Shown piece by piece: positions 1 through 64,000 of a DNA stretch of 64,000 bases (position 1 is its first letter; each line of letters starts with the position of its first letter). This stretch comes from an uncultured Propionivibrio sp. (GTDB lineage: Bacteria; Pseudomonadota; Gammaproteobacteria; Burkholderiales; Rhodocyclaceae). Position numbers and translations under genes: made by a program. The DNA is taken from NCBI RefSeq assembly GCF_963666255.1, contig NZ_OY762656.1:434001-498000 (forward strand), written 5' to 3'. Below the pieces are notes generated by a model that worked only from the letters and a program-made list of their open reading frames with translations, searched no databases and was not told where the DNA came from.

Positions 1-417
1 TCCCTGCAGGTTCGGCTGGCTGTCCAGCACGACCATGGCCGTCATCAACTTCGTGATCGAAGCGATCGGCGCGACCACATCGGCATTTTTCTGGAACAGG
101 GGATCGCCGACGCGTTGATCGAGCACCAGCGCCGACGCCGAATAGAGCGCCAATTTCTGCGCTTCGCGCCAGGTATCGGCAGACTGGAGCCCACGCGCCT
201 TGCCTGCCGCCAATTGCGCCGCGGCATGTCCCTTGCGCGCAACGACTGTGGATTGCTTGACGGGCTTGGCCGCCACCGTTTTCTGCGCGTGGCTCGTCGC
301 TTTCGGCGCGGCCGTTTTGGCCTTGCTCTTGTCAAGCGTCGCCGACGAGTTCGCTCCCGCCAGACCACTGGCCATTACTACGGCTAACACCGTCACCGCT
401 TTCAACAAGAAACGCAT
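1..417 (-). CDS. pbpG: D-alanyl-D-alanine endopeptidase (PBP7-like), partial
   Basis: This is the N-terminal 139 codons of a penicillin-binding-protein-type serine peptidase; the rest lies beyond the left window edge. The ATG at 415-417 opens a signal peptide (MRFLLKAV followed by a hydrophobic stretch to about residue 22), then a low-complexity Lys/Ala/Thr segment, then the SxxK catalytic motif S-I-T-K with Ser120 and Lys123 and the family-typical LMTAMVVLD that follows. Such enzymes cleave D-Ala-meso-DAP cross-links of peptidoglycan in the periplasm. A closely related D,D-carboxypeptidase is the main alternative, because the KTG and SxN motifs are outside the window. Confidence 0.8.
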   Translation of the reverse strand, partial: MRFLLKAVTVLAVVMASGLAGANSSATLDKSKAKTAAPKATSHAQKTVAAKPVKQSTVVARKGHAAAQLAAGKARGLQSADTWREAQKLALYSASALVLDQRVGDPLFQKNADVVAPIASITKLMTAMVVLDSQPNLQG

Positions 418-819
418 TTACCCAATTCTCCCAGCATAAGGCCCAAAAAACCGGACAGATTCTAAGCCATTTCACAACGCAACGGTCAAAACACATACAA
501 AACAACTAAATACAACGTCAATCCTCCAAATAACTTGAGAACAATATCGGCCCCTTGGCAAATCCCTTCTGGCAACAAGGTCGAATTCGGCAAAAGCATA
601 GGCGCGATCACAATCGATGTGATAGCATCTTTCCCGCCCCAACAGTGGCAACAAGAAACATGATGAAACACGCTTCGCAGCGCAGGTTCAGCCCATCCCT
701 CGAACTGGCCGGCGGCGTACTCTCGCCTCTCCCGGCACTCCCTACATTACAAGACGGGCAGGTTGACCTTGCGTCAATTATGGCTTTTCCAACTACCCAA
801 CAGAGAGAGAGTATTTGTC
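418..819. other. Intergenic region between pbpG and pckG
   Basis: This 402-bp divergent spacer holds no convincing gene. For pbpG (minus) a weak promoter candidate is a TTGACC-like -35 (484-489) with TAGAAT (459-464), but the 19-bp spacer is long. Towards pckG there are two inverted repeats: ATCACA-N5-TGTGAT at 607-623 and TTGAC-N5-GTCAA at 763-777, the latter 43 bp before the pckG ATG. Their role is unknown; they are candidate operators. The segment from about 480 to 560 is noticeably AT-richer than the flanking genes. Confidence 0.5.
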
Positions 820-2655
820 ATGAGTCAAACTGTATCGATCAATGCACCATCGTATGTCGCCCATGAAGGCCTGAAGCAATGGGTCGCCGAAATCGCCGCA
901 CTGACCACGCCGGAGCGTGTCGTGTGGGCCGATGGCTCCCAGGAAGAATATGACCGTCTGTGTCAGGAACTGGTCGATGCCGGCACGTTCGTCAAGCTGA
1001 AGAAGCGCAAGAATTCCTACCTCGCATTTTCCGATCCCTCCGACGTCGCCCGCGTCGAAGACCGCACCTACATCTGTTCCGAAAAGCAGGAAGACGCCGG
1101 CCCCACCAATAACTGGGAAGCCCCGGCCAAGATGCGCGACACCCTGAACGGCCTGTTCAAGGGTTGCATGAAGGGCCGGACGATGTACGTCATCCCCTTC
1201 TCGATGGGCCCACTCGGTTCGCCGATCGCACAAATCGGTATCGAAATCACCGACTCGGCCTATGTCGTCGTCAATATGCGCATCATGACGCGCATGGGCA
1301 AGGATGTTTTCCCGATCCTCGGCAAGGATGGCACCTATGTTCCCTGCGTGCACTCGATCGGCGCGCCGAAAGAGCCGGGCACCAAGGACCCGAAGTGGCC
1401 GTGCAACCCGACCACCAAGTACATCGTCCACTATCCGGAAACGCGCGAAATCTGGTCCTACGGCTCGGGTTACGGCGGCAACGCGCTGCTCGGCAAGAAG
1501 TGCCTGGCATTGCGCATCGCCTCGAGCATGGCGCGCGATGGCGGCTGGCTGGCCGAGCACATGCTGATCCTCGGCGTCGAGGCACCGACCGGTGAAAAGC
1601 ACTATGTCTGCGCCGCCTTCCCGTCAGCCTGCGGCAAAACCAACTTCGCCATGCTGGTCCCGCCGGCCGGGCTGAAGGGCTGGAAGATCACGACGATCGG
1701 CGACGACATCGCCTGGATCAAGCCGCGCAAGGACAAGGACGGCGTCACCCGCCTCTACGCGATCAATCCGGAAGCCGGTTTCTTCGGCGTGGCTCCGGGC
1801 ACGAACGAGAAGACCAACTTCAATGCGATGGCCTCGCTGGCCGAAAACACCATCTTCACCAACGTCGCGCTGACCGACGACGGCGACGTCTGGTGGGAAG
1901 GCATGGGCCCGGCGCCCGCCCACGCGATCGACTGGCAGGGTAACGACTGGACGCCGGAAATCGCCAAGGAAAAGGGCACCAAGGCTGCGCATCCGAACTC
2001 GCGCTTCACATCCCCCGCCTCGCAATGCCCGTGCATCGACAAGGACTGGTCGAACGGCGACGGCGTGCCGATTTCGGCTTTCCTGTTCGGCGGCCGCCGC
2101 GCCTCGACGGTGCCGCTGGTCTGCCAGGCCACCGACTGGGAACACGGTGTCTACACCGCTGCCACGCTCGGCTCGGAAACGACGGCTGCTGCATTCGGCG
2201 CGCAAGGCGTCGTGCGTCGCGATCCGTTCGCCATGCTGCCGTTCTGCGGCTACCACATGGCCGACTACTACAACCACTGGCTGAAGATGGGCTCGGCAGC
2301 AACCAAGCAAGTGCCGATCTTCATGGTCAACTGGTTCCGCACCGACGAGAAGGGCGGCTTCGCCTGGCCTGGCTTTGGTGATAACGCCCGCGTGCTGAAG
2401 TGGATCATCGACCGTTGCGAAGGCCGCGTCGGCGGCGTCGACACCGCGATCGGCATCATGCCGAAGTACGACGATATCGACTGGACTGGTGCCGATTTCA
2501 GCAAGGGACAGTTCGACAACGTCACCAAGCTCGACAAGGACGTCTGGCTTGGCGAACTCGCCGGCGTCAAGGAGTGGTTCGAGAAGATGGGCAGCAAGCT
2601 GCCGTCCAAGCTCGCTGCCATTCGTGACGAACTCGAGGCCAAGTTCAAGGCCTGA
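820..2655 (+). CDS. pckG: Phosphoenolpyruvate carboxykinase (GTP)
   Basis: The 611-residue protein has the length of GTP-type PEPCK. It interconverts oxaloacetate plus GTP and phosphoenolpyruvate plus GDP plus CO2 in the cytosol, the first committed step of gluconeogenesis or an anaplerotic step in reverse. The GTP-family kinase-1 loop FPSACGKTN carries the reactive cysteine at residue 271 and the P-loop lysine at 273, followed by the kinase-2 motif GDDIAWI. The ATG at 820 was chosen because an AGAGAGAG ribosome-binding site ends 9 bases before it; a longer reading frame upstream begins with TTG and lacks a site. The gene stands alone and ends in a strong terminator. Confidence 0.97.
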
Positions 2656-2676
2656 TCGGGCACACCGCACGGCACC

Positions 2677-2703
2677 AAAGGCCGCCTCCGGGCGGCCTTT
2701 TTT
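2677..2703 (+). terminator. Rho-independent terminator of pckG
   Basis: A perfect 10-bp stem AAAGGCCGCC / GGCGGCCTTT (2677-2686 with 2691-2700) with a TCCG loop runs straight into a T tract, 21 bases after the pckG stop codon. Confidence 0.9.
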
Positions 2704-2762
2704 CCTCGCACCAGCCCGTGCGTAGCCCTCCCCCCGTTTTCCCGCAGAGGATCAATTCAACC

Positions 2763-3926
2763 ATGCCCCCCCTTCCTGCAAGCCGTCTCGCCAACATCGA
2801 ACCGTTTCATGTCATGGAGTTGCTGACTCGCGCCAAAGCACTGGAGGCCACCGGACGCGACATCATCCACATGGAAATCGGCGAGCCGGATTTCCCGACA
2901 CCGGCGCCCATCATTGCGGCGGCACAAGCACGCCTCGCCTGCGGCGACATTTTCTACACGCCCGCGCTGGGCCTGCCGGCATTGCGCGAAGCGATCGCCG
3001 ACCATTACCGCACGCGTTATGGCGTCAGCATTAGCCCCAACCGCATCGCTGTCACCGCCGGCGCCTCGGGCGCGCTCCTGCTTGCGCTCGCGTGCATGGT
3101 CTCGCCCGGAAGCGAATGGTTGCTCACAGACCCTGGCTATCCCTGTAACGCCAACTTCGTCCGCGCTTTTGAAGGACGCCCGGTCGGCATTCAGGTTCGC
3201 CCCGAGAACCGCTTCCAGCCGACACCGGATGAGATTGAACACCACTGGAACGAGCGTACAGGGGGAGCTCTGTTCGCCTCGCCGGCAAACCCGACCGGAA
3301 CGCTGATCGACGAAACAGTGCTCCGCGACATCGCCCGACGGGTCACCGACAAAGGTGGCACATTGATCGTCGACGAGATCTATCAGGGACTCACCTACGA
3401 GGAAGACGCCCGCAGTGCGCTCTCCATCAGCGATGACATTTTCATCGTTCAAAGCTTCTCGAAGTATTTCAACATGACCGGCTGGCGCCTCGGTTGGCTG
3501 GTCGTACCAGAACGCCACACCCGCGATATCGAAAAGCTGGCGCAAAACCTCTTCATCGCCGCGTCCACCGTCGCTCAGTACGGGGCGCTGGCAGCCTTCC
3601 AGCCCGAGACAATCGATATCCTCGAACAACGACGGGCGGAGTTCAAACGACGCCGGGATTATCTCGTTCCGGCACTGGAGTCATTGGGGTTTCATCTACC
3701 GGCAAAACCCGAAGGCGCATTCTATGCGTATGCAGACTGCAGCACCCTGACCCCGGACAGCCATCAGTTTGCGCTGTCGCTGCTTGAGCGAGCTGGCGTT
3801 GCTGTCACACCCGGCCTTGACTTCGGCGTCGCAGCACCTCGTTCGCATATCCGCTTCGCTTACACAACCGGCATTGAGCGGCTACAAGAAGCAATCGACA
3901 GAATCGGAACGTTTCTCGCCAAATAA
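2763..3926 (+). CDS. Pyridoxal-phosphate-dependent aminotransferase, class I/II
   Basis: The 387-residue protein is a fold-type I aminotransferase of the AspC/AlaA-like family. It opens with the family signature 'IEPFHVMELL..A' and MEIGEPDFPTP, and carries the ANPTGT motif near residue 178, the aspartate-containing VDEIYQG, and the PLP Schiff-base lysine at about residue 234 in SFSKYFNMTGWR. The conserved Arg of the substrate carboxylate clamp is in HIRFAYTTG near the C-terminus. The ATG at 2763 follows an AGAGGA site; an upstream in-frame start at 2718 would add an unmatched leader. Substrate cannot be told from sequence; aspartate, alanine or another amino acid are all possible. It is a single gene closed by a hairpin shared with the convergent neighbour. 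Confidence 0.9.
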   Translation: MPPLPASRLANIEPFHVMELLTRAKALEATGRDIIHMEIGEPDFPTPAPIIAAAQARLACGDIFYTPALGLPALREAIADHYRTRYGVSISPNRIAVTAGASGALLLALACMVSPGSEWLLTDPGYPCNANFVRAFEGRPVGIQVRPENRFQPTPDEIEHHWNERTGGALFASPANPTGTLIDETVLRDIARRVTDKGGTLIVDEIYQGLTYEEDARSALSISDDIFIVQSFSKYFNMTGWRLGWLVVPERHTRDIEKLAQNLFIAASTVAQYGALAAFQPETIDILEQRRAEFKRRRDYLVPALESLGFHLPAKPEGAFYAYADCSTLTPDSHQFALSLLERAGVAVTPGLDFGVAAPRSHIRFAYTTGIERLQEAIDRIGTFLAK

Positions 3927-3927
3927 C

Positions 3928-3963
3928 AAGGGGCTCGACCAAAGCCGGGCCCCTTGCGCTTTT
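3928..3963 (+). terminator. Terminator after the aminotransferase gene
   Basis: The stem AAGGGGC / GCCCCTT (3928-3934 with 3949-3955) is followed by GCGCTTTT. It sits between two convergent genes and could serve both directions, although the T tract is short. Confidence 0.6.
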
Positions 3964-3998
3964 GAAAGGAGACAGGCCACCACCTGCCTCCCGGGAGA

Positions 3999-4784
3999 TT
4001 ACTTCGGACGCGATCCTGTCGGGAACGGCCAAGCCCCGGTCGGATTCAGCGCCGACTTGATTCCCGGCGTCGCCGCCGTCGAGGGCTGAGCCGAAGCCGG
4101 TGCTGCCGCAGGCGCAGGCGCAGGCGCGGCAGCCTTCTTGACCACGGCTTTCTTCACCGCGGGTTTCGCTGCAGGCTTGGCGGCTTCCTTCTTGACCGCA
4201 ACTTTTTTCGCAGCTGGTTTAGCGGCTGGCTTGGCCTCGACCTTCTTGGCAACCGCCTTCTTCACCGCTGGCTTGGCCGCGGGCTTAGCTGCCGGCTTGG
4301 CAACGGCCTTCTTCGCGACAACCTTCTTGGCGACAGCCTTCTTCACAGCCGGTTTGGCAGCAGGCTTTGCCGCAGCCTTCTTGGCAACAACCTTCTTCAC
4401 TGCGGGCTTGGCAGCAGGCTTGGCCACAGCCTTCTTGGCAACCGCTTTCTTGGCGACAGCCTTCTTCACTGCGGGCTTGGCGACAGCCTTCTTCGCCGCG
4501 GCCTTCTTCACCGCCGGTTTCGCAGCAGGCTTGGCAACGGCCTTCTTCGCCACCGCCTTCTTCACCACCGCCTTCTTCGCCACCACTTTCTTTGCCACGA
4601 CTTTCTTCGCCGCCGGCTTCGCAGCGGGCTTGGCGACAGCCTTCTTCGCCACGGCCTTCTTCACTGCCGGCTTCGCCGCCTTGACAGCGGCTTTTTTCGC
4701 CACAGGCTTGGCGGCGGCTTTCACTGCAGTTTTCTTGGCAGCAGGCTTCGCAGCCGCCGCCGGTTTCTTAGCACTTGTTGCCAT
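3999..4784 (-). CDS. Lysine/alanine-rich histone H1-like (AlgP-type) protein
   Basis: The 261-residue protein is almost entirely made of Lys-, Ala-, Val- and Pro-rich repeats of the type AVAKKAVAKPAAKPA, very basic and predicted disordered, like the C-terminal tails of eukaryotic H1, Pseudomonas AlgP and betaproteobacterial histone-like proteins. By analogy it binds DNA non-specifically or helps condense the nucleoid; no catalytic domain is visible. The last 25 residues differ, ending in an NPTGAWPFP segment that may be a conserved tail. A consensus AGGAGG lies 6-7 bases before the ATG at 4784. The repeats make the gene prone to length change by slippage. The opposite strand is also open but encodes only a compositional shadow. 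Confidence 0.85.
   Translation of the reverse strand: MATSAKKPAAAAKPAAKKTAVKAAAKPVAKKAAVKAAKPAVKKAVAKKAVAKPAAKPAAKKVVAKKVVAKKAVVKKAVAKKAVAKPAAKPAVKKAAAKKAVAKPAVKKAVAKKAVAKKAVAKPAAKPAVKKVVAKKAAAKPAAKPAVKKAVAKKVVAKKAVAKPAAKPAAKPAVKKAVAKKVEAKPAAKPAAKKVAVKKEAAKPAAKPAVKKAVVKKAAAPAPAPAAAPASAQPSTAATPGIKSALNPTGAWPFPTGSRPK
4130..4765. repeat. Degenerate tandem repeats encoding KKAVAKPAAKP units
   Basis: Imperfect tandem copies of short units (for example GCCTTCTTGGC and GCAGGCTTGGC on the plus strand) fill the coding region of the histone-like protein. Units vary in length and third bases, so they are diverged rather than recently expanded. Confidence 0.8.
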
Positions 4785-5265
4785 CTCAACCTCCTTCTAG
4801 GAAAAAACCGATTAACCACTCGAGGAAAACGACTGCGACCGGCCCACACTCATTGCGGACCTTTCAACAAGCGCATCTCCGACGCGCACATTGAATTCTC
4901 GACAAAAACCCAGCAACCGCCCAACCAGCAGAATGCGTGACGCCATGCAAATAGCATCATAGAAAATCCGGAAACACTCCGAACCGGAGAGCCTGGAAAA
5001 ACGGGGAGCAAAAGATGAGAGAAACGGAGAGCAGGCAACACCGGACGACCCCGGTAAGCACATCATGACAAATAGATTTTCGTGACGCAGTAATCCGTTC
5101 AAATCTATCAAGGCCCACTAACGGAAACCGGCGCAACCAGCACGCATCCGGAATCCAATCATTGAAGCTGGCACAAATCTTTGCAACACATTGGCTACTA
5201 GATATTGTGCCTCTCTCGTCAATCGAGACTAATTGTAGTTTCCGAAAACACTTGACGCAAGAATT
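4785..5265. other. Intergenic region upstream of the histone-like gene
   Basis: About 480 bp lie between the divergently placed histone-like gene and the 3' end of ampD. Short reading frames here lack ribosome-binding sites, recognisable motifs and the strong third-position GC bias of real genes, so I call none. The half nearest ampD is AT-rich. I see no clear sigma-70 promoter for the histone-like gene. Confidence 0.45.
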
Positions 5266-5286
5266 ATTTTATGCCCTGCATAAAAT
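5266..5286. repeat. AT-rich perfect inverted repeat next to the ampD stop
   Basis: The two 9-base arms ATTTTATGC and GCATAAAAT (5266-5274 and 5278-5286) are separated by 3 bases and directly adjoin the ampD stop codon. There is no downstream U tract in the ampD direction, so it is at best a weak terminator; it could also be an operator. Confidence 0.6.
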
Positions 5287-5853
5287 TCACGTTGCGCGAT
5301 TGCGTTCTGCCACAAGTGCCGCCGGCAAACGCCCCCAATCGAAGTGAGTACCAGGGTCAGTCTTGCGCCCGGGAGAGATGTCGGCATGCCCGGCTATGGC
5401 GGCAATGGGATACCGATGACGCAGGCACTCGACCAGACTGGACAAGCAAAGATATTGAGCCTCTTCGAAGACATCATCATCAGAGCCTTCGAGCTCGATG
5501 CCGATGGAGAAGTCGTTGCAACGGGACCTCCCTTGCCACTCTGAGACACCCGCGTGCCAGGCGCGATCACTGCAGGAGACGAACTGCACCAGTCCGCCGT
5601 CACGTCGAATAAAGAAATGCGCGGAAACGCGTACCCCCTTGAGCCCAAGGAAATAGGGATGCTCGGAGACCTCGAGCGAGTTGAGGAAGAGCCGCTCGAC
5701 ACAATCCCCCGAGAACACACCGGGCGGCAAGCTAATGGCATGAACGACAACCAGAGACACCGCCGCATCGTCGGGACGCTTATCGAAATTGGGTGACGGA
5801 ACACGCCTAACCCCCTCCACCCATCCGTCAGGATCGATCGTCACATCAACCAT
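5287..5853 (-). CDS. ampD: 1,6-anhydro-N-acetylmuramyl-L-alanine amidase AmpD
   Basis: The 188-residue protein has the normal length of the cytosolic zinc amidase that removes the stem peptide from 1,6-anhydro-MurNAc during peptidoglycan recycling. By analogy with E. coli AmpD the zinc ligands are His38 (VVVHAISLPPG), His156 (GHADISPG) and Asp166 (RKTDPG), with Glu120 and Lys164 as catalytic residues. There is no signal peptide, as expected for AmpD rather than periplasmic AmiD. Its start overlaps the end of pilR by 8 bases, so it is the last gene of the pilS-pilR-ampD unit. Confidence 0.95.
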   Translation of the reverse strand: MVDVTIDPDGWVEGVRRVPSPNFDKRPDDAAVSLVVVHAISLPPGVFSGDCVERLFLNSLEVSEHPYFLGLKGVRVSAHFFIRRDGGLVQFVSCSDRAWHAGVSEWQGRSRCNDFSIGIELEGSDDDVFEEAQYLCLSSLVECLRHRYPIAAIAGHADISPGRKTDPGTHFDWGRLPAALVAERNRAT

Positions 5854-7213
5854 GATCGATCCCCAGGCGCTCGATGCGATAGCGCAATGAGCGGAACGTC
5901 ACGCCAAGCAGACGAGCCGCTGCCGTGCGATTGAAGCCTGTTTTTGCCAACGCATCCAGAATGAGTTGGCGCTCGAGTCGCTCAAGACTCTCGTCAAGCC
6001 CCCGCGAATCGCCCTCAACGGCGACATCCAAATCACCGATGGCCGACAATTGCAGGTCTCCAACAGCAACGCTCTCGCCACTGCAAAGCGCCACCGCGCG
6101 CTCCAGAATATTCTCGAGCTCACGCACATTCCCGGGGTACGAATATGCCGCGAGTGCATCCCGGGCCGCAGGAGTCAATTCCGGGATATTCGCGCCGCAA
6201 AGACGTCGCATGATGGTATCGATCAATTGGGATATGTCTTCGGGACGTTCCCTCAAGGTTGGCATTTTGAGTTCGATGACGTTCAGGCGATAGTAAAGAT
6301 CGCGCCTGAACAAGCCCGCATCAACACGTTCCTGAAGCTTGTGATGCGTCGCCGAAATGATCCTGACATCGACAGGCTCCTCGGTAGCGCTGCCGACCTT
6401 GCGCACCTTCTTTTCCTGAATCGCACGCAACAGTTTCACCTGCATCGACAGCGGCAAATCCGCAACCTCATCAAGAAAAAGCGTTCCACCAACTGCCGCC
6501 TGGAAAAACCCGTCACGATCTGCATCCGCTCCGGTAAAAGCGCCCTTGCGGTAACCGAAGAATTCGCTTTCCATCAGATTCTCGGGAATCGCACCGCAAT
6601 TCACGGGCACGAACGGCCCCGTCCGCCGTGCGCTTTGCGCATGAATCAAGCGCGCCGCCAACTCCTTGCCCGTACCGGACTCACCGGACACATAAACAGG
6701 CGCCTGGCTTCGCGCCAACTTGACGATCATTTCCCGCACAGCGGTGACGGCGGGAGAATCACCGATGAACTGTCGAGCGGCCTCGCTCTCCTCCAACGCA
6801 CCCCGCGCGCCGCCACCGTTGGGCAGATTCAGTGCGGACTTGATCAGGGCTCGCAATGACTCGAGCGTCACAGGTTTTGAAAGATAGTCGAAGGCCCCGG
6901 CTTTCAACGCGGCAACGGCGTTGTCGGCACTGCCGAAAGCCGTAATCACCGCCACCGGTGTCTGCCCATAGTCGTTTCCGATCAGCCGGACGATTTCAAG
7001 CCCGTCACCATCGGGCAGACGCATATCGGTCAGGCACAGCCCATAGCGCCCCCGTTCAAGACACTTTCTCGCCTCAGCGACCGAGCCCACGCAATCAGCC
7101 GCCAAGCCCATGCGCACGAGCGTCAGATCTAGAAGCTCCCGGATATCCGCCTCGTCGTCGACCACCAGCACGCGAATGGACTCGTCACGCGCTCGCCGCT
7201 CCTGCTTGCTCAT
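5846..7213 (-). CDS. pilR: Sigma-54-dependent response regulator, PilR-like
   Basis: This NtrC-family activator has a receiver domain (about residues 12-125, phospho-acceptor Asp63 in LTDMRLPDGDG), a central AAA+ sigma-54 interaction domain with Walker A GESGTGKE and the diagnostic GAFTGA loop, and a C-terminal Fis-type helix-turn-helix (about 415-455). In pseudomonads PilR activates pilA from a sigma-54 promoter. The ATG at 7213 overlaps the pilS stop as ATGA, which suggests translational coupling; a GTG at 7219 would add two residues. The cognate kinase gene pilS is immediately upstream. No pilin gene is in the window, so pili as the target are inferred from the family. Confidence 0.9.
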   Translation of the reverse strand: MSKQERRARDESIRVLVVDDEADIRELLDLTLVRMGLAADCVGSVAEARKCLERGRYGLCLTDMRLPDGDGLEIVRLIGNDYGQTPVAVITAFGSADNAVAALKAGAFDYLSKPVTLESLRALIKSALNLPNGGGARGALEESEAARQFIGDSPAVTAVREMIVKLARSQAPVYVSGESGTGKELAARLIHAQSARRTGPFVPVNCGAIPENLMESEFFGYRKGAFTGADADRDGFFQAAVGGTLFLDEVADLPLSMQVKLLRAIQEKKVRKVGSATEEPVDVRIISATHHKLQERVDAGLFRRDLYYRLNVIELKMPTLRERPEDISQLIDTIMRRLCGANIPELTPAARDALAAYSYPGNVRELENILERAVALCSGESVAVGDLQLSAIGDLDVAVEGDSRGLDESLERLERQLILDALAKTGFNRTAAARLLGVTFRSLRYRIERLGIDHG

Positions 7214-8814
7214 CGACACTCACGCCCCCTTCCAGAAATACAAAAATCTGCGCCTGCCGCGCTGTCGAGCAACACCAGTCGCGCACCGTTCGCCTCGCAT
7301 AATTCACGCGCAATATACAAACCGAGACCAGTCCCACGACTATGCGTCGTGAAGAAGGGCTCAAAAATCTGTTCCCGACAATCGACGGCGACACCTTCCC
7401 CGTCATCGATGACATGAATATCGACCCAACCCGAAGATCGTCCATCCTCAACACGCAGCACGATACTACCGGCATTTTTCCGCGAATGACGCAAGGCATT
7501 CCCCAACAAGTTCCAGAGCACCTGATGCAGATGGGAGCGGTCGAAGAAAAGGCTCGCATAACCGGATATTTCGCAGCGCACGATGCTCGCTTCGAGCTCT
7601 TCCTTGAAGGCATACTCCTCAAGAAAGTGCGGCAACATCTGGCGCAGGTCCACCTGTTCGCGATGGGCGCTGTCACGCTGCCCGATCGACAGAACATCAT
7701 TGACGATACGCTCGACCCGTTGCGCATTGTCGATGATGATGCGCAACAACCGCGCCTCCAATCCTTCTACCGGGGTCTCGCACAACAATTCGCCGGCATG
7801 ATGAATCGCCGACAGCGGATTCCTGATTTCATGCGCAATACTCGCCGTCAATCGCCCGAGGGCCGCCAACTTGAGTTGTCTCGCCTGTTCCTGCAAGCGC
7901 TCCATATCCTCAAGCAGCACCAACACATCATGTTCGCTGCTCTCGGTGGCGATGAAACGTACGCGCAATTGCTTGCCGCTCGCTGGCGCCCGCACCAGAA
8001 TCGGCATTTCATCGGGCTGGTCGCACCACATCACGAAACGACGCGACAACTCCACCGAGCAGTCGGAAAGCATAATATCGCCGCCCTCGCGCAAACCGAG
8101 CAGTTCCTCGGAGCGCGGGTTATGCTGGCGGACGGCCCCGGCACGACTGAGGACCAGAATGCCGTCCTGCATTTCGGCGATAACACGCTGACTCACCAGC
8201 ATCTGATTGTGCAAATCGACGCCTCGCCGAAAGGCCAGCGCCTCGTTGGCGATGACACGCCGCGCCAGCAACCGCGCCGAGATGGCCACCCCGAAGAAGC
8301 CCGCACAAAACAGGCCCGCCTGGAAAAACTCGTTCAGCTCGACATTTCCGTGCGTCGCACGATACGACTGTTCAAGCAGCACCGACACGGTCGCGATTGC
8401 CGCATAGAAAAGTACAAGCCGTCCCTGTCCGACGAGACCGACGCCCCCTAGCATCACCAGCAGCATGACGCCATATCCGCTTCGCAATCCGCCGCCGAAG
8501 TGCATGAAGAGCGTCAGGGTCACGACGTCGACCAGCACACACATACTCAATTGCTGATTGAAGTGACGCGACAGGAAATGCACGACACTCAACGCCCCTA
8601 AGGCTGCAACCAGATAAAAACTTGCGACGACAAGATTGAAATTGCCAAGGCCAAACGACGTCGACACCGGCGGATTGAAAAGAGAGGACACCACCAGCAG
8701 GCTGGCGAGGCAGGCGCGGTAATAGTTGAAATAGCGCAGCGACGTCCAATGCGCCGCTGAAAGCCGCGCCCCCGGCTCCTCAGGACCGATTGCCATCATT
8801 CCCGGCATCCGCAT
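7210..8814 (-). CDS. pilS: Sensor histidine kinase, PilS-like
   Basis: About 534 residues. The N-terminal part holds some six hydrophobic membrane segments (about residues 25-190) with almost no periplasmic domain, as in PilS. A PAS domain (about 205-300), a HisKA domain with phospho-acceptor His328 in SIAHEIRNPLSAIHHAG, and an HATPase domain with the GTGLGLYIARE box follow. It would phosphorylate PilR, encoded next with an ATGA overlap. The start is uncertain: ATG 8814 overlaps the upstream gene by 35 bases; ATGs at 8808, 8799 and 8796 are alternatives and none has a strong ribosome-binding site. Confidence 0.88.
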   Translation of the reverse strand: MRMPGMMAIGPEEPGARLSAAHWTSLRYFNYYRACLASLLVVSSLFNPPVSTSFGLGNFNLVVASFYLVAALGALSVVHFLSRHFNQQLSMCVLVDVVTLTLFMHFGGGLRSGYGVMLLVMLGGVGLVGQGRLVLFYAAIATVSVLLEQSYRATHGNVELNEFFQAGLFCAGFFGVAISARLLARRVIANEALAFRRGVDLHNQMLVSQRVIAEMQDGILVLSRAGAVRQHNPRSEELLGLREGGDIMLSDCSVELSRRFVMWCDQPDEMPILVRAPASGKQLRVRFIATESSEHDVLVLLEDMERLQEQARQLKLAALGRLTASIAHEIRNPLSAIHHAGELLCETPVEGLEARLLRIIIDNAQRVERIVNDVLSIGQRDSAHREQVDLRQMLPHFLEEYAFKEELEASIVRCEISGYASLFFDRSHLHQVLWNLLGNALRHSRKNAGSIVLRVEDGRSSGWVDIHVIDDGEGVAVDCREQIFEPFFTTHSRGTGLGLYIARELCEANGARLVLLDSAAGADFCISGRGRECR

Positions 8815-9010
8815 GCCTGTGGCAACAGTAATACGAACCGTGATGCTCGACGCATTCGCCGATCGGCAAGTGCACACCACAGCGCTCGCATCGGACCATG
8901 CGCTCAGCTTGTCGTTCCGATACGGAGGGTCGTGCAGCACGCCGACGCTGATGTGCACGCCATAGCGAATAGGCGAGGACACCAAACAGGAGCCACAGGA
9001 GAAGTTTCAT
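8780..9010 (-). CDS. PP0621-family small membrane/zinc-ribbon protein
   Basis: The 76-residue protein has one N-terminal membrane segment (residues 1-17, MKLLLWLLFGVLAYSLW), a short basic linker and a C-terminal CxxCGVHLP...YYCCxxH motif, which looks like a small metal-binding ribbon. This matches the widespread uncharacterised PP0621 family, commonly found just upstream of pilS in beta- and gammaproteobacteria. It overlaps the beginning of pilS and is probably co-transcribed. An ATG at 9022 is an alternative start. Function is unknown. Confidence 0.8.
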   Translation of the reverse strand: MKLLLWLLFGVLAYSLWRAHQRRRAARPSVSERQAERMVRCERCGVHLPIGECVEHHGSYYCCHRHADAGNDGNRS

Positions 9011-9080
9011 GCCGACAAGCATATCAGAAGCGCCCGGCACGGTCTGCGGCCACAGCCCGGGCGCAAGGCCCTGCTGCGAA

Positions 9081-9109
9081 TTGACGCGGGGACGCCCGGC
9101 ACGGATACT
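9081..9109 (+). promoter_or_regulatory. Candidate sigma-70 promoter of corA
   Basis: TTGACG (9081-9086) and GATACT (9104-9109) are separated by 17 bp, and the predicted transcription start is about 30 bases before the corA ATG. Confidence 0.5.
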
Positions 9110-9145
9110 CGCGACCATCGCCACTCTTCGCCGCAGGAACATCCC

Positions 9146-10240
9146 ATGCGCATCCTCTCAGTGCACGACGACCGCGTTGAGGCACTGCCCTTGCTCGACG
9201 ACATTGACGCAAAGGCGGCCAGCCAGTTCATCTGGATTTCCTGCACGCACGATGAGTTCGGCACCGAGCAACGCGCACTGCAGAGCGTGCTGGCAACGCA
9301 TGGCGGCGCGCAGATCGTCGACCTCCATGTATCCGACCTGCTCAACCCCTACCTGCCGTCGAACTATGACTATACGTACGACTATGAATTGCTGGTATTC
9401 CGTCGGCTGGACAGCAACCCCGACCATACCTCCGGAGTAACGCCGACGCGTCGGCAAGGCCAGAGAATTCTGGGGCCCATCAATACCCGCCCCGTCGGGT
9501 TTGTCGTCTTCGACCGTCTGCTTTTGACGCTTCACCCGAGGGAGTGTCCGGCGCGCGATGCGATCATCGCACGGCTGCTCGCAGCCCAATCCACCGATGC
9601 TCGAGCCCGCGGCGGACACCCGCCAAGCACCCCGGGAGACTTGATGCTGCGCATCATCAACCTGATTGTCGACGATTATCTTGGGCTGCGCCGGGAACTT
9701 ACCCAGCGAATCGACCGCTGGCAGACCAAATTGCTCGATCCGAGAAGCCGTTTCAGCCAATGGGGCGCGATGCTCGAAGCCAGGCTATCGCTGCAACACC
9801 TTGACGAAATCTGCGAAGACCAGCGTGCCGCCATACAGGACTGGGACGACACGCTGCGCAGCCTGCCCAAACCAGCGAACGATGCGCAACGACGCGAGCG
9901 GGAGCTGCTCGAAGTGCGCAGTCGCGACGTGCTCGAACACATCGCTCGCATGGTCCACCATGTGCGACGGCTTGAACAAAGCTCGGAAGCTGCAGTACAA
10001 ATGCATTTCAACGCCCAGGGCAACCGCACAAACAACATCATGCGGACGCTAACAACGCTGACCGCCATTTTTCTGCCACTCAATCTGATCGCGGCGATCT
10101 TCGGCATGAACTTCGACTCGTTGCCACTCATCCATCAGTACGACGGATTCTGGTGGGCAGTCGGCGCCATGGCACTCATCGCGATGATCTTGTGCGTATT
10201 TTTCTGGCGCAAGAACTATCTTTCTCGCAGTGACTCCTGA
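9146..10240 (+). CDS. corA: CorA-family divalent metal transporter
   Basis: The 364-residue protein has an acidic N-terminal cytoplasmic domain, a long helical stalk (about 190-300) and two C-terminal membrane helices. The signature GMN tripeptide ends the first helix at about residue 328 (AAIFGMNFDS) and a basic tail (WRKNYL) follows the second helix. CorA forms homopentameric channels for Mg2+ and sometimes Co2+/Ni2+. Some CorA-fold members (ZntB) export zinc, so the substrate is inferred. An AGGA site precedes the ATG. It is divergent from the PP0621/pilS unit. Confidence 0.92.
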   Translation: MRILSVHDDRVEALPLLDDIDAKAASQFIWISCTHDEFGTEQRALQSVLATHGGAQIVDLHVSDLLNPYLPSNYDYTYDYELLVFRRLDSNPDHTSGVTPTRRQGQRILGPINTRPVGFVVFDRLLLTLHPRECPARDAIIARLLAAQSTDARARGGHPPSTPGDLMLRIINLIVDDYLGLRRELTQRIDRWQTKLLDPRSRFSQWGAMLEARLSLQHLDEICEDQRAAIQDWDDTLRSLPKPANDAQRRERELLEVRSRDVLEHIARMVHHVRRLEQSSEAAVQMHFNAQGNRTNNIMRTLTTLTAIFLPLNLIAAIFGMNFDSLPLIHQYDGFWWAVGAMALIAMILCVFFWRKNYLSRSDS

Positions 10241-10303
10241 GGGCAGTTCCGACCCGGAAACGCGCCGGCACACCCTGTCTCGTCGCGCCGAGGTGGAGGC
10301 TGT

Positions 10304-13300
10304 TCAGCTCCTCCCCGACGGAGAAGACAACCAGCGCAAAACGATCGAGAACAGGGTTTCAGGCAAGAAAGGTTTGCTCAGGAAATCGTTCATCCCGGCG
10401 TCAATGCAGCGCCTGCGATCTTCGACGAAGGCATTTGCCGTCATGGCGACAATCGGGACTCCCCGGCACAGGGGGAACCCGCGTATCTGCCGCGTCGCAT
10501 CAAGTCCGTCGAGCCCCGGCATCAGCATGTCCATCAGGATCAGCGCATAGAGCGATGACGACGCCATGGCTACTGCCTGATGGCCCTCGCTGGCAACATC
10601 CACGAGAAGGCCAGCATCCTCGAGAAAAGACCGCGCCACTTCCAGATTGACGGGTTCGTCGTCCACCAACAGGACGCGCTTACCGGCGTGACGCTCACGG
10701 AGCATCTGCTCCGCAGCCTCACCAGCCAAGGCTTGCTCCGCCACCGATGGGGATGATGCTTTCCGCAAGCACACCGAAAACCAGAACAGGCTGCCGTCGC
10801 CAAAACGACTTTCGACACCGACCTCACCCCCCATCATCACCGCCAGACGACGGGTGATCGCGAGCCCCAAACCGGTCCCGCCATGCCGTCGGGTCGTCGT
10901 TCCGTCTGCCTGCTCAAAGGCGCTGAATATACGCGACAGCGCCTCCTCGCGAATGCCGACGCCGGAATCCCTGACATCGAAACGCACAACGACGGCGTCA
11001 TGCTGATCGAGAACCTTCGTCGCCCTTATGTCGATCGTCCCGCGCTCAGTAAACTTGATGGCATTGCTCACATAATTGAGCAATGCTTGGCGGATTCGCG
11101 TCGCATCACCGTAAAGACAGTCAGGAAAGGTATCGGTCTCGACATTCAACACCAAACGTTTTGCCTTGACCCGATCAGCCACCAACGCGGCAACATCGCC
11201 AAGCAGGGCCTCGACCGACAAACACCGCTCCTCCAGCGTCAGTTTCCCCGCCTCGATTTTCGACAGATCGAGAATATCGTTGATCACGTTCATCAGGTGC
11301 TGCGTCGCCGTATCGATCTGACCCAGCCGCTCCGCCTGCTCCGTCGTCAGCGGCGTCCGTCGCAGGATATTCGTGATGCCGACAATCGCATTCATGGGCG
11401 TACGGATTTCGTGACTCATGTTCGCGAGGAACATGCTCTTCGCCATGCTCGCCGACTCGGCAGCACGATTCGCCTCGACCAGCGCCCGCGTGCGCTCATC
11501 CACCAGATCTTCCAGGCTCTGGCGATAATGCCGCAGTTCCTGTTCCGTTTCCTTGAGCCGGGTGATGTCGCGGGTCACGATAAAGATGCATGCATGCCCT
11601 CGCGTCTCGATGATCGACGCCGAAACCAAGCCCCACACCTGACGACCATCCCGGGTATTCAGACATGCCTCGTGATTCCAGCAACGCTGCTCATGACGGA
11701 GCCGGGCGACGAAGGCGTCACGCTGTTCGGTATCTGCCCAGATGTGCAGTTCCTCGGTGGAATGCCCCACCACCTCATCGCGTGTATATCCGAGTACCGC
11801 CAGATAGACATCGTTTGCCTCGATAACGACGCCATCATCCAGACGGACGACCGCGATCAGGTCCTGACTGGCCTCGTACATCACCCGGTAGTGCGCTTCG
11901 CTCTCCGCGAGGGCGATCTCTGCGCGGCGCCGCTCGGTTACATCGCACAGCGAGCCATACAGACGATGTCTGCCCGACACCGGATCGGCGAGTTCAGCCC
12001 GCGCCACACTGTCGAAATAGCGCACCGATCCATCGCGCACCTTGAGACGCAGGGTGACCCGACTCGACTGCCCCGGCGGTAGCGTCGCAATAGCCGCATC
12101 GAATAACGGCACATCTTCGTCCGCCACCAGAGGTTTCCAGCACCCCATCGAGAGCACAGCGTCGATTGAATAACCCAGCACCTGTTCGGCATTGCCGATC
12201 ATCCAGTCGATCACGAACGGCCCTTCGGCGTCACGGCGGCACGAATAGGTCAGATCACTCGTCAGTTCCGAAATCGTCCGGAAACGCATCTCGTTTTCGC
12301 GCAGACGTTCGTCGGCCCGCTTCCACTCGGTGATTTCGCGCGTCACCGACACCACCATTGCCTCGCCGTCGATCTGCACGCACGTGGCCGACATCATCCC
12401 CCAACCCAGTTCACCGTTCTTTCGCCGATAACGCGCCTCCAGATTCAGGCACCGCCCCTCGCGCCGCAGTGCGTCCACGAGGCGATCCCTGTCCCTGGTG
12501 TTTGCCCAGATACCAAGCTCAACCGATGTCCGCCCGATTACTTCGTCACGTCGATAACCGGTCGAATTGAGAAATGCCTGATTCACCTCGACATAGCAAC
12601 CATCGTTCATCCGGGTGATATTGATGAAATCCTGACTCGATTGAACCGCCGCCCGGTAACGCGCCTCACTTCGCCTCAAGGCAACATCCTTCGATGCAAG
12701 CGAGTCCAGCAACCGGTTGAATCCGGAGACCACATGGCCGATCTCGTCATCCCGCAGGATCGGCAAGCGCTTGAGCGGCGTTTCGCTTTCCGACATCTCT
12801 GCCAGCAAAGCCGCCGTCGACATCAGTGGATTCAGGCTCTGGCGCAACAGCAGCCAAGTCGCGACGCCGGCCAGCAGCGTCAGCAAAATCGTCGCCCACA
12901 GCATCCGTTCCTGCATTTCGCGAATGGGCGCGAAAGCTTCCTGCGTCGGCAACGAAACCGCAAAATACCAGTCGGTTCCGCCGATCTGCTTAACCGCAGC
13001 CAGTACCTCGACACCTTTGTTATTCGTATAGACGAGCGACCCTTCGTCGCCCGAGATAAACCGGTCCAGCTTCGGATTGACGCCGGGCGCCGAGGTGCGC
13101 TGCATCGTCCGGTCCTTTTCGCTCGCCGTCACAATCAATCGATTCTTGCGGTCGACGAGAAGGTAACCGCCAGTACGCCCATACCGACTTTCGGCAACCT
13201 GCTGAAGGAAATTGGGCCGACTGAGATCGGTCACACCGGCCAGAACACCAATGACGCGCCCGGTGCGATCGCGAATCGGCACGGCAATGCCGATCAGCGG

Positions 13301-13768
13301 TGCTTTCAGCGCGCGCCCGACCACCGGACTACCGATTGCCCGGCGACCGCGCAAGGCCGCTGCAATATGATCGCGATCGCTGAAATCGTGGCCGATACGA
13401 TCAAGGCCCTTCGGCGTCGAGGCAATGACGACACCATCTTGCCTGACAACCATCACACCGCCGTTGAATTGCTGGTGCAACACAAAGCGCTGATCAAGGA
13501 AATTCTGCAACGCCGCTGGCTTTTCGAGCATTTTTGGCTGGACGGCGACGGCAATCAACTCAAGCGCGGCGACGCGCGCGCTGACGTTATTCTCGATCTC
13601 GGCGGCAATATAACTCGCCGTGGCAAATTGCTGATTGCCGAGCGCAGATTCCATGTCCAGCCGCAAGGAACGCGTACCGAACCAACTCAGCGCCCAAAGT
13701 GCGAGAACCATGACGGTCAACATGGCCACCGTAATGCGTACCTTGAGCGAAATCGGTCGGCCGAACAT
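10304..13768 (-). CDS. Multi-PAS hybrid sensor histidine kinase
   Basis: The 1154-residue protein has an N-terminal membrane helix (about 9-29), a large periplasmic double-Cache-like sensor (about 30-285), a second helix (about 288-305), a HAMP domain, three PAS/PAC modules (about 360-745), a HisKA domain with His786 in MSHEIRTPMNAI, an HATPase domain (GGTGLGLAITRRL) and a C-terminal receiver with Asp1080 in LILMDMLMPG. The ATG at 13768 follows GGAGGA at good spacing. No partner regulator or HPt protein is adjacent, so it is an orphan hybrid kinase. The Cache sensor suggests a small-molecule ligand, but which one cannot be seen. Confidence 0.92.
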   Translation of the reverse strand: MFGRPISLKVRITVAMLTVMVLALWALSWFGTRSLRLDMESALGNQQFATASYIAAEIENNVSARVAALELIAVAVQPKMLEKPAALQNFLDQRFVLHQQFNGGVMVVRQDGVVIASTPKGLDRIGHDFSDRDHIAAALRGRRAIGSPVVGRALKAPLIGIAVPIRDRTGRVIGVLAGVTDLSRPNFLQQVAESRYGRTGGYLLVDRKNRLIVTASEKDRTMQRTSAPGVNPKLDRFISGDEGSLVYTNNKGVEVLAAVKQIGGTDWYFAVSLPTQEAFAPIREMQERMLWATILLTLLAGVATWLLLRQSLNPLMSTAALLAEMSESETPLKRLPILRDDEIGHVVSGFNRLLDSLASKDVALRRSEARYRAAVQSSQDFINITRMNDGCYVEVNQAFLNSTGYRRDEVIGRTSVELGIWANTRDRDRLVDALRREGRCLNLEARYRRKNGELGWGMMSATCVQIDGEAMVVSVTREITEWKRADERLRENEMRFRTISELTSDLTYSCRRDAEGPFVIDWMIGNAEQVLGYSIDAVLSMGCWKPLVADEDVPLFDAAIATLPPGQSSRVTLRLKVRDGSVRYFDSVARAELADPVSGRHRLYGSLCDVTERRRAEIALAESEAHYRVMYEASQDLIAVVRLDDGVVIEANDVYLAVLGYTRDEVVGHSTEELHIWADTEQRDAFVARLRHEQRCWNHEACLNTRDGRQVWGLVSASIIETRGHACIFIVTRDITRLKETEQELRHYRQSLEDLVDERTRALVEANRAAESASMAKSMFLANMSHEIRTPMNAIVGITNILRRTPLTTEQAERLGQIDTATQHLMNVINDILDLSKIEAGKLTLEERCLSVEALLGDVAALVADRVKAKRLVLNVETDTFPDCLYGDATRIRQALLNYVSNAIKFTERGTIDIRATKVLDQHDAVVVRFDVRDSGVGIREEALSRIFSAFEQADGTTTRRHGGTGLGLAITRRLAVMMGGEVGVESRFGDGSLFWFSVCLRKASSPSVAEQALAGEAAEQMLRERHAGKRVLLVDDEPVNLEVARSFLEDAGLLVDVASEGHQAVAMASSSLYALILMDMLMPGLDGLDATRQIRGFPLCRGVPIVAMTANAFVEDRRRCIDAGMNDFLSKPFLPETLFSIVLRWLSSPSGRS

Positions 13769-13805
13769 GCCCATTCCTCCGGACGCGGTGAGAGCAAGAA
13801 ATCCG

Positions 13806-13814
13806 CTTATACCA
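13806..13814 (-). promoter_or_regulatory. Candidate extended -10 promoter for the hybrid kinase
   Basis: On the minus strand this reads TGGTATAAG, an extended -10 element (TGn plus TATAAG), 38 bases before the hybrid-kinase ATG. The -35 region is poor. Confidence 0.4.
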
Positions 13815-13879
13815 CAACCATACGAGCAATGAATAGCGCAGACAGAAGGCGGGAAGCAGCGCGTCTGCAAGATGGCCGA

Positions 13880-13920
13880 AAAACAAAACCCCCGCAATCA
13901 GAACGATTGACGAGGGTTTA
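13880..13920 (-). terminator. Terminator downstream of tRNA-Pro
   Basis: On the minus strand a long imperfect stem (arms AAACCCTCGTCAATC and GATTGCGGGGGTTT, loop about GTTCT) is followed by TTTTGTTTTT, 14 bases after the tRNA 3' end. It separates the tRNA from the hybrid-kinase gene. Confidence 0.85.
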
Positions 13921-13933
13921 TGTTTTGTATAAC

Positions 13934-14010
<77 letters not shown>

Positions 14011-14021
14011 ACGAAGCTGCG

Positions 14022-14993
14022 CTAATAAGACCGTGCAACAGCAAAGGCCGACAATTCTAGCAAAGAATTTTTGTATTGGGAAGCGGGCAATAACAAATCG
14101 ATCGATTTTCTTGCCAATTCAGCCTCGACCGCAGCCTGACGCAAAGTGTAGTCGAGCGCGCCGGTCGCCCTAATCGCAGCCAGCACAGCTTGAAAATCAT
14201 CGCGCCCGCCGGTTTCGATCGCATGCCGAACGCAGTCCGCCTGCGCGGCCGAACCATTCTGCATGACGTAGATCAGCGGCAGTGTCGGCTTGCCCTCGGC
14301 CAGATCGTCGCCGAGGTGCTTTCCCGTCTCGGCTTCCGCCCCCGAATAATCCAGCACATCGTCGACAAGTTGGAACGCCGTCCCCAAGTGCATGCCATAC
14401 GCCGCGAGCGCCTGCTCGACCTCCGCAGACCCGCCGCCCAGAAGCGCTCCAAGACGCGCGGCTGCTTCGAAGAGTTTTGCCGTCTTGAAATGAATGACTT
14501 GCAGATACCGCGCCTCATCGACGTTGGCATCATGGCAATTCATGAGCTGCAACACTTCACCCTCGGCAATGACATTGGTGGCATCGGCAAGCACCTGCAT
14601 GATGCGCAAATTGCCGACCTCCACCATCATCTGGAAGGCGCGGGAATAGAGAAAATCTCCCACAAGCACACTGGCCGCGTTGCCGAACAGCGCGTTGGCC
14701 GTGTCGCGACCGCGTCGCAAGCTCGACTCATCTACAACATCGTCATGCAGCAAGGTCGCTGTATGAATGAATTCGATGACCGCCGCCAACTCATGGTGAT
14801 GCGTGCCGCGACACCCCAACGCGCCAGCGGTAAGCAGCACCAGCGCCGGTCGCAGGCGCTTGCCGCCACTCTGAATGATGTACTCTGCGACCTGGCGCAC
14901 CAGAACGACATCGGAATGCAGGCGCGACCGAATGACGGCATCGACCGCTTGCATATCCTGGCCGATGAGGCTGTAGAGGTGCTCGAGTTTCAA
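14022..14993 (-). CDS. ispB: Polyprenyl (octaprenyl) diphosphate synthase
   Basis: This trans-isoprenyl diphosphate synthase makes the side chain of ubiquinone or menaquinone from farnesyl diphosphate and isopentenyl diphosphate. It has the first aspartate-rich motif HDDVVDE (followed by the RRG of the family), the second VDDVLDY, and the substrate-binding GGKRLRP near the N-terminus. From the TTG at 14993 it is 323 residues, the same length as E. coli IspB. No ATG exists before residue 14 of that form; a TTG at 15050 would add a 19-residue basic leader unlike the family. It is divergent from rplU, the usual arrangement in betaproteobacteria. Confidence 0.92.
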
Positions 14994-15102
14994 TTGAGGG
15001 TACCGGGAGGGAAACCGCCGAATCTTAGGGGGCCGGCGCGACGACGTCAAGAAGACCCGCCCGCCGGATCAACTTTATCACCCCCCGTTACAGCGGAAGT
15101 CT

Positions 15103-15130
15103 TTGACTTCCATGAGAAAGCCCGTATAAT
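15103..15130 (+). promoter_or_regulatory. Sigma-70 promoter of rplU-rpmA
   Basis: TTGACT (15103-15108) and a perfect TATAAT (15125-15130) with a 16-bp spacer. The expected start near 15137 leaves about 40 bases of leader before rplU. Confidence 0.85.
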
Positions 15131-15176
15131 GCGCGGTTCTTTGCAGTACTTTTTCACCGTTCTTTTGGAGTCCAAC

Positions 15177-15488
15177 ATGTACGCGGTCATAAAAACCGGT
15201 GGCAAGCAATATCGTGTTGCTGCTGGCGAAAAACTTAAGATAGAACAGATACCGGCAGAGGTTGGCGCAGAAATTACCCTTGACCAGATTCTCATGGTCG
15301 GCGAAGGCGAATCCGTGAAAATCGGCGCGCCGCTCGTCACTGGAGCTGCAGTCAAGGCAACTGTGCTTTCGCAAGGCCGTCACGACAAGGTCAAGATCTT
15401 CAAGATGCGTCGTCGCAAGCATTACCAGAAGCATCAAGGCCACCGTCAAAACTACACTGAAATCCGTATTGACGGTATTTCGGCCTAA
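15177..15488 (+). CDS. rplU: 50S ribosomal protein L21
   Basis: The 103-residue protein starts [14 protein letters not shown] and contains the L21 signature [16 protein letters not shown] near the end, which contacts 23S rRNA. Length equals that of E. coli L21. TTTTGGAG lies upstream of the ATG. It is the first gene of the rplU-rpmA pair, with a strong promoter 50 bases upstream. Confidence 0.98.
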
Positions 15489-15506
15489 CGGAAAGGAAAC
15501 TGAACA

Positions 15507-15767
15507 ATGGCACACAAAAAAGCAGGCGGCAGTTCCCGTAACGGTCGCGACTCAGAATCGAAACGCCTTGGCGTCAAGCGTTATGGTGGCGAGCAGGTCC
15601 TCGCGGGCAACATCATCGTGCGCCAGCGCGGCACCGAATTCCACCCGGGCGTCAATGTTGGCCTCGGCAAGGATCACACGCTCTTCGCACTGATCGACGG
15701 CAAAGTGGAATTCACGCTGAAGGGCCCGAAGCAACGGCGCACCGTCAACATCGTTGCCGCTGCCTGA
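15507..15767 (+). CDS. rpmA: 50S ribosomal protein L27
   Basis: The 86-residue protein starts [17 protein letters not shown], the flexible N-terminus that reaches the peptidyl-transferase centre, and keeps GTEFHPG and the GKDHTLFA segment. It follows rplU by 18 bases with a GGAAAGGAAA ribosome-binding region and is closed by a strong terminator. Confidence 0.98.
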
Positions 15768-15791
15768 CCCGGTTTCTCCGGTAGAATTCAA

Positions 15792-15818
15792 AGCCCTATC
15801 GTTACGATAGGGCTTTTT
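15792..15818 (+). terminator. Terminator of rplU-rpmA
   Basis: A perfect 10-bp stem AGCCCTATCG / CGATAGGGCT with a TTA loop and a run of five T, 24 bases after the rpmA stop. It uncouples the ribosomal genes from obgE. Confidence 0.92.
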
Positions 15819-15832
15819 CGTTTATACGCTAG

Positions 15833-18045
<2,213 letters not shown>

Positions 18046-18063
18046 GCGCGCTCACGAATTGGT

Positions 18064-20382
18064 TCAAACGAAGATGTCGTCGGGTGCCAATCCGGCCCGT
18101 TGGCGCTCAGTCATCTTGAGGAAGGCGGCCTCGATATTCCGGGTGAAGGCAGCGGTATCGAACAGGGGCGCTGTTGGCAGATTCGCTGCAAGTTTGACGC
18201 GGAGCGCGGCCAACGCCGCCGAGTCGCACCCAAGACGGACTGCCATCGCTTCATAGCCCTCGACCGACTCCGTGATCAATTCCGGCATCCCGACAGCCGT
18301 CAACAGACTCGCCCCATAGCGACTCGCAAAGGACTCCCCGCTACGGGTCAGCACCGGCAAGCCCATGCGCAGTGCATTGCTGGCCGTCGCACCGGCGTTA
18401 TAGGGGAAGGTATCCAAAAACAGATCTGCCGCCCGTTGCCGCACCAGATGCTGCTCCAACGGCATGCGTTCGGCAAAGATCAGACGCGCATCATCAACGT
18501 CGCGCGCCCGAGCTTCCTTGCGCAGATTGCCGACGGCGGTCTCGGTGGCGGCAAACAACCACAAAACACTGCCTGGCACCTGCTTGAGTATGCGCATCCA
18601 GCTATCAAAGACATCGGGCGTAATCTTGTAATTATTGTTGAACGAGGCATACACCATGCCTTGCTCGGGCAGACCCAACTCAGTCTTCGAGAAACCTCGG
18701 AGGGATACTTCTGTCTTGTCGTCGTTGCTCTGATACCACGGCAGATAGGCTATTTTTTCCTGGTAGAACTCGCGCTTGTCCTCAGGCACGAGAACCGGAT
18801 CGGCGATCAGGTAGTCGATATACGGGGCGCCCATGGTCCCGAGAAAACCAATGTAACTTGCCTGAATCGGTGCGACACGCTCGGCGAAGATACCAGTCCT
18901 CGCCCTGAGCGTGTGCCCGTTCAGATCGACGGCAATATCCAGCGAAAATTCGGCCACCGCCTGCGCGATCTCAGCGTCCGATTTCCCGCCGCTGCCGAGT
19001 TCAATGAAATGATCGAAACCCGCCTCGATACGTGTGCGCCATTCGTCCCGGCGTTCCGACAAGGAAAAACCGAAAATCTCGAAACGCGTCCGGTCGTGAT
19101 GCTCAAACACCCCCGCCAGAAGATGGCTCACCGGATGATCGCCAAAATCCGACGAAAAATAGCCCACGCGGATCCTGCAACCAGCACTGCGCGCGACCGA
19201 GTTGAGCGCCACCTCTCTGGCCGGGAACAGGCGATCCGAGAAAGCCCTCGCACACGCGGACAGCACGCGCGGCGCGTCCAGAAGCACCTGCGCATGAAAC
19301 GGTGGCGACAGCGCGGCTTCCATCCCATCCGCGCGCAACGAATCCCTCAGCGCGTCAAGCCCGTCCCAGTCACCGAGCGTCAGCTTGGCCAATCCTAGCG
19401 AGCCCAATAAAAACTCACCCGAGGAATTCAGACGAAACGCCGCCTCGTAGGCTGCGAGAGCATCCGCATCTGCCTTCAATTCCTGAAACACATCGCCTCT
19501 TCCGGTGTGAGCAAGCACGTTATTGGCATCGATCTCGAGCGCCTGATCAAAGCATCTCAGCGCGTCGTCGTGGCGCTTCAGCGCCTTCAGCGCATAGCCA
19601 ATCTTGGTGTAGGTGTCGGCGCATTCGGGTTGCAGAGAACGCGCCTGCGTAAGACAGTCGAGCGCCTCAGCAAACCGCGACAGCTTGAACAACACGCCCC
19701 CCAGATTACTGAGCGCGTCGGCAAAGGACGGCATCACGGCGACCGCCTTTTTGTAAGTAACCAGCGCTTCGTACAAACGCCCATCTTTCTCCTGCAGGCA
19801 GCCAAGATTGAAATGCGCATCGGCAAAACCGGCATCGATACGCACCGCCTCCACGAAACAGGCCTCGGCTTCGGCATGGCGATCGAGCTGCTGCAGGACG
19901 ACGCCACGATTATTGTGGGCCGGGGCAAAATCCGGCCGAACATCGATCGCCCGGTCAAAGCAGGGCAGAGCCTCTTGCCAGCGCTTCAGTTCGATCAGCA
20001 GCGCGCCTTTGTTGCAACAGGCTTCAACATTCGTCGCGTCGCAGCGCAGCGCCGTATCGAAACTCTCCAGCGCCTCGGTGTTCCGATTCAATCGGACAAG
20101 CGCGTTGCCCTTTAGGTTATGCGCCATGGGAACCGAGGCATCCAGCCGGATCGCTTTATTGACGATCTTCAGCGCCTCGCCTGCCCGCCCCAGTCGCAAC
20201 TCGGCGTCGGCCCAGACGATCAGCACCTGCGTGTTGTTCGAATAGCTCTCATGAAGCCATCGGTAAATTCCAATGGCTTTGTCGACTTCGCCGCCAAAAT
20301 GCAAGGCGAGCGCCTGCTGAAAAAGCCCATTGGGATCGACAAAACGATGGTCTACCACGACAACACGCTCCGTTCCAAACAT
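18064..20382 (-). CDS. TPR-repeat protein with SPINDLY/O-GlcNAc-transferase-like domain
   Basis: The 772-residue protein has about ten tetratricopeptide repeats (about 10-375) followed by a C-terminal glycosyltransferase-41-like domain (about 420-770) with the family segments RVGYFSSDFGDHPV, DLNGHT, FLGTMGAPYIDYLIADP and YNAGATASNALRMGLPVLT. Eukaryotic relatives put O-GlcNAc on Ser/Thr; bacterial ones are proposed to glycosylate proteins such as surface proteins or flagellins, but substrate here is unknown. The start is uncertain: the ATG at 20382 has no visible ribosome-binding site and sits right beside the porin terminator; a GTG at 20400 is inside that hairpin. It is convergent with proB. 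Confidence 0.85.
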   Translation of the reverse strand: MFGTERVVVVDHRFVDPNGLFQQALALHFGGEVDKAIGIYRWLHESYSNNTQVLIVWADAELRLGRAGEALKIVNKAIRLDASVPMAHNLKGNALVRLNRNTEALESFDTALRCDATNVEACCNKGALLIELKRWQEALPCFDRAIDVRPDFAPAHNNRGVVLQQLDRHAEAEACFVEAVRIDAGFADAHFNLGCLQEKDGRLYEALVTYKKAVAVMPSFADALSNLGGVLFKLSRFAEALDCLTQARSLQPECADTYTKIGYALKALKRHDDALRCFDQALEIDANNVLAHTGRGDVFQELKADADALAAYEAAFRLNSSGEFLLGSLGLAKLTLGDWDGLDALRDSLRADGMEAALSPPFHAQVLLDAPRVLSACARAFSDRLFPAREVALNSVARSAGCRIRVGYFSSDFGDHPVSHLLAGVFEHHDRTRFEIFGFSLSERRDEWRTRIEAGFDHFIELGSGGKSDAEIAQAVAEFSLDIAVDLNGHTLRARTGIFAERVAPIQASYIGFLGTMGAPYIDYLIADPVLVPEDKREFYQEKIAYLPWYQSNDDKTEVSLRGFSKTELGLPEQGMVYASFNNNYKITPDVFDSWMRILKQVPGSVLWLFAATETAVGNLRKEARARDVDDARLIFAERMPLEQHLVRQRAADLFLDTFPYNAGATASNALRMGLPVLTRSGESFASRYGASLLTAVGMPELITESVEGYEAMAVRLGCDSAALAALRVKLAANLPTAPLFDTAAFTRNIEAAFLKMTERQRAGLAPDDIFV

Positions 20383-20385
20383 GGT

Positions 20386-20415
20386 AAAAAAAACGGTCAC
20401 CCGAAGGTGACCGTT
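20386..20415 (-). terminator. Rho-independent terminator of the porin gene
   Basis: On the minus strand AACGGTCACC-TTCG-GGTGACCGTT is a perfect 10-bp stem with a UUCG tetraloop and eight T. It follows the porin stop by about 27 bases and ends directly at the ATG proposed for the TPR/glycosyltransferase gene. Confidence 0.93.
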
Positions 20416-20442
20416 GATGTGCTAACTGCCTTAAGGGGCGAA

Positions 20443-21600
20443 TTAGAACGTGTGCAGGATACCAGCCATGAAGCCCGTCAGGCGCTTGCCGGCTTCGATG
20501 CCGGTCGAGCCGTAGGAACCGAGCTGGGTCACAGCAGCGTTTTCCTGGTTCATCTTCATGTAGCCAGCTTGCGCATAGACGCTGGTACGCTTCGAGAACA
20601 GGTACTGGCCGTTGACCATGTAGCCGTAGCCGCCTTGCGATTGATCGCCTTTCGACTTGGCGGCTTCGAGGGTCGCCAGGAACTTGGCGCCGAACGGAAC
20701 CGTCACAAAGCCGCCATACATGTAGCCAACCTTGTAGTCGGCGCCGTTGACGGTGATCGCATCCTTCAGTTGCTGACGCTGATACACAGCACCGACCTTG
20801 GCAACGCCGAAGTCATAGGCACCGCGCAGGCCGTATTCTTGCTTGGCGCGCTGAGCAGCGGTCGGAGCGACGCCGCCGAGGTCAGACGGGACAGCCACGT
20901 GACGGTACAGCGCCATCGCGCTGATCGGACCTTGGTCGTAGTTGGCGCCCAACAGATAAATCTGCTGACGGCCAGCCGTCGTGCCGCCGACGTAGGTTTG
21001 GTCGTTCGTGTTCTGCTCGGACGTGTTGGCGCGCGCATCGGCCGAATACTGACCCGTCACCTTGAAGCCGGCATACGTCGGCGTGGTGTACTGGATGGCG
21101 TTGCTGATACGGTCGCTGGTGTTGGAGCTGATGCCCTGCACGTTGGTCATCGTACGGATCGGGTCAATACCGCCCCAAGGACGCGAATTGGCCTGGAAAA
21201 CCCAGCCCAGCGCGTGGAAACGGCCCATGGCGATTTGGCCGAAGTCATTGCTCGTCAGGCCAACCCAAGCGGTACGAGTGTTGAGGTTGTTCAGCGTGGC
21301 GCCAGTAGCGGCGGTCGTGCCAACCTGATTGATGTTATTGGTCGGGGCGATACCGAGTTCGTAGTTGAACTCAGCCTTCAGGCCACCGCCGAGGTCTTCC
21401 AGACCCTTGAAGCCGATACGCGAACCGACGGCGCCGTCATCGAAACCGCGCTGGTTCTTCAGGTTGCCGGCCACGGCGTTGTTCGTGTTGAACGACGTGC
21501 CAACAACGTCAGCGATACCGTAAACGGTGATGTTCGATTGCGCCATCGCGGCGCCGGAGGCCAGAGCGGCAACTGCCAGAGCAATTACTTTCTTTTGCAT
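20443..21600 (-). CDS. Gram-negative general porin
   Basis: The 385-residue precursor starts with a clear signal peptide (MQKKVIALAVAALASGAAMA, cleavage before QSN) and continues SNITVYGIADV, the hallmark of betaproteobacterial trimeric porins (Omp32/OpcP/BP family). GSRIGFKGLEDLG and alternating beta-strand pattern follow, and the last residue is Phe (LHTF), the C-terminal signature recognised by BamA. It should form a 16-stranded outer-membrane barrel. GAGGAG precedes the ATG. It is transcribed alone with a strong terminator. Confidence 0.95.
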   Translation of the reverse strand: MQKKVIALAVAALASGAAMAQSNITVYGIADVVGTSFNTNNAVAGNLKNQRGFDDGAVGSRIGFKGLEDLGGGLKAEFNYELGIAPTNNINQVGTTAATGATLNNLNTRTAWVGLTSNDFGQIAMGRFHALGWVFQANSRPWGGIDPIRTMTNVQGISSNTSDRISNAIQYTTPTYAGFKVTGQYSADARANTSEQNTNDQTYVGGTTAGRQQIYLLGANYDQGPISAMALYRHVAVPSDLGGVAPTAAQRAKQEYGLRGAYDFGVAKVGAVYQRQQLKDAITVNGADYKVGYMYGGFVTVPFGAKFLATLEAAKSKGDQSQGGYGYMVNGQYLFSKRTSVYAQAGYMKMNQENAAVTQLGSYGSTGIEAGKRLTGFMAGILHTF

Positions 21601-21678
21601 TGTGAATCTCCTCTAGGGTTAAGGTCGGCAGCGCGTGGGTCAGAATGAAGCAAAGACACCCGGCCACCAAACTGGACC

Positions 21679-21692
21679 TCTCATTGATGAGA
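21679..21692. promoter_or_regulatory. Inverted repeat upstream of the porin gene
   Basis: TCTCAT-TG-ATGAGA is a perfect 6-2-6 palindrome about 80 bp before the porin start codon. A regulatory role is only suggested by position. Confidence 0.3.
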
Positions 21693-21790
21693 AGCTGAGC
21701 GAATCATCGCAAACCGCAAGCGGGTGGACAAGCGCGAAGCCCCGATTCAAGGCATTCCAGCCCGCCGTCTGTTGTGCCATTGCAACACAT

Positions 21791-22600
21791 TCAGCCAATT
21801 TCGTCCGATGCGAACAACTGCGCCAGTGCCACGCCGGGATTTGGCGCACGCATGAAAGCTTCGCCGACGAGGAAGGCATTGACGCCATGACGACGCAACA
21901 ATTCGACATCGCCGGCCGCGAGCACGCCGCTCTCAGCGACGACGATACGCCCATCCGGAATGCGCGGCTGTAGCCCGAGCGTCGTTTGCAGGCTGACCTC
22001 GAAGGTCCGCAGATTGCGATTATTGATGCCGATCAGCGGCGTCCTGAGTTGCAAAGCGAGTTCGAGTTCGTCGGCATCATGCACTTCCACCAGCACAGCC
22101 ATGCCGAGCTCGCTCGCGACCGCCTCGAATTCCTGCATGGTCGGCAGATCGAGCGACGCCGCGATCAGCAGGATCGCATCGGCGCCCATCGCCCGCGCTT
22201 CGACCACCTGATACGCATCGACGAGAAAATCCTTGCGCAGCACCGGCAGGCTGCAGGCCGCCCGGGCCGCCTGCAGGAATTCGGGCGCCCCCTGGAAAAA
22301 CTGCCGGTCGGTCAGCACGGACAAGCAGGCGGCCCCGTGTGCTGCGTAATCCGCTGCGATCTCGGCCGGGCGAAAGTCGGCACGGATCACGCCCTTCGAC
22401 GGGCTGGCCTTCTTGACTTCTGCGATCACCGCCGGCAGCCCCGCCGCAAGCTTGGCACGCACGGCTCCAACAAAATCACGGACCGGCGCCTGTGCTGCCG
22501 CCTCCGCCCGGATCACCGCCAACGGCCTGGCGGCCTGAGCCAACCGGACCTCCTCGCGTTTTACCGCGAGGATTCGCTCGAGAATATCCGGCACACTCAT
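21791..22600 (-). CDS. trpC: Indole-3-glycerol phosphate synthase
   Basis: The 269-residue TIM-barrel enzyme converts carboxyphenylamino-deoxyribulose phosphate to indole-3-glycerol phosphate. It has the family signature [12 protein letters not shown] near residue 60, the catalytic lysine region VLRKDFLVD, and [14 protein letters not shown]. It is monofunctional (no fused TrpF). Its ATG overlaps the trpD stop by four bases, making it the last visible gene of the trpE-G-D-C series. Confidence 0.97.
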
Positions 22601-23625
22601 GCTGCCAACCCTTGCGTAAAGCGGACAAATTCGTCGAGCTTGGCACGCGCTGCGCCGCTCACGACCGCTTCCCGCGCCAGCGCAATGCCGTCAGCGATCG
22701 AATCCGCACGGTTGGCGACGTACAACGCGGTCCCCGCGTTGAGCAGGACGATCTCGCGCGCTGCCCCCTCGGTATTGGCCAGCACGGAATACAACATTTC
22801 CTTCGACTCACCGGCGCTGCCGACGCGCAGACTGCGGTTGGACACCATCTGCAGGCCGAAGTCCTCGGGATGGATCTCGTATTCCCGCACAACGCCGTCC
22901 TTGAGTTCGCCAACCATCGTCGCGGCACCGAGCGAGATCTCGTCCATGCCATCCTTGCCATACACCACCAGCACATGCTGCGCCCCGAGACGCTCCATGA
23001 CGCGCACGAGGATGCCGACGAGGTCCGGATGGAAGACACCGAGCAGCGTATTCGGCGCCCCGGCCGGATTGGTCAGCGGCCCGAGAATATTGAAGATCGT
23101 GCGCACCCCCATCTCACGGCGCACCGGCGCGACGTTCTTCATCGCCGTATGGTGGGTCGGCGCAAACATGAAGCCGATGCCGGTCGCAGCCAGGCATTCA
23201 CCGACTTGGGCCGGCGTCAGCTGGATATTGACGCCAAGCGATTCGAGCACGTCAGCCGCCCCGGATTTCGAGGAGACGCCACGGTTGCCGTGCTTGGCCA
23301 CCTTGGCGCCAGCCGCAGCGACGACAAACATAGAGGTCGTCGAGATATTGAAGGTATGCGCGCCGTCCCCGCCCGTCCCGACGATATCGACCAGATTGGC
23401 CTTGTCGGCAACCTCTATGCGCGTCGCCATCTCGCGCATCACCTGCGCGGCTGCCGTAATCTCGCCGACCGTCTCCTTCTTGACGCGCAAACCGGTCAGG
23501 ATGGCCGCCGTCATCAGCGGCGAGAGTTCGCCGCGCATGATCTGACGCATCAGATCGAGCATTTCGTCGTAGAAAATTTCGCGATGTTCAATGGTGCGCT
23601 GAAGCGCCTCTTGTGGCGTGATCAT
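22597..23625 (-). CDS. trpD: Anthranilate phosphoribosyltransferase
   Basis: The 342-residue enzyme transfers phosphoribose from PRPP to anthranilate. It shows the PRPP-binding loop [15 protein letters not shown], the [18 protein letters not shown] anthranilate/PRPP segment, and [20 protein letters not shown]. It lies 3 bases after trpG and overlaps trpC, so the three are a tight operon. It is a stand-alone TrpD, not fused to TrpG. Confidence 0.97.
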
Positions 23626-23628
23626 GGC

Positions 23629-24192
23629 CTACCTCGTCAGAAAATTTTTCAGCATGTCGTGACCGTGTTCGGTCAGGATCGATTCAGGATGGAACTGCAC
23701 GCCTTCGACCGCAAGCGTCTTGTGGCGCAGCCCCATGATCTCGCCGTCCTCGGTCCAGGCGGTGATTTCCAGACAATCGGGCAGCGACTCGCGCTCCACC
23801 GCCAGCGAGTGATAACGCGTGCACACCACCGGATTCGGCAAACCGCGAAAAACGCCGACGTCATTGTGAAAAACCGGCGAGACCTTGCCGTGCATCAGTC
23901 GCTTGGCATGGACGACCTTGCCGCCAAAGGCTTCGCCGATTGACTGGTGTCCAAGACAGACGCCCAGCAGCGGGATCTTGCCGGCAAATTCGCGGATGGC
24001 GGCAAGCGAAACGCCGGCCTGCGAAGGATTGCCCGGCCCCGGGGAAATGACGAGGCGATCGGGCGCGAGACGGGCGATTTCGGCCAGCGTGATCGCGTCG
24101 TTACGATAGACGCGGACGTCTTCGCCAAGTTCGCCGAAATACTGGACGAGGTTGTAGGTAAAGGAATCGTAGTTGTCGATCATGAGCAGCAT
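23629..24192 (-). CDS. trpG: Anthranilate synthase component II (glutamine amidotransferase)
   Basis: The 187-residue class-I amidotransferase starts [19 protein letters not shown], has the nucleophile cysteine in LLGVCLGHQ and the His/Glu pair near the end (FHPES). It feeds ammonia from glutamine to TrpE; in many bacteria the same protein also serves PabB for folate. The ATG at 24192 follows GAGAGG; longer frames upstream overlap trpE and are unlikely. It lies 10 bases after trpE. Confidence 0.96.
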
Positions 24193-24202
24193 GGCAGACC
24201 TC

Positions 24203-25678
24203 TCATTCAAAACGGGTATCGAGGCCGTTCTCGGCCAGTTCCGCCGCCCGCAGGACGGCACGCGCCTTGTTCTGAGTTTCCTGCCACTCCGAAGCCGGAT
24301 CGGAATCGGCAACGATGCCGGCACCGGCCTGGACATGCAGCTTGCCATCCTTGACGAGCGCCGTGCGGATGGCGATCGCCAGATCCATGTCGCCATGAAA
24401 GCCGAGATACCCGACCGCGCCGGCGTAGATACCGCGCTTCACGGGTTCAAGCGCATCGATGATCTCCATCGCCCGCACCTTGGGCGCCCCCGAGACTGTT
24501 CCGGCGGGGAACGTCGCCTTGAGCACGTCAAGCGCATTGAGCCCCGGCTGCAGCTTGCCCTCGACGTTGGAGACGATGTGCATGACATGAGAGTAGCGCT
24601 CGATCGTCATGTTCTCGGTCAGTTTGACGCTGCCGGTCTTCGCCACGCGTCCGGCATCGTTGCGCCCGAGATCGAGCAACTGGACGTGTTCGGCGCGCTC
24701 CTTCTCATCAGCGAGCAACTCCGCCGCCAGCGCATTGTCCTCCTCGAACGAAGCTCCGCGACGACGCGTGCCGGCGATCGGCCGCACCGTCACCGTATCG
24801 CCCTCGAGCCGCACGAGAATCTCCGGCGACGCGCCGACGACATAAAAATCCTCGAAGTCGAAGTAGAACATGTAGGGCGACGGATTGAGCGAGCGCAAGG
24901 AACGGTAGAGCGCCAGCGGGCTCGCCGCAAAAGGCTTGCTCATGCGCTGGGAGAGGACGACTTGCATGATGTCGCCTTCGGTGATGTGATGCTTGGCCTT
25001 GACGACGGCCTGCTTGAACAGCGCCTCGCCGAAAGACGACACCGCCGGCGCCGACGGCCGGGTCGTTTCAGCCGGAATCTCGGCCGGTTCGCGCAAACGC
25101 GCGAGCAGCGCCTTGAGCCGCGCCTGCGCCTTCTGATAGGCTCCGGGCACGCCCGGCTCGGCATAGACAACCAGCGTCAACTTGCCCGACAGATTATCGA
25201 CGACGGCGATTTCTTCAGACAGCAGCAGCACGATATCGGGCGTGCCCAGTTCGTCTTCCTTGGTCGTGCGCGTCAGCTTTTTCTCGATGTAGCGGACCGT
25301 GTCATAGCCGAAACAACCGACCAGTCCGCCGCAATAACGCGGCAATCCGGCCGACGGCGCGGCACGGAAGCGCTTCATGTAGCTTTCAATGAAATCGAGC
25401 GGATTGGTATCGTCCTCGCGTTCGGCGATACGGTTGCCGGTCAGCACCAGCACCTGGTGCCCCTGAACGACGATGCGCGTCGGGCTGGCGAGGCCGATGA
25501 TCGAATAACGGCCAAAACGCTCGCCGCCCTGCACCGATTCGAGCAGATAGGTGTACGGGCCATTGGCCAGCTTGAGGTAAATCGACAGCGGCGTGTCGAG
25601 GTCGGCGAAGGTTTCGAGGGTGACAGGAATCCGGTTGTAGCCTTCAGCGGCCAACCGGTTGAAAACCGATTCAGACAT
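24203..25678 (-). CDS. trpE: Anthranilate synthase component I
   Basis: The 491-residue chorismate-using enzyme has the N-terminal regulatory segment with the LLES tryptophan-feedback motif ([11 protein letters not shown], about residue 50) and the C-terminal chorismate domain (about 225-480: [69 protein letters not shown]). The ATG at 25678 has a GGAG site eight bases upstream; an ATG at 25690 overlaps that site. A Trp-rich leader peptide and attenuator lie between gph and this gene, so transcription is probably controlled by charged tRNA-Trp. Confidence 0.97.
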
Positions 25679-25698
25679 GGGGTACTCCATTCACGGGT

Positions 25699-25768
25699 GC
25701 AACAAGAGAACGACCGGCACGCGTCAACGCGCCAGTACGGGACAGCGGTCTACTGGCAGGGTCGCCAG
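25699..25768 (-). promoter_or_regulatory. Trp attenuator: competing hairpins upstream of trpE
   Basis: On the minus strand four segments can pair alternatively. Segment 1 CTGGC (25768-25764), which includes the third leader Trp codon, pairs with segment 2 GCCAG (25757-25753). Segment 2 extended to GCCAGTA (25757-25751) is exactly complementary to segment 3 TACTGGC (25737-25731). Segment 3 as ACTGGCGCG (25736-25728) pairs with segment 4 CGTGCCGGT (25721-25713) with two G-U pairs, and is followed by the U-rich CGTTCTCTTGTTG. Stalling at Trp codons would free segment 2 to form the 2:3 antiterminator. The pairings are seen; the mechanism is inferred from classical trp attenuators. Confidence 0.8.
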
Positions 25769-25824
25769 GGCCACGCCTCCGCCCAAAGTGCGGGCTCCAG
25801 ATGCAGTTGGTGAACGGAATTCAT
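25750..25824 (-). CDS. trpL: Trp operon leader peptide
   Basis: This 24-codon frame starts with ATG nine bases after the gph stop codon and ends with TAG inside the attenuator. It encodes Trp at positions 14, 18 and 20 (W-AEA-W-P-W), three of only 24 residues. There is no obvious Shine-Dalgarno sequence, so it may be translated by reinitiation after gph. It lies 72 bases before the trpE start, and its last Trp codon lies in segment 1 of the attenuator. It is too short for standard gene finders. The peptide itself is expected to have no function beyond ribosome stalling. Confidence 0.8.
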   Translation of the reverse strand: MNSVHQLHLEPALWAEAWPWRPCQ

Positions 25825-25833
25825 TCGGTTAAA

Positions 25834-26526
25834 TCAATGTGTCACAGGGGTTTTGACCATATCCGCGATATCACGGATGGATTCGACTATAGCATCACAG
25901 TCAAGTTCCTGTACATCCTTGTCCTCGTTGTACCCATACGGCAGAAGGAAGACAGGGCAACCGGCCGCACGCGCCGCAAGCGCGTCGTTGATCGAGTCGC
26001 CGACGAACAGCGTATCGCCCGGCACCACCCCGAGACGGCCGCAGGCCCAGACAAGCGGCATCGGATCGGGTTTGACGCGGGGCAGCAGATCGCCGCCGAC
26101 GAGCACGTCGAAATACGAGGCCAGCCCGGTCTGTTCGAGCAGGGGCGCGATGAAGGCATCGCCCTTGTTGGTCACCACGCCCATCGGCACGCCCATCGCG
26201 CGGAACGCCGCCAGACCTTCGATGACGCCTGGATAGGCGCGGGCATTGCGGCCGTTCTCGCGAGCATAGTGACGCCGGAAACTTGCCACCGCTTCGGGCG
26301 GCGGCGGCGTTGGATCCTCGGCTACGCTCAGCGAGTTGGCGAGCACGCGCTTGACCAGGTTGGCAATACCACGGCCGACATACGCCCGGATCGATTCCAG
26401 CGGCAAGGGCGGACGCCCGAGGTCAGCGAGCATCGCGCAGGCGGCGGCGTGCAGATCGGGAATCGTGTCGATCAGTGTGCCGTCGAGATCGAACAGCACC
26501 GCGCGGACAGTCAGCACCGGACTCAT
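25834..26526 (-). CDS. gph: Phosphoglycolate phosphatase
   Basis: The 230-residue HAD-superfamily phosphatase has motif [11 protein letters not shown] with the nucleophile Asp, motif II VVTNKG, and motif [12 protein letters not shown] and [16 protein letters not shown]. Gph dephosphorylates 2-phosphoglycolate released by oxidative DNA damage or oxygenase activity. Its start overlaps the rpe stop (ATGA), and trpE follows: rpe-gph-trpE is a conserved arrangement in proteobacteria. Substrate is inferred from family and context. Confidence 0.92.
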
Positions 26527-27215
26527 GCCACCTCCGCAAGCGCCGAGCGGAAAGCCGCCACCACCGAGTCATAACCATGGGCATCCTCGGCACGACGGGC
26601 ACCGTAAATGGCCGAGCCCGCGACAAAGGTATCGGCGCCGGCACGAGCGATGGCCGCGATGTTGTCCGGCTTGACGCCGCCGTCGATCTGCAGCCGGATC
26701 GTCCGGCCGGTCTCGCGCGCATGGGCGTCGATGCGCGCCCGCGCCTCGCTCAGCTTGCCGAGCGTCGCAGGAATGAACGCCTGTCCGCCGAAACCGGGAT
26801 TGACGCCCATCAACAGGATCAGGTCAACCTTGTCCATGACATAGTCGAGATACGACAACGGCGTCGCCGGATTGAACACCAGCCCGGCCTGACAGCCCTG
26901 CTCGCGAATCAGCGACAGGCTGCGATCGACGTGGTCGGTGGCTTCGGGGTGAAAACTGATGACATTCGCACCGGCCTTGCCGAATTCTGGAATCAGCCGG
27001 TCGACCGGCTTGACCATCAGATGCACGTCGATCGTCGCCTCGGTCAGCGGCCGCAGCGCCGCGCAGACCATCGGCCCGACCGTCAGGTTGGGCACGTAGT
27101 GGTTGTCCATGACATCGAAGTGAATCCAGTCGGCACCCGAAGCGATCACATCGGTCACTTCGGCGCCAAGACGGGTGAAATCGGCAGAGAGGATACTGGG
27201 CGCTAGGAGGAACAT
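26523..27215 (-). CDS. rpe: Ribulose-phosphate 3-epimerase
   Basis: The 230-residue TIM barrel interconverts ribulose 5-phosphate and xylulose 5-phosphate (pentose phosphate or Calvin cycle). It opens with [14 protein letters not shown], has the metal-ligand/catalytic motif [30 protein letters not shown] and the phosphate-binding DGGVKPDN and AGSAIYG. It is the first gene of the rpe-gph-trp cluster. The ribosome-binding site is weak. Confidence 0.97.
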
Positions 27216-27231
27216 GGCAGACGGTCCGGCG

Positions 27232-27259
27232 GAAAAATAAACGCGATTCTACCGCGTTT
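27232..27259 (-). terminator. Terminator between the HD-GYP gene and rpe
   Basis: On the minus strand AAACGCG-7 nt-CGCGTTT is followed by ATTTTTCC, about 50 bases after the HD-GYP gene stop and just before rpe. Confidence 0.65.
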
Positions 27260-27305
27260 GCCCCCCCCGCTCGCCTGCCGATCTCTCAGCCAGACCCGTC
27301 ATCGA

Positions 27306-28895
27306 TCACCCTGGAGGCGGCGGCGCATCCCCCAGGAATTGTTGCGCATAGCGTTCATGGACTTTCTCGCGCCTGAAGACCTCGAACAATGCCGGATCAA
27401 TATGCCCGGTCGCCGCCATGTTTTCCATGATGCGCATGGCTTTGTCGACGCTCATCGCCGGCTTGTACGGGCGGTCGCGCGCCGTCAACGCCTCGAAGAT
27501 ATCGGCGATACCCATGATGCGTGCCTGCACCGACATCTGATCGCCGCGCAAGCCCTTGGGATAGCCCTTGCCATCGATGCGCTCGTGGTGCCCGCCCGCA
27601 TATTCGGGCACATGCCGCAGATGCTTCGGCCAGGGCAGCGATTCGAGCATGCGGATGCTCGCCACGACGTGGTGGTTGATGACTTCGCGCTCTTCCGCCG
27701 TGAGAGTTCCGGCGCGGATCGACAGATTCTCGATCTCGTTGTCGCTGAGAAAATCGGCGCGCTCGCCGGCCGGATTGACCCAGGAATAGCGTTTCGAGAT
27801 CTCGCGCACACGCGCCTGCTCTTCCGGACTCATCGCCTCGCCACCGATATTGACGCGACGCAGGAAGGCGCGGTCCTCGTCGACGCGCGCCGACAACTCG
27901 CAAAACGCCTGCTCGGCCGCTGCGGCATCGCCGCCCTCGGCGACCGCACGCCAGCGCGCGATCTCGGCATCGCGCCGGACAAGTTCAAAGCGCGTGTCGA
28001 TCAGACCGATACGGTCGACAATCGCCTCGAGCTTGGTCGCCTTGTCGACGACATGCACTGGCGTCGTCACCTTGCCGCAATCGTGCAGCATCGCCGCGAT
28101 CTTGAGTTCGTAGCGATCCTGCTCGCTCAGCGAAAAATCGGCCAGCGGCCCGTCGCGCACGCTGTCGGCAGCGTCTGCGAGCATCATCGTCAGCGTCGGC
28201 ACCCGCTGGCAATGCCCGCCGGTATACGGCGATTTTTCGTCGATGGCGAGGTTGATCAGGCTGATGAACGACTCGAACAGCATCTCCAGCTGAACCAGAA
28301 GCAAGCGGTTCGTCAGTGCCACCGCAGCCTGCGACGCCAGCGACTCGGCCAGATGCTGGTCGGCCAGCGAAAACTCGCGCACCGTGCCGGTCTCCGGGTC
28401 GATCGCGTTGATCAACTGGAGCACACCGATAATCTCGCGTTCATGGTTCTTCATCGGCACGGTCAGGAAGGACTTCGAGCGATAACCGGTCGACGCATCG
28501 AAACGGCGTGTGCCGGAAAAATCGAAGCCCGCCTCGGAATAGGCGTCGGCGATATTGACGGTGGCACCATGCACCGCTGAATACGCGGCCACCATCGAAC
28601 TGTTTTCGGAGCCATCCTCGCGATACAGCGCCAGATCCTGGAACTGCGCCGAGATCGGCTGCCCGGTGGTACCGCCGAAAGCAATGCCGAGCGAATCGGT
28701 GCGCAGGATCGCGAAGCGCAGCGCGCGGCCGTCTTCGCGCATGCGGTAGAGCGTCCCGCCGTCGGCGTGCGTGATCGCCTTGGCCGCCAGAAGGATATTT
28801 TCGAGCAGGCGATCGATATTCCGCTCACTCGACAGCGACGCACCGATCGTGTTGAGTTGCTCGAAGCGATCGAGCAGGGTGTCTTGGCTGTCCAT
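27306..28895 (-). CDS. GAF and HD-GYP domain protein (putative c-di-GMP phosphodiesterase)
   Basis: The 529-residue soluble protein has an N-terminal GAF domain (about 10-200, with TGYRSKSFL and GVLQLIN) and a C-terminal HD-GYP domain (about 215-510). The metal site is HDCGK, and the GYP element reads HHERIDGKGYPKGL. A segment of about 110 residues (about 275-385) separates the HD motif from the rest. HD-GYP enzymes hydrolyse c-di-GMP to GMP or pGpG; the complete motifs suggest it is active. It starts 11 bases after the upstream GAF-ATPase gene, whose GAF domain carries the same TGYRSK and GVIQLIN motifs, so both may sense a similar ligand. Confidence 0.9.
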   Translation of the reverse strand: MDSQDTLLDRFEQLNTIGASLSSERNIDRLLENILLAAKAITHADGGTLYRMREDGRALRFAILRTDSLGIAFGGTTGQPISAQFQDLALYREDGSENSSMVAAYSAVHGATVNIADAYSEAGFDFSGTRRFDASTGYRSKSFLTVPMKNHEREIIGVLQLINAIDPETGTVREFSLADQHLAESLASQAAVALTNRLLLVQLEMLFESFISLINLAIDEKSPYTGGHCQRVPTLTMMLADAADSVRDGPLADFSLSEQDRYELKIAAMLHDCGKVTTPVHVVDKATKLEAIVDRIGLIDTRFELVRRDAEIARWRAVAEGGDAAAAEQAFCELSARVDEDRAFLRRVNIGGEAMSPEEQARVREISKRYSWVNPAGERADFLSDNEIENLSIRAGTLTAEEREVINHHVVASIRMLESLPWPKHLRHVPEYAGGHHERIDGKGYPKGLRGDQMSVQARIMGIADIFEALTARDRPYKPAMSVDKAMRIMENMAATGHIDPALFEVFRREKVHERYAQQFLGDAPPPPG

Positions 28896-28906
28896 ACAAC
28901 GGGCTC

Positions 28907-31255
28907 CTATTTGATGCAGACCGCACGCACCTGTTTGATATCGGTGATGCCGGCAAGGACTTTCTCGATACCGTCCATCTTCAATGTGCGCATGCCTTCG
29001 CTGACGGCAGTCGTCAGCAGCTCGGCAACGCGCGCATGTTCCTGGATCTGCTTCTTGAGAGCGTCGCTGCCAATCAGCAATTCGTGCAAACCGATCCGGC
29101 CCTTGTAGCCGGAACCGCCGCAGGCATCACAGCCCTTGGCGCGTTGCAGGGTGAAGTGCCCGTCCTTGCCGAACTGCCGAACCCAGTCCCGATAGACCGC
29201 ATCGGCAGCCACCTCCGGATCGGCCCGCCAATGTTCGGCGGCGGAGAGTTCCTCGCAGTATTCGTGCAGCAACTGGCGGATTTCGTCATCCGTCGGCACA
29301 TAGGACTCCTTGCAGGCCGAGCACAGACGCTTGGCAAGCCGTTGGGCGAGGATGCCGAGCAACGCGTCGGCAAAGTTGAAGGGGTCCATGCCCATGTCAA
29401 GCAGTCGGTTGATCGATTCCGGCGCGCTGTTGGTGTGAAGCGTGGCAAACACCAGGTGGCCGGTCAGCGACGCCTCGATGCCGATCGACACCGTTTCCTT
29501 GTCACGCATTTCGCCGACCATGATGACATCAGGATCGGCACGGAGGAAGGCCCGCATGACCGTCGCGAAATCGAGACCGGCCTTCTTGTTCACCTGCACC
29601 TGGCGCAAACCCTTCTGCGTGATTTCGACGGGATCTTCCGCTGTCCAAATCTTCGTTTCGGGCGTGTTGATGTGATGCAGGATCGAATGCAAGGTCGTCG
29701 TCTTGCCCGACCCCGTCGGTCCGCAAACAAAAAAGAGGCCGTAGGGTTTGTTCACCGTTTCCTTGAGCCGTTCGAGATTGCCGGGCGCAACGCCGAGCTT
29801 TTCGAGCGGAATGGGTTCGCCGGCGGCCAGAATGCGCATGACAATATCTTCGACGCCGCCCGCCGACGGAATCGTCGCGACGCGCAACTCGATGTCGAGC
29901 GGTCCGAATTTCTTGAATTTGATCTTGCCGTCCTGCGGCTTGCGCTTCTCGGAAATATCGAGATCGCACATGATCTTGATCCGCGCCACCAGCGCGTTTC
30001 GATACGACGCGGGAATTTCGATATAGACGCCGAGCGTGCCGTCCTTGCGGAAGCGGATCTGCGTTTTCTCCTTGCCCGGACGCGGTTCGATGTGAATGTC
30101 CGAGGCCCCTTGCTGATAGGCTTCGACGATGATCTTGTTGACCAGCCTGACCAACTCGTTGTCGGCGGCGGCAGAAAGTTCATCCGAGGCGCCTGCTCCG
30201 ATCTCGGCGTCTTCATCGTCGAGCCCCGAGAGCATCTCGCCGACCGACCCCATGTCCGACAGGGCGCCGAAGAACTGTTCAATCGCCTTGACGAACTCCG
30301 CGCAAGTGGTGACGCGATAACTGATCCGGCACTTGGGGAACACGTTGTTGGCAATGCGCGAGCTGCGGATGCGTTCGGGATCGAGCGTCAGCACGACGAT
30401 GCCGTCGGAATTCTCCTCGATCGGCAACCAGGCATTGGCTTCGACATAATCACGCTTGAGATTCTTGAGCAGTTCCATCGGCTTGATCCGATCGATCTTG
30501 AACGGCTCGTAAGGTACGCCGAAAAACCGCGAAAGCGCGTCGCCGATGGCGGACAGCCGCACCTGGAATTCGGTGACGAGGACCTGTTCAAGATCGGCCG
30601 CCTGGCGACGCGCCGACCGTTGCGCCAAGTCCAGGTCGGCCGCGGAAATGATGCCGTCGGACACCAATGCGTCATACTTCGATTGTACGAAGGGGCGCGC
30701 CTTGAGCCGCTGGGTGAGCGCCACCGCGAGCGTTTGCGCCAGACTGTCGATCCCCTCCTCGGCCTCGGGCGGAAAGGGCGAGTCCGACAGCCGGTTGATC
30801 AACTGAATGACGCCAAGCAGTTCATGGCGGCCGGCATCGACGATCGGCGCCACCAACATCTGCTTGGAGCGATAGCCGGTACGGCGATCGACCTCCTTGA
30901 GGAAGTGCAAGCCGGCGCTGTACTGGCGAAGTTCGCCCTCGTCATAGACGTCGCGGAGATTCACACGCCGCTGCATGGTGGCAACATAACCGGCAATGCT
31001 CTGCTCGGTAATCGGCAAACGGATGTCCTTGAACGAATTGAGTCCGGTCTTGAGCTTGGAGACGATGCTCTGCCGATCCTCGCCGACGACATACAGCGTC
31101 AGGCGATCGCACTCGAACAAGCGACAGATGTCCGGCGACATCTCAAGCATGATTTCATCGACGTTATTGGTCGCATGAATCTTGTTGGTAACGACCTGCA
31201 GCGCCTTCAAGAAGGCCAGCCGGCGGTCAATTTCCACAGAGCCTGGAATTCCCAT
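28907..31255 (-). CDS. GAF-domain GspE/PilB-type secretion ATPase
   Basis: The 782-residue protein fuses an N-terminal GAF domain (about 10-175), a degenerate GspE-N/MshEN-like region (about 190-350) and a type II secretion/type IV pilus ATPase core. The core has Walker A GPTGSGKTTT (about residue 515), the Asp box AEDPVE, Walker B DPDVIMVGEMRD, the His box ATLHTNSA, and a zinc-binding pair CSAC and CDACGGSGYKGR. Such hexameric ATPases drive pilin or pseudopilin polymerisation. No PilC, PilD or pilin gene is nearby, so it is an orphan motor or a regulatory paralog. It is 11 bases upstream of the GAF-HD-GYP gene. Confidence 0.9.
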   Translation of the reverse strand: MGIPGSVEIDRRLAFLKALQVVTNKIHATNNVDEIMLEMSPDICRLFECDRLTLYVVGEDRQSIVSKLKTGLNSFKDIRLPITEQSIAGYVATMQRRVNLRDVYDEGELRQYSAGLHFLKEVDRRTGYRSKQMLVAPIVDAGRHELLGVIQLINRLSDSPFPPEAEEGIDSLAQTLAVALTQRLKARPFVQSKYDALVSDGIISAADLDLAQRSARRQAADLEQVLVTEFQVRLSAIGDALSRFFGVPYEPFKIDRIKPMELLKNLKRDYVEANAWLPIEENSDGIVVLTLDPERIRSSRIANNVFPKCRISYRVTTCAEFVKAIEQFFGALSDMGSVGEMLSGLDDEDAEIGAGASDELSAAADNELVRLVNKIIVEAYQQGASDIHIEPRPGKEKTQIRFRKDGTLGVYIEIPASYRNALVARIKIMCDLDISEKRKPQDGKIKFKKFGPLDIELRVATIPSAGGVEDIVMRILAAGEPIPLEKLGVAPGNLERLKETVNKPYGLFFVCGPTGSGKTTTLHSILHHINTPETKIWTAEDPVEITQKGLRQVQVNKKAGLDFATVMRAFLRADPDVIMVGEMRDKETVSIGIEASLTGHLVFATLHTNSAPESINRLLDMGMDPFNFADALLGILAQRLAKRLCSACKESYVPTDDEIRQLLHEYCEELSAAEHWRADPEVAADAVYRDWVRQFGKDGHFTLQRAKGCDACGGSGYKGRIGLHELLIGSDALKKQIQEHARVAELLTTAVSEGMRTLKMDGIEKVLAGITDIKQVRAVCIK

Positions 31256-31324
31256 GGTTCACGCCAGAATAAGTATGCTGTTTTTATAAAGAGCGGTTGC
31301 CCGCTCGTCGCCCCACCTTTTGCT

Positions 31325-31352
31325 AAAACGACCCTGCGGATATCCCGCAGGG
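31325..31352 (-). terminator. Terminator downstream of the cyclic nucleotide phosphodiesterase gene
   Basis: On the minus strand CCCTGCGG-5 nt-CCGCAGGG is followed by TCGTTTT. The hairpin abuts the stop codon of the phosphodiesterase gene and separates it from the GAF-ATPase unit. Confidence 0.65.
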
Positions 31353-31353
31353 A

Positions 31354-32121
31354 TTAGAACTCGAAGACATGATCATTCTGCAGCATCTGCGGGCAAACAT
31401 GCCCGGCACAATCTGCGATTTCACTCATGATCAGATCGATCTGCCCCGGCTTCAGATGCGAGACATATACCTCCGGCGCCACCGTCATCCGGGCAAGTTC
31501 CTCGGCCAGCATGCTCGGACACAGATGCATGGATACCGCCGCGAGATTGCGCTCACGATTCGAAAATGCCGTTTCGATCAACAGATAGCGCAGGTTCTCG
31601 ATCCGGTTAAGCAGCGGCCAGAAGGCATCGTTGACCGTCGTATCGCCGGTAAAAACGAGGCTGGCCGCCCCCGAATTCAGGTGATAGCCGACTGCCGGAA
31701 CAGTATGCAAGGCGGGCATCGCCGTAATCATGCGCGATCCGAAATGCAGGGTTTCGCCGACGCTGATCGTCTGGTACTGCATCACCGGCCGGTCGCGAAT
31801 CGAGATTTCGCTGAAATCCGGCCAGATGGCCCAATTGAAGATGTGGTTACGCAGGATATCCAGCGTCGGTGCGATCGCATGCACCGTAACCGGCGTTTCG
31901 CGCAAATCGGCAATCGAGTCAACCATCAGTGGCAACGCGGCAATGTGATCGAGGTGTGAATGGGTGACGAACACATGATCGATCTTGGCGAGTTCAGCCA
32001 GTGTCAGGTCGTCCACGCCGGTGCCTGCATCGATCAGGATGTCATCGTCCACCAGCATCGACGTCGTGCGCAGATGCTTCCCGCCAATGCCGCCATTACA
32101 ACCGAGAATCCTGACTTTCAT
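31354..32121 (-). CDS. Metallo-beta-lactamase-fold 3',5'-cyclic-nucleotide phosphodiesterase
   Basis: The 255-residue cytosolic protein matches class II cyclic nucleotide phosphodiesterases (CpdP/yeast PDE1 type) in the metallo-beta-lactamase superfamily. It has the metal motif THSHLDH (about residues 54-60), further ligands in the FTGDT and ETAFSNRE segments, and a C-terminal HLKPGQ histidine. It would hydrolyse cAMP (or cGMP). The ATG at 32121 follows GGAAG. It lies 25 bases downstream of the CHASE2 cyclase gene, making a synthase-hydrolase pair. Confidence 0.85.
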   Translation of the reverse strand: MKVRILGCNGGIGGKHLRTTSMLVDDDILIDAGTGVDDLTLAELAKIDHVFVTHSHLDHIAALPLMVDSIADLRETPVTVHAIAPTLDILRNHIFNWAIWPDFSEISIRDRPVMQYQTISVGETLHFGSRMITAMPALHTVPAVGYHLNSGAASLVFTGDTTVNDAFWPLLNRIENLRYLLIETAFSNRERNLAAVSMHLCPSMLAEELARMTVAPEVYVSHLKPGQIDLIMSEIADCAGHVCPQMLQNDHVFEF

Positions 32122-32146
32122 CACACTTCCTTTCTTGCGCTCCCGA

Positions 32147-34375
32147 TCACTTGGTCTCGAAGGTCGTCACACCGTCCCAGGCCGCACCGGGCGGCTCCAA
32201 CCGGTAACGTGCGACGCGATCGACGTAAAGCCGATAGAGAGAACACTCGGGATTCTGTTTCAGCAGAAATTCAAGTTGCGCGCCGGCGGCATCCCAATCC
32301 TGACGGCGATAATCGTCCAGCGCCTGATGCCACCGGGACAGCGTTTCAACAACCGTTGCGTCGACGTCACCGACAAGCCCCAGCGGCTCGAAAATCGCCA
32401 CCGGCGCATCCTTGCCCTTGACGCGGACCCGATCGAGTTCCCGGTAAATGACGCCGTCGCACTGCGCCCGGGTCGTTTCGCTGACGATGATACCAACACC
32501 ATATTGCTTGGTAATCCCCTCGAGACGGGAACCGAGATTGACCGCATCACCCATCACCGTATAGGACTTGCGCACGATCGAGCCCATGTCCCCGACCGTC
32601 ATCGTGCCGGTATTGATGCCGACGCCGATATGCAGAACGGGCCATCCGCGCGCCTGAAAGGGCGCATCGAGCGAGCGCAGCGCCTTCTGCATTTCTAGCG
32701 CCGTCAGAACGGCACGGCACGCGTGCTCCGGATCGGCGACCGGCGCACCCCAAAAAGCCATGATGGCATCACCGATGTACTTGTCGAGGGTCCCGCGATT
32801 CTTCTGAACGATCTGCGTCATTGCGCCGAGATACTCGTTCATCAACTGGGTCAGTTCCTTGGAGTCGAGACCTTCCGAAATACTGGTAAAACCGCGCACA
32901 TCGGAAAAAAGAACCGTCAGTTCTTCCTTCTTGCCTTCCATGCTGTAACGCTCCGGGTCTCGCGCCATCTCGTCAACCAGTTCGGGCGGCACATACTGGC
33001 CGAACAACTCGGTAAACTGCCGCTTGCTGCGCGACTCGACGAAATAGCCCCACGACATATTGAGCGCATAGAGTGACAGGATCAGCACGATCTGGGCCGC
33101 CAGCGGCAAGACCACCCCGGATGACCAGAGCATCACGTTGAGCGTCGTCACGCCGGCCAGAACGGCGAACGCCAGCAGACTCGCCCGCAACGGCGACAGG
33201 ATCGGCAACAGCAGGCTCAAGAGTAGCGCCGTGACGGCCACCAGTACCGTGTCAACGCCGATTGCATAGGGCGGTTTCTGCGACAGCGTCCCATCAAGCA
33301 TGCCGGCGATCAGGTTGGCATGGATCTCGACGCCCGGATAAGCACTGCCAACGGGTGTCGAGCGCAAATCCATGAGCCCGGGCGCCGTCGTACCGATCAA
33401 TGCCACCCGGCCGCGCAACCGATCGGGCGCGAGACGTCCCCGCAGAACGTCGACCGCCGACAGGTAGGGGAAACTGCCTTGGCGGCCACGAAATGGAATC
33501 AGGGCCGCCACATTCTCGTCCACAGGAATGCGCAGCGTCCCTTTCGCCGTCGGCAGGTCGAGCCATTCGAGCCCGCCGTAATCGCCGCCGGTGGCGGGCC
33601 CATCCTCGGGAAACCCCGGCCAGATTGGCGGCTTGCCCAGCAGGCTGCGCACCACCGCCAGGGACAGCGACTCGTAATACTCGCCGTTATGCTCGACCAG
33701 CATCGGCACCCGTCGCGACACGCCATCGAAGTCGATCAGGGGATTGAAGTGTCCGGCTGCGGCAGCGCTTTTCTGGAATTCGGCGAGATTGGCGCCAAAT
33801 CCATTCCATCGGGTGAAGGCGATCGGCCGTCCGGCGAACGCATCGGCAGCCAACGCCGGTGGCGGCAAAACACCGCTCTGGCGCGCATCGTCCGCATTGC
33901 TGAAGTAGTAACCCAGCACATTCGCATGTCCGCGCAGCGATTCGGCAAACTTCCGGTCATAGTCGAGCGAATCGCGCAGGCGCCCGAGCGACGACTTGAA
34001 GGCAAGATCGCCGCGCAACTCGCCGCCGGCGAGCGCGTCAAGCGAACGCAACCCGGAGCTATTGTCGGGCTCTGCGAAAACCACGTCAAAGCCGAGCACG
34101 GCAATACCGTACTCATCGAACAGGCGATCGACCAGCATCGCCATGGTGTTGCGGCTCCATGGCCAGCGCCCGACTTCCGCCAGGCTGCGCTCGTCGAGAT
34201 CGATAATGACGACGCGATCGTCGACACCGCCCTCGGTCGTCAGACGCAAACGGGCATCGTAGATGAAGGCGTCGAGCGTATTGAGCAACGGAATCTGCAC
34301 AACCTTCGCGGCATGAACCAGAAGCACCGCCCCGAAAAGCAAACCGAGGAAGATACGGACCAGATTTCTCCTCAC
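32147..34375 (-). CDS. CHASE2-domain adenylate/guanylate cyclase (class III)
   Basis: The 742-residue protein starts at a GTG with GGAG upstream. It has an N-terminal membrane helix, an extracytoplasmic CHASE2 sensor (about 28-350, containing FDVVFAEPD and a LIGTTAPGLMDLRSTP segment), three closely spaced membrane helices (about 355-435) and a class III cyclase domain (about 480-660: VLFSDVRGFTSISE, DKYIGDAIMAFWG, GDAVNLGSRLEG). The Lys in the KYIGDAIMAF element fits ATP specificity, so cAMP is the likely product. A C-terminal tail of about 70 residues follows. Neighbouring genes encode a PP2C phosphatase (upstream) and a cyclic nucleotide phosphodiesterase (downstream). Confidence 0.92.
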   Translation of the reverse strand: MRRNLVRIFLGLLFGAVLLVHAAKVVQIPLLNTLDAFIYDARLRLTTEGGVDDRVVIIDLDERSLAEVGRWPWSRNTMAMLVDRLFDEYGIAVLGFDVVFAEPDNSSGLRSLDALAGGELRGDLAFKSSLGRLRDSLDYDRKFAESLRGHANVLGYYFSNADDARQSGVLPPPALAADAFAGRPIAFTRWNGFGANLAEFQKSAAAAGHFNPLIDFDGVSRRVPMLVEHNGEYYESLSLAVVRSLLGKPPIWPGFPEDGPATGGDYGGLEWLDLPTAKGTLRIPVDENVAALIPFRGRQGSFPYLSAVDVLRGRLAPDRLRGRVALIGTTAPGLMDLRSTPVGSAYPGVEIHANLIAGMLDGTLSQKPPYAIGVDTVLVAVTALLLSLLLPILSPLRASLLAFAVLAGVTTLNVMLWSSGVVLPLAAQIVLILSLYALNMSWGYFVESRSKRQFTELFGQYVPPELVDEMARDPERYSMEGKKEELTVLFSDVRGFTSISEGLDSKELTQLMNEYLGAMTQIVQKNRGTLDKYIGDAIMAFWGAPVADPEHACRAVLTALEMQKALRSLDAPFQARGWPVLHIGVGINTGTMTVGDMGSIVRKSYTVMGDAVNLGSRLEGITKQYGVGIIVSETTRAQCDGVIYRELDRVRVKGKDAPVAIFEPLGLVGDVDATVVETLSRWHQALDDYRRQDWDAAGAQLEFLLKQNPECSLYRLYVDRVARYRLEPPGAAWDGVTTFETK

Positions 34376-34417
34376 CGCGCTCTCCTGACGCCGATCAACG
34401 CCAACGCCAACGCAACA

Positions 34418-35332
34418 CTATTCGCGAAAATCATTGCTGCCTCCCAGACCCAAACGCCGGAAAAGGCCCGCCCAGCATCGGCGCGCGACGGTGGACCGCC
34501 CGACAACGCGGACGAGCGCTACCGAGACGTTGTCATGCCCCCCATTGGCGTTGGCGAGACGCACGAGTTCGGTCGCTGCCGTCTCGATATCGCCGGCACA
34601 CCGAACCAGCGTCGCCGCGATCTCCGCATCCTCGAGCATGTCGTTCAGCCCGTCCGAACACAGCAGATAAACGTCGCCGGATACCACGCCAAGCGTGGCG
34701 ATTTCCGGTTGCGCCCCGGTATCGACACCCAGTGCCCGCGTAATGATATGACGACGTCCGGCCGACCGCGCCGCCTGCGGCAACGACAAGCCCTGATCGA
34801 TCTGATCCTGCAGCAGCGAATGATCGCGCGTCAGCAAGGAGAGCGCACCGTCACGCAAACGATAGAGTCGGGAATCGCCCAGATGTGCGAAGACCAGGCG
34901 ATCGCCAAGAAAAGCCACCGCCACCAGCGTCGTGCCCATGCCCGCATACTGCGGCATCTGCCGGCCAGCCGTCAGGATGGCCTCGTTCGCTTCGGCAATG
35001 CGTTCCGCCATCCGGCCGCGCAGGCATCGTTCCTCGCTATCCCGATCCAGGCGCCGCCGCGACAAGTTCACCAGATCTTCTCGCAGACCTGCGGACAGGC
35101 ATGCCACCGCCATCGCGCTGGCAACCTCGCCGGCACTGTGACCGCCGATGCCATCGGCAACGAACGCCAGGCCTTGCCCGGCATCAATGAAGACGGCATC
35201 TTCGTTATGCTCGCGCCGCAGACCGGTATCCGAACACGCCGCCATCTCAAACGACACGCCCGGCGCGGCGGTCACACTGCCGCGCTGGTTGGCGATTGAA
35301 GCACCGTCGATGGCGAATCCCGTTGCACGCAT
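34418..35332 (-). CDS. PP2C-family Ser/Thr protein phosphatase
   Basis: The 304-residue protein is a PPM/PP2C phosphatase of the Stp/PrpC type: SDTGLRREHNEDA, the metal-binding VADGIGGHSAGE, GTTLV, HLGDSRLYRLR, LCSDGLND and the final GGHDNVS motif are present in order. It would remove phosphate from Ser/Thr of unknown targets using Mg2+/Mn2+. The ATG at 35332 has GAGGA upstream; earlier in-frame starts add an arginine/glycine-rich leader. It lies 42 bases before the cyclase gene and probably forms an operon with it. No Ser/Thr kinase or FHA gene is in the window. Confidence 0.9.
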   Translation of the reverse strand: MRATGFAIDGASIANQRGSVTAAPGVSFEMAACSDTGLRREHNEDAVFIDAGQGLAFVADGIGGHSAGEVASAMAVACLSAGLREDLVNLSRRRLDRDSEERCLRGRMAERIAEANEAILTAGRQMPQYAGMGTTLVAVAFLGDRLVFAHLGDSRLYRLRDGALSLLTRDHSLLQDQIDQGLSLPQAARSAGRRHIITRALGVDTGAQPEIATLGVVSGDVYLLCSDGLNDMLEDAEIAATLVRCAGDIETAATELVRLANANGGHDNVSVALVRVVGRSTVARRCWAGLFRRLGLGGSNDFRE

Positions 35333-35481
35333 GCTGTCCTCGCTCGGACCTTTACCCCCACTCCCTCCGCGACGACCCGGCCGGAGAGTCATCCATCTAT
35401 TCTGCATGCTTCTCCACGGGAAAGAAAGCATCCACTTGGGTGCCGCCATGTTCCACCGATGCGCTCAGGCGATGACGAAGG

Positions 35482-35511
35482 CTGACACGGAGGATCATTT
35501 GTCATTAGAAT
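35482..35511 (+). promoter_or_regulatory. Candidate sigma-70 promoter of the carbonic anhydrase gene
   Basis: CTGACA (35482-35487) and TAGAAT (35506-35511) with an 18-bp spacer, each one mismatch from consensus, ending 27 bases before the start codon. Confidence 0.5.
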
Positions 35512-35538
35512 CGGCGCACGATCTCATCGGAGCCCCTC

Positions 35539-36723
35539 ATGACCACCCCACGCGCGCTGCTTCTGCTAATGGCGCTCTCATTTTCGACGGCTGCGTTTGC
35601 CGCCAAGTGGACGCCCCTCCGCGGCGGCAAGGACGGCACGCGAATCGAAATCGACGCGGCCAGCCTGGTCCGTCTCGAAGAGGGGAAAGTCCGCCTCTGG
35701 TATCGCGAAACCTATGCAAGTCCAAGGCGCCCGGAATCTGAAGCGTACTCCTACACGCGCCTGACGACATTCGGCGAATTCCTGTGCGACAAGCGGCTCG
35801 CCGGCATCGTGCAGCAAAGCTATACGGCACTCGACGGAAGCGAAGTGAAGGCAGAAGGCTTCGATGCCGGAGAAGCGCGCCCGGTCGCGCCCGACTCCAG
35901 CCTCGAAGCGGTCCTCGCTTACGCCTGCCGGCCCAAGGCGAAGCCGGTCGTTGCTGCCCCGCCCCCTCCTCCACCCCCTCCGCCCGAGCCCGAACCCGTC
36001 AAGAAGAAAGGCGGCAAGAAAGGACAGGAGGAACCGGCACCGCATCCGCATTGGAGTTATGGCGGCGCCACGGGGCCGGAAAACTGGGGCGCCTTGAGCC
36101 AGGAATACGCACTCTGCCGGCAAGGGCAGCGCCAGTCTCCGATCGACATCCGCAAGACCATCAAGGCCGACCTTCCGCCAATCCAGTTCGCCTACAAGAG
36201 CATTCCGCTTTCGATCGTCGACAACGGCCACAGCATCAAGGTCGACACGCCCGACGCCGGTACGATCACGGTTGACGGCCAGACTTATTCGCTCGTGCAG
36301 TTCCACTTCCACAAGCCGAGCGAGGAAAAAATCAACGGCAAGACCTACGACCTGGTCGCCCACCTCGTGCACCAGTCGAAGGAGGGAAAGCTCGCCGTTG
36401 TCGCGGTATTGTTCGAAGCCGGAAAGAAGGAACATCCGCTGATCCGGGGCCTCTGGTCATACCTTCCGCTCGAGCAGGAAAAGCCGGTCGTCCGCAAGGA
36501 TGTCGTCTTCGATCCGACCGACCTCCTGCCGGCGAAGCGTTCGTACTACACCTTCCTCGGTTCACTGACGACCCCGCCCTGCACCGAGGGCGTGCTCTGG
36601 CTGGTGCTCAAGACGCCGGTCCCGGTCTCGAAGGAACAAGTGGCCGGATTCGCGACGATCTACAAAAACAATGTCCGGCCGATCCAGCCGGTCAATGATC
36701 GCGTCATCAAGGAAGGGCACTGA
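35539..36723 (+). CDS. Exported alpha-carbonic anhydrase with N-terminal surface-adhesin-E-like domain
   Basis: The 394-residue precursor has a signal peptide (cleavage after AAFA, about residue 22), a beta-rich domain of about 115 residues resembling the surface-adhesin E family, a flexible linker with nine consecutive prolines then a Lys-rich stretch (about 138-165), and a complete alpha-carbonic anhydrase domain (about 170-390; HWSYGG, QRQSPIDI). Zinc ligands are His256, His258 (FHFHKPSEE) and His275 (HLVHQ), and TTPPCTEGV is present. It would interconvert CO2 and bicarbonate in the periplasm. GGAG precedes the ATG and a promoter candidate is upstream. It is transcribed alone. Confidence 0.9.
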   Translation: MTTPRALLLLMALSFSTAAFAAKWTPLRGGKDGTRIEIDAASLVRLEEGKVRLWYRETYASPRRPESEAYSYTRLTTFGEFLCDKRLAGIVQQSYTALDGSEVKAEGFDAGEARPVAPDSSLEAVLAYACRPKAKPVVAAPPPPPPPPPEPEPVKKKGGKKGQEEPAPHPHWSYGGATGPENWGALSQEYALCRQGQRQSPIDIRKTIKADLPPIQFAYKSIPLSIVDNGHSIKVDTPDAGTITVDGQTYSLVQFHFHKPSEEKINGKTYDLVAHLVHQSKEGKLAVVAVLFEAGKKEHPLIRGLWSYLPLEQEKPVVRKDVVFDPTDLLPAKRSYYTFLGSLTTPPCTEGVLWLVLKTPVPVSKEQVAGFATIYKNNVRPIQPVNDRVIKEGH

Positions 36724-36765
36724 GGATATCGGGCGATACCGGCAAAAGCCGGCATTGCCTGTCGC

Positions 36766-38277
36766 TCAATCTTCCTCGTGGAAGGCCTCTTCGCGCGTCT
36801 TGCGGAACGCCGGCAAGACGACCAGCGCCAGCGCCGCCGCCGACAGCGCCAGCAGCGTGGCACTGATCGGACGCGTAAGGAAGACGGTGAAATCGCCGCG
36901 CGAGAGCAACATGGCCCGCCGCAGATATTCCTCCATCATCGGCCCGAGAATGAAGCCGAGAAGCAGCGGCGCCGGTTCGCATTCGAGCTTGAAGAAGACA
37001 TAGCCGAGCACGCCGAAGGCCGCCATCAGGTGGATGTCGAAAACACTGTTGCTGACCGAGAAAGCGCCGATCCCGCAGATCACGATGATGACCGGGAAAA
37101 GCAGGTGATACGGCACCGCCAACAGACGGACCCAGATACCGATCAGCGGCAGGTTGAGGATGACGAGCATGATGTTGCCGATCCACATCGACGTCACCAT
37201 GCCCCAGAACAGCGCCGGCTGCTCGACCATCACCGAAGGTCCCGGCTGGATCCCCTGCATGATCATCGCGCCAGCCATCAGCGCCATGACGGCGTTCGAC
37301 GGGATGCCGAGCGTCAGCATCGGAATGAACGAGGTCTGCGCCCCGGCGTTGTTCGCCGACTCGGGACCGGCAACGCCCTCGATGGCGCCGTTGCCGAAGG
37401 TTTCGGGATGCGGTGACAGCTTTTTCTCGAGCGAATACGAGGCGAATGAAGCCAGCATGGCGCCGCCGCCGGGCAGGATGCCGAGGATCGAGCCGAGCGC
37501 CGTGCCGCGGAAAATCGGCGCGATGATCCGCCGGATTTCGTCGCGCGTCGGCATCAGACTGCCGACACGGGGAATGCCGGCGGTACGCGCGCCCCCCGAT
37601 TCGTGCTCAAGGTTGCGGACGATTTCGCCGATGCCGAAGAGGCCCATGGCGACGGCGACGAAGCTGATGCCTTCGGCGATCTGCGGCTGCTCGAACGTAA
37701 AGCGCGACAGGCCCGAATTGACATCGGTACCGACCAGCCCAAGCAGCAAACCGAGAATGATCATGCAGATCGCCTTGAGCAGCGAGCCGTGCGCGAGCAC
37801 GACCGAAGCGACGAGGCCGAGCACCATCAGCGAAAAATACTCAGGAGGCCCGAAAGCCAGCGCGAAGGCTGACAGCGGCGTCGCAAACATCGCGATAAGC
37901 AAGGTGGCGATCGAGCCGGCAACGAAGGAGCCGACCGCCGAGGTCGTCAGGGCCGCACCGGCGCGGCCCTGACAGGCCATCTTGTAACCGTCCAGCGCGG
38001 TCACCACCGACGACGATTCACCCGGCAGATTGACGAGAATCGCTGTCGTCGAGCCTCCGTACTGCGCGCCGTAATAAATCCCGGCCAGCATGATCAGCGA
38101 GGACACCGGCGGCAGGCTGAAGGTCGCCGGCAGCAGCATCGCGATCGTCGCCACCGCGCCGAGGCCGGGCAGCACGCCGATCAGCGTGCCGAGCAGGACG
38201 CCGAAGAAACAGTAGAGCAGATTGGTCAGCGACAGTGCGGTCGAGAAACCGATGGCCAGATTGTTGAGGAGTTCCAT
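36766..38277 (-). CDS. tctA: Tripartite tricarboxylate transporter, large membrane subunit TctA
   Basis: The 503-residue inner-membrane protein has about 10-12 helices and the TctA/DUF112 signatures LPGLGAVATIAMLLP, YYGAQYGGSTTAILVNLPGE, GILPGGGAMLASF and TLGIPSNAVMALMAGAM. It is the main transport subunit of a TTT system driven by an ion gradient and fed by a periplasmic receptor. GGGAGG lies upstream, overlapping the tctB stop region; 13 bases separate the two genes. The transported substrate is not evident. Confidence 0.95.
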   Translation of the reverse strand: MELLNNLAIGFSTALSLTNLLYCFFGVLLGTLIGVLPGLGAVATIAMLLPATFSLPPVSSLIMLAGIYYGAQYGGSTTAILVNLPGESSSVVTALDGYKMACQGRAGAALTTSAVGSFVAGSIATLLIAMFATPLSAFALAFGPPEYFSLMVLGLVASVVLAHGSLLKAICMIILGLLLGLVGTDVNSGLSRFTFEQPQIAEGISFVAVAMGLFGIGEIVRNLEHESGGARTAGIPRVGSLMPTRDEIRRIIAPIFRGTALGSILGILPGGGAMLASFASYSLEKKLSPHPETFGNGAIEGVAGPESANNAGAQTSFIPMLTLGIPSNAVMALMAGAMIMQGIQPGPSVMVEQPALFWGMVTSMWIGNIMLVILNLPLIGIWVRLLAVPYHLLFPVIIVICGIGAFSVSNSVFDIHLMAAFGVLGYVFFKLECEPAPLLLGFILGPMMEEYLRRAMLLSRGDFTVFLTRPISATLLALSAAALALVVLPAFRKTREEAFHEED

Positions 38278-38290
38278 GTGTCGTGCCTCC

Positions 38291-38743
38291 CTATTTGAGC
38301 CAGGTGCCGAAGCTCGACAACGGCAAGCCGAGCCCCTGGATGAAGATCAGGAAGCAGCACAGTGTCGTTCCCGCGGCCAGCGACAGTTGCGCCAGCAAAC
38401 TGCCATTCCGGCTGGCGCGCGCCGCCACCAGCACGCTCGTAAATGTGACGGCGATGAAGCCCGCCTCCTCGACCAGCGCCCCGTACAGCACCGTCGCCGC
38501 AATCACCAGCAGCAAGGGCTTGAGCGCAACGCCGGTAATCCGGTCACGGCGCTTGGCGAGACAGGCGCGGACGACGAGGATGACGCCGAAAACCGCCAGC
38601 ACCGCAGCCAGCACCATCGGGAAAAAGCCCGGCCCCATGCGCGTCGTCGTCCCGAACGGATAGTGACGGGCGATCGCCAGGACGGCGAGGCCGAAGGCAG
38701 CGAACATCACCCCCGACCAGAAATCCTTCTCGTTCTTGATCAT
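38291..38743 (-). CDS. tctB: Tripartite tricarboxylate transporter, small membrane subunit TctB
   Basis: The 150-residue protein has four predicted membrane helices and the TctB features FWSGVMFAAFGLAV and TTRMGPGFFPMVLA. It is the small, poorly conserved integral subunit of the TTT transporter. The ATG at 38743 follows GGGAG; an upstream start would overlap the preceding hydrolase gene. It sits between the AstE-like gene (17 bases upstream) and tctA. Confidence 0.88.
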   Translation of the reverse strand: MIKNEKDFWSGVMFAAFGLAVLAIARHYPFGTTTRMGPGFFPMVLAAVLAVFGVILVVRACLAKRRDRITGVALKPLLLVIAATVLYGALVEEAGFIAVTFTSVLVAARASRNGSLLAQLSLAAGTTLCCFLIFIQGLGLPLSSFGTWLK

Positions 38744-38760
38744 CTGAACAATCTCCCGAC

Positions 38761-39690
38761 TCAATCGACCCGGCGGCCGAGTCGCACCGCCGTCATGCCG
38801 GCAAGCATGTAGCGCTCTGGCGCCGGCATCACGATCACGCAATCATCATAAGGCGTGCGAACCTCCTCGCGGCCGTCGAGCGCGATCAGCGTCCCGGCCT
38901 TGGCGATCACCTGCATCGAGTCGATCGCATCGACAAACCGGAAGGCATCGCTGCGAATGGTAATCGCATCGGTGATGCGCACCGTCGTCTGCGGCGTCGC
39001 CACATCCGAAGCCGCCAACCCCGGGCAGACACCGGTCAGATCCAGGAAACGTCGCGACACCCGATGCGCAACCTCGACGCTTGCCCGTTCGAAATGGAAA
39101 CCGCATTCGACGAGATAGCCCTGGCGTGGGCTCGCGTCGTCACTGAAATCGGCAAAATCGCGCAAGCGGCGCCCGGCGCTGTGCCCGGCGTCGATCACCA
39201 CATACCCTGGCAGGCCAAGCCGGTGCGCGAAATCGAGACCGCCGCGCGTCGGCCCCGAAAGCCCCATCGCCGGACCCGGCGTATGCATCGAATGCAGGTC
39301 GAGCAGATAATCGACCGTCGCGAAAAAGCCGCGCATGGCCCGAGCCCGCGTCAGTTCGGCCGATTGGCGCGAACCGTCGAGCGTCGACACATCCCAGAGG
39401 CGATTGAAATCCTCGTCGATCCAGCGCGAGGCCTCGGGATGAGCGGGATCGAAGGAAGCGAAAGCCCCGACATTGGCAAACGACAAGCTGAGCTTGCCGC
39501 GTACCGGCCGCACCGCCTCGCGCAGCAGGGCGTCGACAGCCCAGGCACCGCAGATCTCGTTGCCATGTGTCAGCGCATTGATGCAGACGTGCGGACCGGC
39601 AATGCCGCTGTCAAAGGTGTGGACGTAATCAATGCCGGTATTGCCGGCGCGATAAGCGGACAGGTCGGGGGTATCGAGAAACATGGTCAT
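38761..39690 (-). CDS. Succinylglutamate desuccinylase/aspartoacylase-family hydrolase
   Basis: The 309-residue zinc hydrolase carries the family metal motif NALTHGNEICG (His42, Glu45), the DEDFNRLWD segment with substrate-binding Asn/Arg, the third ligand in DLHSMHTPG, and a catalytic glutamate in YLVECGFHFE. Relatives remove acyl groups from N-acyl amino acids (AstE, AspA) or act on related amides. It is placed inside the tctC-hydrolase-tctB-tctA operon, which suggests that the imported compound is an N-acylated amino acid or similar amide, though this is inference. The start MTMF at 39690 has a weak ribosome-binding site; ATG 39684 is possible. Confidence 0.85.
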   Translation of the reverse strand: MTMFLDTPDLSAYRAGNTGIDYVHTFDSGIAGPHVCINALTHGNEICGAWAVDALLREAVRPVRGKLSLSFANVGAFASFDPAHPEASRWIDEDFNRLWDVSTLDGSRQSAELTRARAMRGFFATVDYLLDLHSMHTPGPAMGLSGPTRGGLDFAHRLGLPGYVVIDAGHSAGRRLRDFADFSDDASPRQGYLVECGFHFERASVEVAHRVSRRFLDLTGVCPGLAASDVATPQTTVRITDAITIRSDAFRFVDAIDSMQVIAKAGTLIALDGREEVRTPYDDCVIVMPAPERYMLAGMTAVRLGRRVD

Positions 39691-39791
39691 CCGATGAGAA
39701 ACGGGAGCACCGCGACCGCAGCAGGGCGGCCGTCGGCGGTGAAATTGAAAACGAATCGCCGTGCGCCGGAATGGCACACGGCAACGACGCG

Positions 39792-40766
39792 CTATTCCGT
39801 ACGGATATTGGCGGCCTGGACGATCTGGCGGTACTTGCTGGTCTCGCCGTCGACGAACTTGGCAAAGTCCTTCGGCCCACGCACCGAGAGCACGACACCC
39901 GACTCGGTCAGCTTCTGCACGACCGACGGCGTCTTGAGCACCTCGACCAACTCCTTGTTGAGCCGCTGAACGATCGCATCCGGCGTCTTGACCGGCGCGA
40001 AGAAGCCCCACCAGATGCTCATGTCCAGCCCCTCGAGGCCCTTGGTCTCGGCCAGCGCCGGAACGTCGGGCAGAACTGCCGCGCGGCGCGGCTCGGTGAC
40101 ACCGTAAGCCTTGAGCTTGCCCGCCTTGACATGCTGCAACGACGACGACAACACGGTGATCGCCAGCGGGATCTGGTTGCCGAGCAGATCGGTCAGCATC
40201 GGACCGGCGCCCTTGTAGGGGACATGCTCCATGCTGATCTTGGCCTTCTGCTTGATCAGTTCGCCCGACAGATGCAGCGGTGTGCCGACACCGGACGATG
40301 CGAACGACAGCTTGTCGGGATTGGCCTTGGCATAGGCGAGAAGCTCAGCGGTATTTTTCGGAGCTGTACCGGGCGCGCCGACAAGAATCATCGGCTGCGT
40401 TCCGATCATCGTGATCGGCGCCAGATCCTTCTGTCCGTCATATTTGACCGACGGCGTCGTCAACTTGGCAATCGAGATTTCGCTGCCCGAGCCGAGCAGA
40501 AGCGTGTAACCATCGGCCGGCGAACGGATCGCCTTGGCGGCACCGATGGTGCCGGCCGCGCCGGCCGCGTTTTCGACCATCACCGGTTGGCCAAGGCGTT
40601 TGCTCAACTCCTCGGACACCGTGCGCGCGATCATGTCGTTGCTGCCGCCGGGGCTGTAGCAGACGATGACAGTGATCGGCTTGCTCGGGTAAACCTCGGC
40701 CTGGGCCGCAACGGAAAAGGCCGCCGCCAGCAGGGCCACGGAGGTACGGAAAAATGGCAGTTTCAT
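39792..40766 (-). CDS. tctC: Tripartite tricarboxylate transporter receptor TctC (Bug family)
   Basis: The 324-residue periplasmic binding protein has a signal peptide (cleavage after AAQA, about residue 22) and then YPSKPITVIVCYSPGGSNDMIAR, the Bug-family N-terminus; ENAAGAAGTIGA and HVPYKGAGPMLTDLLG are further family motifs. Bug receptors bind carboxylates or their amides through two water molecules; the ligand here is unknown. It is the first gene of the transport operon, with AGAGAAG before the ATG, and has LysR-type sites in its upstream region. Confidence 0.95.
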   Translation of the reverse strand: MKLPFFRTSVALLAAAFSVAAQAEVYPSKPITVIVCYSPGGSNDMIARTVSEELSKRLGQPVMVENAAGAAGTIGAAKAIRSPADGYTLLLGSGSEISIAKLTTPSVKYDGQKDLAPITMIGTQPMILVGAPGTAPKNTAELLAYAKANPDKLSFASSGVGTPLHLSGELIKQKAKISMEHVPYKGAGPMLTDLLGNQIPLAITVLSSSLQHVKAGKLKAYGVTEPRRAAVLPDVPALAETKGLEGLDMSIWWGFFAPVKTPDAIVQRLNKELVEVLKTPSVVQKLTESGVVLSVRGPKDFAKFVDGETSKYRQIVQAANIRTE

Positions 40767-40824
40767 GGGCTTCTCTCGCGAACAAAAATGACGTTAGGGA
40801 AAGCAACTATCAAGCCAGCGCCCG

Positions 40825-40830
40825 ATTATA
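40825..40830 (-). promoter_or_regulatory. Candidate -10 element of tctC
   Basis: On the minus strand this reads a perfect TATAAT, with a predicted transcription start near 40818. The -35 region is poor, as is common for activator-dependent promoters; the LysR-type sites adjoin it. Confidence 0.5.
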
Positions 40831-40853
40831 GAATGAGCGCGTCGTGGCGTGAC

Positions 40854-40887
40854 TGCCAGATTGGCAGGCGGGGTTGCCAAAACGGCA
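40854..40887 (-). promoter_or_regulatory. Tandem LysR-type binding sites upstream of tctC
   Basis: Two inverted repeats share the form TGCC-N5-GGCA: 40854-40866 (inner AGATT) and 40875-40887 (inner AAAAC). Both are T-N11-A motifs as bound by LysR-type regulators, and they are exactly 21 bp apart (two helical turns). The second is embedded in a longer perfect stem, GGGGTTGCC / GGCAACCCC. Relative to the predicted start they centre near -42 and -63. Confidence 0.6.
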
Positions 40888-40934
40888 ACCCCTTGCATAT
40901 GCCGTTTGACGCAAGCTTGCCGGCGACCGCGCGA

Positions 40935-41867
40935 CTACGGCGAGGAATCGAGTTGTAATGGCGGCAACGGATGTTCGGCCAGGCATTGCCAGAACTGCTC
41001 GACCAGCCCCTTGGCGGGATGGCGATGGCGAAAACAACGCACCTCAAGCGGGATCTCATCGCCAACGACGCCAGCATGGACCAGGCGCCCGGCCGAAAGC
41101 GCAGCGACGACGAGCCGCTGCGGCAGCCAGGCCAGACCGACGCCCTGCTGCACCGGTTCCAGCAGCGCCTCGGCAAAATCGGCGACGAAGACACGGCGAA
41201 AGCGCGCCGCATCGCTGCGTCGGGCGAGATGCCAGTCGAGTACATTGCCCATCATCAGATTGCGGTGGTAGGCGAGCAAGGGCAAGGCCCGCGTCGCCGC
41301 TGACGCCAGTGGGAACAGCGGCCGTCCGGCCGCGTCGGGTTTGCAGACGGGAATCAGCCCCTCGCGGGCGACAACCAGGAATTCAAAGCTGCGCGCATCA
41401 AGACTGAGTCCGATCGCGGGATGGAAGAAACTGATCAGCACATCGGCGCCGCCTTCCTCGAGCAATAGCGCCATGTCATGCACCGACCCGGTGCTGATAC
41501 GCACATGAATCGCGCCGACGCGCTGGCGCACCTGTTCGAGCATCGCCGGAATCGAGGTGTGCGCCAGGGTGCGACCGGTGGCAATGCTCAGCGTCTCTTC
41601 GCCGGCCATGGCGCGCGCCCGCAAACTGCCGCGGCTCTCCTCAAGCCGCGCCACAACTTCCTGAGCGGTCTTGAGAAACAGCCGCCCCTCCTCGGTCAGC
41701 GTCGCCGGATAGGTACCGCGATTGACGAGCGGCACTCCGACCCAGGATTCAAGCGCCTTGATCCGCCGACCGAAGGCCGGCAGGGTCACTTCACGCTCGT
41801 CGGCGGCCCGGGAAAAACTGCAGGTTTTGGCAAAGGCGACGAAGTCGTCCAGCCATTTGATTTGCAT
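40935..41867 (-). CDS. LysR-family transcriptional regulator
   Basis: The 310-residue protein has an N-terminal winged helix-turn-helix (residues 1-60, WLDDFVAFAKTCSFSRAADE..VTLPAFGRRIKALE) and a two-lobed substrate-binding domain (about 90-300). It resembles regulators that sit next to TTT/Bug transporter operons. It lies upstream of and in the same direction as tctC, with the paired T-N11-A sites in between, so tctC-hydrolase-tctBA is its likely target. GGGAG precedes the ATG. Ligand unknown. Confidence 0.92.
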   Translation of the reverse strand: MQIKWLDDFVAFAKTCSFSRAADEREVTLPAFGRRIKALESWVGVPLVNRGTYPATLTEEGRLFLKTAQEVVARLEESRGSLRARAMAGEETLSIATGRTLAHTSIPAMLEQVRQRVGAIHVRISTGSVHDMALLLEEGGADVLISFFHPAIGLSLDARSFEFLVVAREGLIPVCKPDAAGRPLFPLASAATRALPLLAYHRNLMMGNVLDWHLARRSDAARFRRVFVADFAEALLEPVQQGVGLAWLPQRLVVAALSAGRLVHAGVVGDEIPLEVRCFRHRHPAKGLVEQFWQCLAEHPLPPLQLDSSP

Positions 41868-41938
41868 CGATCGGCTCCCTGTTCATTGCGACACGGCGAC
41901 GACCGCGCGCGAGGCGACTAGCATACGCCGGAACCGAC

Positions 41939-41968
41939 AAAAAAGAGCCGTCGCATGCCTGCGACGGC
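41939..41968 (-). terminator. Terminator of sucCD
   Basis: On the minus strand a perfect 9-bp stem GCCGTCGCA / TGCGACGGC with a 4-base loop is followed by TC and six T, 29 bases after the sucD stop. Confidence 0.9.
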
Positions 41969-41996
41969 CCGTGAGACTGCGTTGCCGACGCAGCCC

Positions 41997-42890
41997 CTAG
42001 AGGAGCGACTTGACCAGGCGTCCCAGTTCGGACGGATTGCGCGTCACCGTGAAACCGCAGGACGCCATGATCTCAAGCTTTGCATCGGCCGTATCGGCCC
42101 CACCCGAAATCAGCGCGCCGGCATGGCCCATGCGCTTGCCCGGCGGAGCGGTGACGCCGGCGATGAAACCGACGACCGGCTTCTTCATGTGATCCTTGCA
42201 CCAGAGCGCGGCATCCGCCTCGTCAGGACCTCCGATCTCGCCGATCATGATGACCGCATCGGTCTCGGGATCGTCGTTGAACATGCGCATGACATCGATG
42301 TGCTTGAGGCCGTTGATCGGATCACCACCGATGCCGACCGCCGACGACTGGCCGAGACCGAGTTCGGTCAGCATCGCCACCGCTTCGTAGGTCAGCGTCC
42401 CCGAGCGCGACACCACGCCAACGCGGCCACGCAGATGGATGTGGCCCGGCATGATGCCGATCTTGATTTCGTCCGGCGTGATCAATCCCGGACAGTTCGG
42501 ACCCAGCAGCAGGGTTTCCTTGCCACCCGCCGCGACCTTGCGCTTCATGCGATTGCGCACTTCGAGCATGTCACGCACCGGAATGCCCTCGGTAATGCAA
42601 ATCGCCATGTCGAGATCCGCCTCGACCGCTTCCCAGATCGCCGCCGCGGCACCCGCCGGCGGCACGTAGATGACCGACACAGTGGCGCCGGTGACGGCCG
42701 CCGCTTCCTTCACCGAGCCGAAGATCGGGATGTCGAAGATCGACTCACCGGCCTTCTTGGGATTGACGCCGGCAACAAAGCAGTTCTTACCATTGGCATA
42801 TTCCTGGCACTTTTCGGTGTGGAACTGACCGACCTTGCCGGTAATGCCCTGGGTGATGACTTTGGTATCCTTATTGATGAGAATCGACAT
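41997..42890 (-). CDS. sucD: Succinate-CoA ligase (ADP-forming), alpha subunit
   Basis: The 297-residue subunit binds CoA in its N-terminal Rossmann domain ([20 protein letters not shown]) and carries the phosphohistidine in [15 protein letters not shown] near residue 245. With SucC it converts succinyl-CoA, ADP and phosphate to succinate, CoA and ATP in the TCA cycle. It follows sucC by 13 bases with a GGGAG site and ends with a strong terminator. Confidence 0.98.
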
Positions 42891-42903
42891 GTTGATGGCT
42901 CCC

Positions 42904-44064
42904 TTATCTGACTGCCGCGACGATCTTTTCGGCCGCTTCGGCCATCGTGTCCGCCGGAATGATCGGCAGCCCGGACTCCCGCAACAACTGCTTGCCGAGT
43001 TCCTCGTTCGTCCCTTTCATGCGCACCACCAGCGGCACCTTGAGCTGGGTCTGCCGCACCGCGGCCATGACGCCGTTGGCGATCGTGTCGCACTTCATGA
43101 TGCCGCCGAAAATATTGACGAGAATGCCCTTGACGTTGTCGTTCTTGAGCATGATCTTGAAGGCTTCGGTCACTTTCTCGGCCGAAGCGCCACCGCCAAC
43201 GTCGAGGAAGTTCGCCGGCTCGCCGCCGTACAGCTTGATCACGTCCATCGTCGCCATCGCCAGTCCGGCACCGTTCACCAGGCAACCGATGTTGCCATCC
43301 AGCGAAATGTAGGCGAGACCAAACTTCGAGGCCTCGATCTCGTTGGCATCCTCTTCGTCGAGATCGCGGTAGGCAAAGATGTCGGGAATGCGGTAGAGCG
43401 CGTTATCATCAAAGTTAAACTTCGCGTCCAGCGCCTTGATCGTGCCGTCGCCTTCGAGGATCAGCGGATTGATCTCCGCCAGCGACGCGTCGGTTTCCAT
43501 GTAGCAGGCATACAAGCCCTTGAGCGCCGCCACCGCCTGCGCCACCGAGCCGGCCGGGATGCCGATGCCGGTCGCAAGTTGGGTCGCCTGGGCATCGCTG
43601 AGCCCGTCGATCGGATCGACATAGGCCGTGAGAATCTTCTCGGGAGAATGCAGGGCGACTTCCTCGATCTCCATGCCGCCTTCGGACGAGGCCATCACCG
43701 CGACCTTCTGCGTCTTGCGATCGGTCAGCACGGCAACATAGTATTCCTTGCGGATATCGGCGCCTTCCTCGACCAGCAGGCGCCGTACCTTCTGACCTTC
43801 AGGCCCGGTCTGGTGCGTCACCAACTGCATGCCGAGAATCTGACCAGCATGCTGGCGCACTTCGTCGAGCGAACGGGCGAGCTTGACGCCGCCGCCCTTG
43901 CCGCGCCCGCCGGCGTGGATCTGGGCCTTGACCACCCAGACCTTGCCGCCGAGCGATTCCGCCGCCTTGACGGCCTCATCGACCGACTGGCAGAACACCC
44001 CGCGCGGCACGACAACGCCAAACTTGCGCAGCAGCTCTTTCCCCTGATATTCGTGAATCTTCAT
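42904..44064 (-). CDS. sucC: Succinate-CoA ligase (ADP-forming), beta subunit
   Basis: The 386-residue subunit has an ATP-grasp domain (starts [38 protein letters not shown]) and a C-terminal domain with [11 protein letters not shown] and FLDVGGGA, where the active site meets SucD. Length fits the bacterial ADP-forming enzyme. It is upstream of sucD and downstream of a DUF2889 gene; the 2-oxoglutarate dehydrogenase genes are not here. Confidence 0.98.
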
Positions 44065-44094
44065 GCGTCACCCTTATGGAATTGAGATGTCAGG

Positions 44095-44679
44095 CTACGA
44101 CGTTACAGGCAGGGTTCCCTCCTGCCCATCCTTCTGAGCGCGGTACCAGCGCGGATAGATGCGCTGCACCACGTCGGAATCCAGACTCAAGGCGTGGCAA
44201 CGATCGAGATGAAACGGCACCTGGTTGCCGTCCACCCGATCCTCGTGCTTCACCTGTCCGGCGAACGCCTGGAAGGCGGCCGTCGGCATCGCCATCAGGA
44301 GTTCGCTCACATGCGTACATCCCTGCGTACCGCCGTAGCGGTTTTTGACCTCCTTGACGAAGCCCTTGAACAGGTTGAGGCCAATGACTTCGCGATAATC
44401 CGGCATTTGTGCCGCACAGGTCCCCGGAAACGGTGTCGCATCGGCGCAGACGGCAACATCGAGCACGTTCATGCGGTGATCGATCGTCACGCGCACGCTA
44501 ATGTCATGAACCGCATCGCCCGGCATGCGCAGATCGCCCTGAATATCGAAGGGCTGGTCCTTGGTATCGACGAGACGCCCCTCGATATCCCAAAGCTCGT
44601 CCGCCCGGCGGAAGCCCTGGAAAGTCATCGAGCGCTGATGAATGCGCGTCCGTTCGTTGGTTGGGGGAGGCAGCGGCAT
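44095..44679 (-). CDS. DUF2889-family protein
   Basis: The 194-residue soluble protein matches DUF2889: an N-terminal part with FQGFRRADELWDIEGRLVDTK, a central RVTIDHRMNVLDVAV segment, and a Cys/His-containing GGTQGCTHVSELL region. The family is uncharacterised; the Cys and His suggest metal or cofactor binding, but this is speculation. It lies 30 bases upstream of sucC on the same strand and may be co-transcribed. The ribosome-binding site is weak. Confidence 0.8.
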   Translation of the reverse strand: MPLPPPTNERTRIHQRSMTFQGFRRADELWDIEGRLVDTKDQPFDIQGDLRMPGDAVHDISVRVTIDHRMNVLDVAVCADATPFPGTCAAQMPDYREVIGLNLFKGFVKEVKNRYGGTQGCTHVSELLMAMPTAAFQAFAGQVKHEDRVDGNQVPFHLDRCHALSLDSDVVQRIYPRWYRAQKDGQEGTLPVTS

Positions 44680-44892
44680 CGGTAAAACTCACACATCATT
44701 GACGTTATCGGCCAACCCGGCATCGATCCATTCGCACGACGCCAGACTGCCGGATCCAAGTACGACGGAAAAAAAGCATGTCCGTCGCGGGGTTTTGAGC
44801 GCGATTTTGCAAAAACGTTCAACGCCCGCACTGCGCCGTGTTCAGAAAGTGGCGATGACATCGCTGATGCCGGCCAACGCCGCATTCGCGCA

Positions 44893-44920
44893 TAAAAAAA
44901 CCCGCCGGGAGGACGGGTTT
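44893..44920 (-). terminator. Terminator of the chemoreceptor gene
   Basis: On the minus strand ACCCG-TCCTCCCGG-CGGGT (stem extended by A-T pairs) is followed by a run of T, about 30 bases after the stop codon. Confidence 0.8.
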
Positions 44921-44950
44921 TCCGGACGGCCCGGCAGCGATGCCGACGAC

Positions 44951-46582
44951 TCAGATACTGAACTGGTTGACCGACTTGTTCATGCGATCGACAAGTCCCG
45001 ACAGCTTCATCGTCATCGACTCGGTCTGATTGACGACCGCCACGTTCTGCTCGGTCATCACCGCCACCTGCTCGACATTCTGCGCAAGTTGCGTCATCGC
45101 CATCTGTTGCTCGGAGGATGCATGCGAGATTTCGTTGACGCGCTGGATCGTGCCGTCCATCTCGCTCTTGATACGCTCAAGCGCTTCCTGCGCCGAATGC
45201 ACCAGACTGACGCCTTCCTCGACCTGCGAGGCGCCCGCCCGCATGCCCTGAACCGCCTGGTTGGTCTCGGTCTGGATCAGCTCGATCATGCTGCTGATCT
45301 CCTGCGTCGCCTTGGCGGTGCGCTCGGCCAGCTTGCGCACCTCGTCGGCCACCACCGCGAAGCCACGCCCCTGTTCGCCGGCGCGCGCCGCCTCGATCGC
45401 GGCATTGAGCGCGAGCAGGTTGGTCTGGTCGGCGATCTCCTTGATGACGCCGGCAATCTGACTGATCTCGGCTGAACGCTGGCCGAGCGACTCGACCTGC
45501 CCGGCCGACGACTTGACCGTATCGGCCAGTGAGGTGATCGTTTCGCAGGCTTCACCCGAACGCTTCGCACCTTCATTCGAGACGCTTCCGGCACTTTCCG
45601 CCACATTCTTGGTCGAGCGCGCGTGTTCGGCAACTTCGCCGATCGACACCGTGACTTCCTCGACCGCTGCAGCGGCGGCCGAGGTCGCCTCACTTTGCTT
45701 CTTGGCGGACTCGTAGGCCACATGCATGCCGTTCTTGACTTCGCTCGTCGCGGTACTGACGTGCAAGGCCGTATCGGCCATGCCCTGCACGGTCGCCTGA
45801 ACCGAGGAGACGAAGGTATCCATCTGGTTGATCATGTCGCCGATCAAGCCGGGACGATCCGACGTTATCCGCTTTTTGAGATTGCCGGAACACAGCAATT
45901 CTTCCTGCCAATTCACCACCGACTGGATATCTCGCACCAGGCCCGGCACATAGAAAAGGAGAAAATACAGAGCAAAAAATACGTTTGCCGCCATGACGGC
46001 TTCATGCAATCCGATCAGGTCGACCTTGAAGAAGGACTCCGACAGATCGATGCCCGCCAGCACCAGCGTCAGGATGGCCAGAACCCGCATCTGGGTGCGC
46101 AACGAAAGCAAGCCTGTCACGGCAGCGGAACGATTCTTCACCGCCTTACCATGCTTGATGACAAGGCTTTTGTCCCCGGCATTAATCTTCCGATACGCCG
46201 CGTCAGCGGCGGCGATTTCCGCCGGTGCCGGCCGGCTGCGCACCGACTGGTAACCGATGACCTGCCCGTTCTCACGCACCGGCGACGCATTCGCAACGAC
46301 CCAGTAAAAGCCACCGTCCTTGCGCCGGTTCTTGACGATGCCGCGCCAGGGGCGCCCCGCCTTGAGGTCGCGCCACATATCGGCGAAAGCTGCTTCGGGC
46401 ATATCGGGATGACGCACCATGTTATGCGGCTCGCCGATCATTTCCTCGCGGGAGAAACCGCTGACCGCGCAAAACGCCTCGTTGGCTTCGGTAATCTGGC
46501 CCTTAAGATCGGTGCGGGAGTAGATGAACTCGTTCTCGGGCAACAGTGTTTCAACATTAGTGACGGGAAGATTTTTTTTCAT
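44951..46582 (-). CDS. PAS-domain methyl-accepting chemotaxis protein, Aer-like
   Basis: The 543-residue receptor lacks a periplasmic sensor. It has an N-terminal cytosolic PAS domain (about 12-125: [48 protein letters not shown], all typical of Aer), two close membrane helices (about 175-230), and a long signalling domain with the hairpin tip [35 protein letters not shown]. Aer-type receptors bind FAD and guide cells by redox or oxygen. The ATG at 46582 follows GAGGA. A perfect FNR-type box lies upstream. Confidence 0.92.
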
Positions 46583-46663
46583 TTTTTCCTCGGCAGGATC
46601 TAGCTGACAGGTTGTAACCGAACATACCCCGGCGTTCGGAGCGCAAGTACGGGATTTCCATCG

Positions 46664-46669
46664 GTCATA
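46664..46669 (-). promoter_or_regulatory. Candidate -10 element of the Aer-like gene
   Basis: On the minus strand TATGAC, giving a transcription start near 46657, which would place the FNR-type box at about -43, the class II activation position. Confidence 0.35.
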
Positions 46670-46693
46670 CTGCGCCAGGGCGTAGAATGCCAT

Positions 46694-46707
46694 TTGATCT
46701 GCATCAA
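46694..46707. promoter_or_regulatory. FNR/ANR-type binding site
   Basis: TTGAT-CTGC-ATCAA is a perfect match to the FNR/ANR/DNR consensus TTGAT-N4-ATCAA. It lies between the divergent Aer-like gene (112 bases before its ATG) and the M61 peptidase gene (20 bases before its ATG). Confidence 0.7.
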
Positions 46708-46727
46708 TACAATCCCAAGCACAGAAA

Positions 46728-48518
46728 ATGCAAGCAAATAAAGCGCCAGCCATTCGCTACACGATCACGCCATCCGATCCCAAAGCACACCGTTTCACTG
46801 TCTGCTGCGACATCCCGCGCCCGGCACCCAACGGACAGGAAATCGCCTTGCCGGCATGGATTCCCGGCAGCTATCTGATCCGTGACTTCGCCCGACACAT
46901 CGTTGCGATCCGTGCCGAATCGGCGGGACAAGCGATCGCACTGACCCAACTCGACAAGCATAGCTGGCGTGCGGCGCCTGTCGGGGCGGACGCAACACTG
47001 AGCGTGATCTGCGAGATCCACGCCTGGGACCTGTCTGTGCGCGGCGCGCATCTCGACGAGACGCACGGCTTCTTCAACGGCACCAGCGTCTTCCTGCGTG
47101 TCCGTGGCCACGAAGATGCACCACACTGGGTCGACATCCGCCCGCCGCAGCACGCAGGCAACTGGCGCGTCGCCACCGGTCTGGAACCGGCGCGCGGTAC
47201 GCCTGGCGCTGCACGGCGTCACGGCTTCGGAATCTATCGCGCCGACAACTACGACGAATTGATCGACCACCCCGTCGAAATGGGCACCTTCACCCTGGCC
47301 ACTTTCAGCGCCGGTGGCGTCCCGCATGAAATTGCCATTACCGGGCAGCACGACGCCGACCTGGACCGGCTGACCGCCGATCTGCAGCGCATCTGCGACT
47401 GGCAGATCAACTTCTTCGGCAAACCGGCGCCGATGCGGCGCTACACCTTCCTGGTCACCGCCGTCGGCGAAGGCTACGGCGGACTCGAGCACCGCGCCTC
47501 GACCGCGCTGCTGTGCTCGCGCCGCGACCTGCCGTTCCGTGGCATGACCAGCATGACAGAGAGCTACCGCAGCTTTCTCGGACTCTGCAGTCACGAGTAT
47601 TTCCACACCTGGAATGTCAAGCGCATCCGCCCGGCGGCGTTCACGCCCTATGACCTCGAGCGCGAAAACTACACCCGACTGCTCTGGGCGTTTGAAGGCA
47701 TCACCTCGTACTATGATGACCTGGCCTTGCTGCGCAGCGGCGTCATCACGCTCGACGACTGGCTGGCGCTGCTGGCCAAAACGATCAGCAACGTCGCTCG
47801 CGGCCCCGGCCGCCTGCGCCAGTCGCTCGCCGATTCAAGCTTCAATGCCTGGAGCAAGTTCTACCGCCCCGACGACAACACGCCCAATGCGGTCGTCAGC
47901 TACTACGCCAAGGGAGCGCTCGTTGCACTGGCGCTCGATCTCACGCTGCGCGCCAAGACAGGCGGCCGCATTTCGCTTGACGACGTCATGAGAACCCTGT
48001 GGACGCGGCATGGATTGCCCGGCATCGGCGTTGATGAAGACGGCATCCGCCGGCTGGCTGAGGACCTCTCTGGTCACAGCCTGCGCCGATTCTTTGCCGA
48101 TTTCGTTGATGGCACGAGCGAACTGCCGCTCGCGCGCCTGCTTGCCGAACACGGTATCCGGCTCGACTGGAACACCGCCAAGACGCCGTCGCTCGGCGTC
48201 AAGACGACGTCAGAAGGCGAGACGCTGCGACTTGCGCACGTCTATGACGGCGGCGCTGCGCATGCTGCGGGACTGGCTGCCGGCGACGTGCTGGTGGCCA
48301 TCGACGGACTGCGCGTGACGCCCGCGACGCTGGAAGCGATGCTCGCCCGGCATCAGGCCGGCGAAGTCCTGCGCGTGCATGCCTTCCGACGTGACGAACT
48401 GCGCGAGATCACGCTCCGACTCGACGCCCCCGACCGAACCGACGCACGCCTCAGCGTCGCCCGACCGGGCACGGCCCGCGTCTGGCCGTGTGTGAAGGCG
48501 GCTCAGCGCCGCGCCTGA
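46728..48518 (+). CDS. M61-family zinc peptidase with PDZ domain
   Basis: The 596-residue protein has the N-terminal immunoglobulin-like domain of M61 peptidases ([16 protein letters not shown]), the catalytic gluzincin domain with zinc motif [14 protein letters not shown] (His289, Glu290, His293; further ligand Glu in [14 protein letters not shown]) and a C-terminal PDZ domain (about 475-570, [21 protein letters not shown]). It resembles glycyl aminopeptidases. No signal peptide is evident, so it is probably cytosolic. The ribosome-binding site is weak and the FNR-type box is unusually close to the start. Its end overlaps the convergent MATE gene by 16 bases. Confidence 0.9.
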
Positions 48519-49822
48519 ACGGCGCGCCAGAGCATCCCGCCAAGCAGGAGCGCGGCAAGAACGAGACTGACGAGCGAGGCCGCCCAAAAGCCGGCGACAC
48601 CCATCGGCGCCGGCGAATGGAAAGCCAGCCACCAGCCACCGAACAGGCCGACGCCCCAGAAGCAGAAGAGGTGCACGAACATCGGCAGGAAGGTGATCTT
48701 GTAACCACGCAGCGCGAACGCCGCCACGGTCTGGACGGCGTCGAACAACTGATAGACAACGACATAGCCGATCAGCGAAAGCGCCACGGCGCGCACCGCC
48801 GGATCACTGGTATAGGCCATTACCAGCGGCACCTCGGCCAGCCACAGCACCCCGCCAAGCAAAGTCGCGAGCACGCTGGCGAGCGCCAATCCGGCGGCGA
48901 TCGACACACGGGCGCGGCACCAGTCGCGCGCGCCGGCGGCAAGCCCGACCTGTGCCAGCGTCGCGATCGACACCGCCAGCGGCAGCATGTAACAGATCGC
49001 CGCCAGATTGGCGACGACCCGGTGCCCGGCCACCACTGGCGCACCGAGTTGCGCGACGAACAGCGAGGTCAGCGTGAAGGCCGAAATTTCGACAAAATTG
49101 GAAAAGCCCATCGGCAGGCCGAGGCGAACCAGCTCCCCCATCGCCTGCAGGCGCGGCGCCTGCCAGTTCTGCACCAACCGATAGGCGGCGAAGGCGCGTC
49201 CGCGCATCATGAAGACGGCGGCGCAGACGAGCGAGAACCAGCCGACCAGCACGTTGGAGATGGCGCAACCGATGACGCCGAGACCGGCCTGTGTTGCCAG
49301 CCACCACGCCAGACCACCGTGCAGCAACGTCCCGCCGAGCGAAATCAGCATGAGCGGACGAGGAGTGCCGAGTGCGTTGCTGAACGCATAGAAGGTGCGA
49401 TAGAAGAGCGCCGCCGGGATGCCCCAGGCAAGCAGCCCCAGATAAGCCCGCGTCTTCGCCTCGACGCCGGCTTCGATCGCCGAAAGCTGCAGCAGGACAT
49501 CCGGATGCTGGAGAAAGATGACGCCCGGCAGGGTCAGGATCAAGGCCAGCCAGAAGCACTGCTGCAGCGCGCCGGCAATCTCGCCATCGCGCCCGGCCCC
49601 CTTGAGATGCGACACCGTCGGCGAGACCGCCTGCAGGATGCCGGTCAGCGCAAATACCACGGCGACATAGATGCCGCTGCCAACCGCAGCCGCAGCGAGA
49701 TCCTCGGTGCCGTGATGCCCAAGCAGGACAGTGTCGATGATCATCATGCCCATCGACGCGAGTTGCGCAATGAGCATCGGCACGGCATGCCAAAGTATTT
49801 CTCGGGATTGTTTCAGGAACAT
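48503..49822 (-). CDS. MATE-family multidrug/cation antiporter
   Basis: The 439-residue protein has twelve hydrophobic helices in two six-helix halves, with MATE features near the N-terminus (LWHAVPMLIAQLASMGMMIIDTVLLGHHG) and in the second half (LGLPMGFSNFVEISAFTLTSL). It resembles NorM/DinF-type exporters that expel cationic compounds in exchange for Na+ or H+. The ATG at 49822 was chosen because the family starts shortly before the first helix. Substrate unknown. Its 3' end overlaps the convergent M61 gene. Confidence 0.92.
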   Translation of the reverse strand: MFLKQSREILWHAVPMLIAQLASMGMMIIDTVLLGHHGTEDLAAAAVGSGIYVAVVFALTGILQAVSPTVSHLKGAGRDGEIAGALQQCFWLALILTLPGVIFLQHPDVLLQLSAIEAGVEAKTRAYLGLLAWGIPAALFYRTFYAFSNALGTPRPLMLISLGGTLLHGGLAWWLATQAGLGVIGCAISNVLVGWFSLVCAAVFMMRGRAFAAYRLVQNWQAPRLQAMGELVRLGLPMGFSNFVEISAFTLTSLFVAQLGAPVVAGHRVVANLAAICYMLPLAVSIATLAQVGLAAGARDWCRARVSIAAGLALASVLATLLGGVLWLAEVPLVMAYTSDPAVRAVALSLIGYVVVYQLFDAVQTVAAFALRGYKITFLPMFVHLFCFWGVGLFGGWWLAFHSPAPMGVAGFWAASLVSLVLAALLLGGMLWRAVQARR

Positions 49823-49989
49823 CGCTCTACGGCTCTGCTGCCGCTTCAACTCTGGAATTGCTTGCAGCGCGCCTGGAATACCGGGAGCATCACGAAGCGT
49901 TACAAACGCGCGCAAAGTCGGAACAGACCCGCCGCCGCCATCTTTTTATACTCGGAACCATCGATTTTCAATCCTCCAATGGTTCAGTC

Positions 49990-50193
49990 ATGCAATCCTC
50001 GTATCTTATCAGTCATTCCCTCGAACTTCGCGTTGCCCTCTCCGTTGCCACCGCCGTCGTGCTGTTTGCCATCGTCCGATTGGCATTCTTCATCGATGAA
50101 AAGCTGACGAAACGGCAGGGCAGCCGCGACACGCGCGAGACGCCCAACCAGCAGCCGGCCCTGACGACCGCCTGCGCCGCCGCGGCTCGCTAA
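49990..50193 (+). CDS. Small single-pass membrane protein, hypothetical
   Basis: The 67-residue frame encodes one hydrophobic helix (about residues 13-35, RVALSVATAVVLFAIVRLAFF) followed by a charged tail. It is divergent from the MATE gene and ends against the convergent cupin gene with a 4-base overlap. There is no strong ribosome-binding site and I do not recognise the family. It may be a real small membrane protein or chance; the codon third-position bias is weakly supportive. Confidence 0.4.
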   Translation: MQSSYLISHSLELRVALSVATAVVLFAIVRLAFFIDEKLTKRQGSRDTRETPNQQPALTTACAAAAR

Positions 50194-50546
50194 AGCAGTT
50201 CCGTATCCTCGTGCCGGTACGCCGGACTGCAACAGCATAAAAGGCGTAGCGGCCCGGACGTCGCCGCCTCGACGCAATGTGGCGTCCCCGGCGGAATCAG
50301 CACCGTGTCACCGGGCGCGATCGAAAACCGCGCCTCGCCCAGTGTCATCCAGCCCTCCCCCGCCGTCACGTGATAGAGTTCCTCGCTGCGCCGATGACAA
50401 TGGCGCAACGTCGCCGCCCCGGGTGCAACCAAAGCTTCAGCCAGGCTCTGTTGAGCGTTGCCATGCACGGCCGGGTGCATCAGTTCGCGGATTTCCGATC
50501 CGTCGAGCGTCCTGTACGCCGGAATATCGTCGTACCGGGTTCGCAT
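50190..50546 (-). CDS. Small cupin-domain protein
   Basis: The 118-residue single-domain cupin has the metal motif HCHRRSEELYHVTAGEGWM and the second cupin motif PGDTVLIPPGTPH. These give three His and a Glu for a divalent metal. Small cupins of this type may be isomerases, dioxygenases or sugar/ligand-binding proteins; no function can be assigned. Its ATG is one base after the stop codon of the FAH-family gene, so the two are translationally coupled and likely act together. Confidence 0.85.
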   Translation of the reverse strand: MRTRYDDIPAYRTLDGSEIRELMHPAVHGNAQQSLAEALVAPGAATLRHCHRRSEELYHVTAGEGWMTLGEARFSIAPGDTVLIPPGTPHCVEAATSGPLRLLCCCSPAYRHEDTELL

Positions 50547-50547
50547 C

Positions 50548-51231
50548 CTAGACCAGCCGGACCGACAATTCGCCGAGCCCGGCAATGCCGCCCTCAAGCA
50601 CATCGCCGCGCACAACTGCCGACACGCCGGACGGCGTTCCGGTAAAGATCAGATCGCCCGGCTTCAGCGCGATGTAGCTCGACAGGTTGGCAATGATTTC
50701 CGGCACTTTCCAGGTCATCTGGGCAAGATCGCCGCGCTGCCGAAAGTCACCGTTCACCTTCATCCAGATGGCGCCGGCCACCGGGTGGCCGCATTTGCCC
50801 ACCGGACTGATCGCACCGATCGGACCGCCCTGGTCCATCCCCTTGCCCATCTCCCACGGCTGCCCCTTCTGTTTGGCCAGGGCCTGCAGGTCGCGGCGCG
50901 TCAGGTCGAAGCCGACGGCATAGCCAAAGACATGGTCAAGCGCCTTATCGACGGGAATATCGCGCCCACCGACGCCGATCGCCACGACCAGTTCGATTTC
51001 ATGCTGGTAGTTCTCGGTCTTGGGCGGATAGGCCACATCGCCGCCTCCCGGCACCAGCGCATCCACCGGCTTGCTGAAGAAGAACGGCGGATTGCGTCCA
51101 TCGCCGCCCATTTCAGCGACGTGATCGGCATAGTTCTGCCCAACGCAATACACCCGACGCACCGGAAACACGGCCTCACTACCAACCACCGGAACCACGA
51201 TCTGCGCCGCCGGCGTAAAAACGAATGTCAT
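50548..51231 (-). CDS. Fumarylacetoacetate hydrolase-family protein
   Basis: The 227-residue protein has the FAH catalytic core: YCVGQNYADHVAEMG, FFFSKPVDALVPGG, the metal-binding HEIELVVAIG (Glu pair) with a later Asp in YAVGFDLTRRDLQ, the WEMGKGMDQGGPIG loop, and IFTGTPSGV. Family members hydrolyse acylpyruvates, decarboxylate oxaloacetate or isomerise aromatic-catabolic intermediates; the short single-domain form is often an acylpyruvase. AGGAGG precedes the ATG. A cupin gene follows immediately and a Nif3-like gene precedes it by 18 bases. Confidence 0.92.
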   Translation of the reverse strand: MTFVFTPAAQIVVPVVGSEAVFPVRRVYCVGQNYADHVAEMGGDGRNPPFFFSKPVDALVPGGGDVAYPPKTENYQHEIELVVAIGVGGRDIPVDKALDHVFGYAVGFDLTRRDLQALAKQKGQPWEMGKGMDQGGPIGAISPVGKCGHPVAGAIWMKVNGDFRQRGDLAQMTWKVPEIIANLSSYIALKPGDLIFTGTPSGVSAVVRGDVLEGGIAGLGELSVRLV

Positions 51232-51249
51232 AGCACCTCCTGAATTTGG

Positions 51250-51996
51250 TCAAACCGGATTATCGATATCGACAAGCTCACACGCCAAACCGCATGCTTC
51301 CGCCAGATGATCGGCCAGCGCCTGAACACCGAAGCGTTCGGTCGCGTGATGACCGGCAGCAAGATACGCGACACCGGACTCGCGCGCCAGCAGAACCTGC
51401 GGTTCGGAAATTTCACCGGACAGGAAAGCATCGACCCCGAGCGCAAGCGCCGGTTCAAAAAATCCCTGCGCCCCACCGGAGCACCAGGCGACGCGTCGCA
51501 GCGGCCGCGCGCCATCACCGATGACGAGCGGCACGCGCCCGAGTTCCGCCTCGACCCGGGCGGCAAACGCCGCGACCGTCTCGGGCGCCGGCATTTGCCC
51601 GATCCAGCCGAGATCCTGATCACCGAAGCGCCCCTCGGGCAACAGACCGAAGCGCGCCGCCAATTGCGCGTTGTTGCCGAACACCGGATGGGCATCGAGC
51701 GGCAGATGGTAGCCAAACAAGCTGATGTCATGGCGCAGCAGCGACTGCAGGCGGGCCTTGCGCACACCGGTCACCCGCCCATCCTCGCCGCGCCAGAACC
51801 AGCCGTGATGCACGATGATCGCATCGGCATCACGGGCGATGGCGGCGTCGATCAACGCCTGGCTGGCGGAAACACCGAGCACGACGCGGCGCACCTCGGC
51901 GCGTCCTTCCACTTGCAGGCCGTTTGGGCAATAATCCCGATAGCGCGCCGGCTCCAGCAAGCCATCAAGATAGCGGGTCAGTTCGTCACGTCTCAT
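51250..51996 (-). CDS. Nif3-like dinuclear metal centre protein
   Basis: The 248-residue protein belongs to the NIF3/YbgI (GTP cyclohydrolase I type 2 homolog) family. It has the N-terminal [11 protein letters not shown] and [11 protein letters not shown] signature, metal ligands in IIVHHGWFW and in the C-terminal [11 protein letters not shown], and a conserved Asp/Glu pair. YbgI is a hexameric toroid with two metals per subunit; its cellular role is unsettled. It is divergent from the DegS-like protease gene, with 14 bases between the two start codons. Confidence 0.92.
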
Positions 51997-52010
51997 TTCG
52001 TCGTCCTTCG

Positions 52011-53186
52011 ATGTCGTCCTACATGCGCAAACTCTGGCTGATTTTTGCACAAACTGTCACGGTAAGTCTCGCCGTCCTTTTCGTCATATCCACGCTCAAG
52101 CCGGAATGGCTCGGCAAAGCACCGGCCCCCTCGCTGCATAGCATCGCCGTGCAGGAAGCCGCCCCCGGCGCGCCGCCGGCCGCCAGCTACCGCGACGCCG
52201 CCCGACGCGCACTGCCGGCGGTCGTGCACATCTTCACCTCGCAAAAAATCCGCCAGCCCAAGCACCCGCTGCTCGACGACCCGATCCTCCGGCACTTTTT
52301 CGGTGAGCGCAGCGAACCGCGCGAACAGCGCAGCGCCGGACTCGGTTCGGGCGTCATCGTCAGCAGCGAAGGCTACATCCTGACCAACTACCACGTCGTC
52401 GAAGCGGCCGACCAGATCGAGGTCGCCCTGCATGACGGCAGCACCCAACCCGCGCGCCTTGTCGGCGGCGACCCGGAATCCGATCTCGCGGTACTGCGCA
52501 TCGAAGCGGACAAGAAAGGCCGCGAATTGCCGGCCATCACCCTCGGCCAGATGGAAAACCTGCTCGTCGGCGATGTCGTCCTGGCGATCGGCAATCCCTT
52601 CGGCGTCGGCCAGACGGTAACGATGGGCATCGTCTCGGCGCTCGGCCGTTCGCATCTCGGCATCAACACCTTCGAGAACTTCATCCAGACCGACGCCGCC
52701 GTCAACCCCGGCAACTCGGGCGGCGCGCTCGTCGACAGCCGCGGCAACCTCGTCGGCATCAACACCGCGATCTATTCACGTTCGGGCGGCTCGCTCGGCA
52801 TCGGTTTCGCCATTCCGATCTCAATCGCGCGCAACGTCATGGAACAGATCATCAAGACCGGCTCGGTCACGCGTGGCTGGATCGGCGTCGAAGCCCAGGA
52901 AATCACGCCTGAACTCGCCGAGACCTTTGGCCTCGCCGACACCGACGGCGCGCTGATCGCCGGCGTCCAGCGCGGCAGCCCCGCCGATCTTGGCGGCATC
53001 CGCCCGGGCGACATCCTGCTCGCCGTCAACGGCAAACCGGTCAAGGACCCGCAGGTGATGCTCGACCTGATTGCCGGGCAGACGCCGGGCGAGACGGTTC
53101 CGTTCAAATTGCGCCGCCAGAAGAACATCGTCGAGCCGACGCTGCGTATCGGCAAGCGCCCGGCGCCACCGCGCGAGCGGGACTAG
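52011..53186 (+). CDS. Membrane-anchored trypsin-like serine protease, DegS/AlgW type
   Basis: The 391-residue HtrA-family protein has one N-terminal membrane anchor (about residues 8-25), a trypsin-like domain with the triad His (ILTNYHVVE), Asp ([10 protein letters not shown]) and Ser ([10 protein letters not shown]), and a single C-terminal PDZ domain (about 285-380). One PDZ plus an anchor is the DegS/AlgW layout: sensing misfolded outer-membrane proteins and starting RseA cleavage to free sigma-E. ATG 52023 is an equally good start, without clear ribosome-binding sites for either. Its last 4 bases overlap the end of convergent tatC. Confidence 0.9.
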
Positions 53187-53950
53187 TCGGTCGTACGCTC
53201 CGACTCGCCCGGCAAGGCAGGAAGCTCGCTGGTCCGCGGCTGGCTGACAAAGCGCGCGAGGAAAACCCCGAGTTCGAACAGCAGGCAGAGCGGCACCGCC
53301 AGGAGCAGTTGCGAGACCACGTCGGGCGGCGTGAAGATCGCCCCGATGACGAAGGCACCGACGATGACGTAGGGCCGCCATTCCTTGAGCGTCTTGATTT
53401 CGACGACCCCCATCTTGACGAGCACGATGACCACCACCGGCACTTCGAACGTGATGCCGAAGGCGATGAAGGTACTCATGACAAACGAGAGATACTTCTC
53501 GATATCGGTCATCCAGGCGACGCCGTCCGGCGCGATCTTGGCCATGAAGCCGAACACCGTCGGAAACACCAGCAGATAGGCAAACGCCATGCCGACGAAA
53601 AAGAGAAAGACGCTGGCAGCGACGAGCGGCAGCGCCAACCGTTTTTCATGCGCGTACAAACCCGGCGCGACGAAGGCCCAGGCCTGGTACAGCACGTACG
53701 GCAAGGCGATCAGGAAGGCGACCATCAGCGCCACCTTCATCGGCACGAGGAAAACGCCGACGACATCGGTCGCGATCATCTGCCCGCCCTTGGGCAAGGA
53801 GGCGAGCAAAGGCTGGGCGAGCAGAGCGTACAGTTCCTTGGCCCAAGGGAAAAGGCAAAGGAAGACGATGAGGATCGCCAGCAACGCCCGGATCAGCCGG
53901 TCGCGCAGCTCGATCAGGTGCGACATGAAGGATTCTTCGGGCGCGTTCAT
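53183..53950 (-). CDS. tatC: Twin-arginine translocase subunit TatC
   Basis: The 255-residue polytopic protein has six membrane helices and TatC motifs: the N-terminal SFMSHLIELRDRLIRAL, FLVPMKVALMVAFLIALPYVLYQAWAFVAPGLYAHEK, and FGITFEVPV. TatC is the core receptor that recognises the twin-arginine signal of folded cargo. Its start overlaps tatB by four bases. The C-terminal tail of about 25 residues is unusually charged. It ends the minus-strand his-hinT-tat series. Confidence 0.97.
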   Translation of the reverse strand: MNAPEESFMSHLIELRDRLIRALLAILIVFLCLFPWAKELYALLAQPLLASLPKGGQMIATDVVGVFLVPMKVALMVAFLIALPYVLYQAWAFVAPGLYAHEKRLALPLVAASVFLFFVGMAFAYLLVFPTVFGFMAKIAPDGVAWMTDIEKYLSFVMSTFIAFGITFEVPVVVIVLVKMGVVEIKTLKEWRPYVIVGAFVIGAIFTPPDVVSQLLLAVPLCLLFELGVFLARFVSQPRTSELPALPGESERTTD

Positions 53951-54360
53951 GCTTTCGGCGTTGTTTCGCCCGGCGCAGCTGCCTGATCGGTCGTTGCGAC
54001 CGCAGGGGCAACCGCTTCGGGCGGCGTTTCAGACACCTGCTCGACGTTCGACTGAAGCTTGGCGAGTTCAGTCTGCGTGCTGTCGACCACCTCGCCGACC
54101 GACTGCTCGACCGACTGGATGCCCTCTTTCATGCTGCGCTCGAAGGCGTGCGCCGACGCCTGCATGTCGGCCTGCAGGCGCTTGAGTTCGTCGAGCTGGA
54201 TCTCGCGGCTGATGTCCGACTTGACGTCATTGACATAGCGCTGCAGACGCCCGAACAGCAGCCCGGCCGTGCGCGCCACCTTGGGCAGGCGCTCGGGGCC
54301 GATCACCACGAGGGCGACGATGGCAATGACCATCAGTTCGGAAAAGCCGACGTCAAACAT
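53947..54360 (-). CDS. tatB: Twin-arginine translocase subunit TatB
   Basis: The 137-residue protein starts MFDVGFSELMVIAIVALVVIGPERLPKVART, the diagnostic TatB N-terminus (one membrane helix, Glu8, then the GPERLP hinge), followed by an amphipathic helix and a low-complexity acidic/Ala-Pro tail. TatB forms the receptor with TatC. Order tatA-tatB-tatC and the 4-base overlap with tatC indicate one operon. Confidence 0.95.
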   Translation of the reverse strand: MFDVGFSELMVIAIVALVVIGPERLPKVARTAGLLFGRLQRYVNDVKSDISREIQLDELKRLQADMQASAHAFERSMKEGIQSVEQSVGEVVDSTQTELAKLQSNVEQVSETPPEAVAPAVATTDQAAAPGETTPKA

Positions 54361-54426
54361 GTTCTTGGCAGATTTTCAAACGAGGTTCAGGCCGGCAGGC
54401 AAACGCCCGCCGACTGCGAACGACGA

Positions 54427-54654
54427 TCACGACTTGGTCTTTTCGCGGACCTCGCCCTCGATCGTCTGGCCGCCGGTCACCTGTTGCGGCGGAGCGGCGT
54501 CGGCCGGCTTGTCTTCGGCCGACTTCATGCCTTCCTTGAAGCCCTTGACCGCACCACCGAGGTCCTCGCCGATGTTGCGCAGTTTCTTGGTGCCGAACAC
54601 CAAGAGGACGATGAGCAGAACGATAAGCCAATGCCAGATACTGAACGAACCCAT
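54427..54654 (-). CDS. tatA: Twin-arginine translocase subunit TatA
   Basis: The 75-residue protein has the TatA layout: a short membrane helix ([20 protein letters not shown]), the FGTKKL hinge, an amphipathic helix ([19 protein letters not shown]) and a hydrophilic tail. TatA oligomers form the transport path. It lies 10 bases after hinT with GGAGA in front of the ATG; 66 bases separate it from tatB. Confidence 0.95.
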
Positions 54655-54664
54655 GACTGTCTCC

Positions 54665-55015
54665 TTAATTCCGTTTGAGCATCGGGCCGACCGGCTCCGG
54701 TCCGCCGACGACATGCGCATGCAAATGCGGCACTTCCTGCTGACCGATCCGGCCCGAATTGATGATGACACGGCAGCCATCCGGACTGCCGTTCTCGCTC
54801 GCCAGCCGGTGCGCCACGGCAAGCACGCGGCCCAGCGCCGGCTCATCGGCGACGCCGACATCGGCCAGCGACGCGATATGATGCTTGGGTATCACCAGGA
54901 TATGCACCGGACGCGCCGGATTGATGTCGTGGAAGGCATAGACGAGATCATCCTCGTACACCTTGCGCGAGGGAATCTCGCCGCGCACGATCCTGCAGAA
55001 GAGGCAATTATCCAT
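54665..55015 (-). CDS. hinT: Histidine triad (HIT) nucleotide-binding protein, HinT-like
   Basis: The 116-residue protein has [13 protein letters not shown] at its N-terminus and the histidine triad [10 protein letters not shown] near the C-terminus. HinT-type enzymes hydrolyse phosphoramidates of purine nucleotides. The position between hisE and tatA is typical for betaproteobacteria. It starts 6 bases after hisE. Confidence 0.95.
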
Positions 55016-55021
55016 GTTCGC

Positions 55022-55348
55022 TCACTTGGCCGTTCTGGAATTTTTCTCGGCGATCCCCGAGGTGCCCTCGCGACGCTGGAGTTCGTTGAGCACGTCGTCG
55101 ATGCTGAGGTCGCAGAACGTCAGCAGCGCCATCACGTGATAGATGAGGTCGGCCGATTCATAGACGATATTGCCGGCGACACCATCCTTGGCCGCCATGA
55201 TCAGCTCGGCACTTTCCTCGCCGATTTTCTTGAGGATTGAATCGGGGCCCTTGGCGAACAGCTTCGCCGTATAGGACGTCGAGGGATCGGCACTGCGCCG
55301 CGACACCAGCGTTTCTTCGAGCCGGGCCAGAATGTCTTGATCAGTCAT
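55022..55348 (-). CDS. hisE: Phosphoribosyl-ATP pyrophosphatase
   Basis: The 108-residue all-helical enzyme of the MazG-like fold removes pyrophosphate from phosphoribosyl-ATP, the second step of histidine synthesis. Family features are [30 protein letters not shown] and the later ESADLIYH, holding the Mg2+-binding Glu/Asp residues. It overlaps hisI by four bases (ATGA). Confidence 0.96.
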
Positions 55349-55749
55349 TTCGCGTAAATATCCTTCGGGTCTTTCAGCACCGGATCGACCGGCACCCAGT
55401 GATCGCCCTGCAATTCGAGGAAGAAGCAGCTCTCCCGGCCTGTATGACAGGCGATGCCGCCAACCTGTTCGACCGCAAGCAGCAACACGTCGCCGTCACA
55501 ATCGGCACGCACCGACTTCAGCTTCTGGACATGCCCGGATTCCTCACCCTTGCGCCAAAGACGCTGGCGCGAGCGCGACCAGTATACCGCGTAGCCGCAG
55601 CGCAACGACTCCTGCAAGGATTCGCGGTTCATCCAGGCGAACATCACGACCCGCCCGCTGGCTTCGTCCTGCGCGATCGCCGGAATCATGCCTGCGGCAT
55701 CCCACTTGAGGGCGTCGAGCCACGGCAGGCTCGGATCGAGATCGCTCAT
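55345..55749 (-). CDS. hisI: Phosphoribosyl-AMP cyclohydrolase
   Basis: The 134-residue enzyme opens the adenine ring of phosphoribosyl-AMP (third step). It has [12 protein letters not shown], the [18 protein letters not shown] segment, the metal-binding DCDGD and the final [10 protein letters not shown]. It is a separate gene from hisE, as usual in betaproteobacteria, and overlaps it. Seventy-nine bases separate it from hisF. Confidence 0.96.
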
Positions 55750-55764
55750 CGGCGGGCCCTCCAG

Positions 55765-55793
55765 TCACTACGTGACATCCTCCCCGAGGGAGG
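55765..55793. repeat. Small dyads in the hisF-hisI gap
   Basis: TCAC-TAC-GTGA (55765-55775) is followed by CCTCCC-CGA-GGGAGG (55779-55793). There is no T tract. It may be a transcript-stability hairpin or a dispersed intergenic repeat of this genome. Confidence 0.35.
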
Positions 55794-55828
55794 GGGAGCG
55801 CCTTCTTCGGACGGCCGGGCGACGGCGC

Positions 55829-56590
55829 TCACAAGCGCACCTCGATGCCCTGCTCGCGCATGAACGTCTTGGCCTGACGCACGGTGTATTCGCCGAAATG
55901 AAAGATACTGGCGGCCAGCACCGCATCGGCGCCGCCGATCGAGACGCCCTCGGCCAGATGCTGCAGATTGCCGACGCCGCCGCTGGCGATCACCGGAATG
56001 TCGACGGCATCAGAGACTGCGCGCGTCAGCGGCAGGTCGAAGCCGTTTTTGGTGCCGTCGCGATCCATGCTGGTCAGCAGGATTTCGCCAGCGCCCAGTT
56101 CCTGCGCGCGGCGCGCCCAAACCACGGCATCGATGCCGGTCGGCTTGCGTCCGCCGTGAGTGAAGACTTCCCAGCGCCCCGGCGCCACCTGCTTGGCGTC
56201 GATGGCGACAACGATGCACTGGTTACCGACCTTGGCCGACGCTTCGGCAACGAGGTCCGGATTGTTGATCGCCGCGGTGTTCATGCTGACCTTGTCGGCC
56301 CCGGCGTTGAGCAGGCGACGCACATCGGCGACGCAGCGCACGCCGCCGCCGACGGTCAGCGGAATGAAGACCTGCGACGCACAGGCTTCGACGATGTTCA
56401 GGATGATGTCGCGCTGATCGCTCGACGCCGTGATGTCGAGGAAGGTGACCTCGTCGGCCCCCTGCTCGTCATAACGCCGGGCGATCTCGACCGGATCGCC
56501 GGCATCGCGCAAATCGACAAAGTTGGTGCCCTTGACGACCCGACCGGCGGTCACATCAAGGCAAGGAATGATACGTTTGGCCAGACCCAA
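55829..56590 (-). CDS. hisF: Imidazole glycerol phosphate synthase, cyclase subunit
   Basis: The TIM-barrel cyclase turns PRFAR plus ammonia from HisH into imidazole glycerol phosphate and AICAR. It starts (M)[12 protein letters not shown] with the first catalytic Asp, has [12 protein letters not shown] with the second, and the phosphate sites GGGVR and ASGGVG. No ATG or GTG is available at the right place; the TTG at 56590 gives 253 residues, the normal length. It lies 43 bases after hisA. Confidence 0.95.
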
Positions 56591-56633
56591 GGCGTTAACC
56601 GCGCTTTCTTCCGATGCAGGAATGCTAGAGAAA

Positions 56634-57377
56634 TCAGGATTGCGACAAGCGATCCGCCTCGACCTGTGCCGCAGCGAAATCCAGCGTGCCGTCATAGATG
56701 GCGCGCCCGGCAATGGTCGCCTGGATGCCCTCGCTCTCGACCTCGCACAGCTTGCGGATGTCCTCGAGACTGGAGAAACCGCCGCTGGCGATCACCGGCA
56801 CGCGCAAGGCCTGCGCCAGCTTGACGGTGGCATCGATATTGATGCCGGTAAGCATGCCGTCGCGCCCGATGTCGGTATAAATGATGCCCTCGACGCCATA
56901 GTCCTCGCATTTCTTTGCCAGGTCGATGACGTCATGGCCGGTAAGCTTTGACCAGCCATCGACGGCGACCTTGCCGTCCTTGGCATCGAGCCCGACGATG
57001 ATCTGCCCCGGAAAGGCGCTGCAGGCATCGTGCAGGAACCCTGGATTCTTCACCGCCGCCGTGCCGATGATGACGTAGCTGATGCCGTTGTCGAGGATGC
57101 GCTCGATCGTATCGAGGTCACGAATGCCGCCGCCCAACTGGATCGGGATCTCATCGCCAATCGCCTCGACGATTTCGCGGATGGCCCGCTCATTTTTCTG
57201 TTTGCCGGCGAACGCGCCATTGAGATCGACCACGTGCAAGCGTCGTGCGCCCTGTTCGAGCCAATGCGCGGCCTGCTCGCCAGGCGAGTTCGAAAAAACC
57301 GTGGCATCGTCCATGAGACCCTGCTTGAGGCGGACGCACTGTCCGTCCTTGAGGTCAATCGCGGGAATGATCAGCAT
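56634..57377 (-). CDS. hisA: ProFAR isomerase (HisA)
   Basis: The 247-residue TIM barrel catalyses the Amadori rearrangement of ProFAR to PRFAR. It starts [17 protein letters not shown] with the catalytic Asp, and has [11 protein letters not shown], the second Asp in [12 protein letters not shown] and [11 protein letters not shown]. It lies between hisH and hisF in the usual order. Confidence 0.97.
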
Positions 57378-57434
57378 GTTTTAAAACAAATGGTTGAGGG
57401 AAAAGGGTGGGAAAAGCGCGTCGCGCACTCCGGA

Positions 57435-58079
57435 TCAGGGCTGCCAACGGACGAAGTTGGACAACAGGGTGAGGCCGGCGTGGGCGCTTTTCTCCGGATG
57501 ACATTGAATGGCGAAGATATTATCCCGCGCCACCGCGCTGGTAAAGGGGATGCCATAGCCGGTCTGCCCGGCGACGCAGGCAGGATCGACCGGATCGACA
57601 TAATAGCTATGCACGAAATAGAAGCGCGCACCGTCGTCGATGCCGGACCACAAGGGGTGCGCCCGCACCTGAGCGACCTCGTTCCAGCCCATGTGCGGCA
57701 CCTTGAGCTTCTCGCCGGCAGGCCCTTTCATGCGATCGGCCGGAAAACGCCGAACGGGACCGGCAAAGACGCCGAGCCCATCGACATCGCCTTCCTCGCT
57801 ATGGTCGAAAAGCATCTGCAAACCGATGCAGATGCCAAGGAAAGGCTTGCTACGTGCAGCTTCGATGACAGTATCACGCAAGCCACGGGCATCGAGTTCG
57901 CGCATGCAGTCCGGCATCGCGCCCTGCCCGGGAAAAACGACGCGTTCGGCCGCCGCAACGACTGCCGGATCGGCGGAAACAACGACTTCGCGGCCATCCG
58001 CTACCTTCGCAATCGCCTGCCAGACCGAACGCAGATTCCCCATGCCGTAATCGACAACGGCAATCGTTGCAGCCCCCAT
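57435..58079 (-). CDS. hisH: Imidazole glycerol phosphate synthase, glutaminase subunit
   Basis: The 214-residue class-I glutaminase delivers ammonia to HisF. It starts IAVVDYGMGNLRSV, has the oxyanion-strand PGQGAMPDCM, the nucleophile Cys in LGICIGLQMLF and the His-Glu pair in QCHPEKS. The ATG at 58079 overlaps the hisB stop by one base and has GGGAG upstream. Confidence 0.96.
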   Translation of the reverse strand: MGAATIAVVDYGMGNLRSVWQAIAKVADGREVVVSADPAVVAAAERVVFPGQGAMPDCMRELDARGLRDTVIEAARSKPFLGICIGLQMLFDHSEEGDVDGLGVFAGPVRRFPADRMKGPAGEKLKVPHMGWNEVAQVRAHPLWSGIDDGARFYFVHSYYVDPVDPACVAGQTGYGIPFTSAVARDNIFAIQCHPEKSAHAGLTLLSNFVRWQP

Positions 58080-58666
58080 CAAAGCGCTCCCTTGGTCGAC
58101 GGAACGCTGCCGGCTGCCCGCTCGTCGGCCTCGACGGCCATGCGCAGGGCGCGCCCAAAGGCCTTGAAGACCGTCTCGGCCTGGTGGTGGGCGTTTTCGC
58201 CACGCAAATTGTCGATATGCACGGTCATCAAGGCGTGATTGACGAGGCCCTGGAAAAATTCACGCACGAGATCGACATCGAAGGCACCGACGAGTGCACG
58301 CGTGAAATCGACCGAGAACACCAGACCCGGCCGTCCCGACAGATCGATGACCACGCGCGAGAGCGCCTCGTCGAGCGGCACATACGCGTGCCCGTAACGG
58401 CGAATCCCCTTCTTGTCGCCCAACGCCTTGGCCAGCGCCTGGCCCAGCGTGATGCCGATGTCCTCAACGGTGTGATGCGCGTCGATATGCAGATCGCCCC
58501 GCGCCTCGACCTCGAGATCGATCATGCCATGACGCGCCACCTGGTCGAGCATGTGATCGAGAAAAGGCACACCGGTGGCGAAACGCCCGCGTCCGCTCCC
58601 GTCCAGATCGACACGTACCGTCACCTGGGTTTCCAGGGTATTTCTGCTGATTTCAGCCTGCCGCAT
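58079..58666 (-). CDS. hisB: Imidazoleglycerol-phosphate dehydratase
   Basis: The 195-residue manganese enzyme is the monofunctional form (no phosphatase domain). It starts [16 protein letters not shown] and has [27 protein letters not shown] and [18 protein letters not shown], which carry the metal-binding His/Glu residues. The ATG at 58666 fits the family; a GTG at 58672 is possible. It now heads the downstream his segment because hisC is inverted and divergent. Confidence 0.97.
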
Positions 58667-58815
58667 GCGCACCTCGACGCCAGAGTCATACCGACGAACC
58701 GCCGGGCACGACAGGCGCCCACCCGGTTCGCATCAATTCATTGAGTCCGCATGATACCATTTCATGCTTGCAAAGCAGCGAAACCGCCGTAAACACCGCC
58801 ACTTCCCGGATCACC

Positions 58816-59904
58816 ATGAGCCACTTCTGGAGCCCTCTCGTTCATCAGCTGACGCCGTATGTTCCCGGCGAGCAACCCAAGCTCACCGACCTCGTCAAGC
58901 TCAACACCAACGAAAACCCGTACCCGCCGTCGCCGCACGTCGTCGAGGCGATCCAGGCCGAACTCGGCGGCGATGCCGCCCGCCTGCGCCTGTATCCCGA
59001 CCCCAACGCCGACCAGCTGCGCGCAGCCATTGCCGCGCACTTCGCCGACTGCGACATCAATCCGGCGCACATCTTTGTCGGCAACGGCTCCGACGAAGTG
59101 CTTGCCCACGTTTTCATGGGCCTGCTCTGCCACGGCCGTCCGGTGCTGATGCCGGACATCAGCTACAGCTTCTATCCGGTCTATTGCGGCCTCTACGGCA
59201 TCGAGCACCGCGCCGTTCCGCTCGGCGATGCGTTTGACATCCGCATCGACGACTATCGGCAGGACAACGGCGGCATCATCATCGCCAACCCGAATGCGCC
59301 GACGGGCCAACTCCTGCCGCTGGCCGACATCGAACGCCTGGCGACGCAACACGCGAACTCGCCCGTGGTGATCGACGAAGCCTATATCGACTTCGCCAAC
59401 GATCCGGTGCCGACCGCGATCGGCCTCGTCAACCGCCACCCCAACCTGCTCGTCGTGCGCACGCTATCAAAATCGCACGCCCTCGCCGGTCTGCGCGTCG
59501 GCTATGCGATCGGTCAGCCGGCGCTGATCGAGGCGCTTGAGCGCATCAAGAACAGCTTCAACTCCTACCCGCTCGACCGTCTTGCCCTCGTTGCGGCGAC
59601 CGCCGCAATGAACGACCGAGCACATCTCGACACCACCCGCCGTGCCGTCATGGCCAGCCGGCAGTGGCTGACGGAAGCAATGACGGCGCTGGGGTTCGAC
59701 GTACTGCCCTCGGCAGCCAACTTCATCTTTGCCCGCCACCCGCAGCGCGATGCGGCACAACTGGCGGCGGCATTGCGCGAACAACGCATTATCGTCCGTC
59801 ATTTCAAGGCGGCGCGCATCGACCAGCATCTGCGCATCAGCATCGGCACCGACCTGCAGTGTCGCGCCCTTGTTGATGCGTTGAAATCGATCCTCAATCC
59901 CTGA
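58816..59904 (+). CDS. hisC: Histidinol-phosphate aminotransferase
   Basis: The 362-residue PLP enzyme has [47 protein letters not shown] and the PLP lysine in [15 protein letters not shown]. It transfers the amino group from glutamate to imidazole acetol phosphate. It lies on the plus strand while all other his genes here are on the minus strand, divergent from hisB and with its own presumed promoter in the 149-bp gap. An HisC specialised for tyrosine/phenylalanine cannot be ruled out, but position favours HisC. Confidence 0.93.
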
Positions 59905-59929
59905 ATTTTTCACAGAAGGTACTGGCATC

Positions 59930-60619
59930 ATGACAACAGAGACCATTCAAGCGGTTGACGCGGCGATCCGCTCGCGCCACTCGATCCGCCGTTTCCTCCC
60001 CAACCCGGTGCCCCAGGAGGCCTTGCGCGAGTTGCTCGAACTCGCTTCCTGCGCGCCGTCCGGCACCAACATCCAGCCCTGGCGCGTGTACGCGCTGGCC
60101 GGCAAGGAAAAGGAAGCACTGTCGACAGCCATCATGGAACGCTTCGTCCGCGGCGAAACCGACGGCGGTCGCGAACTCGACTATTACCCGAAGGAGTGGG
60201 TCGAGCCCTGGCTGTCGCGCCGTCGCAAGTGCGGCCTCGGCCTCTATAGCCTGCTTGGCATCACCAAAGGCGATAACGAGCGCATGAAGGTGCAGACGGG
60301 ACGCAACTTCCAGTTCTTCGACGCGCCGGTCGGCATGATCTTCACGCTCGACAACCGGCTTGGCAAGGGCATGCTCGTCGACTGCGGCATGTTCATGGGC
60401 AACCTGATGGTCGCCGCCCGGGCGCGCGGCATCGACACCTGCGTGCAAGCGTTCTTCGCCGACTACCACAAGACGATCCGGGCAACGCTGGGCATCCCCG
60501 ACAACGAAATCGTCTACTGCGGCATGGCGCTCGGCTACGCCGACCCGAACGCCCCGGAAAATACGCTGGTGACGGAGCGCGAGCCGGTCGAGGGTTTCAC
60601 CGACTTCCGCGGATTCTGA
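59930..60619 (+). CDS. Nitroreductase-family FMN oxidoreductase
   Basis: The 229-residue protein has the nitroreductase FMN site: SRHSIRRFLPNPVPQEALRELLELASCAPSGTNIQPWR at the N-terminus and MALGYADPNAPEN near the C-terminus. Family members reduce nitroaromatics, quinones or enones with NAD(P)H; the physiological substrate is unknown. It follows hisC by 25 bases with GAAGG before the ATG, so the two form a plus-strand unit embedded in the minus-strand his operon, closed by a strong terminator. Confidence 0.92.
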   Translation: MTTETIQAVDAAIRSRHSIRRFLPNPVPQEALRELLELASCAPSGTNIQPWRVYALAGKEKEALSTAIMERFVRGETDGGRELDYYPKEWVEPWLSRRRKCGLGLYSLLGITKGDNERMKVQTGRNFQFFDAPVGMIFTLDNRLGKGMLVDCGMFMGNLMVAARARGIDTCVQAFFADYHKTIRATLGIPDNEIVYCGMALGYADPNAPENTLVTEREPVEGFTDFRGF

Positions 60620-60635
60620 CCCCTCGCATCAACGA

Positions 60636-60665
60636 AAAAGGGGCGCTTCGGCGCCCCTTTTCTTT
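60636..60665. terminator. Bidirectional terminator between nitroreductase and hemG genes
   Basis: A perfect 11-bp stem AAAAGGGGCGC / GCGCCCCTTTT with a TTCG loop, followed by CTTTT on the plus strand and preceded by an A run, so it can work in both directions between the two convergent genes. Confidence 0.9.
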
Positions 60666-60681
60666 TGTCCGCGACGACTTA

Positions 60682-61209
60682 TCAGAGCGCGCAGATTTTT
60701 TCAGCAAACGCCTCGACGCGTGACCAGTCGGTAAATTCAACGACCACCGTCGGATCGGTCGGCCCCTTGGTCATCCACATGATGAAACGAATCATCAAGC
60801 GATCGAAGAAGCGGTAGCGCGGATAATCGAGCTTGCCGGCGAAGACATCGACAAGCGTCGGCGCCCACGGCGTCCGTTTGAAGAACTTGCGCACATAAGG
60901 ATTGGTCTCGGCCCGGTTTTTTTCCGGCTTGCGGGCGACGATATTCACCGAGAAGAAAGCCGTCGGCATCGACTGCAAGCGATCGAAATGCTTCCGGATG
61001 AAAGCGAACACCTGCGGCTGGTGCTTGCCGTAGCGAATCCGCGCGCCGATCACCACTTTGTCGAAACGCTCGAGCGCCACGGTCGCCGCATCGTCGATCG
61101 AAACCAGTGTGGCTTCCTGTCCGGCAGCGACAATCCGCTGCTGCACGCGCTGGCAGATCCGCAGCGTCTGCCCGTCAGTCGTCGAATAGAGGATCAGGAC
61201 GCCAGCCAC
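60682..61209 (-). CDS. hemG: Menaquinone-dependent protoporphyrinogen IX dehydrogenase (HemG)
   Basis: The 175-residue long-chain flavodoxin has the FMN phosphate loop YSTTDGQTLRI, VVIGARIRYGKH, and the inserted HemG loop AFFSVNIVARKPEKN...NPYVRKFFKRTPWAP followed by AGKLDYPRYRFFDRLMIRFIM, closely resembling E. coli HemG. HemG oxidises protoporphyrinogen IX to protoporphyrin IX with transfer of electrons to the quinone pool. Other flavodoxins lack this loop. It starts 3 bases after the hisD stop, so it is probably translated with hisD, an unexpected partner. Confidence 0.88.
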   Translation of the reverse strand: MAGVLILYSTTDGQTLRICQRVQQRIVAAGQEATLVSIDDAATVALERFDKVVIGARIRYGKHQPQVFAFIRKHFDRLQSMPTAFFSVNIVARKPEKNRAETNPYVRKFFKRTPWAPTLVDVFAGKLDYPRYRFFDRLMIRFIMWMTKGPTDPTVVVEFTDWSRVEAFAEKICAL

Positions 61210-61212
61210 GAC

Positions 61213-62523
61213 CTAGTCTCCGGGCGCATCCGTCAGCCGGTATTCGGCCGAACGCGCGTGCGCCGGCAAGCCCTCGCCGTGCGCCAGCGTCGATGCGATC
61301 CGACCAAGTTTTTGTGCGGCCTGCGCCGACACGCGGATCAGGCTGCTGCGCTTCTGGAAGTCGTAAACGCCAAGCGGCGACGAGAACCGGGCGCTGCCGG
61401 ACGTCGGCAGCACATGGTTCGGCCCGGCACAGTAATCGCCGAGCGACTCGGACGTATACGGACCGATGAAAATGGCACCGGCATGACGAATCCGATCCAC
61501 CCATGCTTCCGCATCGGCAATCGACAACTCGAGGTGTTCGGGGGCGATACGGTTGGCGATCGCGCACGCTTCATCGAGATCGCGCACCGCAATCAGCGCC
61601 CCGCGCGCCGCCAGAGACGCCCGGATAACCGCCTGGCGCGGCATCGTCGGCAACAGGCGATCGATCGACGCCGCCACCCGGTCGAGATAATCGGCGTCGG
61701 GGCAGAGCAGGATCGACTGCGCCATTTCGTCGTGTTCAGCCTGCGAAAAGAGATCCATCGCCACCCAGTCGGGATCGGTCGAGCCATCGCAGATCACGAG
61801 GATCTCGGACGGACCGGCGACCATGTCGATACCGACAATGCCGAAGACGCGACGCTTGGCCGCTGCCACGTAGGCATTGCCGGGACCGACGATCTTGTCC
61901 ACGCGCGGAATCGTCTGCGTACCATAGGCAAGCGCAGCCACCGCCTGCGCGCCGCCGATACAGAAGACCCGATCGACGCCGGCCAGTGCGGCCGCCGCCA
62001 GCACCAGCGGATTGCGTTCGCCGCCGGGCGTCGGCACGACCATGACGAGTTCGCCGACCCCGGCCACCTTGGCGGGAATCGCGTTCATCAACACCGACGA
62101 GGGATAGGAAGCCTTGCCGCCGGGAACGTAGAGACCGACGCGATCGAGTGGGGTGACCTTCTGTCCGAGCAAGGAACCATCGACGTCCTCGTACTGCCAG
62201 CTCTGCAGCGGTTGGTGTTCGTGATAGCTGCGCACGCGCGCCGCCGCCGCCTCGAGGGCCTCGCGCTGGACGGCCGGCAAGCCGTCGAGCGCTTGCAGCA
62301 AGGTCTCGTGCGACAGTTCGAGATCGCCGGGCGAAGTCACCTCGACACGATCGAAACGGCGTGTGTAATCGAGCACGGCCGCGTCGCCGCGCGCCTTGAC
62401 GTCGGCGAGAATCGCCGCTACTGCGGCATCGACGTCAGCATTCTGCGCGGTCTCGAAAGCCAGCAGGGCCTCGAGTTGCGCCTCGAAGTCGGCATCGCGA
62501 CTGGAGAGACGCCGGATCGTCAT
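61213..62523 (-). CDS. hisD: Histidinol dehydrogenase
   Basis: The 436-residue zinc enzyme carries out the last two oxidations to histidine. It shows [54 protein letters not shown], the [10 protein letters not shown] segment with zinc-binding Gln/His, the catalytic EHLEL and GPNHVLPT. Its start overlaps the hisG stop by one base. Confidence 0.97.
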
Positions 62524-63167
62524 CAGGCCCCCACAACGCCAGCGATCGCGTCCAGGATCGGGACGATACGCTCGCGCTTGAGCTTGAGTGCCGCCTGATT
62601 GACGATCAGGCGCGACGAAATGTCGATGATGTGCTCGACCGCGACGAGATTGTTCGCCTTCAGCGTACCGCCGGTCGAGACGAGGTCGACGATGGCGTCG
62701 GCGAGACCGGCGAGCGGCGCCAGTTCCATCGAACCGTAGAGTTTGATCAGATCGACGTGCACACCTTTGGCGGCAAAGTGATCGCGGGCGATATTGATGT
62801 ACTTGGTCGCGATCTTCAGACGCGCGCCCTGGCGCACGGCACGCTCGTAGTCAAAACCGGCGGGGATCGCCACCATCATCCGGCATTTGGCGATCTTGAG
62901 GTCGAGCGGCTGATACAGACCCTCGCCACCGTGCTCGATGAGCACGTCCTTGCCGGCGACGCCGATATCGGCAGCACCATATTGCACGTAGGTCGGCGCA
63001 TCGGTGGCACGCACGATGACGACGCGGACATCCGGGCGATTGGTCGGAATGATCAGCTTGCGCGAGGTTTCCGGATTCTCGAGCGGTTCGATGCCGGCGG
63101 CCGCCAGCAGCGGCAGGGTTTCCTCAAAAATGCGGCCCTTCGACAGGGCGATCGTAATGCCATCCAC
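62523..63167 (-). CDS. hisG: ATP phosphoribosyltransferase, short form
   Basis: The 214-residue enzyme couples ATP and PRPP, the first step of histidine synthesis. It starts [18 protein letters not shown] and has [11 protein letters not shown] and the PRPP loop [17 protein letters not shown]. It lacks the C-terminal ACT-like regulatory domain, so it needs HisZ, not present in this window, for activity and feedback. It lies 39 bases downstream of murA and overlaps hisD. Confidence 0.97.
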
Positions 63168-63206
63168 GGCAATGTCCTCTTAGCGAAATTCTGTCAATCG
63201 GCGATT

Positions 63207-64000
<794 letters not shown>

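Follow-up and report, generated by a model that had tools for sequence, protein, structure and literature searches.

The window, as we call the whole stretch of 64,000 nucleotides from an uncultured Propionivibrio sp. analysed here, carries on its minus strand rpe, gph, a leader open reading frame (ORF), trpE, trpG, trpD, and trpC in this order, the gene names being assigned via NCBIfam. All features of the leader region described below lie on this strand. The phosphoglycolate phosphatase gene gph (25834–26526) ends with a TGA stop codon at 25836–25834, and after nine bases the leader ORF (MNSVHQLHLEPALWAEAWPWRPCQ, 25750–25824) starts with an ATG at 25824 and ends with a TAG at 25750. The product of the leader ORF is 24 codons in length, with Trp at codons 14 (25783–25785), 18 (25771–25773), and 20 (25765–25767); for the latter two, TGGCCCTGGCG is present in 19 of the 20 genus loci described below, the remaining one being cut. 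The trpE gene (24203–25678), encoding anthranilate synthase component I, was taken to start at 25678. Its Shine-Dalgarno sequence GGAG (25685–25688) is overlapped by an in-frame ATG at 25690, upstream of the chosen start. The original prediction had placed a 24-codon Trp-rich ORF nine bases past the gph stop, and its coordinates and its three Trp positions coincide with ours. Elsewhere in the window, a tRNA gene at 13937–14010 (minus strand) was the sole Rfam match at the gathering score.

A Trp-rich frame was defined as an ORF of 8–50 codons with at least two Trp codons among the last 12 and with its stop 15–260 nt before trpE. By this rule, the frame is present in 67 members of a first set of 81 loci (80 trpE loci, mostly from Rhodocyclales-type genomes, and the window) and in 82 of 144 additional genomes from the order (146 genomes with trpE minus the window's own genome and G050, in which trpE lies at a contig edge; G034 and G148 each have a second copy, which was excluded). 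The reverse-complement control gave 3 of 81 and 3 of 144, and shuffles predict 3.6 and 9.3, respectively. A comparison of the gph–trpE gaps of Rhodocyclales for Trp codons had been proposed as a check of the original prediction, and the recurrence of such frames far above the reverse-strand controls supports its view of a leader peptide set to control trpE. The frame was absent by the rule from 14 of the 81 loci and 62 of the 144 order loci; L091, with only 57 nt upstream, was scored as a miss. At least one genome in 32 of 48 families possesses the frame, some of these probably by chance. Among 20 further trpE loci of the window's own genus, 9 of which are identical in sequence to loci of the first set, the frame was found in 18, all with the peptide motif AEAWPWR; it was missed in L241, which is truncated ahead of the trpE start, and in L244, which codes for the motif but has no stop within the permitted distance. 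Taken over the leaders as a whole, the median position of the first Trp codon is codon 12. Across families, the peptide outside the Trp codons varies, and the Trp codons, for which the search rule selects, are the shared part.

Outside the order, 29 trpE loci from 44 other genomes were inspected, giving a candidate frame in 6 and one on the reverse strand. These Trp-rich frames before trpE (L284, L285, L286, L289, L300, and L302, among 29 loci of other gamma-proteobacteria) are in some cases WRWR-like. A leader pattern search of 249 genomes was discarded: it matched 194 of them, many at multiple places, and a reversed control pattern matched as well. The plasmid records searched gave 9 matches. 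In three Accumulibacter loci (L008, L022, and L069), the leader is lost and gph overlaps trpE by 4 bases (gap -4), while four others (L010, L013, L014, and L015) have the promoter-like site described below and no Trp-rich frame by the rule. In the Zoogloea-type loci L071, L072, L079, and L080, a conserved MTRK/MTQK frame replaces the Trp-rich leader before trpE; as translated by eye, its only Trp lies close to the end (EEFPAVRIP...RSW). As regards codon usage, 89 of the 521 Arg codons are CGA when the leaders are pooled, with duplicates and E. coli among them, versus 43 of 2818 in trpE of 80 loci, and TGGCGATGGCG is repeated in the leaders of many families. This usage may reflect RNA pairing or decoding speed.

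A point that the original prediction had missed is a promoter-like site inside the 3' end of gph. In the window, it consists of TGTACA and TATAGT separated by 18 bases, with TGC before the -10 element (extended -10; 25886–25915), and RNA would start near 25879, within the gph end. Reading of the sequences revealed GATGCTATAGT or TGGACA-18-TAGTAT repeatedly inside the gph end, and a promoter-like -10 was counted in 78 of the 81 loci with a list of hexamers compiled after inspecting the sequences. Of these 78, 49 have a TGGACA-like -35 at a spacing of exactly 18, and 29 have TG-N before TATAGT like the window. The site was absent from three of the 81 loci: L008 and L022, which have lost the leader, and L061, in which no gph was found. 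L069, which has also lost the leader, retains the -10. Six loci yielded no gph by tblastn, and five of them retain the promoter-like site. The site imposes codons that are rare in trpE of the 80 loci (CTA, 37 of 4007 Leu codons; ATA, 9 of 1924 Ile codons). The maintenance of such codons argues for selection on the DNA at the gph end and hence for a promoter.

In contrast to trpE, the leaders are nearly devoid of Shine-Dalgarno sequences. These analyses, like those of the helix P0 and of the terminator rule below, used leaders of 10–40 codons with a stop 30–140 nt before trpE, a set that may include a few chance frames and from which E. coli is excluded in the counts of 157 leaders and 147 loci. 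An energy of -4 kcal/mol or lower with the anti-Shine-Dalgarno sequence was obtained for 4 of 157 leaders versus 125 of 157 trpE starts. The mean for the leader starts was -0.72 kcal/mol, compared to -4.5 for E. coli trpL, and the window gave +0.6 kcal/mol, in agreement with the earlier remark that its leader lacks a clear Shine-Dalgarno sequence. Leader initiation is therefore probably slow, and the leaders may be poorly translated. In many relatives, the gph stop and the leader start overlap as ATGA; read-through transcripts could allow ribosomes to reinitiate after gph, but this need not be required.

The feature with the strongest comparative support is one that the original prediction did not contain, namely, a long helix between the leader start and the trpE ribosome-binding site, designated here as P0. 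Its 5' strand (25802–25820) comprises AUUCCGUUCAC (25820–25810) and UGCA (25805–25802) within leader codons 2–8, and its 3' strand (25684–25701) comprises UGCA (25701–25698) and GUGAAUGGAGU (25694–25684), which contains the GGAG. The minimum-energy fold of the window joins leader codons 2–5 to the trpE ribosome-binding site, and the probability that the trpE Shine-Dalgarno sequence pairs with the leader start is 0.88 in the window versus 0.006 in the E. coli trp leader. The letters of P0 differ among relatives: CUCCACAA with UUGUGGAG in L238 and L039, AAAUGAC with GUCAUUU in most of the Dechloromonas set, and CGCAAAAAC with GUUUUUGCG in L031.

The complementarity proved specific to both partner and position. 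Swapping the partners among leaders gave less stable helices in every group of the order: -18.6 ± 0.6 versus -23.0 for the native pairs in 30 EAWPWR leaders (0 of 3000), -16.1 ± 0.4 versus -18.9 in 37 Dechloromonas/Azonexus-type leaders (0 of 3000), -15.2 ± 0.47 versus -22.3 in 62 leaders drawn from 25 other families (0 of 3000), -16.2 ± 0.81 versus -24.2 with one locus per family (n = 25; 0 of 5000), and -19.8 ± 0.61 versus -22.3 in the own genus (n = 18; 0 of 2000). On the same sequences, no signal was detected between the Trp-codon part and the ribosome-binding site (1634, 2614, and 555 of 3000) or between the start region and the hairpin gap (1573 and 733 of 3000). Shared ancestry cannot easily account for the P0 signal, because these controls are flat and the signal holds with one locus per family. 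The swap test outside the order is small (n = 6; 22 of 3000) and was given no weight; some of the six loci show strong pairing of the start region. When the 50-nt segment was slid along the order set, shifts of +20 and +30 nt gave 0 of 2000, and those of -20, -40, -60, -100, and +45 nt gave 3, 105, 47, 1559, and 1605 of 2000, respectively; in the genus, the values at -100, -60, -40, +30, and +45 nt were 241, 327, 922, 291, and 662 of 2000. The signal is thus located at the leader start and the first codons, with slight upstream traces in the order set.

In folding ensembles computed for the entire leader, the trpE Shine-Dalgarno sequence was paired with the start region at a probability above 0.5 in 116 of 147 loci, compared to 25 of 147 after the start region had been shuffled once, and the mean pairing probability was 0.66 in the native and 0.23 in the shuffled sequences. 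The probability was 0.5 or less in the other 31 loci, and P0 is weak in some, such as L193 and L211. In the window alone, shuffling the start region gave a helix as stable as P0 in 125 of 2000 cases; of 5000 random 50-mers taken from the window, 2009 bind the ribosome-binding site equally well, but only 37 form a contiguous helix of at least 11 pairs. P0 of the window by itself is not exceptional, and our claim is a comparative one across groups. Ten genus leaders of 25 codons, in which 16 pairs were counted, say little on P0, because the pairs are mostly kept with little variation and one two-sided change (L074); L039 is largely unpaired in the register used for this count. The genus leaders and the Dechloromonas set were each aligned with MAFFT and the alignments judged by eye; that of the genus places the hairpins of some rows wrongly, and no pair counts were drawn from either. 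In L093, P0 consists of an almost perfect inverted repeat (about 24 pairs, -52 kcal/mol), which may be repeat-derived. The comparison across groups predicts that the trpE start site is sequestered by the leader RNA, the property by which a translational attenuator is recognized.

The original prediction had instead interpreted the region by the 1:2, 2:3, and 3:4 pairings of classical transcription attenuation, in which a stalled ribosome would favor 2:3 and thereby block 3:4; by our coordinates, RNA synthesis would otherwise stop near 25705. The segments indeed exist in the right order. Segment 2, GCCAGTA (25757–25751), is perfectly complementary to segment 3, TACTGGC (25737–25731), its alternative partner, and CTGGC over the Trp20 codon can pair with GCCAG. 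Segment 3 also enters a 3:4 hairpin (25713–25736) followed by CGTTCTCTTG, a candidate weak terminator; this hairpin and a moderately U-rich tail were described before, although the stem has 10 pairs (25736–25713) rather than nine. Hairpins of the 3:4 type with altered stems recur within the genus. The 2:3 antiterminator received weak support from partner swapping in 19 genus-type sequences (native -10.75 versus swapped -9.66 ± 0.45 kcal/mol, permutation 0.006), with energies of -9 or lower in 11 of them but only -5.7 to -8.0 kcal/mol in the other 8. These sequences were located by TGGCCCTGGCG, and that motif is therefore invariant among them, whereas the count of 19 in 20 genus loci given above is independent; L244 was included here and is absent from the other genus tests (n = 18), and L241 was dropped. 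In nine single sequences, none of the 1:2 and 2:3 duplexes fell below 0.05 against their own shuffles. The 201-nt leader stretch folds unremarkably (z = -1.37; 20 of 200 shuffles equally good), and 9 terminator-like sites were found on both strands of 4.5 kb, where shuffles give 3.1. What speaks against a terminator as the shared mechanism is its distribution. A hairpin of -7 or lower followed by at least 5 T in 8 bases, with 2 in the first 4, was found in 4 of 18 genus-type sequences (the window, L227, L002, and L003) and in 15 of 147 distinct leader loci, compared to 7–19 in ten rounds of gap shuffling, and is thus not conserved, whereas the E. coli trp leader passes the same rule. In several families, moreover, only about 45–56 nt separate the leader stop from trpE, and the U-rich tail of the window partly doubles as the 3' strand of P0. 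We consider the classical mechanism unlikely as an account of the whole system, and an additional terminator possible in the closest kin of the window.

Two other explanations deserve consideration. P0 might serve plain translational coupling, making trpE dependent on translation of the leader, or on translation running from gph into the leader, with no sensing of Trp; both the closure of the trpE site by P0 and the many leaders overlapping the gph stop as ATGA would fit such an arrangement. It would, however, leave unexplained why Trp codons are common to leaders whose peptides otherwise vary across families, and why the reverse-strand control is without them, and we regard it as quite improbable. 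The C-rich and G-poor gaps noticed by eye in some families with short gaps would suit Rho-dependent attenuation, in which the translated leader shields a C-rich stretch before trpE, but P0 complementarity is not predicted by this mechanism, which appears the most improbable of all.

We therefore consider it likely that the leader is a Trp-sensing leader-peptide attenuator and that its conserved, functional part acts as a latch on trpE translation, and the best reading is an order-wide translational attenuator. RNA would begin at the conserved promoter-like site within the gph end, and ribosomes would initiate on the leader ORF unaided by a Shine-Dalgarno sequence. With Trp-tRNA plentiful, they would finish the leader and depart, and the freed first leader codons would pair with the just transcribed trpE ribosome-binding site, forming P0 and shutting off the leader start as well as trpE. 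With Trp-tRNA in short supply, a ribosome would stall at codon 14, 18, or 20, as read from the positions of the Trp codons, and a second one would queue on the start region; together they would cover the 5' strand of P0, and trpE would remain open. A ribosome stalled at Trp14 alone would leave the basal 11 pairs uncovered, so the model needs the second ribosome. Judging from the size of the ribosome, one stalled at the first Trp codon would leave just enough room for another on the start codon. Premature transcription stop might act as a second layer in the window and its closest kin, by means of the 1:2, 2:3, and 3:4 pairings and the weak U-rich tail. Searches for TrpR or TRAP genes gave no match in the own genome (98.33% complete), and the operon may therefore rely mainly on the leader for sensing Trp. 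We lean, by a narrower measure, towards the joint reading that this is an unrecognized attenuator class spanning the order: a Shine-Dalgarno-poor Trp leader in which the starts of the leader and trpE would form one hairpin and exclude each other unless ribosomes starved for Trp keep the leader open, with P0 apparently changing its letters between families but persisting as a pairing.

The trp attenuator is a textbook case of RNA control. The leader shares with E. coli trpL a short ORF with neighboring Trp codons before trpE, alternative hairpins, and the expected activation of trpE upon starvation. In the E. coli leader, however, the terminator is clear and the trpE Shine-Dalgarno sequence hardly pairs with the leader start, whereas here that pairing is the conserved feature and the leader has no good Shine-Dalgarno sequence. 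In the translational attenuators of erm and cat genes, a stalled leader ribosome likewise frees a sequestered downstream start; stalling there depends on a drug, whereas here it would be caused by uncharged tRNA-Trp, and sequestration is by the start of the leader itself. The trp leader family of Rfam (Trp_leader, RF00513) shares the gene and the cue, but a covariance-model search of the leader gave no trp-leader match at the gathering score and no match to any family even at an E-value of 10, and by this test it is not a member. Among the matches listed in our literature search, no title or abstract concerned a betaproteobacterial trp leader; Lopatovskaya 2010 and Vitreschak 2004 may mention such leaders. 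A survey that used four Rfam motifs suggests that the known amino-acid attenuators may have arisen in gamma-proteobacteria (PMC3766115). The nearest published design found is the LEU element of Actinobacteria, for which a run of Leu codons is described as pairing with the leuA Shine-Dalgarno sequence and a pseudoknot is proposed (PMC1262725). Both systems place codons for the regulated amino acid in a leader ORF and pair the leader RNA with the Shine-Dalgarno sequence of the first gene, but here the leader start region pairs and the Trp codons are apical, and the pathway and phylum differ.

A translational design would explain why terminator-based screens and Rfam missed these leaders. The proposed P0 latch is a clear design that can be tested by breaking and restoring P0, and about 25 families of natural variants are available for studying how such a switch evolves. 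A large group of related bacteria appears to solve the control of Trp synthesis at the level of translation, using a leader without a good Shine-Dalgarno sequence.
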